Shown here piece by piece: positions 1 to 45,467 of a stretch of 45,467 nucleotides of DNA; the stretch's first letter is position 1, and every line of letters starts with the position of its first letter. Origin of the DNA: a virus; the IMG/VR virus record IMGVR_UViG_3300049460_000029, positions 1 to 45,467 of that record; one strand, 5' to 3'. The notes under the pieces were generated by a model, which did no database searches, had not been told where the DNA came from, and was given only the letters and a program-made list of their open reading frames with translations. The translations under genes and the position numbers were made by a program.

Positions 1-127
1 CTGGGCGACGCCTCGGCGAAGGAGTGATCGAGCACGAGGGTCGGGAGATTCCTCAGGCATTCTCGAAGGAGTGGGAGAATCCTGTTCCTCGGGATCAGAT
101 CACCTCCGCTCACGCCATGCAGACCAT
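1..127. repeat. Terminal direct repeat, left copy (circular closure)
   Basis: These 127 bases are identical to bases 45341-45467. The reading frame entering the right copy leaves the left copy in phase, so the two ends are the same locus and the unit length is 45,340 bp. A 127-base overlap is the usual signature of a circular contig from a k=127 assembly rather than a biological terminal repeat. A collapsed direct terminal repeat or a circularly permuted headful genome would assemble the same way. Confidence 0.95.
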
Positions 128-2414
128 CTTTGCCCGTGGCGAGGCCATCGACAATGGTCGCATCATCAAGACTGGAAGCTGGCATGTTGTCACTCCAGAC
201 GATCCGAACTACATGTCTTCATGGCTGGACGGTCTGAACAAGCAGTTCCGCCAGGATGACCTGTTCCGTCTGGTGGCTGAAGATCCCACCCTGGCCAAGG
301 CCAAGGCTTGGGTTCGTACGCCTGCTGGCAAGTATCACATGAGCCAGCTCGGACCGAGGGCCCGCGACACCGATGGCACCATTCAGGCCATCAAGCAGAC
401 CCTTGACCAGTATCTCCCTGAGGGCACCGCCCTTCAGGGCAAACTAGCCAAGGGCGAGGAGATCCTTGAACAGGATCTCCGTAAGGCTGTCGCCCAGGAG
501 GACTTCCCTCCGGTCCACGGTGAGGAGCTGAAGGCCCTTACCGCAATGTTCAGCAAGCAGACTGCTGCGCGCATTGTGGACGACAAGATCGCTGAAGGGT
601 TCCGTCGACTGTCGACTCTTCCTAACGATGTGATGGCAAGGCAGCCGATCTACCTGCGAGCCCAGGAGGCTCGCATGAGGCAGATGGTCGACCAGGAGCT
701 GTCATTCCGCCGAGAGAGTGGACTGTCTGACGATCTGGACATGCAGGATCTTCAGAAGCTTCTCAACAAGTCTGACAAGCTGGCGAGGAAGGATATCAGT
801 CAGGTCGTCTACGACCCGACCAGGACCACGGCTACTGAGGCGCTTCGATTCATGTCTCCGTTCCTTTCGGCTCATATGGATGGGCTACAGCGTTGGGGTG
901 GACTGATTGCTGAGAAGCCTCAGTTCCTCGGAACCGCAGCCAAGATCTACAATGCTCCGGTTGCTGCTGGGCTTGTCACTGACCAGTACGGTCGTCCTGT
1001 CGATCAATACGGAAACGTGGAGACCGAAGACGAGAGCGGCAAGAAGAGCAAGGCGTTCGTTCCACTGGAGAAGCGCATGCTTACCCTTCGCATGCCCGGA
1101 GAGACGAAGAACATCAAGGGAGTCGGCCAGGTGAATACCGGTGGCGTCAGGCTGAGCCTGAGCGCCATCAACACTATCCTTCCTGGCGATCCATGGTTCA
1201 GCCCCGGCACCGGCCCGTTCGTTCAGCTTGCTGGCACGAACATTGCCAAGGCCGCTCCCGGTGTTGGCGACTTCCTTCAGTGGACGAAGATCATGCCTTA
1301 CGGTCCGGGGGAAGGTACCGGCGTCAAGGATGCCTTCACTCCCGCCTACATGAAGGACGCCTGGGCAGCATTCGATGCTGCCGCTGGTGGTGGTACTGCT
1401 CAGGCATACCAGGACAACGTTCTGGCTGAGTGGCAGCGCCAGAGCGCCGAGCACGCCAATGGTGGGGATGCTCCGGACTGGAAGACCGTCCAGAAGAACG
1501 CGAAGCAGTTCACGTTCCTGGAAGCCCTTACGAACTGGATCTCTCCCGCTCGAACGAAGGAGACTCCGCTTACGAAGACGCCCTACCAGTTCTTCGTAGA
1601 CCAGTACAAGACGATGCAGCAGACGGACCCGAAGAACGCCAAGGCCAACTTCTTCCAGAAGTACGGCGAGGACTACTTCGCCTTCACCGCATCCATGAGC
1701 AAGAGTATCGGAGTTCAGTCCAACCTGTCAGCTCAGCACACTGCCGAGATGTATGGTGACCTGATTGCTGAGGACCCTGACCTTGCATCGCTGATCGTTG
1801 GCGATGTCTACAACCAGGGCAAGTTCTCGAACTCGGTCTACCGGAAGCAGATGGACGGCTTGCTGAATGGCATCAAGATGAGGGAGAAGATCACTCCGCT
1901 CGAAGCCATCAAGCAGAATCAGAAGGATCTCGGCTGGGAACAGTACAACAAGTACATCGGAGCCATCGATGCCGCGACGATCCGGAGCGGCTTCAAGTCC
2001 TACAACCAGAAGGGAGCTGAGCCTTTCGCTCAGCTCAAGACCACCCTCACCACCGCCATGAGTGAAATGTACCCTGAGTGGTATGTGGACTACGGTACGG
2101 TGAACATGGTCAAGATTCCTCAGAGGATCAACGCCATGAAGAAGCTTGTCTCTGATGAGCGCATCATGTCAGATCCGATGAGAGCCCAGGAGCTTGTTCC
2201 TCTAGCCGCCTACATTCAGCAGCGTGAGCTACTGAAGTCTCAACTGGCGGAGCGGGGAGGAAGTCAGCTGAGCTTCGGACTGGACGGAACTCCCACTGGA
2301 GCCAATGCCGATATCGGTATGCAGCTCCGCACTCTGCAACTCTATCTCGTAAACAACTCCCTCGGATTCTCTGACATCTTCCATCGCTACCTTGAGAGTG
2401 ACGACCTCAGTTAG
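3..2414 (+). CDS. Giant internal virion protein, C-terminal part (continues from 45467)
   Basis: This is the C-terminal 804 or so residues of a 1744-aa protein that starts at 42520 and crosses the circle junction. No start codon belongs here; the GTG at 24 is internal. The segment is hydrophilic and probably mostly helical, with no catalytic motif I recognise. The gene sits downstream of the portal and directly upstream of two murein-hydrolase virion proteins. That is the position and size of an internal or ejection protein of short-tailed phages (compare T7 gp16 in role, not in sequence). A tape-measure role is less likely because the usual tail genes are missing. It ends nine bases before the next gene. 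Confidence 0.75.
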   Translation, partial: GRRLGEGVIEHEGREIPQAFSKEWENPVPRDQITSAHAMQTIFARGEAIDNGRIIKTGSWHVVTPDDPNYMSSWLDGLNKQFRQDDLFRLVAEDPTLAKAKAWVRTPAGKYHMSQLGPRARDTDGTIQAIKQTLDQYLPEGTALQGKLAKGEEILEQDLRKAVAQEDFPPVHGEELKALTAMFSKQTAARIVDDKIAEGFRRLSTLPNDVMARQPIYLRAQEARMRQMVDQELSFRRESGLSDDLDMQDLQKLLNKSDKLARKDISQVVYDPTRTTATEALRFMSPFLSAHMDGLQRWGGLIAEKPQFLGTAAKIYNAPVAAGLVTDQYGRPVDQYGNVETEDESGKKSKAFVPLEKRMLTLRMPGETKNIKGVGQVNTGGVRLSLSAINTILPGDPWFSPGTGPFVQLAGTNIAKAAPGVGDFLQWTKIMPYGPGEGTGVKDAFTPAYMKDAWAAFDAAAGGGTAQAYQDNVLAEWQRQSAEHANGGDAPDWKTVQKNAKQFTFLEALTNWISPARTKETPLTKTPYQFFVDQYKTMQQTDPKNAKANFFQKYGEDYFAFTASMSKSIGVQSNLSAQHTAEMYGDLIAEDPDLASLIVGDVYNQGKFSNSVYRKQMDGLLNGIKMREKITPLEAIKQNQKDLGWEQYNKYIGAIDAATIRSGFKSYNQKGAEPFAQLKTTLTTAMSEMYPEWYVDYGTVNMVKIPQRINAMKKLVSDERIMSDPMRAQELVPLAAYIQQRELLKSQLAERGGSQLSFGLDGTPTGANADIGMQLRTLQLYLVNNSLGFSDIFHRYLESDDLS

Positions 2415-2422
2415 GAGCAGTC

Positions 2423-3373
2423 ATGACTACACCCTCGCTGTTTGAATCCCTTGGCGGAGGGAAGATCAACCCCAACCCGCTAGGGACAATACCCGGGACT
2501 AAGTCTCTTGATAGTCTCATGAAGCAGGGTATAGCTGAGGCCAGCTCCGCTGCGAACAACCCCACGAACAACTTCTTCTCGAACGACCCCTACAGTCAGT
2601 ACAAGGTGTTCCTTGGGGCCGACATCGGCCCCATTGGGGTTGTTCCTAAGAGTCAGCTGGGATACGGCATGACTGGTTACACTGATTACCAGTCTGCCGT
2701 ATTGGCTCCCACTTCGTGGGATGCCAATAAGCTGAGGGAGTTCGTGAACAAGGGAATCGTCAACAAGATTCCTGGCTTCGAGGTCGGCATGGGAATGCCT
2801 CAGATCCAGTCTGCATGGCAGGACATGGTTCGATCCTCCGTCCTCTTCAACCTGGGGATCAAGGGCAACCAGAAGCCCTGGACTCCCATGGATGTGATGG
2901 ACTCCTGGAGTAGCCAGAAGGGCAAGTACGGTACGCAGAGGCAGGGGGACTGGGTCTTCGACGTGGCCACTGGGGAGCGGATCAAGTACGTGGGTCCAAC
3001 CTCCAAGACCACCACAAGCAAACAGATCGACCTCTCCTCCCCCGAGGAGGCGCAAGCCCTTGTGACGCAAGTCCTTCAGCAGGCCCTAGGAAGGGCTCCC
3101 ACGCCCAAGGAGCTGGCTAAGTTCAGGTCTACCATCTCAGGCTACGAGAAGGCCAACCCGACCGTCACAACTACTACTCAGCAGCTCTCTCCCGACCTGT
3201 CTACCGGACAGGTCGATGTCACCTCGCAGTCCAGCACTACGGCTGGCGGGGTTTCCGATGCCGCCAGGGCGGCATTGGTACAGAATCCGACAGTGGAGAC
3301 CAAGGAGTATGGCAAGTACCAAGCTGGAACCACCTACTACAACGCCCTCATGCAGATGATCGGCGGTGGGTGA
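2423..3373 (+). CDS. Putative internal virion / ejection-associated protein, 316 aa
   Basis: The ATG follows the giant gene by 8 bp with a GGAG ribosome site, and the stop overlaps the next gene (TGATG), so the products are coupled. The N-terminal two thirds has mixed composition and resembles nothing I know. Around residues 210-245 a short helical module precedes a Thr/Ser/Gln-rich, low-complexity stretch, and the protein ends in Gly-Gly-Gly. Its place between the giant protein and the wall hydrolases suggests a component of the DNA ejection apparatus. There is no direct functional motif. Confidence 0.55.
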   Translation: MTTPSLFESLGGGKINPNPLGTIPGTKSLDSLMKQGIAEASSAANNPTNNFFSNDPYSQYKVFLGADIGPIGVVPKSQLGYGMTGYTDYQSAVLAPTSWDANKLREFVNKGIVNKIPGFEVGMGMPQIQSAWQDMVRSSVLFNLGIKGNQKPWTPMDVMDSWSSQKGKYGTQRQGDWVFDVATGERIKYVGPTSKTTTSKQIDLSSPEEAQALVTQVLQQALGRAPTPKELAKFRSTISGYEKANPTVTTTTQQLSPDLSTGQVDVTSQSSTTAGGVSDAARAALVQNPTVETKEYGKYQAGTTYYNALMQMIGGG

Positions 3374-4671
3374 TGGCGATTGACGGCAACGCCATTGGCG
3401 AGTACGCCAAGCAGTTCATCGGCGTACCGTACGTATGGGGTGGCAATAGCCTGAAGAGTGGAGTCGACTGCTCCGGCCTCGTTCAGCAGGTCTTCAAGCA
3501 CTTCGGCATCTCCCTACCGCGAGTCACCTACGACCAGATCGGTCAGGGCGCCCCGGTAGGGATGAAGGGCCTCAGGCCCGGAGACCTGATGTTCTTCGAT
3601 ACCGCAGGTAAGAACACTCCGAGTCACGTAGGAATCTATCTGGGTAACGGCAGGATGATCCATACTCCCCGCCCCGGCAAGAGTGTGGAAATTGTCGACG
3701 TCACCAAGGGTTACTACCTGGACAAGTTCCTGGGAGGACGCCGCATCAGCGGCGTCCATTCCACCGGAGCATCCCAGTCGGACTACGAGGAGACTCCGAA
3801 GCTTTCGTCCGAGGAGCTGGCCTCCTCGTACGGCTGGGCTTACGGGTTCCTGAACTCCAACCCTGAACTGAAGAAGTTGTTCGGTTCAGCGGTGAGCGGT
3901 CAGTGGACTCCAGAGAAGTTCCAGGCGGAACTTCGGGACAGTGCCTGGTGGAAGTCGAACTCGGAGACCAGGCGACAGGCCCAGGTTACTCAGAAGACTG
4001 ATCCGGCCACTTGGAATGCCCAGCTGTCCGCTGGCATTCTGAAGGTGAGGCAGCTCGCTGCCGAGCTTGGTGCAGCCATTCCGGAGAACAAGATCAGCGG
4101 CATCGTGAAGAACGCTATCGAGACTGGAATCCTGGACGACGAAGGCCAGATGCGCAACGCCCTCGGAGGCTATGTCACCTTCACGAAGGATGGCACCCTG
4201 AAGGGTGAGGCCGGACTCCATGAGTACACCATGCGTCAGTTCGCGTACGCCAACGGCGTAAAGCTCTCTGATGAGGCGATCAAGACGCAGGCTCAGCTTG
4301 TGGTGAAGAAGCTTGCCACAACTGAGGACTTCCAGAATCAGATCAGACAGTCAGCTGTCTCCATGTTCCCTGCCTATCAGAAGCAGATCGAGGCGGGAGT
4401 GAACGTGGCAGACATAGCTTCGCCTTACACGCAGATGATGAGCCAGGAGTTGGAGATGCCCTATCAGGGCATCGACGTACTCGACCCCACGATCAAGCAA
4501 GCGCTGAACGGTATGGACAAGAGCGGCAAGCCTGCTGGCATGACGCTCACAGACTTCCAGCAACAGCTTCGAAATGATCCTCGCTGGAAAGCTACGACCA
4601 ACGCCAGGAACAGTACGATGACCGTTGGCCTGAACGTCTTGAAGGACATGGGTCTTGTCGCTTCTCGCTAG
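3370..4671 (+). CDS. Virion NlpC/P60 peptidoglycan endopeptidase with duplicated C-terminal domain
   Basis: The N-terminal 130 residues form an NlpC/P60 cysteine peptidase. A YVWGG motif precedes DCSGLV with catalytic Cys34, and SHVGIY supplies His86; the family cuts D-Glu/diamino-acid bonds in wall peptides. From about residue 140 to the end it carries a helical region that is clearly paralogous to the C-terminal region of the next protein: shared ELKKLF, QWT.KFQAELRD, WWKS, VADIASPY and QLRNDPRWK. The start may be GTG 3370 or ATG 3373; both overlap the upstream stop. Position among virion genes suggests a particle-borne enzyme that opens the wall during DNA entry rather than the lysis enzyme. 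Confidence 0.85.
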   Translation: MMAIDGNAIGEYAKQFIGVPYVWGGNSLKSGVDCSGLVQQVFKHFGISLPRVTYDQIGQGAPVGMKGLRPGDLMFFDTAGKNTPSHVGIYLGNGRMIHTPRPGKSVEIVDVTKGYYLDKFLGGRRISGVHSTGASQSDYEETPKLSSEELASSYGWAYGFLNSNPELKKLFGSAVSGQWTPEKFQAELRDSAWWKSNSETRRQAQVTQKTDPATWNAQLSAGILKVRQLAAELGAAIPENKISGIVKNAIETGILDDEGQMRNALGGYVTFTKDGTLKGEAGLHEYTMRQFAYANGVKLSDEAIKTQAQLVVKKLATTEDFQNQIRQSAVSMFPAYQKQIEAGVNVADIASPYTQMMSQELEMPYQGIDVLDPTIKQALNGMDKSGKPAGMTLTDFQQQLRNDPRWKATTNARNSTMTVGLNVLKDMGLVASR

Positions 4672-6025
4672 CCTTGCCCTCATCCCCGCCCTACTCTTTG
4701 GAGGTCCAGTGGCCAACCCGTCTTTTGATGCATTCTTCTGGGCAATCTCCAAGCAGGAGTCCGGTGGCAACTACGGAGCCGTTGGCGTGTGGGTCAAAGG
4801 TGACCGAGCCTACGGGAAGTATCAGGTCATGGGGGCAAACATCCCCTCGTGGACCAAGAAGTACTGGGGGAAGTCCCTAACTCCTCAACAGTTCCTGAGC
4901 AACTCCAAGGCCCAGGAGGCTGTGGCTCGTGGAGTTCTCCAGGGCTACTACAACAAGTACGGCGCCAAGGGCGCCGCTGCCATGTGGTACTCGGGGCAGT
5001 CCAATCCGAACAAGACCTATGGCAACCCTCCGGTCTACAAGTATGTCAACAGCGTCATAAACCACGCCTCTGGATACAGCGGAGGATCTAGCACCACCAC
5101 ATCAACCTCTTCTGGGGTGTCGAACTACAGCGGCACAGAGGTTGCCAAGCTCGCCAGCAGCGAGCTGGCCGAGCAGTACGGCTTTGTCGAGTCTTTGATG
5201 AACTCCGACGCGGAGCTGAAGAAACTCTTCAATGCAGCAGTGAAGGGGCAGTGGACCGCCCAGAAGTTCCAGGCGGAACTTCGGGATACCAAGTGGTGGA
5301 AGTCCCGCTCCTCTTCGGAGCGAGAGTTCTTGACACTCAAGTACGGTGACCCCAAGACTGCCGATCAGAAGTTGAGCCAGGCGTACACTCAGGTTCGCCA
5401 GTTGGCGAACCAGTTGGGCATCGTAGAGAGCCCGAAGTTCATCAAGAACATTCAGGCCCAGTACCGCACCCTCGCTTACAACATGGTGGCCAAGGGGTGG
5501 AACGAATCCCAGCTTCGTGACTACCTCGGCAAGTACGTGTACTTCGGGGAGTATGAAGAGGGTGAGGGCGGTGAGGCTCTCCAGAAGCTCAGGAGCTTCG
5601 CCTATGACATGGGGGTGACCATGTCTTCCACCTGGTACGCAGACAGGGCAAGGAACATCGTTCGTGGAGTGGGGACCATTCAGGACTACCAGAGCGCCAT
5701 TCGCCAGCAGGCGAAGGCGCTGTACCCACAGTACTCCAAGCAGATCGACGCAGGACAGACGGTTGCGGACATCGCCTCGCCCTACATTCAGAGCATGCAA
5801 AGCATCCTTGAGGTTCCTGGCGGATCGCTATCAGTACAGGACAACACGATCAAGACTGCACTCCAGAACAAGAACAAGGCTACCGGAGTCACTGAGGTGA
5901 TGCCGTTGTGGCAGTTCGAGAACCAGCTTCGGAATGATCCTCGCTGGAAGAAGACACAGAACGCACAGAACAGCCTCATGCAGGTTGCCCACCAAGTCCT
6001 TGCGGACTTCGGCGTCAAGTACTAG
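4655..6025 (+). CDS. Virion lysozyme/transglycosylase-like protein, paralogous C-terminus
   Basis: An SLT/lysozyme-like domain occupies about residues 20-135: AISKQESGGNY with the expected catalytic Glu, then YGKYQVM, then a W-rich helix. Glycan-strand cleavage fits this fold. Residues from about 165 onward are paralogous to the preceding NlpC/P60 protein, so one virion-anchoring domain seems to have been duplicated and fitted with two different wall hydrolases. The start is uncertain. TTG 4655 has AAGGA 8 bp upstream and gives a hydrophobic N-terminus. GTG 4709 follows GGAGGT by 3 bp and gives a start typical of such domains. The gene overlaps its neighbour by 17 bp. Confidence 0.8.
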   Translation: MSLLASLALIPALLFGGPVANPSFDAFFWAISKQESGGNYGAVGVWVKGDRAYGKYQVMGANIPSWTKKYWGKSLTPQQFLSNSKAQEAVARGVLQGYYNKYGAKGAAAMWYSGQSNPNKTYGNPPVYKYVNSVINHASGYSGGSSTTTSTSSGVSNYSGTEVAKLASSELAEQYGFVESLMNSDAELKKLFNAAVKGQWTAQKFQAELRDTKWWKSRSSSEREFLTLKYGDPKTADQKLSQAYTQVRQLANQLGIVESPKFIKNIQAQYRTLAYNMVAKGWNESQLRDYLGKYVYFGEYEEGEGGEALQKLRSFAYDMGVTMSSTWYADRARNIVRGVGTIQDYQSAIRQQAKALYPQYSKQIDAGQTVADIASPYIQSMQSILEVPGGSLSVQDNTIKTALQNKNKATGVTEVMPLWQFENQLRNDPRWKKTQNAQNSLMQVAHQVLADFGVKY

Positions 6026-6037
6026 CGGGGAGAGAAG

Positions 6038-7093
6038 ATGACCACACCAGCCATACCGACCAGCCCGCTCAAGGACATTGACGCCAGGATCACTGCGGTG
6101 AATCGCACGATCACCATGCTTCAGAAGAACCTTGCAGCAGCCAAGACCAGCGCCCAAAAGGCGCTGATCAACAAGCAGATCAAAGCCGCACAGGATCAGC
6201 TCACCTCCCTGAACACCACTCGGACCACCGAACAGAACAGGGTCTACGAGCAGACCGGACAGTATGACAAGCTGTTGTCCGGCGACAACAGAGACGCCTT
6301 CCTTGCGATCAACTCCCTGTTCAAGAACTATGGACTGGAGACTCTGGCCGGTAAGATCTACGAGTTCGTGAAGAACGGTTACTCGGCAGACACGATCAGC
6401 ATCTTGCTTCAGGATACGCAGGAGTACAAGACCAGGTTCGCTGGCAATGAAGCACGCAAGGGTGCTGGACTTCCTGTCCTTTCCCCCGCCGAGTATTTGG
6501 CTACGGAGGCCAGCTACCGTCAGATCATGCAGAGCGCCGGACTTCCGTCCGGCTTCTACGACCAGCCCTCGGACTTCAACATCTGGATCGGGAAGAACGT
6601 ATCGCCCTCGGAAGTTCAGTCCAGGGTGGACCTCGCCACCCAGGCGACGGTCCTGGCGAACCCGAACTACCGCAAGGCCCTGAACCAGATGGGCATCAAC
6701 GACAACGAACTCACGGCTTACTTCTTGAGCCCGGACAAGGCTCTGCCAATCCTTCAGAAGTCTGCCGCCACCGCACAGATCGGCGCTGCTGCACTTCAGC
6801 AGGGCCTCACATTCGACACCACCTACTCTGAGCAGCTTGCCCTTGAAGGGATCTCCAAGGACCAGGCTCAGTCTGGATACTCGCAGGTTGCCAGTGAACT
6901 GGAGACTATGCGGGCCCTCGGCCAGATCTACGGTTCCGACTGGAACCAGCGGACCAGTGAAGAGGCAATCTTCCAGGGTTCCGGTGAGGCCATCAAGAAG
7001 AAGGCAAGGCTTCTCAGTCAGGAGCGTGGCTCCTTCAGCGCCGCTACGGGCGGCGCAAGGGGTGGGCTTGCTCAATCGGGTGGAGCCAGGTGA
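6038..7093 (+). CDS. Putative internal virion protein, 351 aa
   Basis: The ATG follows GGGGAGAG, 12 bp after the lysozyme gene. The first 70 residues are Ala/Gln/Lys-rich with coiled-coil character, the middle is helical, and the tail is Gly/Ala/Arg-rich. No enzyme motif is visible. The gene closes the block of likely ejection proteins before the tRNA and capsid genes. The nearest analogy is small internal core or portal-tunnel proteins of podoviruses, which is an inference from order and composition only. Confidence 0.55.
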   Translation: MTTPAIPTSPLKDIDARITAVNRTITMLQKNLAAAKTSAQKALINKQIKAAQDQLTSLNTTRTTEQNRVYEQTGQYDKLLSGDNRDAFLAINSLFKNYGLETLAGKIYEFVKNGYSADTISILLQDTQEYKTRFAGNEARKGAGLPVLSPAEYLATEASYRQIMQSAGLPSGFYDQPSDFNIWIGKNVSPSEVQSRVDLATQATVLANPNYRKALNQMGINDNELTAYFLSPDKALPILQKSAATAQIGAAALQQGLTFDTTYSEQLALEGISKDQAQSGYSQVASELETMRALGQIYGSDWNQRTSEEAIFQGSGEAIKKKARLLSQERGSFSAATGGARGGLAQSGGAR

Positions 7094-7099
7094 CGTAAT

Positions 7100-7124
7100 G
7101 ATACGATGATATAATCATCGTATC
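7100..7124 (+). promoter_or_regulatory. Extended -10 promoter inside a perfect palindrome
   Basis: Bases 7100-7110 and 7114-7124 are an 11-bp perfect inverted repeat with a 3-base centre. TGATATAAT (7107-7115), a perfect extended -10 element, lies across the centre. Transcription would start near 7122, just before the tRNA at 7127 and the scaffold/capsid genes. No convincing -35 is present. The overlap of palindrome and promoter suggests an operator bound by a dimeric protein. Confidence 0.6.
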
Positions 7125-7126
7125 GG

Positions 7127-7200
7127 AGCGGGATAGTGAAGAGGGATCACGCTGGGTTCATGCCCCAGAATCAGGAGTTCAAATCTCCTTCCCGCTACCA
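7127..7200 (+). tRNA. tRNA-Met-type (CAT anticodon)
   Basis: A complete 74-nt cloverleaf can be drawn by eye. The acceptor is 7127-7133 with 7190-7196, the D arm GTGA/TCAC, and the anticodon stem 7152-7156 with 7164-7168 around loop TTCATGC. The T arm is AGGAG/CTCCT around TTCAAAT, and CCA is encoded at 7198-7200. The anticodon stem has three consecutive G:C pairs next to the loop, a hallmark of initiator tRNA. However, the 1:72 position is an A:T pair and the 11:24 pair is elongator-like. It could be initiator, elongator Met, or Ile with a modified anticodon. It lies alone between virion genes. Confidence 0.88.
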
Positions 7201-7319
7201 TGAATGGACCGACCGGCCCCATTCATCGTACAAGTCCGGCAATCAACCAACCAAGCGGGAGCGAGAAGCGGGTTCCCCAACCCGCCAATTTGGCCTGCAA
7301 ACTTATGGGAGGAGTCATC
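7201..7319 (+). other. Leader between tRNA and scaffold gene, two hairpins
   Basis: This 119-bp stretch has no gene. An inverted repeat ATGAATGG/CCATTCAT begins at the last base of the tRNA, and GCGGGTT/AACCCGC (about 7268-7285) forms a 7-bp stem with a 4-base loop. The hairpins may define the tRNA 3' processing boundary and stabilise the capsid mRNA. Confidence 0.5.
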
Positions 7320-7808
7320 ATGACTCAGTGGGGTTTCGAAGACGAGAACGACGGCCAGGGCAACAACAGCGAACTGAATGGCCCCAAGGCACTTCGTGAC
7401 TATGCAGCCGAACTCAAGCGCCAGAACGATGAACTCAACAGCAAGCTTACGAGCTTCCTTGAGGATCAGGCGAAGGAGAAGATGGCTACTGTCTTTACAT
7501 CCCTGGGGGTTCCTGGGGCACAGACCGTGTACCAGGGTCCCAACGATCCGCAGAAGGCAAAGGAATGGGTGGACTCCATGCGTTCCGTCTTCGGTGGAGA
7601 CAGCCAGGGTGGTAACCCTGCGACTGAGGCTGCTGTGCAGCAGCCTGCCCTTACGGACGAACAGCAGAAGCAGTTCGAATCGTTCAACCAGTCTGGTTCG
7701 AACGGTCAGCCGATGGGTAATTTTGAAGCTGCGCATGCGGCTGTCAATGACGCTACCGACATCAATAGCCTGATTGCCGCGTTCCAGAACGGAACGCGTA
7801 CTACGTAG
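7320..7808 (+). CDS. Capsid scaffold protein
   Basis: A 162-aa acidic, Gln/Asn-rich protein lies immediately upstream of the major capsid gene. It has a coiled-coil stretch (LRDYAAELKRQNDELNSKL) near residues 25-45 and a disordered middle. Size, composition and position are those of phage scaffolding proteins, which template procapsid assembly and then leave. The ATG at 7320 follows GGGAGGAG; upstream in-frame codons read through the leader and are not used. The assignment rests on context, as scaffolds are poorly conserved. Confidence 0.8.
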   Translation: MTQWGFEDENDGQGNNSELNGPKALRDYAAELKRQNDELNSKLTSFLEDQAKEKMATVFTSLGVPGAQTVYQGPNDPQKAKEWVDSMRSVFGGDSQGGNPATEAAVQQPALTDEQQKQFESFNQSGSNGQPMGNFEAAHAAVNDATDINSLIAAFQNGTRTT

Positions 7809-7834
7809 TCAGGCAACTTCCCTAAGGAGTTGTA

Positions 7835-8818
7835 ATGGCTAACGCCTTTACGGGCACTGCGGCAATGAGCGCCCTCGTACAGACCACGTACGACCGCGCT
7901 CTTGAGTTCGCTCTTCGTGCCCACCCGCTTTACCGGATGATCGCTGACAAGCGACCTGTTCAGCAGGCCATGCCTGGTTCCAGCGTTGTGTTCTCGCTGT
8001 ACCAGGATCTCGCGCAGTCCATCACCCCGCTGAATGAGCTGGTTGACCCGGACGCTGTTGCGGCCGGTAACCCGACCACGGTTTCCGTTACCCTGAATGA
8101 GTACGGTAACGCGATCCTGGTCAGCAACAAGCTCGACCTGTTCTCTTTCACCGACGTTACTGCCGGTCTGGTGAACCAGGTTGCGTGGAACCTGGTCGAC
8201 TCTGTTGACCTTCTGGTTCAGAACGTGCTTGCCGCTGGCACCCAGACGCTTCGGCGTGGCGGTGGCACGGTTGGTTACGGTTTCGGCACCACGCCCACCA
8301 ACCCGATCGCCCTTACGGCGATCACTGGCACCGACGTCTTCACGTCGGACATGGCCCGCTTCTCTGTTACCCAGCTTCGGACGAACAAGGTTCACCCGAA
8401 CAAGGGCAGCTACTACACCGCCTACATCCACCCGCAGGTCTCTTACGACCTGCGTCGGGAAACCGGGGCGGCTGCCTGGCGTGACCCGCACAACTACTCT
8501 GCTGCGGGGAACATCTGGGCGGGCGAGATTGGTGAGTACGAGGGTGCCTGCTACATCGAGACCCCTCGTAACCAGAACGTTCAGTCTGGTGCTGGTGCTG
8601 GCGCGGCTCAGACCCGTGTGTTCAACACCTACTTCACCGGCCAGCAGGCCCTTGCTGAGGCTGTTGCGGAGGAGTTCCACACGGTTCGCGGTCCGGTCGT
8701 CGACAAGCTGACCCGCTTCCAGCCCCTTGGCTGGTACGGCGTGGCTGGCTGGTCTCTCTACCGCCCGGAGTCGCTGATCGTGGCTCAGACCACCTCTTCG
8801 GCTCGTAACGCTGCCTGA
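7835..8818 (+). CDS. Major capsid protein
   Basis: This 327-aa protein follows the scaffold gene by 26 bp, with AAGGAG before the ATG. It has the look of an HK97-fold capsid subunit of the N4-gp56/P22-coat type: an N-terminal helix, long beta-rich centre, an NVLAAG helix and an ALAEAV segment near the C-terminus. Its codon usage is unusually uniform and C-ending compared with neighbours, fitting very high expression. A strong hairpin follows the stop and probably lowers transcription of the genes downstream. Confidence 0.9.
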   Translation: MANAFTGTAAMSALVQTTYDRALEFALRAHPLYRMIADKRPVQQAMPGSSVVFSLYQDLAQSITPLNELVDPDAVAAGNPTTVSVTLNEYGNAILVSNKLDLFSFTDVTAGLVNQVAWNLVDSVDLLVQNVLAAGTQTLRRGGGTVGYGFGTTPTNPIALTAITGTDVFTSDMARFSVTQLRTNKVHPNKGSYYTAYIHPQVSYDLRRETGAAAWRDPHNYSAAGNIWAGEIGEYEGACYIETPRNQNVQSGAGAGAAQTRVFNTYFTGQQALAEAVAEEFHTVRGPVVDKLTRFQPLGWYGVAGWSLYRPESLIVAQTTSSARNAA

Positions 8819-8825
8819 TGAATCT

Positions 8826-8847
8826 GGGGAGGGCTTCGGCCCTCCCC
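8826..8847 (+). terminator. Hairpin after the capsid gene (attenuating terminator or mRNA stabiliser)
   Basis: GGGGAGGGC and GCCCTCCCC form a 9-bp stem closed by a TTCG tetraloop, followed by TCTTCCC rather than a long T run. It likely gives partial termination or 3' end stabilisation of the capsid message. Confidence 0.7.
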
Positions 8848-8869
8848 TCTTCCCTGAGGAGGGATTGCC

Positions 8870-9181
8870 ATTTCCGGTTTTGACAACACGTCGTACACGG
8901 TTCGCACTGCGACCGGTACGACTGACACTGTCCTTGCTACGGACTCTGTCATCGTCTACACGAACACGGCCGCCAAGGCCGTGACGCTGCCCGCGATCTC
9001 GACGTTTACGCCGGGTCGCCTGTTCAGTTTCATCAACACTGCTGCCGGTGCTGCGACGATCACTTCGACCGGCGCAACCATCGACGGCGCTGCCACCTAC
9101 GTGGTTCCGGCCACGCTGGGGCGTGTCCAGCTGATCAATGACGGAACCAACTGGTTCAGTCTCAGTGAAGTTGTAGTCTAA
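8870..9181 (+). CDS. Capsid decoration-like beta protein, apparent ATT start
   Basis: The frame encodes a Thr/Ala-rich beta protein with a pattern common in phage decoration, fibre and neck proteins: tD.vL..D..v, AVTLPA, PGR..., ATIT, ...DGTNWFSL. This pattern begins well upstream of the first conventional start (GTG 8981). Between the in-frame stop at 8855 and that GTG there is no ATG, GTG or TTG. ATT 8870 lies 7 bp after AGGAGG (8857-8862), so ATT is the best start, giving 103 aa. Its position next to the capsid gene supports a head decoration role. Confidence 0.7.
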   Translation: MSGFDNTSYTVRTATGTTDTVLATDSVIVYTNTAAKAVTLPAISTFTPGRLFSFINTAAGAATITSTGATIDGAATYVVPATLGRVQLINDGTNWFSLSEVVV

Positions 9182-9197
9182 CCCGAGAGGAGCCTTC

Positions 9198-9527
9198 ATG
9201 GCTGACTGGCTGTTTACCACACCCACGGTTGCGGAGGCTCCTTTCGCATGGTCTCCGCTGATGGAGCGCTACCGCATGGATCGTGCGGTATCCGTCATGG
9301 AAGTATCGCCCGGCGTCTATGAGCAAGTTCGATATGACGCTTACACGAACGAACTGGGGGCAGTGAACCTGCCCCCGAACCCGAATGAGGATACAGAATT
9401 CTGGCCTGCCGCATCCACAGATCTTCACTACTTTCGTGGTGGGTATGAGTGGATCGTAGATGACCAGGTTCGAGCCGACATCATAGCGTCTGGCGCTGCT
9501 GACGCATCCAACTTCACCCCCGCCTAG
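9198..9527 (+). CDS. Small virion protein, possible head completion protein, 109 aa
   Basis: The ATG follows GAGAGGAG. It is a compact acidic protein starting MADWLFTTPT with aromatic-rich strands and ending in TPA. I recognise no domain. Its place after the capsid and decoration genes and before the connector suggests a head completion or neck component. Confidence 0.55.
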   Translation: MADWLFTTPTVAEAPFAWSPLMERYRMDRAVSVMEVSPGVYEQVRYDAYTNELGAVNLPPNPNEDTEFWPAASTDLHYFRGGYEWIVDDQVRADIIASGAADASNFTPA

Positions 9528-9534
9528 GAGAGCA

Positions 9535-9780
9535 ATGCATAACACCTACGATCCCGCCAAGGTGGCGGGTGAAACAGAGTTCCACCACTGCATGTCTGAG
9601 CATTGCTCGATCTGCGGCCCTTCGGGTAACACCACTCTGGTCGACCACAACGAGAAGGGGATTCAGGAATCCCATCTCATCGAAGTCATCGCCCTGCACC
9701 GTCAGGCTGAGCTTGGTTCTGATCACGACAGTTACCGCGAAGGAATCTACACCACAAACTCGATCGGAGACAATGACTAA
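9535..9780 (+). CDS. Small Cys/His protein, 81 aa
   Basis: FHHCMSEHCSICG near residues 16-28 could hold a zinc ion; the rest is polar. A GGAGAGC site precedes the ATG and the stop overlaps the ATG of the next gene. No function can be assigned. Confidence 0.55.
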   Translation: MHNTYDPAKVAGETEFHHCMSEHCSICGPSGNTTLVDHNEKGIQESHLIEVIALHRQAELGSDHDSYREGIYTTNSIGDND

Positions 9781-10019
9781 TGACGCGTGAAGAGATTGAA
9801 CACCGCTTCGGATTCCACAAAGCGACCATCGAGGGAGCGAATGCCACCCTGCCCAAGCATAGGGACGTGCGTATCCTGTTCCGAGAGTTCGCTGAAAAGC
9901 TGGACTCTATCTGTCCGGATGGTCGTGCCAAGTCGGTCATGTTTACGGAGCTGGAGAACGCTTCGATGTGGACGCACAAGGCTATCGCTGAACTGGCACC
10001 CTCGATCGAGGAGATCTGA
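9780..10019 (+). CDS. Acb2/Tad1-hairpin-like cyclic-nucleotide sponge (putative anti-CBASS/anti-Thoeris)
   Basis: A 79-aa, two-helix protein. Its second half carries the signature of the Acb2 family: a Gly/Arg turn, then RAKSVMFTELENASMWTHKA, matching the family pattern R..S...T.LE.A.MW...A. Acb2 proteins form hexamers that bind cyclic di- and trinucleotide signals and so block CBASS, and related folds sequester Thoeris signals. The N-terminal FGFHKAT segment is also common in actinophage homologues as I remember them. The gene overlaps both neighbours, lying in a late operon of small genes. The family call is fairly firm; activity and ligand are inference. Confidence 0.78.
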   Translation: MTREEIEHRFGFHKATIEGANATLPKHRDVRILFREFAEKLDSICPDGRAKSVMFTELENASMWTHKAIAELAPSIEEI

Positions 10020-10249
10020 TGCCACCCACGCAGAAGAAAGAGGTCGCCACGGAGCGTGGCTCCTTCCTCAAGAAGGGTGCCATCGTCTCCCTTGAGAAGG
10101 GTGGGCGAACCCTCACCGGCCTTGAGGTCATCGACTTCGATGAGACGTTTGTGAAGTTCCGCTGGAATATGACCATCTCGCCACAGACTGAGATCGTTCT
10201 CGTCCCCTGGCAGAAGATCGAAGCTATCGGCCTGGAAGGAGAGCGATGA
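10019..10249 (+). CDS. Small beta-barrel-like protein, 76 aa
   Basis: The alternating pattern KGAIVSLEKGGRTLTG, then a strand ending in FRWNM, then EIVLVPWQKIEAI looks like a small SH3/Sm-like barrel. It overlaps the Acb2-like gene and shares TGATG-type coupling with its neighbours. No known family is evident. Confidence 0.55.
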   Translation: MPPTQKKEVATERGSFLKKGAIVSLEKGGRTLTGLEVIDFDETFVKFRWNMTISPQTEIVLVPWQKIEAIGLEGER

Positions 10250-10305
10250 ATGGCAACTGTCCGAACTGTGGGGGCACGTTCGAAATGTGCACCTGCCAAG
10301 GGTAA
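10246..10305 (+). CDS. Micro-ORF: 19-aa Cys-rich peptide
   Basis: The ATG at 10246 overlaps the previous stop (ATGA) and lies 4 bp behind GGAAGGAGAG. The peptide MNGNCPNCGGTFEMCTCQG has CxxC and CxC pairs like a zinc knuckle. The same ribosome site also serves ATG 10250 in a different frame. Either or both starts may be used; the zinc-like pattern argues that this frame is real. Confidence 0.4.
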   Translation: MNGNCPNCGGTFEMCTCQG

Positions 10306-10537
10306 GAACTGTTCCTCGGCCTGCGTCACGAAGGACCACAAGTCCTTCGGGGAATGTCTGCGATCGAAGAACCTTCACCTGTCCCCTCACGTGAACGATG
10401 ACTACCAAGCGCGTCAGAGCGCTTGGGACAAAGAGCTGAACAACTATGACTCGGCAGTCTCTCAAGGGGTTCAGCCTGAGGGGACGAAGCAGCATCAGAT
10501 AGATGCTGCGATGAGGCGGGTGGAAAGTGGCAGCTGA
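10250..10537 (+). CDS. Cys-containing phage protein of unknown function, 95 aa
   Basis: The N-terminal third has a Cys/His cluster (KCAPAKGKNCSSAC, then H and C) and may bind metal. The rest is helical and polar (WDKELNNYDSAVSQG). The ATG lies 4 bp beyond that of an overlapping micro-ORF and uses the same ribosome site. The stop overlaps the next gene. Confidence 0.6.
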   Translation: MATVRTVGARSKCAPAKGKNCSSACVTKDHKSFGECLRSKNLHLSPHVNDDYQARQSAWDKELNNYDSAVSQGVQPEGTKQHQIDAAMRRVESGS

Positions 10538-10949
10538 ACAGACAGTCAGGATCGAGGGCACTGTTCCTGTCGCCCTCACTTCCTCCGCCATCACGGTGCA
10601 GGCCAGTGAATATTCTGGCGCAACCAGCTTGCACGCCTCCGATCAGGTGACCAACATCCTAGCTGGACAGGCCGTCTGCACGCTCACATCCCCGCCCGCT
10701 GGTTTCTATCGGGTGGATGTTCACCGCATAGCGGGAGGGTCGGGTACGCCGAGCCTCTTCAATAATGGACAGTTCAGGATCGGTGCGACCACTCATGTCC
10801 TGATGAGCGCTGCGGTTCTTGAGCTGCCCTACTTCTTCACGTTCTATGTGGCCCTCGATGGGGCCACCAATCTGTCCGTGAATGCAGTGGCGGATGGTTC
10901 CGCCAACATTACTGTAGCCGCATCTATCACCGCGACAAGGATCAAGTAA
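10527..10949 (+). CDS. Beta-rich virion-associated protein, 140 aa
   Basis: A Ser/Thr/Ala-rich beta-sandwich-like protein starts at GTG 10527 and overlaps both neighbours. Short strands alternate through the whole length and no catalytic motif is visible. The composition fits a surface or decoration protein of the head or tail. Confidence 0.55.
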   Translation: MAAEQTVRIEGTVPVALTSSAITVQASEYSGATSLHASDQVTNILAGQAVCTLTSPPAGFYRVDVHRIAGGSGTPSLFNNGQFRIGATTHVLMSAAVLELPYFFTFYVALDGATNLSVNAVADGSANITVAASITATRIK

Positions 10950-11494
10950 TGCCTCAAGGTGTATACATCGAGAACCCCGACGACGGCACCAAGAGGCTGA
11001 AGCCTCAGGCTGATGGCTCTGTCCTTGTCGGCAACTTCCCGCTCACCCAGGCGGTAAGCGGCACGGTTGCCGTAAGCAACCTGCCTGCCACTCAGCCCAT
11101 CTCGGGTGCGGTCTCTGTCTCCAACTTCCCGGCCACCCAGCCAGTGTCTGGGACGGTGACCGTAGCCACCCCCATACCGGTCGCAGGTGACATTGTGAGA
11201 GGCTCTGCCACGGCCACTGGCACCCTGTACACGGTACCTGCCGGGAGGACGTTCTACGGCTCTGTGAGCCTTTCTGGGTGCATTGCTCTGGCAGGCACGA
11301 ACGCCCCGACCGTGAGCACCACAGCTGGAACTATTCACCAGATCACCATCAATGGTCTTGCGCTCACTTCGGTCGCTTCGGCCAACACCATCTCAGACGT
11401 CTACATTTCTGGCGGAGTCTCCGGAACCGCTGTCACATTCACCGCTGGTGCTTCAGGCACCAGCTCAGGCCAGATCGCTGGCCGACTTCTCTAG
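10949..11494 (+). CDS. Virion protein with repeated N-[FL]-P-x-T-Q-x-[IV]-S-G motifs, 181 aa
   Basis: Residues about 29-72 contain three tandem copies of a roughly 18-residue unit of the type NFPATQPVSGTVxVS, known from phage structural proteins. A beta-rich C-terminal domain (about 85-181) follows, again Thr/Ser/Gly-rich. It is probably a surface-exposed appendage or decoration protein. ATG 10949 overlaps the previous stop. Confidence 0.6.
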   Translation: MPQGVYIENPDDGTKRLKPQADGSVLVGNFPLTQAVSGTVAVSNLPATQPISGAVSVSNFPATQPVSGTVTVATPIPVAGDIVRGSATATGTLYTVPAGRTFYGSVSLSGCIALAGTNAPTVSTTAGTIHQITINGLALTSVASANTISDVYISGGVSGTAVTFTAGASGTSSGQIAGRLL

Positions 11495-11502
11495 GAGCTG
11501 AC

Positions 11503-12435
11503 ATGGCTGTCACGTTTGCGGACATCACCTCAAGGGTCAAGCAGCAGCTTCTTGGCTACTCCAAGGACCAGGCGTCCATCACCTTTCTGGCAGATCCCAT
11601 GACGGCCACCGATACGACGTTCAACGTTGACGTCGGCACAGTGAAGAGTATTTCTCGTGGGCTGGTGGAGATTGACGATGAGCTAATTCTTGTCAACCGA
11701 ATGGATCAGTCGACCGGAACTGTCACGGTGATGGCTAACCTGAGTGGACGGGGAGTCGAGGGGACAACCCCGAGCGCCCACTCGGTAGACGCTATCGTCA
11801 CAGACGATCCGGTCTACCCTCTCGCTCGGGTGAAGGAAGCTATCAACGATACGATCCAGGCCCTCTATCCGGACCTCTGGGTGTTTGGGGAGTACGAGTT
11901 CCCGAAGATCGCAGCACGCTACGAGTATCCACTTCCGGTAGATGTCGAGGATGTCTACAAGGTGACGGTCAACACCATCGGCCCTTCGGCCGTCTGGTTC
12001 CCTCTGTCTTCGTGGAGATTCAATCCTCTGGCGTCTACGACGCCAGGGCAGGTGAAGCCCACTCCGACACCGACCGGTAAGACTCTTCAGATCATGAGGG
12101 ATTTCGTCGTTCCAGGCCGGAACATCCGAGTCAGCTACACGAAGAAGCCCAACACCCTCACCGCCAACGCGGACGACTTCGAGACGACCACAGGATTCCC
12201 CGAGCGCTACATAGACATGGTCGTCTACGGCGCCTGCTGGCGCCTGCTTCCCGCCTACGAAGCTGCACGACTTCAGCAGAAGCAGATCGAGGCGACCGAA
12301 AGGGCGCCACTCGTTCCTACTGGAGCTGGTGCAGACGCCTCCAAGTTCTACCTTCAGCTGTACACCAAGCGACTCACGGAGGAACGAGACAGGCTTCAGC
12401 GTCTCTTCGAGTCCTACCAATCGTTCAACGGATAG
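11503..12435 (+). CDS. Head-tail connector / tail tubular-like protein, 310 aa
   Basis: The ATG 11503 follows AGGAG and the coding frame upstream of it belongs to another gene. The protein has an N-terminal helix, a beta domain with LVEIDDELI and VNRMD, then a helical segment of connector type (VKEAINDTIQALYPDLW) followed by beta strands. It ends with long helices. Order and fold pattern match connector or adaptor proteins that join portal to tail in short-tailed phages. Confidence 0.6.
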   Translation: MAVTFADITSRVKQQLLGYSKDQASITFLADPMTATDTTFNVDVGTVKSISRGLVEIDDELILVNRMDQSTGTVTVMANLSGRGVEGTTPSAHSVDAIVTDDPVYPLARVKEAINDTIQALYPDLWVFGEYEFPKIAARYEYPLPVDVEDVYKVTVNTIGPSAVWFPLSSWRFNPLASTTPGQVKPTPTPTGKTLQIMRDFVVPGRNIRVSYTKKPNTLTANADDFETTTGFPERYIDMVVYGACWRLLPAYEAARLQQKQIEATERAPLVPTGAGADASKFYLQLYTKRLTEERDRLQRLFESYQSFNG

Positions 12436-12444
12436 GAAGGCAAC

Positions 12445-13989
12445 ATGGCCAACTCTCGCTTCTATTCCTCTGTCGCTCCCGCCACCACCCTTACGGGTGG
12501 GGTCGGTCCATCCAACACTACGATCCAAGTCGTCAGCACTGCTGGCCTTCCTGGGTCAACTCCCTACACCCTGTCTCTCGACTACGGTGCAGCTAATGAA
12601 GAGCTTGTGGACGTTACCGCCGTAGGCGGACTCACCCTCACCATCACTCGCGGAGTTGATGGAACGTCTGCCAGCTCTCACAACATCGGTGCAGTGGTCC
12701 GTCACGTTACCTCCGCCCGGGACTTCACTGAGTCGAGGACGCACGAAGCGTCCTCTGTCGGAGTTCATGGTGTAGCTGGTGCGGTCGTGGGAACGACCGA
12801 CACTCAGACCCTCACGAACAAGACTCTCACGAAAGCCACTGGCACACTTCAGAATGTAGACATTTACAATGTCGGCATCTGGCGGACTTCCGTCATTGGT
12901 GATTCGACCAACCTGACCTCCGACCGAATGGCGTGGCTGGACAGTGAAGTCGGCCTGAACGCCATGGCTTACGTGGGTGGCAACGGTCGCATAGTGTCCA
13001 TCAACCAGGCGGGAGACGGAGACGGAACCTTCCGCATTCGTGCCGTCGATACTAATGGCACGACCTCTAGATTCCACGCACTGTCAGGTGGCACCATCGG
13101 AATGGTGCCCACCACTACCACCACTCAGCCTGTTGTGGACATTGTGGCACCAGACACCCTGGCAACCAAGCGATCCATCAGGATCGCCGCTTCGGGCGGT
13201 GGCACTGAGAGGTTCACCGTATTCAACGATGGACATATTAGTCAGGTGGGGCAAGATCCCGCCCAGGTTCAGGTGAACATCCGGGCGGCAGCAGCCCAAT
13301 CGGCTGACATCATCAGAATCCAGAACAGTACACCCACCACTGTGGTTTCGGTGCAGAATACCGGAAGGTTTCTGGCCAATGTTGGTGCAACGGTTGCTCA
13401 GCCTGGCGTCCTGACGGGCGCCATCCTGTCTGTCGGTGGATCGAATGTGGGCTACACGGGAAATCTTCAGCAGTGGGTCAATCCGGCGAACTCCATCGTG
13501 GCCAGCATTACCGAATCCGGTAACTTCGCCACGCTCGGCGGGGCGAGTGTCAGTGGCGTCACTTCCTCCGGCTCCTTCATCGCCAATACCGTGGAGAGCC
13601 GGTTCGTCGAGGACACGGCCACTCGTACCACAACCAGCACCACCTACACCGCCACCGCCAACCCGATCTCTCAGACGATCGTCGTTCCACCGTCCGGCAA
13701 GGTCTGGGTGTTCATCCGGGAAACCGGAAGGAACAGCACAACCACCAACAATATCACCAGCTTCACTGCGGTGGGCAGCTCTTCAGGTACGGTTTACAGC
13801 GCCAACGACAACGCGGCTCTAATCTGGAGTGGCAACGGTACTACGAACCTGTCACTCAGTCTTGAACACCTGCTCTCCAGCCTTATTGCTGGGGAAACTT
13901 TGACGGTCACCATGCAGCACCGCGTAAGCGGTGCCTCAACCGCCACGTTCGACTATCGTTCTATCGGCCTTCGTGGGGCTCTTAGCTAG
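12445..13989 (+). CDS. Tail fibre / appendage protein, 514 aa
   Basis: It begins with a beta domain (EELVDVTAV, ITRGVDGT) common at the base of phage fibres, then the linker TDTQTLTNKTLTKATGT, which precedes fibre shafts. Several Ser/Thr/Gly/Val-rich beta repeats and a C-terminal receptor-type beta domain (residues about 395-514) follow. It probably forms a trimeric fibre that touches the cell surface. The ribosome site is GGAAGG. Confidence 0.7.
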   Translation: MANSRFYSSVAPATTLTGGVGPSNTTIQVVSTAGLPGSTPYTLSLDYGAANEELVDVTAVGGLTLTITRGVDGTSASSHNIGAVVRHVTSARDFTESRTHEASSVGVHGVAGAVVGTTDTQTLTNKTLTKATGTLQNVDIYNVGIWRTSVIGDSTNLTSDRMAWLDSEVGLNAMAYVGGNGRIVSINQAGDGDGTFRIRAVDTNGTTSRFHALSGGTIGMVPTTTTTQPVVDIVAPDTLATKRSIRIAASGGGTERFTVFNDGHISQVGQDPAQVQVNIRAAAAQSADIIRIQNSTPTTVVSVQNTGRFLANVGATVAQPGVLTGAILSVGGSNVGYTGNLQQWVNPANSIVASITESGNFATLGGASVSGVTSSGSFIANTVESRFVEDTATRTTTSTTYTATANPISQTIVVPPSGKVWVFIRETGRNSTTTNNITSFTAVGSSSGTVYSANDNAALIWSGNGTTNLSLSLEHLLSSLIAGETLTVTMQHRVSGASTATFDYRSIGLRGALS

Positions 13990-13997
13990 GAGGCGCA

Positions 13998-15926
13998 ATG
14001 GATGTCGTCCATCAGATACCGTGGCAGCTCAACAACTTCTCCGGAACGTCCGGAGGAGGGAGCTACAACCTTCAGGACTACGAGTTCAACTACGCCATCG
14101 GAGGGATTCCATTCCTGTCGGCCACGCGTGATGCGTGGCCTTACACCGAGGGCATGGCAGAGATCAGAAAGCAGCAATTCGACAGCTTCGCGGAACCTGG
14201 CGAACAGTCCATCTATGGCTGGTGGCTCAGATCTCAGTCGAACTTCACGGCTGGCGCTGGAATCCTTTACCAGGACCCGGACAATGACAACCAGTTCAAC
14301 TTCAGATTCCAGGACAGCCTTGGCGTAGACCCCTGGACCTCTGGTCAGGTGAGCCTACTCAAGGTCCCCAGCAATCTGTACACATTGTCGTCCACCTTCA
14401 ACAGGGCTCGCGGATATGTGGACAACTCTGGTGTGGATGCTGCCTTCTATGCTGATGGTGGTTCACTCTTCAAGGTCACGGCCTCAGGCCGTGTCTTTGC
14501 CAGTAACCCTTCCATCGGCAACACTCTGGACTTCGCCAACACTGGACCAAGGACTCTGATCCTCGCCTCCGATGGCATCTGGTCAGGAATCGATACCGGT
14601 GCCGCAACCAAGATGTACACCCTGCCGATCACTCCCACTACGGGAGCTATCGAATTCGTCAAGGGCAGGATCGTTGTCTGCATCGACAACCAGGTGTGGG
14701 CTGTTCCGATCAATACGGGAGCGACTGCGGCGCTCCCTGGATCTGCTGCGTACATTCACACCGACCCTACGTGGCGGTGGAGAAGTATTACCGAGGGCCC
14801 TCAGGGCTGGTACATCGCAGGACAGAACACCACCACCTCGAACATCCACAAGTTCGGCATCGACTTCAACGGCTCCACCGAGGTGATTCAGGCCACGGTC
14901 ACCGCATCCACTCCGGTGGGTGAGCAGATCAATACCATCTACGGCTACATCGGAACGTTCGTCGGCATCGCCACGACGAAGGGTTTCAGGGTCGGAGAGT
15001 TCGACTCGAATGGCGACGTGGCCTATGGGCCACTGCTCTTCACCCCCGCTGGCGGCTGTATCAGCATTGTGGGCTTCGACAGGTTCATGTACGTGGGCTC
15101 AGCGGGAGCCCACGATGGCTCCTCCGGGCTCTTCAGGGTGGACCTGGGTACTCAGGTGCAAGAGCAGGCGACGAGGGCTGTACGGTACGCCTACGCCCGC
15201 GACATCTACGCCTCTGGCCAGACGAATCCGATCAGCTCGGTAACTATCCTGGGAAACTCTGGCCGACTGGTCATGATGGTGCTGACCAACTCGGTCTGGT
15301 TGCAGAGTGCAACCGACCTGTACCCCACCGGCTACCTGAAGACTGGTCGGATTCGGTACAACACCGAAGAGCCGAAGCTGTACAAGTTTCTGTCGGTGCG
15401 CACACCTTCACCGCTCCAGGGTACGGTCCAGGTTTCCATCCTCACGCAGACCGGAACCGAGATTCCTTACATCACCTACGACCAGAACTTCAGCCCTGGC
15501 ACTGGGGACATCTCGACCCCTCAGCCGAATGGTCCTCAGGTGTGGATTCAACTGAAGATCACTCTTGGCAGGCTGGGAACGGATGCCACTTTGGGTGGCA
15601 TCCTGAACGGCTGGCAGGTAAAGGCCCTCCCTGGCTCCATTAGGCAGAGGATGATCAGCCACACGTTCCAATGCTTCGATGAAGAGTCCGACATGGGCGG
15701 TCAGAGGGTAGGCACAGACGGCTACGCAAGACAGAGACTGGAAGATTTCAGGGCACTGGCCAGAGCTGGCGACGTAGTGACATTCCAGGAGCTATACGAA
15801 GACATATCAACTCTCGTCATCATCGACGACTGGAAGTTCACTCAGCTGGCCCCACCGGGCCCTGGGGGTTCGACGCTAGGAGGATACCTGACAGTGATTA
15901 TGCGCACTGTCGCAGAGTCTGTATAG
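13998..15926 (+). CDS. Large beta-rich tail/receptor-binding protein, 642 aa
   Basis: The ATG follows TAGGAGG. The sequence is beta-strand-rich with repeated blade-like units (LILASDGIWSGID, GRIVVCIDNQVWAV, GRLVMMVLTNSVWL) that suggest a beta-propeller core. A terminal jelly-roll-like part follows. Aromatic residues are frequent. It may be a tail hub or receptor-binding protein. I see no depolymerase active site. Confidence 0.6.
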   Translation: MDVVHQIPWQLNNFSGTSGGGSYNLQDYEFNYAIGGIPFLSATRDAWPYTEGMAEIRKQQFDSFAEPGEQSIYGWWLRSQSNFTAGAGILYQDPDNDNQFNFRFQDSLGVDPWTSGQVSLLKVPSNLYTLSSTFNRARGYVDNSGVDAAFYADGGSLFKVTASGRVFASNPSIGNTLDFANTGPRTLILASDGIWSGIDTGAATKMYTLPITPTTGAIEFVKGRIVVCIDNQVWAVPINTGATAALPGSAAYIHTDPTWRWRSITEGPQGWYIAGQNTTTSNIHKFGIDFNGSTEVIQATVTASTPVGEQINTIYGYIGTFVGIATTKGFRVGEFDSNGDVAYGPLLFTPAGGCISIVGFDRFMYVGSAGAHDGSSGLFRVDLGTQVQEQATRAVRYAYARDIYASGQTNPISSVTILGNSGRLVMMVLTNSVWLQSATDLYPTGYLKTGRIRYNTEEPKLYKFLSVRTPSPLQGTVQVSILTQTGTEIPYITYDQNFSPGTGDISTPQPNGPQVWIQLKITLGRLGTDATLGGILNGWQVKALPGSIRQRMISHTFQCFDEESDMGGQRVGTDGYARQRLEDFRALARAGDVVTFQELYEDISTLVIIDDWKFTQLAPPGPGGSTLGGYLTVIMRTVAESV

Positions 15927-15935
15927 GGAGAGAGA

Positions 15936-16259
15936 ATGGGCGTAGAAGCCATCGTCGCAATCGTCATCGGCCTTGCCGGAACGATCGGCGGATACATGGG
16001 TGGTAAGAAGAGTGGCAGCGGAACAGCTATGGGGATAGCTGTCGATGTCGTAGAACTTCTTCAGATCCAGGTAGCAACACTTACCCAGAAGGGTGAGGAG
16101 AAGGATGCCCTCATCGCTGACCTCAAGGGGCGCGTAGAAGTCCTCGAAGGACTTGTCACGCAGCGAGCCGAAGTCGAAGCGGTGAAGATAGAAGTTCAAG
16201 GCGTCCGGGGGGTCGTTGACAGGATTGCTGACAGGGTTGGTGCTCATGGAATCTCCTGA
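15936..16259 (+). CDS. Membrane-anchored coiled-coil protein, holin-like, 107 aa
   Basis: Residues 3-24 form a Gly/Ile-rich transmembrane helix, followed by GGKKSGSG and a long amphipathic coiled coil (about 40-100) with heptads of V/L. It precedes other lysis-type genes and is a candidate holin or holin regulator. GGAGAGAG lies before the ATG. The gene overlaps the next by 14 bp. Confidence 0.6.
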   Translation: MGVEAIVAIVIGLAGTIGGYMGGKKSGSGTAMGIAVDVVELLQIQVATLTQKGEEKDALIADLKGRVEVLEGLVTQRAEVEAVKIEVQGVRGVVDRIADRVGAHGIS

Positions 16260-16500
16260 GCAGAAGCCAGCCTGGTTCAAGCGCACCATCGTTCGACCAA
16301 CGACACAGTTTGAGCACGATGCGGTCACGCATGTGCAGCGCGTATTGCGCTGCAATGAGACTGGAGAGATGGATGAAGGCACCATCTCTCACGTAAGAGG
16401 ACTTCAGCAGCTCTTCGGACTGCGAGTCACCGGTTACATCGACGAGCCCACGGCTCGCCAGGTGGAGAGACTGAGGAGTTACCATTCAGTACAAGAATGA
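16246..16500 (+). CDS. Peptidoglycan-binding-domain-like small protein, 84 aa
   Basis: A helical repeat of PG_binding type is visible: VQRVL, MDEGTISHVRGLQQLFGLRVTGYID, EPTARQVERL. No catalytic domain is attached. Its place between membrane proteins near the end of the late operon suggests a wall-binding accessory of lysis or of the virion. Start ATG 16246 lies inside the previous gene. Confidence 0.6.
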   Translation: MESPEQKPAWFKRTIVRPTTQFEHDAVTHVQRVLRCNETGEMDEGTISHVRGLQQLFGLRVTGYIDEPTARQVERLRSYHSVQE

Positions 16501-16600
16501 GAAGCCGCGCAAGTTCGACAAGGACATCCGGTCAGGTGCCGGTAAGGCCGTGAAGGATGCCGCAGCCGCCAAGAAAAAGGCAGGGAGGAAGAAGAAGTGA
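16484..16600 (+). CDS. Very basic 38-aa protein, apparent ATT start
   Basis: The frame from 16475 to 16600 contains no ATG, GTG or TTG near its 5' end. ATT 16484 follows GAGGAG (16473-16478) by 5 bp. The product is Lys/Arg/Ala-rich (QYKNEKPRKFDKDIRSG, then AKKKAGRKKK) and its stop overlaps the GTG of the next gene. It is likely nucleic-acid or membrane-surface binding. This is the second gene in the operon with an apparent ATT start. Confidence 0.55.
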   Translation: MQYKNEKPRKFDKDIRSGAGKAVKDAAAAKKKAGRKKK

Positions 16601-16815
16601 ACGAGTGGATTAAGCCTGTGCGTACGGCGCTCCAGATCCTGATTCCTCTGGTCGCCCTGTTCCCTGTCCTCATCCCCGCCCTCGGTATCAGTACCAGCGT
16701 GGGCGTTGGGGCGACGCTCTTGGGGGCGTCGGCTATTCTCAGTCGGCTGATGCAGATCCCTGCGGTCGAGATCTGGCTTCACAAGCTGGGGATCGACAGC
16801 CCGGAGGTCAAATGA
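16597..16815 (+). CDS. Putative holin, 72 aa
   Basis: A small protein has two hydrophobic helices (about residues 9-31 and 35-52) separated by a Gly/Ser turn, with a charged C-terminus. GTG 16597 overlaps the previous stop. The topology and location fit a small actinophage holin that lets the endolysin cross the membrane. The endolysin itself is far upstream, next to terminase. Confidence 0.6.
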   Translation: MNEWIKPVRTALQILIPLVALFPVLIPALGISTSVGVGATLLGASAILSRLMQIPAVEIWLHKLGIDSPEVK

Positions 16816-17063
16816 TTATGGAAGAGATGCCTGCGGGTCGGCCACCGCTGTCGCAATGCACTTACCTGTGTCCACGACCCACGTTTCCGGAGGGCTGCGC
16901 CTGGCCTGACTGTCACGACGTGGCCACGAACGACTGCATCGACCGCCATGCGTGGGAGATCCCTCCGGAAGTACCCATACCGGACATCGTCATAGAGGAA
17001 CCGACGCCGCTAGAGATTCCGCCGATCATACCTGATCCCGGAACTCCACCGATAGAACCGTAA
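16812..17063 (+). CDS. Pro/Cys-rich small protein, 83 aa
   Basis: The first half has six Cys and several His/Asp. The second half is a run of Pro, Ile and Glu (EEPTPLEIPPIIPDPG). It is the last gene before the terminator, coupled by ATGA overlap to the holin-like gene. It may be a lysis accessory protein; no signal peptide is evident and I recognise no family. Confidence 0.5.
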   Translation: MIMEEMPAGRPPLSQCTYLCPRPTFPEGCAWPDCHDVATNDCIDRHAWEIPPEVPIPDIVIEEPTPLEIPPIIPDPGTPPIEP

Positions 17064-17067
17064 TACC

Positions 17068-17099
17068 AGAGGGGCCCCAATGGGGCCCCTCTTTTTTTG
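17068..17099 (+). terminator. Strong intrinsic terminator ending the late operon
   Basis: An 11-bp GC-rich stem (17068-17078 with 17082-17092, loop AAT) is followed by seven T. It separates the late + strand genes from the convergent - strand operon, whose last gene ends at 17104. Confidence 0.95.
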
Positions 17100-17103
17100 T
17101 TTC

Positions 17104-17319
17104 CTAGAAACGAAGGGAGATGCTGTCGATCAAGACCTTCAGATCCTGATCTACGGCATCGACGAGTTCAGCGAGCCAAGGAGCGTTGTCGGCCAAACCG
17201 TCGAGGAGCTGATCTCTTACCTCCTCAGTGATCCACATCTTGCTGACCCCCGCGACGGCAGTCGCGGCCATCTGATGAGCCACCTCTCGTGCGATTGCGG
17301 CCTGAAGTTTCTTGTTCAT
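17104..17319 (-). CDS. Small helical protein, 71 aa
   Basis: A charged, Ala/Leu-rich helical protein starting MNKKLQAAIAREVAHQMA, preceded by GAGAGGG. It is the last gene of the - strand operon. No known family. Confidence 0.6.
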   Translation of the reverse strand: MNKKLQAAIAREVAHQMAATAVAGVSKMWITEEVRDQLLDGLADNAPWLAELVDAVDQDLKVLIDSISLRF

Positions 17320-17385
17320 TCTGCCCTCTCTGCTGGATCTTCATGGACAGCCGTCCGTCAGGAAGCCTCTTGACTACAACTACCC

Positions 17386-17604
17386 TCACCGAACCAGGGG
17401 GCTCAGAAGGGCTGCGAACATCTGATCAGCGAGTTCATGAAGGGCCTCGTGATCATCCATGTCGACGCCGAGGGCCTCAGCGAGAGCCCCTTCCATGGTC
17501 AGGGTGAGGGTGACTTCTGCGGTCGGCCCGTCATCCTTCCCGAAGGTGAAGGTTGCACTCGGATTGGTTCCAGCCTCGGTGTCAGTGATGATGATTTCAG
17601 TCAC
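17386..17604 (-). CDS. Acidic hypothetical protein, 72 aa
   Basis: N-terminal strands (EIIITD, TFTFG, EVTLTLTM) are followed by an acidic helix. GTG 17604 overlaps the previous stop (GTGA). No family recognised. Confidence 0.55.
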   Translation of the reverse strand: MTEIIITDTEAGTNPSATFTFGKDDGPTAEVTLTLTMEGALAEALGVDMDDHEALHELADQMFAALLSPLVR

Positions 17605-17696
17605 TCTTCGTCCTCTCGGTGCTCGTCGCCCTGGTCACCGGTACCGGAACCGCCGTCCCAGTCTCCGTCATCGTTCTTACCGTGTTCATCGCCCAT
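17601..17696 (-). CDS. Acidic microprotein, 31 aa
   Basis: A 31-residue Asp/Glu/Gly-rich peptide (MGDEHGKNDDGDWDGG...). Its ATG lies 11 bp inside the ligase gene and its stop overlaps the next GTG. Chain-like overlaps on both sides support translation; function unknown. Confidence 0.45.
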   Translation of the reverse strand: MGDEHGKNDDGDWDGGSGTGDQGDEHREDEE

Positions 17697-18315
17697 CGGT
17701 CTCCCACTTACCCTTGTCGTTACCGTCGAGCGTGACCTTGTAGACCTGCTTGGACTGCGTGTGGTACACGCAGATGCCCTCAGGATTCGCGAATCCCGGA
17801 GCGGCCTCGGAGCCGCCCCAGTGAAGATCTGTCAGAGCGCCCTTGATGACGCTCTCGCTGAACTCGCCATGGTACAGGACCGGAACAGTGTCGACCACAT
17901 GGTCGCCAACCTCTGCGGCCAAGCCGTCGTATCGGTCGGTGTTGAACAGACTGAAGACCCTGAAGTCCATTCCGTAATTCCGAGCGATACCCTTGCCCCA
18001 CCACTCACCGTAGTGGCGACCAGGGCCAAGAAGCCCGAACAGCTGATCAGCGTTCTCCTGAACCCAACCAGCGAAGCCGTAATTATCGGTCGTCTTGCCG
18101 GGAGTGATCAGCCGGTTACGGGACTGGGCGCCGATCATGTACCTGAAGCCGTCATCATCCCACATGTACTTCAGAACCGTTCCAGGGTCATCCTGGAACT
18201 CGTCAGTAGACTGCTGAATGATGATGGCGCTGTTGGTGCCGTCGATCTTCTCGGTCACCACGATGTCACGGAACAGGCGCGGAGTCTTCGGCCATGCCTG
18301 GAATGCGATGCTCAC
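17686..18315 (-). CDS. RNA ligase / ATP-dependent nucleotidyltransferase
   Basis: A 209-aa ligase with the covalent nucleotidyltransferase motifs in order: motif I TEKIDGTN with nucleophile Lys23, a middle EWWG motif, motif IV EGICVY, and motif V KVTLD with a conserved Lys. The size and motifs fit a minimal RNA ligase of the Rnl2 or DRB0094 type rather than a DNA ligase. Such enzymes seal nicks in RNA and, in some phages, repair tRNAs cut by host defence nucleases. The genome also carries a tRNA and a tRNA-like array. GTG 18315 overlaps the stop of the upstream microgene. Confidence 0.8.
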   Translation of the reverse strand: MSIAFQAWPKTPRLFRDIVVTEKIDGTNSAIIIQQSTDEFQDDPGTVLKYMWDDDGFRYMIGAQSRNRLITPGKTTDNYGFAGWVQENADQLFGLLGPGRHYGEWWGKGIARNYGMDFRVFSLFNTDRYDGLAAEVGDHVVDTVPVLYHGEFSESVIKGALTDLHWGGSEAAPGFANPEGICVYHTQSKQVYKVTLDGNDKGKWETDGR

Positions 18316-18386
18316 TTGTTGCCCTTCGGGTTCCGGACCGGGTCCTTGATCGGCTCCTGAGGAGCCTCATCCTTCTCGGTGCTCAC
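18312..18386 (-). CDS. Microprotein, 24 aa
   Basis: A polar peptide (MSTEKDEAPQEPIKDPVRNP...) starts with GTG overlapping one stop and ends overlapping the GTG of the ligase. Four-base overlaps at both ends are the main evidence; no function is visible. Confidence 0.4.
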   Translation of the reverse strand: MSTEKDEAPQEPIKDPVRNPKGNK

Positions 18387-18496
18387 TTGCCATCCTCCTG
18401 TCGCTCAATCTTGCCATGAGTCCAGCAGTAGTCCGGGTCGCGCTGCTCATCCTGGGGTTGCTCATTCTTGTGCTTGAAGATGCTGAGCCACTTCAT
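18383..18496 (-). CDS. Small hydrophilic protein, 37 aa
   Basis: MKWLSIFKHKNEQ followed by a charged stretch with DYCWTHG. The ATG at 18496 overlaps the deaminase stop (ATGA). A longer frame upstream is only the shadow of the deaminase gene. Confidence 0.5.
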   Translation of the reverse strand: MKWLSIFKHKNEQPQDEQRDPDYCWTHGKIERQEDGK

Positions 18497-18876
18497 ACTA
18501 TCACAACCCTTGCTATTCCGGCGTGTTCGATGAGGTTGATGCATTGCTGGCAAGGCTCTGCGGTGACGTAGAGTGTTGCACCCATGCACCGTTCGAGTCC
18601 AGCTTGAAGCACTGCATTGTGCTCTGCGTGGAGAGCGTGGCAGGGGAACTGGTTGTAATCCGCCCCCATCGAAACCTCTCCATAGGAGAGCTGCCCTCTT
18701 GGGCAGCCTCCGTCCACGCAGTGGAGCTTTCCTGACGGGACCCCGTTGTATCCATTACCGATCACCCTCTTGTCCTTGACCAGAACGGCGCCCACCTGGC
18801 GCCGTGTACACGTGGAGCGAAGGGACCAGACCTTCGCAATCTCTGAAAAGGTCTGGTCCCATTCGGGTCTCGTCAT
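18493..18876 (-). CDS. dCMP deaminase
   Basis: A ComEB/dCMP deaminase-type zinc enzyme of 127 aa. HALHAEHNAV carries zinc ligand His83 and catalytic Glu85, and AEPCQQC carries Cys109 and Cys112. Further N-terminal motifs are RRQVGAVLVK and GNGYNGVPSG. It converts dCMP to dUMP to feed dTTP synthesis. I prefer ATG 18876 (MTRPEWDQTF), which overlaps the stop of the preceding micro-ORF. ATG 18888 would add four residues. No thymidylate synthase is present, so host ThyA/ThyX would complete the step. Confidence 0.9.
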   Translation of the reverse strand: MTRPEWDQTFSEIAKVWSLRSTCTRRQVGAVLVKDKRVIGNGYNGVPSGKLHCVDGGCPRGQLSYGEVSMGADYNQFPCHALHAEHNAVLQAGLERCMGATLYVTAEPCQQCINLIEHAGIARVVIV

Positions 18877-18935
18877 CCTGCCGGACATCCGCAGTGCGGC
18901 GGGAAGTGAGGGGGCTGCTTGCAGTTGTTAGTCAA
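18873..18935 (-). CDS. Cys/Pro micro-ORF, 20 aa
   Basis: TTG 18935 starts a peptide MTNNCKQPPHFPPHCGCPAG whose stop overlaps the ATG of the deaminase. Three Cys and two His suggest metal binding. The ribosome site is weak, so this is tentative. Confidence 0.35.
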   Translation of the reverse strand: MTNNCKQPPHFPPHCGCPAG

Positions 18936-19221
18936 GGTCCAGGATTCCTTCCATGGTGTCGGTCAGCCATCCATTAGCCTTCCGGATGACGATGTTGGTG
19001 GTGCTGATCTGGGTGCGGATCGGGTCGGGCCTGTGGTCGAACTCCTTGGTCTCCTTGTTCCACTTACGCTTGGAGTAGTACCAGCCAATGTCCGTGTGGT
19101 GCTCCACCAGAAGGTTGCCCTTGCGGCCAAGAACGACCTTTCCGAACTTGATGTTACCACTGTTGGCGATCGAAAGGACGATGTCGCCCTCCTCGATCTC
19201 CACTCCATACGCATCCTTCAT
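18928..19221 (-). CDS. Hypothetical protein with SH3/KOW-like N-terminus, 97 aa
   Basis: GVEIEEGDIVLSI, IKFGKVVLGRKGNLLVEH and later strands suggest a small barrel. The end (WLTDTMEGILDLD) is helical. No named family. It is coupled to a zinc-ribbon microprotein upstream. Confidence 0.6.
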   Translation of the reverse strand: MKDAYGVEIEEGDIVLSIANSGNIKFGKVVLGRKGNLLVEHHTDIGWYYSKRKWNKETKEFDHRPDPIRTQISTTNIVIRKANGWLTDTMEGILDLD

Positions 19222-19222
19222 G

Positions 19223-19318
19223 TCAGCCCCTCAGCTGTCCGCATTCGGTGCAGTACCAACGGCCGTCAGCACGCTTCTCGATGGCAGGATGTGAACACTG
19301 CCCGTACTCTAAGATCAC
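19223..19318 (-). CDS. Zinc-ribbon microprotein, 31 aa
   Basis: GTG 19318 overlaps the previous stop. The peptide has CSH near the N-terminus and WYCTECGQL, that is Cys-x-His and CxxC pairs typical of a one-knuckle ribbon. Function unknown. Confidence 0.5.
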   Translation of the reverse strand: MILEYGQCSHPAIEKRADGRWYCTECGQLRG

Positions 19319-19461
19319 TTCTTGCGCCTGTCTCCGCCGTTCCCGTACTGCCGGTCGAAGTCGTCGGCCTTCTTCTGCGACTCTTCCGGAGTGGGGTGCG
19401 GGCCGGGCCCATAGGGGCCCTGCACGTCGTTCGGGTCCTGCTGACCGCTATGCTTGCCCAT
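19315..19461 (-). CDS. Small Gly/Pro-rich hydrophilic protein, 48 aa
   Basis: MGKHSGQQDPNDVQGPYG... ends in a Lys/Arg/Asp helix. The ATG at 19461 lies just inside the end of the upstream gene. Upstream codons in this frame are the shadow of that gene. Confidence 0.5.
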   Translation of the reverse strand: MGKHSGQQDPNDVQGPYGPGPHPTPEESQKKADDFDRQYGNGGDRRKK

Positions 19462-19684
19462 CGTTGTACAGCTCCCCAATGTAGTATTCCTGCTCGCCGT
19501 CAATGCCGAAGGTCTCTTCGAAACTCGTGTCGTCCTCGTAGAGTCCGACATCATGAGCGTCGGCTATCTGCTTGAGGTGAAGCCAAGCTTCACCCTCTGA
19601 GGCGAAGAACCGAGACCCCACAACTTCTGCGCCACCGTTCACCCCATCATGCCACTCGTTATGGATGACGTAAACTCGATCCAT
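19448..19684 (-). CDS. Hypothetical protein, 78 aa
   Basis: An acidic alpha/beta protein: RVYVIHNEWHDG, ASEGEAWLHLKQIADAHD, then EQEYYIGEL. No known family. The ATG has a GGAG site upstream, 9 bp after the primase stop. Confidence 0.6.
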   Translation of the reverse strand: MDRVYVIHNEWHDGVNGGAEVVGSRFFASEGEAWLHLKQIADAHDVGLYEDDTSFEETFGIDGEQEYYIGELYNDGQA

Positions 19685-19693
19685 GGAGACTCC

Positions 19694-20338
19694 CTACTTC
19701 CTGATCCTGTTGAGCAGATACTCTTTGCCAGATTTGAGGAACATGCTGTTGCTGTCCTCGCCATCCGGCATCCTCATGCGAATGGCGTTGCTGAGTTCAT
19801 AGGACATCTTGTCCCACAACTCCTTCCCGCCCGCATCTCCGTCCTCCGCCAAGTGTACACGACTGAAGTCCTCGAAGACGTTGACCCAATGAGGCTTCCA
19901 GTTCTTGGCGCCGGGGATAGAGACGGCCGGTACGCCCATCTGCTGCCACGTGAGGGCGTCTATCTCGCCCTCTGTAGCCACTATCCACTCCTCGGCCCAC
20001 GAGACGCTCTGAACGCCATACAGAAGGTTTCCCTGCCCGCTCGGCTTGGCTATCTTGCTGTGGTCCGGAACCGTCTTGCAGTCATGGTCTTCGATGCACC
20101 TGGCGACGATGGCCACAGGGCCAGCGTCGGTCAAGTAGGGAATGGCCAACCGCCCACGCATATGGTAGTGCTGAGGCGGAGGGTCAGTCACTACGCCAAG
20201 ACCTCTTGAACGAGCGAACTCCAGATCCAGCCCTCGTCCCGCCAGCCATTCGGCCGCGACGTCCAGATGCCTTGCGTACTCCAGAGTCGTCTTCTCCAGC
20301 AATGCTCTCTGCTCTTTCGAGAGCCGCTTTGTAGTCAA
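19694..20338 (-). CDS. DNA primase, TOPRIM/catalytic part
   Basis: A 214-aa protein carries the TOPRIM core: TEGEIDAL (Glu at 123) and AEDGDAGGKE (Asp-x-Asp about 166-168), with the preceding RNA-polymerase-like strands (GRLAIPYLTDAGPVAIVAR). It would make primers for phage replication. It starts at TTG 20338, within the 3' end of the gene for the primase zinc domain in the +1 frame. The two halves of a DnaG-like primase are thus encoded in overlapping frames. No C-terminal helicase-binding domain is present. Confidence 0.85.
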   Translation of the reverse strand: MTTKRLSKEQRALLEKTTLEYARHLDVAAEWLAGRGLDLEFARSRGLGVVTDPPPQHYHMRGRLAIPYLTDAGPVAIVARCIEDHDCKTVPDHSKIAKPSGQGNLLYGVQSVSWAEEWIVATEGEIDALTWQQMGVPAVSIPGAKNWKPHWVNVFEDFSRVHLAEDGDAGGKELWDKMSYELSNAIRMRMPDGEDSNSMFLKSGKEYLLNRIRK

Positions 20339-20594
20339 GATTCTCCTTCTTCATGATGATCTGGACAGCGTTCCCGGTGGGACAGTCGGATGCGTGGCAG
20401 TTGAACCACTGCTCCTCATCCTCGATGGTCTTCACCGTAGCAGAAGCGCTGCTATCACCATGAAAAGGGCATCGGTATGGACGGGGTCCGTAGCCCACGG
20501 GGGGATCTTCGCCGCCATAGTGTACAAGGATTGGGCCAATCGGGAACTGAGGGAGACTATCACTGTAGCCCTCGCCGCTTCTCCTCATCCTCAA
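20184..20594 (-). CDS. DNA primase, zinc-binding domain
   Basis: CHC2-type zinc ribbon: YRCPFHGDSSAS, then FNCHASDCPTGNAVQ, followed by the usual helix (DYKAALERAESI). This domain recognises template in DnaG-like primases. Past about residue 97 the frame becomes Gly/Arg/Ser-rich and looks non-native, because it runs out of phase through the start of the TOPRIM gene. The overlap is 155 bp. The functional end may come from a +1 frameshift or from simple termination. Confidence 0.8.
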   Translation of the reverse strand: MRMRRSGEGYSDSLPQFPIGPILVHYGGEDPPVGYGPRPYRCPFHGDSSASATVKTIEDEEQWFNCHASDCPTGNAVQIIMKKENLDYKAALERAESIAGEDDSGVRKASGRRGRMAGGTRAGSGVRSFKRSWRSD

Positions 20595-20718
20595 GCTTCC
20601 TCACTGCCGCTCGGAGACTGTCACCCCTTGAAGTGTACACGATCTCATCATCGCCATAGTAGGCGACGTCATAAGCCGCACTGTGCAACTCCCGAAGTTC
20701 ATCGTCAGTCAGTTTCAT
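20560..20718 (-). CDS. Hypothetical protein, 52 aa
   Basis: MKLTDDELRELHSAAYDVAYYG... is a small charged protein, probably helical, with YTSRGDSLRAAVRKLEDEEKR at the end. GGGGGA precedes ATG 20718. No family. Confidence 0.55.
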   Translation of the reverse strand: MKLTDDELRELHSAAYDVAYYGDDEIVYTSRGDSLRAAVRKLEDEEKRRGLQ

Positions 20719-20875
20719 CGGATTCCCCCTCCCATTTCTCGGGGTGTCTGTAGCACTTGCCGTCATCCTTGCCGTGCAAGGATGCGGCCGGAACCTTCTT
20801 CAATCCGCAGCGACAGGCGGGGCGAAGGAACCTGTCCCTCGCCCCATCGCCGCTACTTGGAGCCGTCCAGCTCAT
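20705..20875 (-). CDS. Cys/His small protein, 56 aa
   Basis: ATG 20875 lies inside the upstream gene. PACRCGLKK, later H, KCYRH give a C-x-C...C..H pattern like a treble-clef or HNH-type zinc site, though without nuclease residues. It overlaps the next gene by 14 bp. Confidence 0.5.
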   Translation of the reverse strand: MSWTAPSSGDGARDRFLRPACRCGLKKVPAASLHGKDDGKCYRHPEKWEGESDETD

Positions 20876-20996
20876 CTTCGTAATTCTTCACGGCATCCTG
20901 AAGTGCCACGAAGTCCCGAGTGTCGGGCTCCTGTCCAGTGCTCTGCTCGTACGCATCGAGAGCACGGTCCATCATGCTGTCGTTGGGGTCAGGCAT
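20853..20996 (-). CDS. Acidic small protein, 47 aa
   Basis: MPDPNDSMMDRALDAYEQ... is acidic and helical. ATG 20996 overlaps the stop of the previous gene (TGATG). Confidence 0.5.
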   Translation of the reverse strand: MPDPNDSMMDRALDAYEQSTGQEPDTRDFVALQDAVKNYEDELDGSK

Positions 20997-21301
20997 CAGT
21001 CTTCCTCGCTGTAGGGGCATGAGTCGTTGATGTACTCGTCAAGCTCTTCGATGAAGGATGGCAGATCCCACCAGTGTCCATAGCTCCACTCGAAGACGGT
21101 GCCGTCACCCTTGCGAATCTTGGCCCGGAAGACGAACGTGTCATCCCGAGTGAACTCGGAGTAGCACCCACACTCCCACCCCATGTCAGCCTCAAGGACG
21201 CTGATGTCTTCCGGCTCGCCCATGGTGGCGGGGTAGTAGTGGGAAGACTGAAGGAACTTCTCCTTCAGCCACTCGTTCACGTGCTCATCAAGCGCCGTCA
21301 T
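20996..21301 (-). CDS. Acidic hypothetical protein, 101 aa
   Basis: An N-terminal helix (EHVNEWLKEKFL) is followed by beta strands with WECGCYSEF and TVFEWSYGHWWDL, then an acidic tail. The gene overlaps the resolvase gene by 14 bp. No family recognised. Confidence 0.6.
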   Translation of the reverse strand: MTALDEHVNEWLKEKFLQSSHYYPATMGEPEDISVLEADMGWECGCYSEFTRDDTFVFRAKIRKGDGTVFEWSYGHWWDLPSFIEELDEYINDSCPYSEED

Positions 21302-21641
21302 ATCCTGCCTCCTTCAGTAGTTCCTTGAGGGTGTCCACTCGCATACAGGCCACCCACTCTCCGATGTTCTGTTCGCCCTGACCGTTCATCCGAAGAACTG
21401 CGACACCCCTGTGAAGGGCAAGCATTTCGCCCTTCATCTCCGCCTCAATTTGCTTGAGTGCAGCGAGAGGGTTGAATCCGGTTCGAGCCTTCAGCTCGAA
21501 CCAAACCCCTGGAGTGCTGAGGATATCACGCCCCTGGCGTCCAGCGCCAGTGGGCTCAGCGTATGGGAAGATGTCCTTGATGTACTCAGCGAACACCTTC
21601 TGAGTACGGTAACCTCTGTTTTTCCGGCTTTGGCTAGCCAT
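21288..21641 (-). CDS. Holliday junction resolvase-like PD-(D/E)XK nuclease
   Basis: A 117-aa protein with the fold pattern of archaeal/phage resolvases: N-terminal basic helix, then GRQGRDIL (Asp39) and VWFELKAR (Glu49, Lys51), then a QIE helix and a strand AVLRM. These residues fit the D-(E/x)-K catalytic core. It would resolve recombination or replication branches before packaging. ATG 21641 overlaps the upstream stop (TGATG), which supports this start over the in-frame ATG at 21668. Confidence 0.75.
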   Translation of the reverse strand: MASQSRKNRGYRTQKVFAEYIKDIFPYAEPTGAGRQGRDILSTPGVWFELKARTGFNPLAALKQIEAEMKGEMLALHRGVAVLRMNGQGEQNIGEWVACMRVDTLKELLKEAGYDGA

Positions 21642-21811
21642 CAGTATACCTGCTGGCACTTGGCGCACATGCGAACGGGAACTCCGTTCACTACCGTGTC
21701 GATCGGGTAGTGTTCATTGCCGGGAGGAACGGGACAGCTCATGTCTGACACCAGCACTTTCTTTTCGGTTGGCCACAGGTTGGACAGGTTCCCCACATCA
21801 ACTATGCACAT
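21641..21811 (-). CDS. Small protein with CxxC, 56 aa
   Basis: The C-terminus RMCAKCQQVY and an earlier SCPVPPG suggest a zinc site. The start is uncertain between ATG 21811, a GTG about 15 bp later and an internal ATG (MSCPVPPG). The gene overlaps the end of its upstream neighbour. Confidence 0.5.
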   Translation of the reverse strand: MCIVDVGNLSNLWPTEKKVLVSDMSCPVPPGNEHYPIDTVVNGVPVRMCAKCQQVY

Positions 21812-22268
21812 CCACCGCATAGACGAGAGTATCTGCGGGCACCTCTCGAAGATAGTCCTCGAAGTGCTTCTTGTAGTTCGGAGCGTCAATGAAGTAAGAC
21901 AGCCCCCAGCTAGGTGACCCGTCCCGCCTCTTAGATTCCTCATAGAAGCCAACGGGGACGTGGGTCTCCTTACTGTGCCACAGTCGGGACACGTTCGGGT
22001 AGCCGTCAACCTTCGACAAGGTCACGAAGGAGAAGGGAGTATCGAACTTCCCCTTCACCTCACCGCTCACCAGCTCACCAGCCGTGGTGACATTGGTTGA
22101 CTCGTTGAAGTAACCTTCCCAGCGGCCACCCTCAACCCACCAATCCCACTGACGCTGACCGTGCCAGGCGCCAGCATCGTCATCTACGCCAATGTCTTCG
22201 CGGAATGGTGCCATGGCGTCCTCAAGGGAATCGCCGGGCTTTACGAATACGTTCACGATGTAGTGCAT
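21798..22268 (-). CDS. Hypothetical protein, 156 aa
   Basis: An aromatic-rich globular protein with HYIVNVFVKPGDSLEDAM at the start and WDWWVEGGRWEGYF around residues 40-55. Its ATG overlaps the stop upstream. I do not recognise a family, though the WDWW...GGRW motif is striking and searchable. Confidence 0.65.
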   Translation of the reverse strand: MHYIVNVFVKPGDSLEDAMAPFREDIGVDDDAGAWHGQRQWDWWVEGGRWEGYFNESTNVTTAGELVSGEVKGKFDTPFSFVTLSKVDGYPNVSRLWHSKETHVPVGFYEESKRRDGSPSWGLSYFIDAPNYKKHFEDYLREVPADTLVYAVDVHS

Positions 22269-22444
22269 TAGTCGCAGTCCATTTCGTGGAAGTCGTCCTC
22301 GATGTCAGAGACTTCGAGAATCTCAGTGACGCAGATCGCCAAGTCGGAATGCTTGAGCACTCGATACAGCATCAGTTCCAGATCCTGCACCGACAAACCT
22401 TCCGGCAGTCCGCCGATCCACATCTTAACCTTGTAGTCCTTCAC
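22268..22444 (-). CDS. Acidic small protein, 58 aa
   Basis: GTG 22444 overlaps the stop of the helicase (GTGA). MKDYKVKMWIGGLPEGLSV then a helix and an acidic C-terminus. No family. Confidence 0.55.
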   Translation of the reverse strand: MKDYKVKMWIGGLPEGLSVQDLELMLYRVLKHSDLAICVTEILEVSDIEDDFHEMDCD

Positions 22445-23301
22445 CACTTACCGCCCTTCCAAGCGTCAACCTTGTCGTCGTCACCAACGGTGACGCCGTC
22501 CCTGAAGAGTAGCCCATCGTTGGGCAGTTCGTCAATGAGGCAGATCGCAGGATCTGCCATCATCGAGAAGTACTTCTTACCCATCGCATCCTGAGGGCCG
22601 AAGCGGTTCTTGACTGTGGCCACGTCCAGCGTTCCAGCGTGACTGTCGCCCCAAAGAGTGACAATGAGCGTCGGTAGTTGATTCGCCTTTCCCATGATGG
22701 CGGAGCGGGGGGGAGGGCTGCCCCCCTTTGCCGACTCTGAAGTGTGATGCACCACTGTGATCGCCGTCTCTTGCTCACGGGCCATGTCCTTAAGTTCAGC
22801 CATGAGAGCCCAGTAGTTCTGTTCTCCTGCACCCTCATAGTCGATGTCCATCATGATGTCGATCACCGTGTGATGAGGGTACTCACCCTTCAGCTCCCTG
22901 AAGGCTTCGGCTTCAAGCCACATGTGTTCGAGTGTCGGGCTGGACTTGAACGACCATCTGATGTGGTCCATGTCTTTGAGTGCATCGTAAGCGAGCTGCT
23001 TCTTGGTCATCACCCAAAGCTCTGTCTCGTCTGTCGGGGTTCTGGTCAGCATGGAGAGCGTGCGGCTGGCCATCGTGAAGTCGTCCGAGTCGGAAGAATG
23101 GTAGAGCGTGGGAACTTCCACGCCCATCTGCTTCACGATATTCAGGGTGAGCACGGTCTTCATGCTGCCAGGCGGACCAGCAATCATGCTGATAGAACCG
23201 CGACGGAAGTGCATCTTCTTCTGTTCGAAGATGGGCCAGGGGGAAGGCAGCGGTTCCCCGCTGCTGACTCCCCGTCGAACCGTTCTATGCAGACTCTTCA
23301 C
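22441..23301 (-). CDS. DnaB/RecA-like replicative helicase ATPase
   Basis: A 286-aa RecA-fold ATPase: Walker A AGPPGSMKT (41-49), a hydrophobic strand ending VIDIMMDID (145-153, Walker B), and ITVVHHTSES as a sensor-like strand. It lacks the N-terminal primase-binding domain of DnaB, so it is a minimal hexameric helicase or RepA-like ATPase. It lies in one operon with primase, resolvase and exonuclease. GTG 23301 overlaps the upstream stop. Confidence 0.8.
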   Translation of the reverse strand: MKSLHRTVRRGVSSGEPLPSPWPIFEQKKMHFRRGSISMIAGPPGSMKTVLTLNIVKQMGVEVPTLYHSSDSDDFTMASRTLSMLTRTPTDETELWVMTKKQLAYDALKDMDHIRWSFKSSPTLEHMWLEAEAFRELKGEYPHHTVIDIMMDIDYEGAGEQNYWALMAELKDMAREQETAITVVHHTSESAKGGSPPPRSAIMGKANQLPTLIVTLWGDSHAGTLDVATVKNRFGPQDAMGKKYFSMMADPAICLIDELPNDGLLFRDGVTVGDDDKVDAWKGGKW

Positions 23302-23375
23302 TTACCACCCTTCGTCTCAGCGAATCGCTTCGCCTTCTCGTCGAGATCCTTCTGTTGCTCCTCGGTCAGGGTCAC
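23298..23375 (-). CDS. Microprotein, 25 aa
   Basis: GTG 23375 overlaps one stop and its own stop overlaps the helicase GTG. The peptide is a charged helix (MTLTEEQQKDLDEKAKRFAE...). The frame is open about 20 codons further upstream but has no conventional start there. Confidence 0.45.
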   Translation of the reverse strand: MTLTEEQQKDLDEKAKRFAETKGGK

Positions 23376-23545
23376 GCCTCCGGAACCCTTGTCATACGGA
23401 TCAGGGAGGACTTGGGGTATGCGCTGGCGTCGAAGACGATAAAGCCGTCCGGCCGGACGGACGCCTGGCGATTCAGGAACTCCACGAACGTCTCGTCAGT
23501 GATGACGATCTCTGTGCCGCCCTCAAACTCCATGAGAATCTTCAC
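23372..23545 (-). CDS. Hypothetical protein, 57 aa
   Basis: MKILMEFEGGTEIVITDETFVEF... is an alternating strand/helix protein. GTG 23545 overlaps the lipoprotein stop and the end overlaps the next GTG, all as GTGA. Confidence 0.55.
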   Translation of the reverse strand: MKILMEFEGGTEIVITDETFVEFLNRQASVRPDGFIVFDASAYPKSSLIRMTRVPEA

Positions 23546-23976
23546 GGCTGAGACGCCGGAAGGTCGTCCGTGCTGCCACGGAAGTCGAAGTCGGAGAGAA
23601 TGGACTGAGGCTTGAAGGTGACCCGGTAGTGGTTGGCGCTCGCCTTGACAGGCTCGCCCTGCTCCACGAAGTAGGAGACGTTATCGGACAGGCCGAGGAA
23701 GTGCTTCTTGTACTCGTTCTTGCCGGTCTTGCAGATCACCTCAAGCTGGTTGCCCTCGTCCGTGATGGCGCAGACGCCAACGATCTCCATGAGGTACTTG
23801 TCTGTGATGCCGTTGAACATCACGATGCGACGGTTCACCTCGAAGTTATCGGCCGCCTTAGACAGGTTCTCCGACGCCACGTCGGCGTCGTCATCCATGC
23901 ATGCCGTCAGTCCGAAAGCCATGAAGACCCCCAGCCCGACAGCAAGAGCGGTCGTTGCCTTGCGATTGTACTTCAT
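23542..23976 (-). CDS. Phage-encoded lipoprotein, 144 aa
   Basis: A positively charged N-terminus, a hydrophobic helix and the lipobox LTAC (residues 23-26) predict a lipid-anchored protein on the outer face of the membrane. The mature part starts with Asp/Ala-rich linker residues, then a beta domain (RRIVMFNGITDKYLMEIVG, VICKTG, YKKHFLGLSDN). Similar beta-sandwich lipoproteins are common in actinophages and some were given recombination-related names. With no integrase here, a surface role such as superinfection exclusion is more plausible. AAGAGGAGAG precedes ATG 23976. Confidence 0.8.
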   Translation of the reverse strand: MKYNRKATTALAVGLGVFMAFGLTACMDDDADVASENLSKAADNFEVNRRIVMFNGITDKYLMEIVGVCAITDEGNQLEVICKTGKNEYKKHFLGLSDNVSYFVEQGEPVKASANHYRVTFKPQSILSDFDFRGSTDDLPASQP

Positions 23977-24003
23977 GCTCTCTCCTCTTGGTTGGGTTGT
24001 ACG

Positions 24004-24142
24004 TGGGGAGGGGTGGAGTCGAACCACCCTGCGCGGGCTGCCGCCCTATTGGGGTCACCTCGGTCACTCGCAGGAATTGAACCTGCCCCAGTCGCCAGAC
24101 TCGTGGCCGGAATCGAACCGGCTAACGCTCGCCAATCTCCCC
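24004..24142 (-). other. tRNA-like array with three T-arm hairpins (unresolved)
   Basis: On the - strand three canonical T-arms occur in 117 bp: 24106-24122 (loop TTCGATT), 24070-24086 (TTCAATT) and 24012-24028 (TTCGACT). Each has a 5-bp stem. They are far too close together for three full tRNAs. GGGGAGA at the 5' end (24142-24136) can pair with CCTCCCC (24011-24005), leaving an A like a discriminator base. Further small stems (AGTC/GACT, GCGG/CCGC) look like variable arms. I could not fold it into normal cloverleaves. It may be decayed tRNAs, intron-containing tRNA, or a tRNA-mimic RNA. Confidence 0.5.
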
Positions 24143-24145
24143 TGA

Positions 24146-24224
24146 AGGGCCTGGAGGGAATCGAACCCTCAAGCGGTTCCGCACCCCCTTGCGAGGAGCG
24201 TCGATCCCAGTCGACTTCAGGCCC
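24146..24224 (-). tRNA. tRNA-like gene with long variable arm, anticodon unclear
   Basis: A 7-bp acceptor (24224-24218 with 24153-24147), a D-like arm GTCG...CGAC with GGG in the loop, a variable arm GCGG-AA-CCGC and a perfect T arm (24154-24170) are present. The anticodon region folds either as loop TCGCAAG (GCA, but C instead of the near-universal T33) or as CTCGCAA (CGC, with a mismatch in the stem). T8 is also absent and no CCA is encoded. It may be a degenerate class II tRNA or a specialised tRNA mimic. Confidence 0.5.
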
Positions 24225-24229
24225 TAGCA

Positions 24230-24249
24230 GGCGCCCCCGAAGGGGCGCC
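24230..24249 (-). terminator. GC-rich hairpin after the 155-aa gene
   Basis: GGCGCCCC/GGGGCGCC with a TTCG tetraloop on the - strand, 6 bp past the stop at 24256 and just before the tRNA-like genes. There is no T run, so it may be a processing or stabilising hairpin. Confidence 0.6.
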
Positions 24250-24255
24250 CTTGGA

Positions 24256-24723
24256 TCAGTCCTCGATGATCTTAATCGAGTACGTGTACGGCTTGCTCTT
24301 GCTGGACAGTCGCTTCAGAGCGTACTTGGTGCCAGCCTCGGAGGGGAGACCAGTGTCAAGAAGGGCCTCCTTGAACTTCTGCTCCTGGTCTTGCGTCAGC
24401 TCCCAGTTGATGTTGAAGGGCTCGAAGTCCTCATCCTTGTCGCCGTTCTTGAGCTTCTTGCCCGCGACGGTAACGGGAATGGAGACCACCTTCGGGGTGA
24501 AGAAGTTGGCAACCTCGTCCTCGTCGAAAGAGCCCTTCGTCATGGGCTTGTACTTGTCGCCCACGGTGGTCTGAACCAGGAAGACAATCTTGCCGTCCTG
24601 ATTCCTCTGGGGGACGAGGTTGGGCTCACCCGTCTGCACGAGAAGGAATGACTCTCCGTCGTTCTCGAACCTCAGGAAGCGCTTGTCGCTGCTCTGCTTG
24701 AACAGGTCATCGTAAGTAGCCAA
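24256..24723 (-). CDS. Putative ssDNA-binding or recombination accessory protein, 155 aa
   Basis: TTG 24723 follows GGGAG. The protein has a beta-rich core (RFLRFENDGESFLLVQTG, KIVFLVQTTVG) and a C-terminal Lys-rich part ending in TYSIKIIED. Size, position between exonuclease and helicase genes, and OB-like strand pattern suggest a single-strand DNA binding role; this is inference, with no diagnostic motif. Confidence 0.5.
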   Translation of the reverse strand: MATYDDLFKQSSDKRFLRFENDGESFLLVQTGEPNLVPQRNQDGKIVFLVQTTVGDKYKPMTKGSFDEDEVANFFTPKVVSIPVTVAGKKLKNGDKDEDFEPFNINWELTQDQEQKFKEALLDTGLPSEAGTKYALKRLSSKSKPYTYSIKIIED

Positions 24724-24737
24724 GTTGTTTTCTCCCT

Positions 24738-25193
24738 TTACCAGTCGGTGTTTGCGACGTCTGCGGCGACCTTCGGGGTCGCCTTCTTTTCCCACGGCTT
24801 CGACTCCGCCTCGGCTTGGGGCTTGCTCCAGGGAGGTGGCTCTTCGCCTACTACTGTAGCACCCAACTCCTTCTGAATCACCTGAGTTGCCATCTCAGTA
24901 GCCTCATCCACGGTGCGAGGCTTCTTGCCCTCCTCTAGCCGCTTGGCGGCAGCCTCGGAGTCACCCGGAGGAGGCTCTGTGTGGCTCTCTGCGGGCTCCT
25001 CCTCCGCCCCCCGCATGAAGAGGTCAAGGCCATCCTTCTCGCCCTTCAGGAAGGCGCCTACGTACGTTGCGTATACCATGCCCATGGCTTCAGGCTCGGT
25101 AAGCTCAAGCCCCAGCTCCTCAGGGGCTGCGTGAACTTCCACATACCCATACGTGACCGCCTTCGAGGGAAGGCGCCAGATCAGCTTAGCCAC
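24738..25193 (-). CDS. Hypothetical protein, 151 aa
   Basis: An N-terminal compact domain (LIWRLPSKAVTYGYVEVHA, then a helix with MGMVYATYVGAFLKGE) is followed by a long Glu/Pro/Ala-rich disordered tail ending in NTDW. Such tails often bind partner proteins. It is co-transcribed with the gene downstream. Confidence 0.55.
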   Translation of the reverse strand: MAKLIWRLPSKAVTYGYVEVHAAPEELGLELTEPEAMGMVYATYVGAFLKGEKDGLDLFMRGAEEEPAESHTEPPPGDSEAAAKRLEEGKKPRTVDEATEMATQVIQKELGATVVGEEPPPWSKPQAEAESKPWEKKATPKVAADVANTDW

Positions 25194-25395
25194 GATTTAC
25201 GGTCCCCCAGCTTTCGGTGTTCTCCCAGACATGCTCTTCCACCCACGAGCTGATCAGCTCGTCGTGCTCCTGGGCACTCAGCGCGTCCCACTCCTCATCG
25301 GTGTAACCGTAGTCATAGAGCGGAACGGTATCGACGACGTCAGATCCGATCTTGTCGGTTGACACCCCGAGTTCGATGACATACGTCTCAGCCAT
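25186..25395 (-). CDS. Acidic hypothetical protein, 69 aa
   Basis: MAETYVIELGVSTDKIGSDV, then YGYTDEEWDALSAQEHDEL, ending in a Trp-rich helix. I believe small proteins like this are frequent in actinophages, but no function is known to me. It overlaps both neighbours. Confidence 0.6.
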   Translation of the reverse strand: MAETYVIELGVSTDKIGSDVVDTVPLYDYGYTDEEWDALSAQEHDELISSWVEEHVWENTESWGTVNRG

Positions 25396-25546
25396 ATACG
25401 TAACTCTCCTCGTTCAGTTGGCATTCAATGCAGACCCATTCGGCCTCTTCGGCATCCCAGATCATCTCGCCATGGACGTCGCAGTCGGGACCTTCGGAGT
25501 ACTTGTCGTTCCAGTAATCTCGATCATCACTAGAACTCGAATCCAT
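25388..25546 (-). CDS. Zinc-ribbon-like small protein, 52 aa
   Basis: DCDVHGEMI and WVCIECQL give Cys-x-x-His and CxxC pairs. It starts MDSSSSDDRDYW at ATG 25546, inside the 3' end of the exonuclease gene. Confidence 0.55.
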   Translation of the reverse strand: MDSSSSDDRDYWNDKYSEGPDCDVHGEMIWDAEEAEWVCIECQLNEESYVYG

Positions 25547-26357
25547 CCTCATGACTCCGATCATAGTAGTTAGCACGGGCCGACAGCGGCCCGGCGTTGA
25601 CTCGGCAGTTGTCCTGATGGAAGCAGAACCTACAGCCGAAGCCGTGATTGGTCTTGTAGATCTTCTTGGTCATCGCCTCGTAGGCTTCCTGATACTTGGC
25701 GCCCACTTCCGTGGGCGACACCGAGGAGAGGTCTACGTGCCGAGTGGAAGATTCGTAAGAGGGAGAGATCATAACGTAACGACCCTTGAAGGGGAAGCCG
25801 TCATACGTCTTGCTCCCTTCGGTCATCAGCAATGCTGCATACGTCTCAAGCTGGAAGTTGTCAGGCTTGGTACCGCCAGTCTTCCAATCCCAAATCACCG
25901 GACCCTTCTTCTTGTGCTCACCAATGATGTCTATGTAAGCAACGACCGGGACGTCAAGTCCCGGGAGTCTGCCACTTGCATCATACTCCACTTCCCACAC
26001 ATCTATACTTTCAAGCTCTACAAGAGCAGCTTCGAAGCATTCCTGAACGTGCCTCAGGGCACGTTCCTCAACGTATGGATCACCGGCTGGCCCTGAGGCC
26101 AGCCACTTGGAAGCGTCTGGCTCAATCTCCATCTGTGCAGATACCAGCGGGTAGAAGAACTGCTCAGCCCCCTTCGGGGCTTCGATGGCGGGGGATAGGT
26201 GGGCTTCGATCATGTCATGTACAGCCCTGCCGATAGGTATGTACCACGTCTGAATCTCTTCAGCCCGCCGAACCTTACCAAGGTACCAGGACCGAGGGCA
26301 GGATTTGTATGTCCTGTACTGTGAGTAACTGAGATGCTCTATTTGGTACGAGTCCAT
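25530..26357 (-). CDS. Cas4/RecB-like PD-(D/E)XK exonuclease with Fe-S cysteines
   Basis: A 275-aa nuclease of the PDDEXK_1 type. Cys20 (SCPRSW) near the N-terminus and Cys242, Cys245 and Cys251 near the C-terminus form the Cas4/AddB-type iron-sulfur site. The nuclease core is YIDIIGEH and VIWDWKTGG (Asp...Asp-x-Lys), followed by QLETYAALL. It would resect DNA ends in recombination-dependent replication. ATG 26357 (MDSYQIEHLSYSQ) is preferred to the longer frame because the family begins with the LSYSQ segment. Confidence 0.85.
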   Translation of the reverse strand: MDSYQIEHLSYSQYRTYKSCPRSWYLGKVRRAEEIQTWYIPIGRAVHDMIEAHLSPAIEAPKGAEQFFYPLVSAQMEIEPDASKWLASGPAGDPYVEERALRHVQECFEAALVELESIDVWEVEYDASGRLPGLDVPVVAYIDIIGEHKKKGPVIWDWKTGGTKPDNFQLETYAALLMTEGSKTYDGFPFKGRYVMISPSYESSTRHVDLSSVSPTEVGAKYQEAYEAMTKKIYKTNHGFGCRFCFHQDNCRVNAGPLSARANYYDRSHEDGFEF

Positions 26358-26364
26358 GCAGACA

Positions 26365-26805
26365 TTATACCACCCTGTCTGCAACCTTAAGGTACTGTTC
26401 GCTGTCACACATCAGGCAGTATTCAACCCTCTTGCCAGCGTTGAATTTGAAGCCTCTGTGACGGTCGCCTTGATGGCGACCGGATGTGCAACGATACTCC
26501 AAGTAGTCGCTCACGTCCACAGTAGGGACCCTCTTGGGTCCCGGTCTACTGACTAGATAGTCAGGGGTGTGACCACCCCTGACAGTCCAGAACAGGTCTA
26601 CAGGAGAGGCTTGCTCAAGGCAAGCCTCAGTAACAGGGCAACTGAAGCATATGGTCTTAGCCTCTTGAACCTTCCTGTCGTTGTAAGCCCTCACAGTGTT
26701 GGTATTCGTGATATGGGAGACCTCCGGGTCTCCCATTCTGGAGACTGTGAACTTCTCTATAGGAAGGCTAGCGCATGAAGCGCTAGCTGTCCAGTGCTTT
26801 GTCAT
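26365..26805 (-). CDS. WhiB-like iron-sulfur transcription regulator with extra C-terminal zinc ribbon
   Basis: The four WhiB cysteines are present (Cys11, Cys53, Cys56, Cys62: TICFSCPVTEAC), followed by FWTVRGGHTP, equivalent to the family's G[VI]WGG turn. Wbl proteins bind a 4Fe-4S cluster and the principal sigma factor, and phage members can block host WhiB. Past residue 100 there is a basic extension with a second Cys set (YRCTSGRHQG, YCLMCDSEQ) that is not part of a normal Wbl protein. AAGGA precedes ATG 26805. It is the first gene of the - strand operon, so it is expressed early. Confidence 0.88.
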   Translation of the reverse strand: MTKHWTASASCASLPIEKFTVSRMGDPEVSHITNTNTVRAYNDRKVQEAKTICFSCPVTEACLEQASPVDLFWTVRGGHTPDYLVSRPGPKRVPTVDVSDYLEYRCTSGRHQGDRHRGFKFNAGKRVEYCLMCDSEQYLKVADRVV

Positions 26806-27207
26806 TCGTTCCTTCCCACCCGCCATGGATGGCCCCGAAGGGCCATCCTAGATCTATATAGTCTATACATGTACGGAAGGGCCCCGTAGGGCCCTTCCTA
26901 TACTATACAATCTATAGACTTTGTACACTCTACGATCTACCTCCCTTGGGGTCGGTAGATCTATAACTCTAACTCTCTTAACTACCTAAAGACTTAGTGT
27001 AGCAGAGACCTTGGAAGTTTCCTGATAGTTCGAAGGGTTCAGGGTGTGACCTCAGTCACACCCCTTTGACCTGCACCTTTCCCAGCGTTTCCTAACCTGC
27101 GTACCGGCCTCCCTTAAGGTCGGCCTTACCAGGTCAAGCTATCTAAGGAAACACTGGGGCTTCCAGAAAAATTCCCGCATCCCCTGGGGGTTATTTTGTG
27201 AGGTAGG
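26806..27207. promoter_or_regulatory. Regulatory region upstream of the WhiB/replication operon
   Basis: No gene is seen in these 402 bp. Hairpins: 26827-26848 (9-bp stem, CGAA loop) directly before the WhiB ribosome site, and 26875-26898 (10-bp stem, CGTA loop). Between and beyond them is an AT-rich stretch with TAGATCTA, TCTATAGA and several TATA-like boxes, where the - strand promoter must lie. 27042-27063 is a 9-bp inverted repeat (GGGTGTGAC/GTCACACCC). 27081-27093 and 27146-27158 are 12/13 inverted copies flanking further GGCC-rich dyads. Confidence 0.6.
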
Positions 27208-27393
27208 TCACAGGTTCCGTACGTGGCTAGCCGTGACCTTGAACTCCAAAGCGAGAGCCTTGGGGCTCTCGCCTTCATCCTTGCGTCGCTTGATCTCGCT
27301 GCGCTGCTCCGGAGTCAGCTTCGCCCTTTTGCTGGCGAAGCCAGCAGGACCGAAGTCCTGGCCGTACGGCTGGAAGCTTCTCATGCTGGACAT
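27208..27393 (-). CDS. Small HTH DNA-binding protein, 61 aa
   Basis: The second half is a Hin/transposase-type helix-turn-helix: LTPEQRSEIKRRKDEGES, then ALALEFKVTASHVRNL. The N-terminus is Phe/Gly-rich. It is the promoter-distal gene of a two-gene unit with the SsgA-like protein, with adjoining stop and start. It could bind one of the palindromic sites in this genome. No other phage repressor candidate is visible. Confidence 0.7.
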   Translation of the reverse strand: MSSMRSFQPYGQDFGPAGFASKRAKLTPEQRSEIKRRKDEGESPKALALEFKVTASHVRNL

Positions 27394-27761
27394 TAGTTGC
27401 CTTCCAGTAGTGCGGCGATGGTGTCGTCCCACTCGTACGACTCCCGCGAGGGCGGGAGGAGGGTCAGGGATGCCTCCAGGAAGCTCTGTACGGCCCCCAG
27501 GGGCAGCAGGACCATGCCCTCGCCCTCTGGGCTGCACAGGAAAATGCTGAGCCCGGAGAAGACCACGTGCAGCTTCACGTCACCCTCTCCGGCGAAGCCC
27601 TCCTCGAACACCTCGATCAGGAGATCTCGGGAGAAGGACCAGACGGGGGGGTTGGGCTCGGTGTGGAAGGTGAACTGCACCGCTGCGGGGTTGTCCTTCC
27701 GGTACTCCATGTCGACCGGAAAAGGAATTCCCTGCGTGATGCCGATGGTTTCGACGATCAT
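27393..27761 (-). CDS. SsgA-like (SALP) cell division/sporulation protein
   Basis: This 122-aa protein matches the SsgA/SsgB family pattern: VQFTFHTEPNPPVWSFSRDL, then GEGDVKLH, then LCSPEGEGMVLLP and a helix VQSFLEASL. In Streptomyces SsgB positions FtsZ at sporulation septa and SsgA recruits SsgB. The family is confined to morphologically complex actinomycetes. The length is normal for a complete single domain. A phage copy might block or redirect septation. AGGAGG lies before ATG 27761, and the gene is divergent from 27791 with only 29 bp between the start codons. The family call is by eye but the motifs are clear. Confidence 0.82.
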   Translation of the reverse strand: MIVETIGITQGIPFPVDMEYRKDNPAAVQFTFHTEPNPPVWSFSRDLLIEVFEEGFAGEGDVKLHVVFSGLSIFLCSPEGEGMVLLPLGAVQSFLEASLTLLPPSRESYEWDDTIAALLEGN

Positions 27762-27774
27762 TGGTCCTCCTGTG

Positions 27775-27783
27775 TGCTACAAT
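27775..27783 (+). promoter_or_regulatory. Extended -10 promoter for the phosphoesterase gene (near-leaderless)
   Basis: TGCTACAAT is a TGn-extended -10 element. Transcription would begin around 27790, directly at or next to ATG 27791, so the mRNA is probably leaderless. No ribosome-binding site is seen before that ATG, in agreement. Confidence 0.55.
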
Positions 27784-27790
27784 GTGGGGT

Positions 27791-28558
27791 ATGACAACGA
27801 AAACCACGCTGATTGTGCCAGACATCCAGTATCCCTACCATGATGCACTTGCGCTGAAGAAGCTGATCAGCGTGGCTGCCGACCTCAAGCCGGACACGAT
27901 CGTCCAGATCGGGGACGGTATCGACTTCCCTCAGGTATCCCAGTGGAGCAAGGGAACGGCGGGAGAGTATGCGGAGACGCTACAGGATCACATAGACGGC
28001 TTTGTGTCGTCTGTGCTTGAGCCGCTTCGAGAAGCGGTTCCCAGCGCAAGCGTCACTTGGCTGGAAGGGAATCACGATCTTCGCCTTCAGGACTTCGTCA
28101 AGAAGTACGGGGCGCCACTGCGCCCCCTCCGGGCACTGGAGATGCAGAACCTGTTCGACCTGGAGCGCCTCAACATCGAGTATACCCGAGGGCCGAAGCG
28201 TATTGCGACCAACACCTACGCGATCCATGGTCACGAGTCTGGCGGATACTGTGCCAGTGCCAGCGCTTGGGATGCGAAGTTCGCCAAGCGATACGGTAGC
28301 GACAAGAACTTTGTCTTCGGACATACTCACCAGCCCTTCCTTATCACCCGCTCCTTCGGTTACGACGGGAAGGTTTCCCCGCGCTTCACTATGAACGCGG
28401 GAAGTATTATGGACCCTGCCGCCGCTACATACGTCAAAGACGGGGCGGTTTCGTGGGTGATGTCGTTCGCGCTGCTGCGCGACGACGGTAAGCGTGTCCA
28501 CCCTGAGCTGATCACGATGGTGGACCGAGGCTTCTACTTGAATGGAACCAAGTACTAA
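27791..28558 (+). CDS. Metallophosphoesterase (calcineurin-like)
   Basis: A 255-aa enzyme with all binuclear metal motifs: DIQYPYHD, GDGIDF, EGNHDLR, IHGHES and GHTHQP. The fold hydrolyses phosphomono- or diesters; phage members may act on nucleic-acid ends, cyclic nucleotides or proteins. It is the first gene of a short + strand unit with the sigma-like gene, within a region otherwise transcribed leftward. ATG 27791 follows an extended -10 element by 7 bp. Confidence 0.85.
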   Translation: MTTKTTLIVPDIQYPYHDALALKKLISVAADLKPDTIVQIGDGIDFPQVSQWSKGTAGEYAETLQDHIDGFVSSVLEPLREAVPSASVTWLEGNHDLRLQDFVKKYGAPLRPLRALEMQNLFDLERLNIEYTRGPKRIATNTYAIHGHESGGYCASASAWDAKFAKRYGSDKNFVFGHTHQPFLITRSFGYDGKVSPRFTMNAGSIMDPAAATYVKDGAVSWVMSFALLRDDGKRVHPELITMVDRGFYLNGTKY

Positions 28559-28559
28559 G

Positions 28560-29252
28560 ATGCTGAACTACGAGGCACTCACTCCGATGGTGAAGAAGGC
28601 TGCCCGTGCTGCCGGATCTTCCTTCCCCAAGCACTACGATCCGGCAGACACGGAACAGGCCATCTGGGTCTGGGTTCTTGAGAAGAGGAACACGGTCGGG
28701 AACATTGTTCGCGACACGGAGCAGAGGGACAATGAAGTACTGAAGCCCCTCTATGACATGATGCTCAAGGTGGCCACCACGTTTCTGCGTGGTGAGGACC
28801 GAGCCATCTATGGTTACTCCGAAGATGACGTGTTCCATTATTCCACAGACCTTATCAAGGAGATCCTCGAAGTGATCTTCACTCACGAGGACTGGCAGAG
28901 TTTCGCATCATCCTACGATGCGATGCCTAAGCAGAAAGTGGACCCCGCGACAGCGGGGAACAATCTCGCATCCTATGTGGATGTGAGCCAGGCGGTGGGA
29001 ACGCTGGCCGACAGGCAGTACAACGCCCTGGTGTGGCGGTACAAGTACCACTACACCCTTGAGAACGTCGGTAGCGAGCTGGGTATGACCAAGGAAGGTG
29101 CCAGACAGCTCCTGGACGGGGCCGTGAGGGCTGTTCAGCGTGCCCTTGGGTCCAAGGACCGGAGCGACCTCCGGAACGTCTCAGACGGGCATCTACGGCC
29201 TTCCACTACGGCTCAGGCCAAAGCCATGAGCGAGTCGCAGTACGAGGGATAG
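28560..29252 (+). CDS. Sigma-factor-like transcription protein, 230 aa
   Basis: The C-terminal part resembles sigma region 4: LADRQYNALVWRYKYHYTLENVGSELGM, then TKEGARQLL and VRAVQRAL, a helix-turn-helix that would contact a -35 element. The N-terminal part is helical (DTEQAIWVWVLEKRN) and could be a diverged region 2. It may redirect host RNA polymerase to phage promoters. The start is ATG 28560, overlapping the upstream stop region, or ATG 28542. A terminator follows. Confidence 0.7.
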   Translation: MLNYEALTPMVKKAARAAGSSFPKHYDPADTEQAIWVWVLEKRNTVGNIVRDTEQRDNEVLKPLYDMMLKVATTFLRGEDRAIYGYSEDDVFHYSTDLIKEILEVIFTHEDWQSFASSYDAMPKQKVDPATAGNNLASYVDVSQAVGTLADRQYNALVWRYKYHYTLENVGSELGMTKEGARQLLDGAVRAVQRALGSKDRSDLRNVSDGHLRPSTTAQAKAMSESQYEG

Positions 29253-29259
29253 GGGAAAG

Positions 29260-29280
29260 GGCACGGTCGAGCCGTGCCCC
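29260..29280 (+). terminator. Terminator hairpin between convergent units
   Basis: GGGCACGG/CCGTGCCC with a 5-base loop lies between the sigma-like gene and the convergent - strand gene ending at 29285. It has no T run, so termination may be factor-assisted. Confidence 0.65.
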
Positions 29281-29284
29281 AACC

Positions 29285-29452
29285 TCAGATCACTTGTACA
29301 TAGCGGTTGTCGATGACGTGAATCTCGTCATCATCGTCGGCCACGATGGACACTTGGCCGACCGGAGCGTCACACTGGAGGATTAGATCAGCCTCGAAGT
29401 CTTCGTAGCCAGGGGCCCCCGTTACGCGAACACGGGAATAGTTAACTACCAT
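29285..29452 (-). CDS. Small beta protein, 55 aa
   Basis: MVVNYSRVRVTGAPGYEDFEADLIL... with an acidic DDDDE turn. ATG 29452 overlaps the stop of the gene upstream. Unknown family. Confidence 0.55.
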   Translation of the reverse strand: MVVNYSRVRVTGAPGYEDFEADLILQCDAPVGQVSIVADDDDEIHVIDNRYVQVI

Positions 29453-29994
29453 TCGTCATCCTTTACGTTCGACTCTCGCCTGTAGTGCCGTTCCATGTTC
29501 TCGTTGGAGTCCACTTGGTGGACTCCTGTTTTCATGTTCCGCAGGAGAACGCACTTGTCACCAGTGGCAACGACCTCGAAGGTGGCTTGTCGTTGAGACT
29601 GTGAGACCTGATCCCCCACGTTCCAGTCAGGGTTGTTGTTCGGAGCACCGCTCTTGGCGGTGCTCTCTTCTGCATACTCCCAGAACTGGTCCTTCTGATC
29701 CGTGAACCAGCCATACCGGGCGGTGGCGGAGACCAGCCATAGCTTGGTGTCCTGAGCCCATGCCACATGCCACACCCCGCTGAGGGCGGGGTGCTTGAAG
29801 GCGGTGCCGACGTGAGGCAGCAGGATGGGTCTCTTGAGGCTGGACTTCAACAGCTTGTGGAAACCGTCCACCACGATGGAAGCCACCTCTTCGAGAGGCT
29901 TGCCCTCCGTGGCGTCCGAGTCCAGGAACTCGGCAACCTTCTCCTTCTGAGTCTTCGTACTTGGTATCGTCGCGGTCTCCTTTCGTGTACCCAC
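29446..29994 (-). CDS. Hypothetical protein, up to 182 aa
   Basis: A mixed alpha/beta protein: KVAEFLDSDATEGK, then HVAWAQDTKLWLVSATARYGWF, then a C-terminal beta part (QATFEVVATGDKCVLL). The conventional start is GTG 29994, but that codon has no ribosome site and abuts a hairpin (30000-30019). AAAGGAG lies inside the frame at 29983-29977, so translation may begin at ATA 29967 or ACG 29970. No family recognised. Confidence 0.6.
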   Translation of the reverse strand: MGTRKETATIPSTKTQKEKVAEFLDSDATEGKPLEEVASIVVDGFHKLLKSSLKRPILLPHVGTAFKHPALSGVWHVAWAQDTKLWLVSATARYGWFTDQKDQFWEYAEESTAKSGAPNNNPDWNVGDQVSQSQRQATFEVVATGDKCVLLRNMKTGVHQVDSNENMERHYRRESNVKDDEW

Positions 29995-30028
29995 TGGCCG
30001 GGCCTGGGAGAGTAGGCCCGACTAGAAG

Positions 30029-30050
30029 GCACACGACTCTCGTCGTGTGC
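30029..30050 (-). terminator. Hairpin downstream of the 117-aa gene
   Basis: GCACACGA/TCGTGTGC, 8-bp stem with a 6-base loop, 7 bp past the stop at 30057. It is one of the intergenic hairpins that recur throughout this block. Confidence 0.6.
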
Positions 30051-30056
30051 TCTCCC

Positions 30057-30410
30057 TCAGAACTGCGCTTCGATCACGTCTGCGATCTGCTCGAAGGTGT
30101 ATCCGGCGTCGTCGTTCAACCCAATCAGGGATGTGTGGGCGATACCGGTCGTGCCCTTGAAGCGCCCTTCGGGGTCGACGCCGGACCACTCCCCGATCAC
30201 GTTGGGAAGGGTGCCCTGCGAGCGGTCCTCGTCGTTCCCGAAGGAGCCGTACTCTTCCTCGGTCGCCACCCCAGCCTTTACGGCCAGATCGCACAGCACC
30301 CCAAGGCAGCAGTAGGTGTTGGCGAAGGTGTTGTGCAGCTTTGAGGTGTCCTGCGCGTAGTCGCCGGAGCGAAGAGCGTCGATCCAGAGCTGCTTGATTT
30401 CCGGGTTCAT
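30057..30410 (-). CDS. NTYCCLGVLCD-family protein A, 117 aa
   Basis: MNPEIKQLWIDALRSGDYAQ, then NTYCCLGVLCDLAVKAG, and a C-terminal GLNDDAGYTFEQIADVIE. It is paralogous to the protein at 31164-31496. Similar small proteins occur in many phages and plasmids, with unknown function. Two adjacent Cys plus a third (CC...C) are conserved. GGGAGA precedes ATG 30410; codons upstream in frame are leader sequence. Confidence 0.65.
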   Translation of the reverse strand: MNPEIKQLWIDALRSGDYAQDTSKLHNTFANTYCCLGVLCDLAVKAGVATEEEYGSFGNDEDRSQGTLPNVIGEWSGVDPEGRFKGTTGIAHTSLIGLNDDAGYTFEQIADVIEAQF

Positions 30411-30601
30411 GCTTTCTCCCTTTTCGGTCCGCTGTACTGCGGATAGGGTGATACAGAGCGAACAAGCACGACGTCGGGTGAGACGTCCCTTAGGGTTCCT
30501 CACTCCGCAGAGTTTGAACCACAGCCGTGCGCCCCTACTTATTTTTCGGGAACCCTGTATCACCTTAACCGCGCACGTCCGTAGACGTGCGACGGAACCC
30601 G
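30411..30601 (-). other. Long leader between two genes, with hairpins
   Basis: This 191-bp stretch has no gene. A hairpin CGCACGTC/GACGTGCG (30572-30591) lies near the upstream gene and TCCGC/GCGGA (30428-30443) lies directly before the ribosome site. An inverted pair with the core GGTGATACAG (around 30446-30456 and 30562-30572) frames the centre. It may contain a promoter. Confidence 0.45.
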
Positions 30602-30775
30602 TCAGAACTCTTCGATCAGAAGAGTGATCTTGTACTGCTTGCCGTAGTTCTTGGCGTCGGACGGTTCGGGCGTGATGTCGTCCCTGTCGAGCATGGTGAC
30701 GATCGCGTCGATGTCATGGGAGGTCATGTAGCCTACGACCTCGACTCGCTTCGGAGTGTGATCCGTGAATGGCAT
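30602..30775 (-). CDS. Hypothetical protein, 57 aa
   Basis: MPFTDHTPKRVEVVGYMTS... is a small alpha/beta protein ending ITLLIEEF. ATG 30775 overlaps the upstream stop (TGATG). Confidence 0.55.
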   Translation of the reverse strand: MPFTDHTPKRVEVVGYMTSHDIDAIVTMLDRDDITPEPSDAKNYGKQYKITLLIEEF

Positions 30776-31095
30776 CAGACGCTCGCCACCGTGACGACGT
30801 CGCGCAGGACGATCGGAACGCCCAGGATCTTGCCCAGGGCGAGTGCTCCCGGCTGAAGATGCTTGGACATGTCCTGCTCCAGCTCTGCGACGTCGCCAAC
30901 CTTGCCGTAGATGGCGAGGCGCTCCACGCGAGCCTGGAAGTCCTCCTCATTGAGGCGCAGGGTCTCGCTGGTCTCATCCTCGCCATCCCAGACGACCGGG
31001 CCGAGGATGTCAAGAACCTGGTCGTAGGTGATGTCGTTCTCCTCGTCCTTCAGAACGCCGTCTGCGAAGAACCTGTAGTTGAACTTGACGGTCAT
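30775..31095 (-). CDS. Hypothetical protein, 106 aa
   Basis: MTVKFNYRFFADGVLKDEE... with an acidic centre and helices towards the end. GGGAGAGAG precedes ATG 31095. No family. Confidence 0.6.
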   Translation of the reverse strand: MTVKFNYRFFADGVLKDEENDITYDQVLDILGPVVWDGEDETSETLRLNEEDFQARVERLAIYGKVGDVAELEQDMSKHLQPGALALGKILGVPIVLRDVVTVASV

Positions 31096-31163
31096 ACTCT
31101 CTCCCTTGTCGATGGCTCTAGCGAGCCGCAATGTGTACGTACGAGACGCACACAAAGCTGATG

Positions 31164-31496
31164 CTAGAGGTTGTCCTCGATGTGGTCAGCGATCTCATTG
31201 AAGCTGAGGCCGCCAGCGTCGTTCAAGCTAATCAGCTCGTTGACCTCGACGAAATTCAGGTCGACAGCATCGAGTATGGGGTGAACGAGGGAGAACTGCG
31301 ACAGCTCGTTACCGAACTGGTATCCCATCATCGCGCCACTGTTTGGCGAAACCCACTCACCCATACCGCTGATGTCGCACAGCACCCCAAGGCAGCAGTA
31401 GGTGTTGCTGTCACTGCGCCAGAGGCTGCCACGACCCTGCTTGTAGCTGCCGCTCCTGAGAGCGGCAACCCACCTGGCCTGGAGTTCCGGGTTCAT
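31164..31496 (-). CDS. NTYCCLGVLCD-family protein B, 110 aa
   Basis: Paralogue of the gene at 30057-30410. It shares MNPE..x.W..ALRSG.Y, NTYCCLGVLCD and a C-terminal SLNDAGGLSFNEIADHIE. Both have their own leader hairpins. The insert between the shared ends differs (SQFSLVHPILDAVDL here), suggesting old duplication and divergence. Confidence 0.65.
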   Translation of the reverse strand: MNPELQARWVAALRSGSYKQGRGSLWRSDSNTYCCLGVLCDISGMGEWVSPNSGAMMGYQFGNELSQFSLVHPILDAVDLNFVEVNELISLNDAGGLSFNEIADHIEDNL

Positions 31497-31575
31497 TTTC
31501 TCTCCCTTTGTTCTTGACATCTTCGTGATGCCACAAACGTGCGTATGCGAGATACGCACGAATGCTGGTCGCGAG

Positions 31576-31872
31576 TCAGTTGGCGGGGAAGAACGTCTCG
31601 TCAGGGTCGTCGGTTTCCGGGTAGATCCTCACGGAGTTCGGGTTCGCGTGGTAGAGCACTGCGTAGTGGCCCTGATAGGCGGTGTTGAAGGCGTACCGCC
31701 GTTCCACCCCTGCCTCCGCTAGTGCCACGCGGATGGAGCCAAGGGGCTCGCGTTCAAGCGTGAGCGGGCCACCCACATGGGCGGAGAGGAGATCAAGCAA
31801 GTATCCTGCCTCCTCTCCGTTCAGCTCCAGAGTCACGACAGTTTCGGACTTCTGAACCTTGGCCTTGGCCAT
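31576..31872 (-). CDS. Hypothetical protein, 98 aa
   Basis: MAKAKVQKSETVVTLELNGEE, then a helix YLLDLLSAHVG, and Tyr-rich strands. GGGAGAGAG precedes ATG 31872. Unknown family. Confidence 0.6.
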   Translation of the reverse strand: MAKAKVQKSETVVTLELNGEEAGYLLDLLSAHVGGPLTLEREPLGSIRVALAEAGVERRYAFNTAYQGHYAVLYHANPNSVRIYPETDDPDETFFPAN

Positions 31873-31943
31873 ACTCTCTCCCTGCGTTACTTCGGTTCCG
31901 AGTGAACCGTGAATACGGTCGGTCAAGCCGACCGTAAACATGA

Positions 31944-32345
31944 CTACTCGGAGTTAGAGATTCGGATAGCTGTGGAGATCGCCGCACCCCAAGTCTCGTA
32001 AGCATCCTGCTCGCACTGGGCGTGGGTCAGGAACTCCACCGCCTTCGGGCTGGCCTGAATGTGGCCCGCTTCCCGCATCAACGCGATAACGGCCGAGGCG
32101 CCGCCATAGGCATAGGGACCGCCCCTGGTGCCACTGTCGGCCACCATCAGGTTCATGTCCAGACCGGCCTTGGCGAGCACGACGCCCACCAGGCACGACG
32201 GAACGACGTTACCATCCACGGTGCGCTTGGCGTAGACGCACTGACCCCTGTACCGGTACTCGGAGTCGTAAACAAAGTCCTCACCCTGCTCAGCAACCGC
32301 TTCACGGGCGAACTTCACGGCGTCCTCATACGTGAGATTGATCAT
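31944..32345 (-). CDS. Hypothetical protein, 133 aa
   Basis: MINLTYEDAVKFAREAVAEQG, a middle with CVYAKRTVDG and SCLVGVVLAKAG, and C-terminal helices (AVEFLTHAQCEQD). The middle SCLVG motif slightly recalls the CCLGVL family. GGGAGAGAG precedes ATG 32345. Confidence 0.6.
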   Translation of the reverse strand: MINLTYEDAVKFAREAVAEQGEDFVYDSEYRYRGQCVYAKRTVDGNVVPSCLVGVVLAKAGLDMNLMVADSGTRGGPYAYGGASAVIALMREAGHIQASPKAVEFLTHAQCEQDAYETWGAAISTAIRISNSE

Positions 32346-32427
32346 TTCTCTCTCCCTCTGTGTTCGGCACATATCCATGATGCCGTGTCAACGCACCGCC
32401 GAAGCGGTGCGCTCACCCTGGTCATGG

Positions 32428-32511
32428 TCAGTTGTCTTTCCATCCGTCGATGAGACCCTTGAGAAACATGAAGGCGAGAACGCCAGCGGCGATCATCAGT
32501 GCGGCGTCCAT
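32428..32511 (-). CDS. Single-pass membrane microprotein, 27 aa
   Basis: MDAALMIAAGVLAFMFLKGL is almost entirely one hydrophobic helix followed by a charged end. ATG 32511 overlaps the stop of the gene upstream (TGATG), so it is coupled. It could modify a host membrane complex; no family is known to me. Confidence 0.5.
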   Translation of the reverse strand: MDAALMIAAGVLAFMFLKGLIDGWKDN

Positions 32512-33071
32512 CAGGCCCGCACCACCTTGATGCCCCCACGGGGGCCGTTCTCGACGATGTAGCTCGGGTAGTCGAAGGGGCACCCGATCTCCTCGTACTC
32601 CCGGGCTTCCGCCCAGTCTTCGGCGGTGTAGGGGTACAGGCTGGCGTCGGAGTCATTCATGCCGGTGGCGACCTGGTAGTGATGCAAGGCGTCTTTCGCC
32701 CCTTCAAGGCTCTCCATGCGCTCCACCTCGAAGCCGCTCATCGGGTGGTTCAGATACATGATCCAGCGGTAGCGGGTGAGGAGATCCTCTCCACCATAGG
32801 CGCCAGAGAGGATAGCCCTTTCGGTCCGCCTCTTCGTGCCATAGTACATGAAGCCGGACGCCGTCTGGATCTCTCCGGTGGGCCGCGCCAGTCGCACAGT
32901 GTACGCACGAGGGTCGGAGCCGTTGCTGTCCGAAGAGATGAACAGCTCGCCCTCATCCGTCAGGCGCGTCGGCTCGAACAGCCGAGTCCTGAAGAATTTC
33001 ATGGAGTCGGGGTCGAACCAGTGACCACCAATGGCTCGGTGGTCGCGCTTGATCTGTTCGATGTTACGCAT
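32511..33071 (-). CDS. Hypothetical protein, 186 aa
   Basis: A larger globular protein with basic N-terminus (MRNIEQIKRDHRAIGG) and Tyr/Trp-rich strands (SGFMYYGTKRRTERAILSG, YRWIMYLNHP). The C-terminus has DYPSYIVENGPRGG. AAGAGAG precedes the ATG. I cannot place it. Confidence 0.6.
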   Translation of the reverse strand: MRNIEQIKRDHRAIGGHWFDPDSMKFFRTRLFEPTRLTDEGELFISSDSNGSDPRAYTVRLARPTGEIQTASGFMYYGTKRRTERAILSGAYGGEDLLTRYRWIMYLNHPMSGFEVERMESLEGAKDALHHYQVATGMNDSDASLYPYTAEDWAEAREYEEIGCPFDYPSYIVENGPRGGIKVVRA

Positions 33072-33167
33072 TCTCTCTTCTTTCGTTCGTTATTGCGAAC
33101 GTATTTTCAGCCTCACCTGAGCAGTGATGCCGGGAATGCCAGCCTGCGAGAGGCTGACAAACCTTGG

Positions 33168-33404
33168 TCACTGATCCTGCTGCCACTCCAGAAGGGCTTC
33201 CTCGTGGGTCACGCCGTAACCGGCGTACAGGTCCAACCAGCTGTCGACTTTACCCTTCACAGCATCCCACGAGAAGATCATGGTCTCGTCGCCGCGATCG
33301 AACGTGTCAGCGCGGCTGACCATGACATGCCGCTCGCCGTCCGAGTAGACGCGAGCGTCTCCTACGTAACCCGTCAGGTGCTGGACAAGCTTAAAGTTGC
33401 TCAT
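33168..33404 (-). CDS. Hypothetical protein, 78 aa
   Basis: MSNFKLVQHLTGYVGDARVY, then a strand-rich middle and a helix HEEALLEWQQDQ. GAGGAGAG precedes the ATG. Unknown. Confidence 0.6.
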   Translation of the reverse strand: MSNFKLVQHLTGYVGDARVYSDGERHVMVSRADTFDRGDETMIFSWDAVKGKVDSWLDLYAGYGVTHEEALLEWQQDQ

Positions 33405-33490
33405 TCTCTCTCCTCTTGTTTCAGCATCTGTGATGCTGTGGAAACGCTCACCCGAAGGTGAGCGCTCCCCCTAGTCACAGAAACCTGATC

Positions 33491-34003
33491 CTACTTGATG
33501 CCCTGAGCCCACTCGATGTCCATGGGCTCCTTCAGCGCCGTGAGGGCGGGCCGGAAGTTGCTGTAGCCGTCTTCGGTCCAGTACTCCAGGGAGGCGTGCG
33601 TGGATTCGCCCTCAACGCACCAGAGCTGAATTTCGCCCCACGCCTCACGGGCGAAGAACACTTCGGTCTTGCCCATCCTGTCGGCCAGCGTGAGGCCGGT
33701 CAACTTCTTCGGCTCCCACTTGGTGGAGGACTTCCCGAATCGCGAAGCCGTCATGGCGGCAGTGTGGTTGGTGGAGCTCAAGACGAATCCACCGGAGCCG
33801 ACCGAGCCCACCTCGTACACCACCACATCCTCACCAGCGCCATTCTTGACGGTAGCGAGAACGCGGCGGGCGCTTCCGTCCGGGTTGAGGACATCGACGC
33901 CGAACTCCCGACCGGCGCCGTAGAAGCCCTCGGCTTCGGCGTCGAATTCCTTCGCGATGCCCTCACGACCGGCATAGAAGCCAGTCAGGATCTTGACTCG
34001 CAT
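33491..34003 (-). CDS. Hypothetical protein, 170 aa
   Basis: MRVKILTGFYAGREGIAKEFD is followed by a Gly-rich region and a segment TSRFGKSSTKWEPKKL-like and aromatic strands. The first 50 residues resemble a small KOW/SH3 barrel (YAGREG). ATG 34003 overlaps the upstream stop. Confidence 0.55.
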   Translation of the reverse strand: MRVKILTGFYAGREGIAKEFDAEAEGFYGAGREFGVDVLNPDGSARRVLATVKNGAGEDVVVYEVGSVGSGGFVLSSTNHTAAMTASRFGKSSTKWEPKKLTGLTLADRMGKTEVFFAREAWGEIQLWCVEGESTHASLEYWTEDGYSNFRPALTALKEPMDIEWAQGIK

Positions 34004-34131
34004 CAGAACACTTCCTTCGCTTGGGTCTTGCCGCACTTCTTGCAGGTACGCATTCGCATCTCGTGACTGCCGGAGGATCTGTATCCGATGGTCACCATAT
34101 GCCACTTGTTCCAGTGATGTAGGTGGAACAT
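34003..34131 (-). CDS. Small His/Cys protein, 42 aa
   Basis: MFHLHHWNKWHMVTIGYRSS, then MRTCKKCGKTQAKEVF, a CxxC knuckle. ATG 34131 overlaps the stop upstream (TGATG). Probably a mini zinc-binding protein. Confidence 0.55.
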   Translation of the reverse strand: MFHLHHWNKWHMVTIGYRSSGSHEMRMRTCKKCGKTQAKEVF

Positions 34132-34304
34132 CAGGCTTCCACTTTCCACCACGTACCACCATCGACGCCGAACGTTCCGAACGTCTCCCACGTGACCGTG
34201 CCGTCTTCCCAACTGACCTGCGCGTCGTCTCGGCCCACCTGAAGTACGGTACCCAAGTCGTCGTCGTAGGTGTTGGCTACGGTGTCACCCTTTTCGGGGT
34301 ACAT
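34131..34304 (-). CDS. Small barrel-like protein, 57 aa
   Basis: MYPEKGDTVANTYDDDLGTVLQVG, then VSWEDGTVTWETFGTF, looks like a small SH3-like barrel. GAGGAGAG precedes ATG 34304. Confidence 0.55.
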   Translation of the reverse strand: MYPEKGDTVANTYDDDLGTVLQVGRDDAQVSWEDGTVTWETFGTFGVDGGTWWKVEA

Positions 34305-34390
34305 GAACTCTCCTCTTTCTCCTGTGCTCATGATCCATGGCACATGAACGACCACGTTCAAGACGTGGCCGAACAAGATGGTGGATCACC

Positions 34391-34594
34391 TCATGACTTG
34401 GTCAAGCCCATTTCGATGGCACGCTTCAGCGTCTTGAAGGGACGCGACTCACGTCGCATGCTCCTCAGGCGGTAGTAATAGAGCCCCTCATCGTCCTTGC
34501 GGACGTCCATGAGGAACTTCGCCCCTACGGCGGTGAAGACGCCCCATTGCTTGCCCTTGACCCTCGCACGGGCCCGGACTTCACAGCGTTTCAT
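34391..34594 (-). CDS. Basic small protein, 67 aa
   Basis: MKRCEVRARARVKGKQWGVF, then a Lys/Arg-rich C-terminus with a helix (FKTLKRAIEMGL). It may bind nucleic acid. GGGAGAG precedes the ATG. Confidence 0.55.
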   Translation of the reverse strand: MKRCEVRARARVKGKQWGVFTAVGAKFLMDVRKDDEGLYYYRLRSMRRESRPFKTLKRAIEMGLTKS

Positions 34595-34661
34595 ATTCTC
34601 TCCCTCGAATCAGGCAGTGATGCCCCATCAACGCACCGCCGAAGCGGTGCGCTCATAGATG

Positions 34662-35012
34662 TCACTGATTGACGTAGCAGATGGTAACGATCTCGACGCC
34701 GTACGGGCCATCGACTCGCATGGCCTTGCCGAACAGGTTCAGCTCTTCCAGGAACTTGTCCGTGGGGCATTCGCCCTCGCTGTGCTCACAGTCGTAGCAC
34801 CTCTCGGACTCGGCCACGTCATGGAAGGTGAAGTCCTCCATATGGAGGTTCACCTTCCCGTCCGTGAGAGCCATGTAGGTGTACGTCCTCCGGACCTCAT
34901 CACCCTTGCGCTTGGCAATGTCGTTGAGTTCCTGAATGCACTCCGAGGCGGTGATCAGCCCACGGTCGAACTGACCCGTGACCTTGTTCATTTCCGCAAC
35001 CATGTCGATCAT
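34662..35012 (-). CDS. Hypothetical protein with CxxC motif, 116 aa
   Basis: MIDMVAEMNKVTGQFDRGLI, then helices and strands, and a Cys pair ERCYDCEHSEGEC near residue 75. GGGAGA precedes ATG 35012, and a leader hairpin (35031-35050) lies just upstream. Confidence 0.6.
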   Translation of the reverse strand: MIDMVAEMNKVTGQFDRGLITASECIQELNDIAKRKGDEVRRTYTYMALTDGKVNLHMEDFTFHDVAESERCYDCEHSEGECPTDKFLEELNLFGKAMRVDGPYGVEIVTICYVNQ

Positions 35013-35180
35013 CTTGTCTCCCTTTGACCTGGACACACGAAGGTGTGTCCATTGGGCGGGGGGCGAGGCATGTACGGGAACTAGCCCTGCCATCACCTCA
35101 CCCCACACCCTGAGGCTCAGCCGACAGCGAACCACCGGCCGAGCCCCAATCAAGGGAAGTAAGAGAGACGCACACAAGGC
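35013..35180 (-). other. Leader of the 116-aa gene
   Basis: No gene. A hairpin GGACACAC/GTGTGTCC (35031-35050) precedes the ribosome site, followed upstream by a GC-rich stretch, and GCACACAAG/CTTGTGTGC (35170-35192) reaches into the end of the next ORF. GGCCACCCC/GGGGTGGTC (35193-35214) is adjacent. Confidence 0.5.
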
Positions 35181-35297
35181 TTACTTGTGTGCGGCCACCC
35201 CCGAAGGGGTGGTCTTCACATGTTTTGAGTTCTCAAGTAACGACCACTTCCAGGTCCACGTGTCGAGTTCACGCCCACGCTTCGGCTGGCAGGACAT
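35181..35297 (-). CDS. Possible small protein, 38 aa
   Basis: ATG 35297 overlaps the upstream stop (TGATG). MSCQPKRGRELDTWTWKWSLL is followed by basic residues; its 3' end lies within two hairpins. Overlap with the upstream ORF is the main support. Confidence 0.35.
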   Translation of the reverse strand: MSCQPKRGRELDTWTWKWSLLENSKHVKTTPSGVAAHK

Positions 35298-35500
35298 CAG
35301 CTCGTGAAGCTGCCGTTCAAGCCACCACACGTCTTGGCGGCCGGGCCCACAGTACGCTGACTGTAGGTCTGGGATGTCAGCTCTCCAAGCACTCCCTTGG
35401 GGAGTGCGCCTGTCAGAATGCCTCTGACCTGGCGCGGTTCGGAGAACCTCTTTCCGTACTTGCGAACCTTACGTAGCTTCGCTGAGAGCGACTCTTCCAT
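35297..35500 (-). CDS. Possible basic small protein, 67 aa
   Basis: MEESLSAKLRKVRKYGKRFSE is a basic helix; the rest is Gly/Thr/Ser-rich. It is the first ORF after the likely promoter at 35600-35629. The ribosome site (GGAAGG) is very close to the ATG, so the call is tentative. Confidence 0.45.
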   Translation of the reverse strand: MEESLSAKLRKVRKYGKRFSEPRQVRGILTGALPKGVLGELTSQTYSQRTVGPAAKTCGGLNGSFTS

Positions 35501-35599
35501 CACCTTCCGGTTCTGTCAAGCCCCTCGGTCCGAGCTAAGTTCACCCCGTTTTAGGCACTGAGTGCGGTCTAGGTGTTCCGTCGCTCTCTGACTGAGAGG

Positions 35600-35629
35600 A
35601 CCGTACGACAGTCCCCGAAGGGATGTCAA
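35600..35629 (-). promoter_or_regulatory. Promoter TTGACA-18-TACGGT for the leftward early block
   Basis: On the - strand TTGACA (35629-35624) and TACGGT (35605-35600) are separated by 18 bp. This is a good match to the principal actinobacterial promoter. It points towards the block of small genes at 35500-29285. Confidence 0.6.
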
Positions 35630-36201
35630 TGAGTCGCTCACTGTTCAGTTGAGGTAAGGCTTGTCGGCCCTCAGAACCGGTCTTGCTGGTTCGTCCTGCT
35701 GACAACCAGAACTAGACCAGATGGCAGATGCGAAGGAGGCCGCGAACGGCCTCTACGGCGGGGAGTGAAGGGGCAAAGCCCCCAAACCAGGACACCCGAA
35801 TCAGGACATACCTGGACATAAATTTCCTTCAAGGGTTCCGGTACAGATGGACATGTCCGGACATCGTCGAAGCCCAGAAGCTCCCCACCTGCACAGAAGC
35901 CCTGTGTGCCCTTCTGAGGGCCTCTTGAGAGGCCCTTGGTACTGGGAGACGGTTGCAGGCTGGAAGGCCCTAGCAAAGCCCCTCAGGCCCGTTCTGGGCA
36001 CCAATGTCCGTATCACCTGTCGAGACTTGCAGGCTAGAAGCTGCGGCGGGGAGGAAAGGTGCATGACGGACAGGGCCAGGTGTGTCCTCTGGTGTCCGAA
36101 TTTGCAGTGGCCCTACACGCGCGCGTGTTCCCTCCCTGTTCACGTGAAGGCTGCCCATGTGAGCGGTAGTGGTGCTCATCTGTGCATACCCTGCTGTCAG
36201 G

Positions 36202-36268
36202 ATGTAAGTATGTCAGGACATACTGATTGGTATGTCAGGATGCAGGCATGTAAGTATGTCAGGACATA
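36202..36268. repeat. 21-bp direct repeat containing the TGTCAGGACA dyad
   Basis: Identical 21-bp copies at 36202-36222 and 36248-36268, 46 bp apart (start to start). Each ends in the dyad TATGTC-AG-GACATA. A third, partial copy (TATGTCAGGAT) lies between them. The spacing is close to four or five helical turns, suitable for cooperative protein binding. Confidence 0.8.
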
Positions 36269-36294
36269 GTCCACCCCCACACCTGGCCCCAATC

Positions 36295-36318
36295 TGTACA
36301 AAATGTACACAATGTACA
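36295..36318. repeat. Tandem TGTACA iterons
   Basis: TGTACA occurs at 36295, 36304 and 36313, a 9-bp register, with a fourth copy at 36396. TGTACA is also the centre of the 30-bp quasi-palindrome at 36740-36769. Confidence 0.65.
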
Positions 36319-36647
36319 CACAATCTGCACACTACTGTGCAACATGCACACATATGCAGACCTACGCATGTGTATGCATCACATCCATGGACAGCTGTAC
36401 ACATACATGAACGATCCCCCTACCATGTCATGACATGCTCACCTGATCCCACCTCTGCTCGTCCGAGCACTGCCCAGATCTGGACACATCACCACGGAAC
36501 CGGACACATCCACACATCTGTGACCATGTCAGGACACAGAGTGACAGAACGGACCCGGGGGTTGTTAATCTGGGGCGGGAGGGAGTGTGTGAGACCCCAC
36601 ATAAATTTGTCATGCAACACCCCCTAACAGTTACTCTACGTATACCA

Positions 36648-36672
36648 GGAGGGTAGCCTCAGGCTACCCTCC
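36648..36672. other. Stable hairpin, 11-bp stem
   Basis: GGAGGGTAGCC and GGCTACCCTCC with a TCA loop. It probably acts as a terminator or as a boundary between the repeat region and the late promoter region. Confidence 0.65.
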
Positions 36673-36739
36673 GTATAACATTGGTCAAGAGATGGTAAAG
36701 TTGTAGGGCCTAGCTTGATAAATTGTACAGATGGGGGGT

Positions 36740-36769
36740 TACCTTATATGTGTACATATATACAAGGTA
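36740..36769. promoter_or_regulatory. 30-bp quasi-palindromic operator candidate
   Basis: TACCTT and AAGGTA arms flank an AT-rich centre with TGTACA; 11 of 15 pairs match. It lies about 260 bp upstream of the terminase start and may control the late promoter. Confidence 0.45.
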
Positions 36770-36792
36770 GACGGTGGTACAGACTGACTACA

Positions 36793-36946
36793 GGTGAGCC
36801 CCCCAGGGCTCACCGTTAGACTCCATACACACTATAAGGGTAGGCCCCTGAAGGGCCTACCTACAGGAACCTAGCTTCCAAACCACCAGTCACTCCCTTC
36901 CTGATTCACTCACCGCCATAAGCTCCACGGCCCATCGGCCGTGGAG
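36793..36946 (+). other. Three consecutive hairpins in the late leader
   Basis: Stems at 36793-36814 (9 bp), 36839-36861 (9 bp) and 36923-36946 (10 bp) lie in the 240 bp upstream of the terminase gene. None has a T run. If the late promoter is upstream they form a structured leader that could be an antitermination or processing target. Confidence 0.5.
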
Positions 36947-37031
36947 ATCCTGTAGCTTATAAGATCTACGAGTCGTGCACAGTGACACATTATCTATATA
37001 GTATGTTTGGACGACAAGGAGATGCTACAAG

Positions 37032-38987
37032 ATGGCGACAGTCTACATAGACCCTGAGACTGGTGAGGTGAGTTCTGCCAAGATCCGGAAGAAGCCTGGC
37101 AGGAAGGTCAACCGGACAGCTCAGCAGAAGAAGGACACCGTCCTCTCCTACATGAAGCAGGGGCTGACTGTCGTCGAGGCTTGCAGGGACTTGGGGATCA
37201 CTCCTCAGACTGTTCAGTACTACCGTAGTTCCGACATGAGCTTCAAGGCGGACTATGATCGAGTGAAGCTGATGTCCAACCCCGACACGAGCCGTGAGGC
37301 TCGGGAGGGTATGCCGGACTTTCCGGACTTCTGCATGGAGTACCTGGACACTCAGTTGTTCAACCATCAGCTTCAGTGGTACGACGTCCTTGAGGGACGT
37401 CCTCCGAGGAACCTTCACGAGACTCAGGTCTACAAGCCGGGAGACCCTGGCATGATCATCGTGAACACTCCTCCGGAGCATGCGAAGTCTACGACCATCA
37501 CGGTCAACTACACAACTTGGCGGATCTGCCAAGATCCGAACATCCGCATCATCATCGTGTCCCAGACGCAGGAGATGGCCAAGAGGTTCCTGAGGGCGAT
37601 CAAGGATCGCCTGGCGGGAGCCAACCACGCCTACAGGAAGCTTCAGATGGACTTTGCTCCTGATGGCGGCTTCGATGCCAACTCTGCCTCCTGGACCGCC
37701 GACAGCATCTACGTGAACGCTGAAGCTCGTGACAGTGGTGAGGCTACACCCACCGTCCAGGCTCTTGGCATGAACGGCCAGATCTACGGCAACCGTGCAG
37801 ACCTGATCATCCTTGATGACACCGTGACGGGGAAGAACGCCCATGAGTTCGAGAAGCAGATCGACTGGATTCAGCGAGAGGTCATCAACCGACTCACCTA
37901 CCCAGGGGGTACGCTTCTACTCGTTGGAACACGGCTCGCTCCTGTGGAACTCTATTCAGAGATCCAGAAGCCTGAGTGGTATGGACAGGACGAAGAGTCC
38001 CCTTGGACCTATCTCACCCAGCCCGCCGTGCTTGAGTTCGCAGACTCACCCGACGACTGGACTGTTCTCGCACCCTTCACCAACCGACCCCCGGTATCGC
38101 TGGGAGCAAGACGACTGGTGGAAGCAGGGCCAGACGGACTTTACCCCTGGCACTCAGGAAAGTCTCTAGCGAGACGGCGAGCCACCAGCTCGCCCCAGAA
38201 CTGGAAGATGGTCTACCAGCAGGAGCAGGTGGTTGAGGATGCGATCTTCCCAGCGAACAAAGTTGCGGCTTCTATCGACGGAATGCGAGCTGCGGGTCTC
38301 ATGTCCCCTGGGGCACCGGGACATAGAGCGCACGGCATGGACGGCCTGTATGTGGTCGGAGGATTTGACCCGGCTATCACCGGACATGCTGCTGCCGTCG
38401 TTCTTGGTGTGGATCGAATGTCCGGAGTGCGGCACGTCCTCGACGTCTGGACCGCTCCGAATCAGAAGCCTGACGACCTCTTCGACAAGCTGAAGGACTG
38501 GACGGCCAAGTACCACATGCACGAGTGGGTCATCGAGAAGAACGCGATGAACTTGATGGTGACCCAGAACCGTGACCTGAGGAACTTCCTCGGAAGCCGT
38601 GGCACTTTGCTCAAGGAGCACTTTACCGGCAACAACAAGAACGACATCGACTTCGGTGTCGCCTCCATGTCGATGCTCTTCGATGGAGCCCTTGAGGGCA
38701 AGGGTCTGATCAGGCTTCCTTCCCGCTCTCAGAACGAGGGCGTCAAAGCCCTCGTTGAACAGCTCGTCGTCTGGTTCCCTCAGAGCAAGGCCAAGCAGGA
38801 TACTGTGATGGCTCTCTGGTTTGCGGAGACCAGGGCGAGGGAGCTTGTCAATGACATCGAGACCGTGTTCCATCTCGGCAACTCTTATCAGTCCCCCAGG
38901 GACAAGGAACGAACCCTTACGATCGACCTCGATTACCTGAGCCAGGGAATGGCTGCTGATGGGGTCCTACAGAACTGGAGTAACTGA
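37032..38987 (+). CDS. terL: Terminase large subunit with fused N-terminal HTH
   Basis: A 651-aa packaging motor. The ATPase has a variant Walker A NTPPEHAKST (145-154) and Walker B LIILDD (259-264) after the strand IRIIIVSQTQ. The RNase H-like nuclease starts near residue 445 (GGFDPAITGHAAA) and continues through EKNAMN. Residues 30-80 form a helix-turn-helix (TVVEACRDLGITPQTVQYY), unusual for a large subunit; no separate small terminase gene is visible nearby. AAGGAG lies 11 bp before the ATG. The stop overlaps the endolysin ATG (TGATG). Confidence 0.92.
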   Translation: MATVYIDPETGEVSSAKIRKKPGRKVNRTAQQKKDTVLSYMKQGLTVVEACRDLGITPQTVQYYRSSDMSFKADYDRVKLMSNPDTSREAREGMPDFPDFCMEYLDTQLFNHQLQWYDVLEGRPPRNLHETQVYKPGDPGMIIVNTPPEHAKSTTITVNYTTWRICQDPNIRIIIVSQTQEMAKRFLRAIKDRLAGANHAYRKLQMDFAPDGGFDANSASWTADSIYVNAEARDSGEATPTVQALGMNGQIYGNRADLIILDDTVTGKNAHEFEKQIDWIQREVINRLTYPGGTLLLVGTRLAPVELYSEIQKPEWYGQDEESPWTYLTQPAVLEFADSPDDWTVLAPFTNRPPVSLGARRLVEAGPDGLYPWHSGKSLARRRATSSPQNWKMVYQQEQVVEDAIFPANKVAASIDGMRAAGLMSPGAPGHRAHGMDGLYVVGGFDPAITGHAAAVVLGVDRMSGVRHVLDVWTAPNQKPDDLFDKLKDWTAKYHMHEWVIEKNAMNLMVTQNRDLRNFLGSRGTLLKEHFTGNNKNDIDFGVASMSMLFDGALEGKGLIRLPSRSQNEGVKALVEQLVVWFPQSKAKQDTVMALWFAETRARELVNDIETVFHLGNSYQSPRDKERTLTIDLDYLSQGMAADGVLQNWSN

Positions 38988-39823
38988 TGGCAGACATGCT
39001 GATGCCCGGGGCTTCCCGACATCTCATCGGCAACACTGGGGCCATGGAGGGTGGCGCTCCACGCGCCACCTGGCACACGACTTCCAATCCGAAGAGCTGG
39101 TCCTACAGCGCTCACGTGGGTTACTTTACGCAGGGCGGAGCCGGAGTGGCTCCGCATCTTCTGTGGGACCCTTTCAGTGGCGAGGTCGCCCAGTTCTTCC
39201 CCGCCAACTCCCGGGCTCTAGCCCTGAAGAATGCTGGCGATGTGCGGACGAACCGGACTGGGAAGTACAACATTCAGATCGAGATCGTCTTCACCGAAGG
39301 TGAGACGGTAGGCGGGAAGAAGTATGCGTCTGTCAAGGACACTCCTTGCAAGGATCTCGACAAGGTCGTTGCCTGGCTCCGCAGTCTTGGCGTGGCAGAT
39401 GTCTGGCCTGGTGGAGTTCCCACGGGCTTCAGTCGCGATACGGTCAGCCTTTCAGCCTGGCTCAACTCAAGTGGCCATTACGGGCACAACCAGGTGCCCG
39501 GTAACGATCACGTCGACCCGGGCCCCATGCCCAATCTGTTCGGCTCCAACTCGACCCCTAGACCGACCCCCACATACGCCCCCTATCCCGGCGTGACCTT
39601 CTTCAAGATCGGACGCAAGAGTCCGATCATCACGGAGATGGGTAAGGCTCTGGTGCGAGCTGGCTACAAGGGTTACAAGGTTGGACCCGGTCCCGAGTTC
39701 ACGCAGACCGACAGGTCTGCGGTGAAGTGGTTCCAGGTGAAGCAGGGCTGGGCTGGCAAGAACGCTGACGGTTACCCTGGCCCCGAAACGTGGAAGCGCC
39801 TCAAGGTCGCTTCCCCCAAGTAG
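38987..39823 (+). CDS. Endolysin: amidase/PGRP-like catalytic domain plus peptidoglycan-binding domain
   Basis: A 278-aa protein. Residues 1-170 form an amidase_2/PGRP-like domain: TWHTTSNP, HLLWDP, NIQIEIVF and HYGHNQVPGNDHVDPG, which ends in the typical His-x-Asp-Pro-Gly zinc region. A Pro-rich linker (about 185-200) leads to a C-terminal PG_binding_1 domain (IITEMGKALVRAGYKG, AVKWFQVKQGW, GYPGPETW). It would cut the amide between MurNAc and the peptide at lysis. There is no signal peptide, so a holin is needed; holin-like genes are about 23 kb away along the circle. Confidence 0.88.
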   Translation: MADMLMPGASRHLIGNTGAMEGGAPRATWHTTSNPKSWSYSAHVGYFTQGGAGVAPHLLWDPFSGEVAQFFPANSRALALKNAGDVRTNRTGKYNIQIEIVFTEGETVGGKKYASVKDTPCKDLDKVVAWLRSLGVADVWPGGVPTGFSRDTVSLSAWLNSSGHYGHNQVPGNDHVDPGPMPNLFGSNSTPRPTPTYAPYPGVTFFKIGRKSPIITEMGKALVRAGYKGYKVGPGPEFTQTDRSAVKWFQVKQGWAGKNADGYPGPETWKRLKVASPK

Positions 39824-39838
39824 TTGGAGGTGACGGCG

Positions 39839-41653
39839 ATGCTCACTACAGAATCAATCTTCAAGAAGGTCGAAGCACTTCGCCGGGCTTCTGCTGAACG
39901 AGATGAGCGTCACCGGAATGTGCACGATGTGCGTTCTGGTGATGTGGATACAGTCATTCCAGGGTCCATGCCTGACGCATGGCCCAAGCCCATCGTGGCG
40001 AATCTGATCGACACTTCTGCCAGGGACATGGCGGAGGTGATGGGTGTCATGCCGAGCGTCAACTGTTCGAACGGCATCCTCACCACGGACAAGGCGAAGA
40101 AGTTTAACAGCAAGAAGACGAAGATTGCCAACCACTACATACAGTGCTCCCGCCTCCTGGCGGGAGGCCAGGTGGAGATCTCGGATCACTACCTGACGTA
40201 CGGTATCGGCATCTATGTCATCGAGCCGGACTTCGAGAACAAGCGTCCCATGATCAGGGTGGAGAACCCGAGGGGCGTGTACGCCGAGACGGACATGTTC
40301 GGGAAGCTCAAGAGCCTCGCCAAGGTTTACCGTGAAGAGGCCATCCACCTCGTCTCCAAGTTCCCCTTCCTCCTCCGCCAGCTCCAGTCGAACGAGACTG
40401 GAGGGCCGATGACCGGCTGGGAGCATAGGGAGATCGAGGTGGTCAAGTATCAGGATGCTGACCGCTGGCTCATCTACCTTCCCAATTTGAGCAACCAGAT
40501 CTGCCAGGAAACACCCAATCCTCTCGGCAAGGTGTATGCCTCCATTGGCAGGCGTCCCGGTTATGACAATGAAGTTCGTGGTGCGTTCGATGACATGATC
40601 TGGGTTCAGCTCGCCAAGAGCCGCATTGCCCTGCTTGGCCTTGAGGCCACAGAGAAGGCTGTTCGTGCTCCGCTGGTTGTCCCTCGCGATGTGCAGAAGA
40701 TGACGTTTGGGGATGACGCAGTCATCCGTACGGACAACCCTGCTGGCGTCACCTACCCCAGTCGGGACATTCCTCAGTACGCCTTCCAGGAAGCCGCCCT
40801 CCTCGAACAGGAGATGCGCGTAGGAACGCGCACTCCGGAAGCCCGTAGCGGAAACATGGATGCCAGCATCATCACAGGCAAGGGCGTTCAAGCTCTGATG
40901 GGTGGCTTCAATACAGTCATCACCACAGGGCAGACGGTTCTAGGCGAGGCTTTCCGGGTAGCCATCGAGCTGGCCTTCGAGATGGATGAGAGGCTCTGGC
41001 CGAACGATAAGCGCACGATCCGTGGCACGGTTCAGGGAACTCCCTTCGAGGAGACCTACACGCCCAGCAAGGACATCGATGGTGACCACACGGTGGATGT
41101 CACCTACGGGTTCGCTGCTGGCCAAGATCCTGCCAGGGCCATCGTGGGCCTGCTTCAGCTCCGTGGGGATCAGCTGATCTCTCGGGACTTCTTCCAGCGT
41201 CAGCTTCCCATGAACATCGACGTCGTTCAGATGCAGCAGCAGATCGACACGGAACAGATCACTGATGCACTCAAGCAGGGGATCATGGCGTACGCAAGCG
41301 CCATCCCCCAGATGGCGCTTCAGGGGCAGGACCCGGTCGAAGCTCTCAAGCGAGTGGCCGACCTGATGAAGCTCAGAGAAAAGGGCGAACCCGTGCACGA
41401 TGCGGTGCTTAAGGTATTCACCCCCAAGCTGCAACCTGCGCAGCAGGCACAAGACCCCCTGGCTGCCCTCATGGGAGGCGGACAGCCTCCCGGTGGACCA
41501 GGACAAGGGCAGGCTCCTCCTGGAGCCGCAGGGGGCGCTCCAGGCGCCCCAGAGCAAGCGCAGGGCGCAGATCTGATGTCTCTGCTTTCAGGACTGACAA
41601 GTAACGGGCAGGCCATCATGTCAGCTCGGACGCAGCGTCAGTCCCCTATATAA
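39839..41653 (+). CDS. Portal protein
   Basis: A 604-aa protein directly after the terminase/endolysin pair. Its layout is that of portals: an N-terminal helix, MPDAWPKPIVANLIDTSARDM, a central stem/wing region, and long helices near residues 320-400. The C-terminal 70 residues are Gln/Pro/Gly/Ala-rich and disordered. It forms the dodecameric ring through which DNA enters and leaves. I use ATG 39839, which follows GGAGGTGA; TTG 39824 lies before that ribosome site. Confidence 0.88.
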   Translation: MLTTESIFKKVEALRRASAERDERHRNVHDVRSGDVDTVIPGSMPDAWPKPIVANLIDTSARDMAEVMGVMPSVNCSNGILTTDKAKKFNSKKTKIANHYIQCSRLLAGGQVEISDHYLTYGIGIYVIEPDFENKRPMIRVENPRGVYAETDMFGKLKSLAKVYREEAIHLVSKFPFLLRQLQSNETGGPMTGWEHREIEVVKYQDADRWLIYLPNLSNQICQETPNPLGKVYASIGRRPGYDNEVRGAFDDMIWVQLAKSRIALLGLEATEKAVRAPLVVPRDVQKMTFGDDAVIRTDNPAGVTYPSRDIPQYAFQEAALLEQEMRVGTRTPEARSGNMDASIITGKGVQALMGGFNTVITTGQTVLGEAFRVAIELAFEMDERLWPNDKRTIRGTVQGTPFEETYTPSKDIDGDHTVDVTYGFAAGQDPARAIVGLLQLRGDQLISRDFFQRQLPMNIDVVQMQQQIDTEQITDALKQGIMAYASAIPQMALQGQDPVEALKRVADLMKLREKGEPVHDAVLKVFTPKLQPAQQAQDPLAALMGGGQPPGGPGQGQAPPGAAGGAPGAPEQAQGADLMSLLSGLTSNGQAIMSARTQRQSPI

Positions 41654-41662
41654 GGAGTAAGT

Positions 41663-41878
41663 ATGGCAGACGGTACCTGGTTCGCAGGTGACCATGGCCC
41701 TGAGGGCGACTGGGCGTCGCTCAAGGGTCGGATGCTGGAGCCGCACACTGCGGCTCCTATGACGTCCACCAACGAGGGTGAGCCTCGGTTCAATGGCACG
41801 TCTGGTTCGATTGGCTGGACGAAGGACACTCTCGTTACCACGGGGATGACTCGTGGTGGCGGAACGATGGCCAAGTAA
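41663..41878 (+). CDS. Small virion protein, 71 aa
   Basis: A Gly/Thr/Trp-containing protein without predicted helices, preceded by AAGGAG, downstream of portal. It may be a small head or decoration component. No family. Confidence 0.55.
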   Translation: MADGTWFAGDHGPEGDWASLKGRMLEPHTAAPMTSTNEGEPRFNGTSGSIGWTKDTLVTTGMTRGGGTMAK

Positions 41879-41888
41879 GGAGATGGCA

Positions 41889-42110
41889 ATGGACGATGAA
41901 CTCGACGAAGAAGTGATCGATCGACCTGAAGCACAGAGGCACGATAAGTGGAGTCTCATCGTCCTTGCCGTTGACTTGCTGCACAACATTGTGGCGGAAG
42001 TCGAGGACACCCTCTCCACCGCCACAACCCTCCTGCTTCAGCATCGGGAGCACAAGATGGAAGAGTCCAAGTTCTTTGAGGTGGTGAGCGGTTATGACGA
42101 CCCCAGTTAG
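41889..42110 (+). CDS. Small helical protein, 73 aa
   Basis: An acidic N-terminus (MDDELDEEVIDRPE), then a hydrophobic-amphipathic helix (LIVLAVDLLHNIVAEVEDTL) and charged end. ATG 41889 (or 41883) follows AAGGAG. It overlaps the next gene by 17 bp. Unknown. Confidence 0.55.
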   Translation: MDDELDEEVIDRPEAQRHDKWSLIVLAVDLLHNIVAEVEDTLSTATTLLLQHREHKMEESKFFEVVSGYDDPS

Positions 42111-42510
42111 CGGGCCTGGACAGTTCTCCAAGAGGACCGACAAGGCGGTGGGTGAGGCAAACCGCTCTCTCGACAATCCGGACTATGGAGAGCAAGCCGC
42201 CTATCAGGAGCAGCTTGCTGCTGCTCCGCTCCCTGGAACCCAGAATGTCCAGGGCATGAACTTCAACGACCTGTTCGGCAATGCTGCGAACAACGTGATC
42301 CCACTTGACGCAGACAGCGCTATGGCTGGCACTCCGGTAACGGACGGCGCCGATGCTGGCGCCGGAGCTGGCATGTCAGCGCTGAGCAGCTCTCAGCCTC
42401 AGGATAACTATATGGCTTCGTATCTGGTTCCACTCATTTTCATGGCAGACCGACCGGGCTCTAGTGACTCGGCAAGGAACATGGTGAGGGAACTCAGATC
42501 CAAGATGTAA
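42094..42510 (+). CDS. Hypothetical virion protein, 138 aa
   Basis: Low-complexity Ala/Gly/Asp-rich middle (ADAGAGAGMSAL) with a short hydrophobic segment YLVPLIFMA near residue 110. It lies between the portal and the giant protein. It may be part of the ejection apparatus (compare the small core protein next to large core proteins in T7-like phages), by position only. Confidence 0.5.
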   Translation: MTTPVSGPGQFSKRTDKAVGEANRSLDNPDYGEQAAYQEQLAAAPLPGTQNVQGMNFNDLFGNAANNVIPLDADSAMAGTPVTDGADAGAGAGMSALSSSQPQDNYMASYLVPLIFMADRPGSSDSARNMVRELRSKM

Positions 42511-42519
42511 GGAGAAGGT

Positions 42520-45467
42520 ATGGCTGGCGAGATCCCCTCCCTGGGGTACCAGGGAAATCTTGGCTTCTGGGGCAACGACTCTTCGGGTCAACCGAAGTCT
42601 GCCTGGTGGAACCAGGACATGTCCGATGCTGGCCAGGCCCTCTTCTCTGATCCCAATTCTGCCGTCATCGCTGGCACGATGCCGGACGCTTTGCTGTCTC
42701 AGCAGGAACAGATGGCTCAGTATGCCAGGGCTGCCCGTGGCGGGTTCATGGGCGCCTTCGCCCTGAACCTCGGAGTGCTGGACGAGAACCTCTCCAAGGT
42801 GCCCGGCTGGGGAATCGTGAAGGGTGTCAGCAAGGCCGTCTGGTATCCGGTGGACAAGCTTGCCACTGGAGCCTATTGGCTCTACTCCAACGCAGTCTCT
42901 CAGCCGCTCTCCACGCTTCTGATCCAGGCATCCAAGGCCGAACTTGCCGAGGGTGGATTCTGGAAGGGCGGCGTAGACAAGCTGATGAGCGGTGACGAGT
43001 GGAACGACGCCTACGGCAAGGCGGAGAACATCTCGCCCGCCCAGGCTTTTGCGAACTACGAGAACACCGCCAACGCCGCAGGCAAGAACACTGCCCTGGG
43101 GTTTGCCGCAGGCGGCGCCGACAGCGCCGACTCTGAGGCCGTCAAGCGGAACACCGAACGCTTCCTGTACGACACGAACTACTGGCGGTCGAAGCAGGGC
43201 TGGACCTACACGATGGGTACCGGAGCCCTGGACTTTATGATCAGCATGGGTGCAGATCCTCTGTACGCTGGGGTGAAGGTTGCCAGTTCCGCCGTAAAGG
43301 CTGGAAGGTCGATTCAGGTTGGGGAACGTGCGAGTGAATCCCGCTCCGTCTCCGGCGTGAACATTGTTGCTGACAAGATCGGCACGGCTATCGGGAACAA
43401 GATGGCGAAGACGCCCGAAGAGGCGTCTCGCTCTACCCGGATCAACGGCTTCTTCGACTGGGCTGACGGCAAGACTGCCGCCGAGATTGCTCAGCACCCG
43501 ATCTGGGGTCGTGGCCGCAGGGTCAATCCCGCCAAGGAGCAGATCTCTCAGGTTCTGTCTGGAACGTCTAGGGACGAGATGCCTCTCGTCCTCCGCTTCG
43601 CCATGGGGGACAACAGGGCCGCTGCCGAGATTGTGGAGAACAACGCCGACCTGATGACTCGGCTGGGCAAGATGCAGGACAACCGGGTTCTGGTGGACTC
43701 GGCCAAGTTCGACAATGAGATGTACCGCTCCTTCGTGACCGGCGAACAGGCTCCCGGAAACTTCCCCCTTCTCACCGAAATCCCTCCCCGCCCGCTTGAG
43801 TCTGGCGCTCGGCAGTCCGGTTGGGACAAGACTTATGGAGAGCTGGCCAAGAAGGCTGAAGTCTACGGCGAAGCCGCACAGCATGGACTGAATGGCATGC
43901 GGCCCATGGGGGCCGCTGCTAACACTTCCTTCGCTGATGTTCTTCGGGCTGAGGAGTGGAAGGCTGGCAAGCTTGACGAGATGGACACTCAGCTGACCGG
44001 GCTGCAAGAGAAGAGCCAGTACTATGGTTCGGTTCTGGGGAGTCTGGCCACGAAGGTGGATGACTTCTCCACTGGCGATCCCAACATGTTCGGCACCCTG
44101 AAGTCCCTGTACCGGCAAGGCCCTCTGGCCTTGCGGGATGTCGAGAAGGCTGGAACCAAGGCCATCAATAAGCTTGGGGCGGGGAAGGGTGACAAGGCTA
44201 CGGGCGGCTTCGCTACGAGGCTTGTCCGTAACGGCTTCTACTCTCCCGCTGTTCGTGTGGTTCAGTCTTTCGGAGAGCGGACTCCCGAACGGTTCATCAA
44301 CCACAACGATGACGATGCCTACACGCGTGTCGCTGACATGCTGAAGCAGGTTCCCGGCCTCGGCCGGGACACCAGGCTGGACATGATCAAGGCATATTCG
44401 CAGGCGGGGGACAAGGTCTCCCGGTCCAAGGTTCTGGAAGATATCCAGGGTCGAGTGGTCGAGCACATGGCCGGTTCGGTTCATGGCCTTGACCCGCAGA
44501 CTGCTGCCACCATCAACAAGATGCGGCAGGTTGGATTCCAGAAGACCATGATGGCATTGACTGGGAACAAGAATCCTGACCAGATGTTCTCTGCCGCTGT
44601 CGCTGACAGCGCAGAAGGGATGACCAAGGCTAACCGTGTTGACCACGTTGAGGATGGTGAAGGCTATGTAGTTTCGCCCCTGGCTCGCACTCAGCTTCAG
44701 ATGGCTGAACCGCTCCTTCCGGTGAAGGAGCTTGACCGCCTCCTGTCCAGGAACTCCGGTCTCCTGAAGTCTCTTCGGGCAAGTGGTGGGGACCAGAGCC
44801 AGATTGCTACGGTGCTTGACTCCATCAATACGGTCTGGAAGGCTGCCACCCTCCTCCGCCCCGGTTACGTTCTTCGCTCGATGAGCGAGGAGCAAGTAGC
44901 CAGTGCGGTGAAGTTCGGCATCATGTCTTCGGTTGCCGACTCCGGAAGGGGTGGCACGAACTGGATGCTCAACCGTGGTCAGCAACTGTATGCTCTCGCG
45001 GGCAAGGGGAGCTACACTTCCACGACTCCGGGCAAGAAGCTTCTCGATCTGGACCGTGTGAAGATTCTGGACGAGGCGGGCGTCAAAGCCGCCCGTTCTC
45101 AGGGCCTGCCTACCGAGAAGATCAAGGTCAATCAGGCTTGGCCTCTTATCCAGTCTCGCATCTCCGATGAGCGTTCAGCGCTTGCCGATATCGAGAAGCA
45201 GATCGAGAAGCTGAAGAGCAAAAAGAATCACGACCCTTCGGATCTTGCCAGGCTTCAGGATCAGGCCACCGATCACCGCTCGATCATTGATGAGCATGCA
45301 GACTACGCTACGGCAATCCTTCAGGAAGCCGAGCGCGCCTCTGGGCGACGCCTCGGCGAAGGAGTGATCGAGCACGAGGGTCGGGAGATTCCTCAGGCAT
45401 TCTCGAAGGAGTGGGAGAATCCTGTTCCTCGGGATCAGATCACCTCCGCTCACGCCATGCAGACCAT
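42520..45467 (+). CDS. Giant internal virion protein, N-terminal part (continues at base 1)
   Basis: ATG 42520 follows AAGGAGAAGGT. The frame stays open to the window end and continues in phase at base 3, giving 1744 aa in total. Residues about 65-130 include hydrophobic helices (GGFMGAFALNLGVL, WGIVKGVSKAVWYPV) and around 240-260 MISMGADPLYAGVKVASS. Later parts are helical, with a coiled coil near 885-930 (ALADIEKQIEKLKSKK). No enzymatic motif is evident. Size and order fit a podovirus ejection protein that spans the wall, perhaps with the two hydrolases encoded downstream. A large antisense open frame here is a shadow. Confidence 0.75.
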   Translation, partial: MAGEIPSLGYQGNLGFWGNDSSGQPKSAWWNQDMSDAGQALFSDPNSAVIAGTMPDALLSQQEQMAQYARAARGGFMGAFALNLGVLDENLSKVPGWGIVKGVSKAVWYPVDKLATGAYWLYSNAVSQPLSTLLIQASKAELAEGGFWKGGVDKLMSGDEWNDAYGKAENISPAQAFANYENTANAAGKNTALGFAAGGADSADSEAVKRNTERFLYDTNYWRSKQGWTYTMGTGALDFMISMGADPLYAGVKVASSAVKAGRSIQVGERASESRSVSGVNIVADKIGTAIGNKMAKTPEEASRSTRINGFFDWADGKTAAEIAQHPIWGRGRRVNPAKEQISQVLSGTSRDEMPLVLRFAMGDNRAAAEIVENNADLMTRLGKMQDNRVLVDSAKFDNEMYRSFVTGEQAPGNFPLLTEIPPRPLESGARQSGWDKTYGELAKKAEVYGEAAQHGLNGMRPMGAAANTSFADVLRAEEWKAGKLDEMDTQLTGLQEKSQYYGSVLGSLATKVDDFSTGDPNMFGTLKSLYRQGPLALRDVEKAGTKAINKLGAGKGDKATGGFATRLVRNGFYSPAVRVVQSFGERTPERFINHNDDDAYTRVADMLKQVPGLGRDTRLDMIKAYSQAGDKVSRSKVLEDIQGRVVEHMAGSVHGLDPQTAATINKMRQVGFQKTMMALTGNKNPDQMFSAAVADSAEGMTKANRVDHVEDGEGYVVSPLARTQLQMAEPLLPVKELDRLLSRNSGLLKSLRASGGDQSQIATVLDSINTVWKAATLLRPGYVLRSMSEEQVASAVKFGIMSSVADSGRGGTNWMLNRGQQLYALAGKGSYTSTTPGKKLLDLDRVKILDEAGVKAARSQGLPTEKIKVNQAWPLIQSRISDERSALADIEKQIEKLKSKKNHDPSDLARLQDQATDHRSIIDEHADYATAILQEAERASGRRLGEGVIEHEGREIPQAFSKEWENPVPRDQITSAHAMQT
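45341..45467. repeat. Terminal direct repeat, right copy
   Basis: Identical to bases 1-127; see the left copy. It should be removed when the circle is annotated, so the genome ends at 45340. Confidence 0.95.

Follow-up and report, generated by a model that had tools for sequence, protein, structure and literature searches.

Septum placement in Streptomyces is controlled positively via SsgB, without Min or Noc, and SsgB recruits FtsZ for sporulation septa. Within a genus, SsgB differs by one residue at most (PMC8061694). Sporulation was blocked in the SsgB mutants Y35H, V37A, L57P, and L97P, and a tilted septum was formed with V115G, G118V, and E120G, for which SsgB–SsgB binding was kept and SsgA binding dropped (PMC8061694). 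Infection of S. venezuelae by the phage Alderaan represses the whi genes and ssgB at an early stage (PMC10117723), indicating that repression of the sporulation pathway is something phage infection does. The viral WhiB of mycobacteriophage TM4 (WhiBTM4) is cited in PMC7650747 as hindering septation. A phage SsgA-like protein (SALP) is not new as such: the ssgA gene carried by Dagobah was reported in 2020 (PMC7650747), and a 2023 paper refers to phage ssgA as well (PMC10117723). No functional study of a phage SALP was found in the open-access literature; subscription papers and preprints were outside the scope of this search.

Here, a SALP gene was analyzed on a viral stretch of 45,467 nt (the window), which is the whole of the record IMGVR_UViG_3300049460_000029. 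Its product is denoted vSALP (virus-specific SsgA-like protein). The Dagobah SsgA family regulator (HUN42_00031) is a phage-encoded SALP of similar size (PMC7650747), but it shares only 30–36% identity with vSALP and comes from another phage type with other gene neighbors, without a WhiB gene beside it. WhiBTM4 and other phage WhiB-like regulators likewise bear on septation in the host, and a gene of this type adjoins that of vSALP; WhiBTM4 is a transcription factor, whereas vSALP belongs to a divisome-type protein family. New here are a virus-only branch of SALPs, the position in a WhiB operon, and changes at key sites; no description of this branch, its two phage groups, or the key-site changes was found in the open-access literature. 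We propose, with a probability of roughly 45%, that vSALP is an interfering SsgB analogue, which would bind SsgB, SsgA, or FtsZ and disturb septation or sporulation.

The SALP locus and its virus

The window carries a 127-base terminal repeat, from which the genome of about 45.3 kb is probably complete. Its terminase, endolysin, and portal genes are arranged in the Beephvirinae order, and these genes share ~72% DNA identity with Streptomyces phages, Zeigle and Immanuel3 among them. By these sequence measures the virus is related to the Beephvirinae, which are virulent Streptomyces podoviruses, and from this kinship we infer a Streptomyces-type host. Abafar, a podovirus and an isolated member, lacks lysogeny genes, and a virulent lifestyle is predicted for it (PMC11536984). 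Integrase and resolvase domains were sought in the window as a test for lysogeny, and none were found. The region 23542–24027 (minus strand) matches PHROG 478, "recombination directionality factor", with an E-value of 5e-52, yet without such a domain in the window this name may misfit the function in these virulent phages. The features around the SALP gene are as follows.

25530–26408, minus strand: Cas4/RecB-like exonuclease (PF12705, E 3e-22), downstream and conserved in Beephvirinae
26365–26826 (likely start 26805), minus strand: WhiB-like regulator (PF02467), at the same position in Beephvirinae
27208–27393, minus strand: small helix-turn-helix (HTH) protein of 61 aa, whose start codon overlaps the SALP stop by one base (TAATG)
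27393–27761, minus strand: virus-type SsgA-like protein (SALP) of 122 aa, assigned from PF04686, 6SLC, the AlphaFold2 (AF2) model, Foldseek/VIA, and the tree
27762–27790: divergent intergenic region of 29 bp between the SALP and phosphatase start codons
27791–28558, plus strand: metallophosphoesterase (PHROG 221, E 3.7e-72 on the slightly longer ORF 27761–28555)
28542–29252, plus strand: sigma-factor-like protein with a region 4 HTH (PF04545, E 1.3e-6; PHROG 354, E 9.2e-21)

The SALP reading frame is intact, comprising an ATG with an AGGAGG ribosome-binding site (RBS) just 5' of it, 122 codons, and a TAA stop. It is the first gene of a short operon and is followed by the HTH gene and then by the WhiB-like gene. 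The 61-aa HTH protein resembles the products of the same-slot HTH genes of FlowerPower (gp64) and Stella (gp69), and the longer ORF of this gene gave CENP-B_N/HTH_38 matches. The WhiB-like gene that the preliminary description had placed near the SALP gene is real; it matched PF02467 with an E-value of 1.6e-7 and 32.2 bits (cut-off, 23.6), and four cysteines are kept in its translation as C-x2-C-x5-C plus an upstream Cys. A single transcript covering the SALP and WhiB genes is considered possible, and not more than this, because nearly 400 bp holding perfect hairpins lie between the HTH and WhiB genes. Two hairpins, each perfect over 9–10 bp, lie in the leader 5' of the WhiB gene (26827–26898), where CTATA motifs recur; read on the minus strand, the first is C(UUCG)G, and both are possibly terminator or regulatory elements. 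A scan of the SALP region for consensus sigma-70 promoters found none.

The 29-bp divergent region was compared with those of the metagenomic relative L016 (IMG/VR 3300030512_000004) and seven isolated Beephvirinae. It holds the SALP RBS on the minus strand, and TACAAT lies directly 5' of the phosphatase ATG on the plus strand. A TATACT-like box occurs directly 5' of the metallophosphoesterase ATG in most of the Beephvirinae loci examined, which suggests a leaderless transcript. The metallophosphoesterase gene itself is a conserved, divergently oriented neighbor of the SALP gene, with 65–83% identity in relatives. Its product also shares 35–36% identity with the metallophosphoesterases of numerous mycobacteriophages; in the Barriga record (KR997929), the protein bears the label excisionase.

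The seven isolated Beephvirinae share a gene order of exonuclease, WhiB, and a small HTH/zinc-ribbon-like gene, then the divergent metallophosphoesterase and sigma-like genes, and none of the seven carries a SALP at this locus. In the window, the SALP gene is an insertion flanked by the small HTH gene and the divergent start region; 29 bp separate it from the phosphatase start, the same distance as in several SALP-less relatives. L016 possesses a SALP in the same slot with nearly equal spacing and RBS, 39% identical to vSALP. When the phosphatase was used as a query, 62 loci were obtained, including L016 (recovered as L190) and the Beephvirinae-like contig L203, in which a much-diverged SALP (784–1164, minus strand) lies between phosphatase and WhiB. 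Three small unidentified genes separate this very divergent SALP from the phosphatase of L203. Since L016 and L203 carry a SALP in the WhiB-operon slot and the seven isolates do not, this gene is regarded as an uncommon but recurrent passenger of the Beephvirinae WhiB operon. The phage setting claimed beforehand is supported, and the gene is conserved in another genome of this type.

Between the window and L016, the identity is 39% for SALP and 36% for WhiB, compared with 83% for the phosphatase, 63% for the exonuclease, and 59% for the sigma-like protein. Such joint fast change of SALP and WhiB would fit host-facing proteins. A 182-aa protein encoded at 29446–29994 (minus strand; PHROG 12091) is 38% identical between the two genomes, diverging as fast as SALP and WhiB.

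Family membership and predicted structure

vSALP matched the Pfam SsgA family (PF04686) with an E-value of 1.2e-14 and 54.4 bits (cut-off, 25), its residues 15–107 being aligned to profile positions 2–98 of 98. The same model gave no match in any of 14 control genomes, so that the match is far beyond chance. A phmmer search of the PDB detected the SsgB proteins of S. coelicolor (6SLC, E 9.4e-12) and Thermobifida fusca (3CM1, E 1.6e-7); the identity was 37% over 106 residues for 6SLC and ranged over 33–37% for SsgB. The PDB name of 6SLC, "SsgA", was set aside as a family label, since PMC8061694 describes this entry as S. coelicolor SsgB and its sequence equals those of Streptomyces SsgB orthologues. 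The size of 122 aa fits the range of approximately 110–150 aa of small single-domain SALPs. PHROGs and PADLOC returned no family for vSALP.

In NCBIfam, the sole match was SsgD (NF052496), whose 39.3 bits are far below the equivalog cut-off of 185. As cellular SsgD–SsgF act on the spore wall and on autolytic separation (PMC8061694), vSALP might, like SsgC–SsgG, direct peptidoglycan enzymes in the hypha or ready the wall for lysis without touching FtsZ. However, its nearest characterized relative by both sequence and structure is SsgB, and its gene sits away from the endolysin gene at 38987, in the arm for replication and regulation. We consider a cell-wall role distinctly unlikely.

For structure prediction, vSALP and relatives from the fetched loci only (alignment A5, 12 rows) were used as the AF2 input. 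The model obtained showed a pLDDT of 89.6 and a pTM of 0.75, is uncertain over the ~20 C-terminal residues, and forms a seven-strand barrel covered by helices, the SsgB-type fold. SsgB entries ranked first when this model was examined with Foldseek (6SLC, TM 0.80, rmsd 1.3), and a second aligner (VIA) gave a Z of 17.4 for 6SLC (rmsd 1.7 over 107 residues) and 16.1 for 3CM1. The top matches in a viral structure library were proteins of the Streptomyces phages TunaTartare and BillNye. With the AF2 model and the SsgB matches from the two aligners, membership of vSALP in the SsgA/SsgB family can be taken as settled as far as computation allows. The preliminary description had assigned the protein to this family and proposed an HMM search and a structure comparison with SsgB as checks; both agree with the assignment, which is borne out by the profile, the predicted fold, and the core residues. 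It had also seen the family pattern over the full length, which holds for approximately residues 9–112 and does not extend to the poorly modeled C-terminal rest.

The next fold matches were MRP1/2 and Whirly proteins with Z of about 7–9.9, and other folds also scored 9.9 or less. Whirly, PUR-alpha, and PH-like folds were rejected for vSALP, as their scores are far below that of SsgB. A Whirly-like fold put to use in replication or transcription of the phage as a binder of ssDNA or RNA would agree with these secondary matches (Z about 7.3–9.9; 7–8.5 for Whirly ssDNA-binding proteins) and with the location of the gene among DNA-metabolism genes, but the SsgB match is far stronger, and vSALP, with a pI of 4.1 and a net charge of −14, is very acidic, unlike most nucleic-acid binders. 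Such a function is thus judged very unlikely.

Relatives and phylogeny

A tblastn search against phage records yielded 40 records, none of which exceeded 60% identity to vSALP. Thirty-eight of them represent 29 Streptomyces phages, and the other two are Dagobah and one bacterial-looking contig. The "Bacteriophage sp." match (MT838510; L009, from a fecal sample) was set aside because its neighbors look bacterial. Every taxonomically assigned case opened among the Streptomyces phages belonged to the Loccivirinae. In the annotated Loccivirinae opened, an Lsr2-like gene follows the SALP gene at a distance of a few genes, and the SALP is annotated "hypothetical protein"; the BillNye copy is named SsgA family in UniProt. 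No match was obtained when viral contigs were scanned with vSALP alone, and the scan that yielded relatives used a profile of five sequences.

The Loccivirinae SALPs (Patelgo, Belfort, TunaTartare, Circinus/BillNye, and others) are 30–42% identical to vSALP and fall into the same virus-only branch; a short loop is common to both, and most have Ala at the Y35 site (SsgB numbering), as vSALP does. They differ at the E120 site, which is Asp or Ala in the Loccivirinae and Glu in vSALP. Their phages, with genomes of 121–131 kb, are unrelated to the window virus, and their SALP gene is near the Lsr2-like gene instead of in a WhiB operon.

In a tree of 72 SALPs, vSALP, the L016 protein, and the Loccivirinae proteins formed one branch without cellular members (support 97/90). 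After removal of six long rows, this branch was supported at 99/99 and appeared in 100% of the bootstraps, with vSALP and L016 as sisters (97/83). AU tests gave p values of 0.15 for placing vSALP and L016 with host SsgB and 0.36 for placing them with an Actinophytocola SALP, so that neither was excluded with this short protein and alignment. The virus-only branch is therefore well supported by the sequence data but, given the short alignment and the alternatives left by the AU tests, short of beyond doubt. The IMG/VR contigs L022, L023, and L024, which may be phage or host DNA, carry SALPs outside this branch. Dagobah, on a long branch, and L023 were placed elsewhere in the tree, which suggests that phages have probably acquired SALPs more than once.

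A dN/dS of 0.04–0.30 within the Loccivirinae SALPs indicates purifying selection and hence maintenance of the protein in these phages. This bears on the idea that the gene is a recent host-gene capture without a settled role, heading to decay. Its absence from the seven isolated Beephvirinae would agree with such a capture, as would its third-position GC content (GC3) of 86%, which exceeds the 59–79% of its neighbors and hints at a GC-rich origin. However, the frame is intact with an RBS, an orthologue 39% identical occupies the same slot in L016, and the virus-only branch that includes the protein is under purifying selection. A decaying capture is accordingly the least probable explanation considered here, and a highly improbable one.

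Key residues and a proposed role in host division

vSALP is similar to S. coelicolor SsgB in family, predicted fold, and the core residues W51, R55, L57, L58, G67, G69, D70, and E120, and it also keeps V71 and L88. All residues of the family core (P34, W51, R55, L58, G67, G69, and V71), each found in 50–53 of 53 cellular SALPs, are present. The site of Y35 is Ala in vSALP and L016, and in 10 of the 13 viral-branch members in all, compared with none of the 53 cellular SALPs, which mostly have Tyr, Leu, or Phe there; Tyr is kept in three Loccivirinae SALPs. The G118 site is Ser in vSALP and Gln in L016, while Gly is present in 48 of the 53 cellular proteins. Further changes relative to SsgB are L96 to Met and L97 to Val. 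The N-terminus is shorter by about 9 residues, and the loop after D70–V71 is shorter by about 5. An SsgB orthologue would be near-identical within its genus and carry all function-critical residues; the phage-borne vSALP, with 33–37% identity and changes at Y35, G118, L96, and L97, is not an orthologue. With its core kept and Y35 and G118 changed, the viral SALP is seen in the alignment to retain the scaffold and depart at two function-linked sites. As many cellular SALPs have Leu or Phe at the Y35 site, an Ala at this position need not abolish function.

The retained R55–E120 pair, hydrophobic core, and predicted SsgB-type fold could also speak for a protein acting like SsgA or SsgB itself, which would add or speed septation and break the hyphae into compartments, allowing dispersal of progeny or of infected fragments. 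According to the title of reference 41 in PMC7650747, SsgA stimulates septum formation in cells. The changes at Y35 and G118 stand against such positive mimicry. Moreover, mature mycelium is less susceptible to phages, host development limiting infection (PMC10117723), so extra septation would seem harmful to the phage. We regard this positive action as unlikely.

The interfering SsgB analogue is favored by the kept core, the altered Y35 and G118 sites, purifying selection, the WhiB neighbor, and the virulent phage type. During infection, vSALP would use the conserved SALP surface to bind host SsgB, SsgA, or FtsZ and, as sites needed by SsgB are altered, would be unable to do the full job of SsgB. 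It may thereby compete with SsgB, so that sporulation-type Z-rings are stopped or misplaced and the hypha is held in a growing, phage-permissive state. At the level of transcription, the adjoining viral WhiB may also affect this pathway. The presence of vSALP in a virus-only branch of the SsgB family suggests that SALP-carrying phages probably manipulate the division of their host cells. Two observations count against interference. Most Beephvirinae do without the gene. In addition, aerial hyphae were enhanced at the edges of plaques both for Dagobah, whose SALP is of other origin, and for the five further phages tested alongside it (PMC10117723), which reveals no SALP-specific effect. Keeping the multigenomic hypha open and entering spores, both offered in the preliminary description, are two guesses among several. 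A wider scenario appears doubtful, in which a phage-evolved SsgA/SsgB branch, passed among unrelated phages, would supply dominant-interfering SsgB analogues that block sporulation-type division, while the viral WhiB would shut the same pathway transcriptionally.

Viral SsgB analogues with natural changes at mutant-defined SsgB sites could serve as probes for the FtsZ-, SsgA-, and SsgB-binding surfaces of SALPs. Prevention by phages of host escape into spores also becomes testable, as approximately 29 isolated phages carry a SALP, mostly as "hypothetical protein". A remote phage SALP may additionally be present in Streptomyces phage Ibantik, whose protein A0A2U8UNC9 in BFVD was missed by tblastn and gave a structure match at 21% identity with an E-value of 8e-7.
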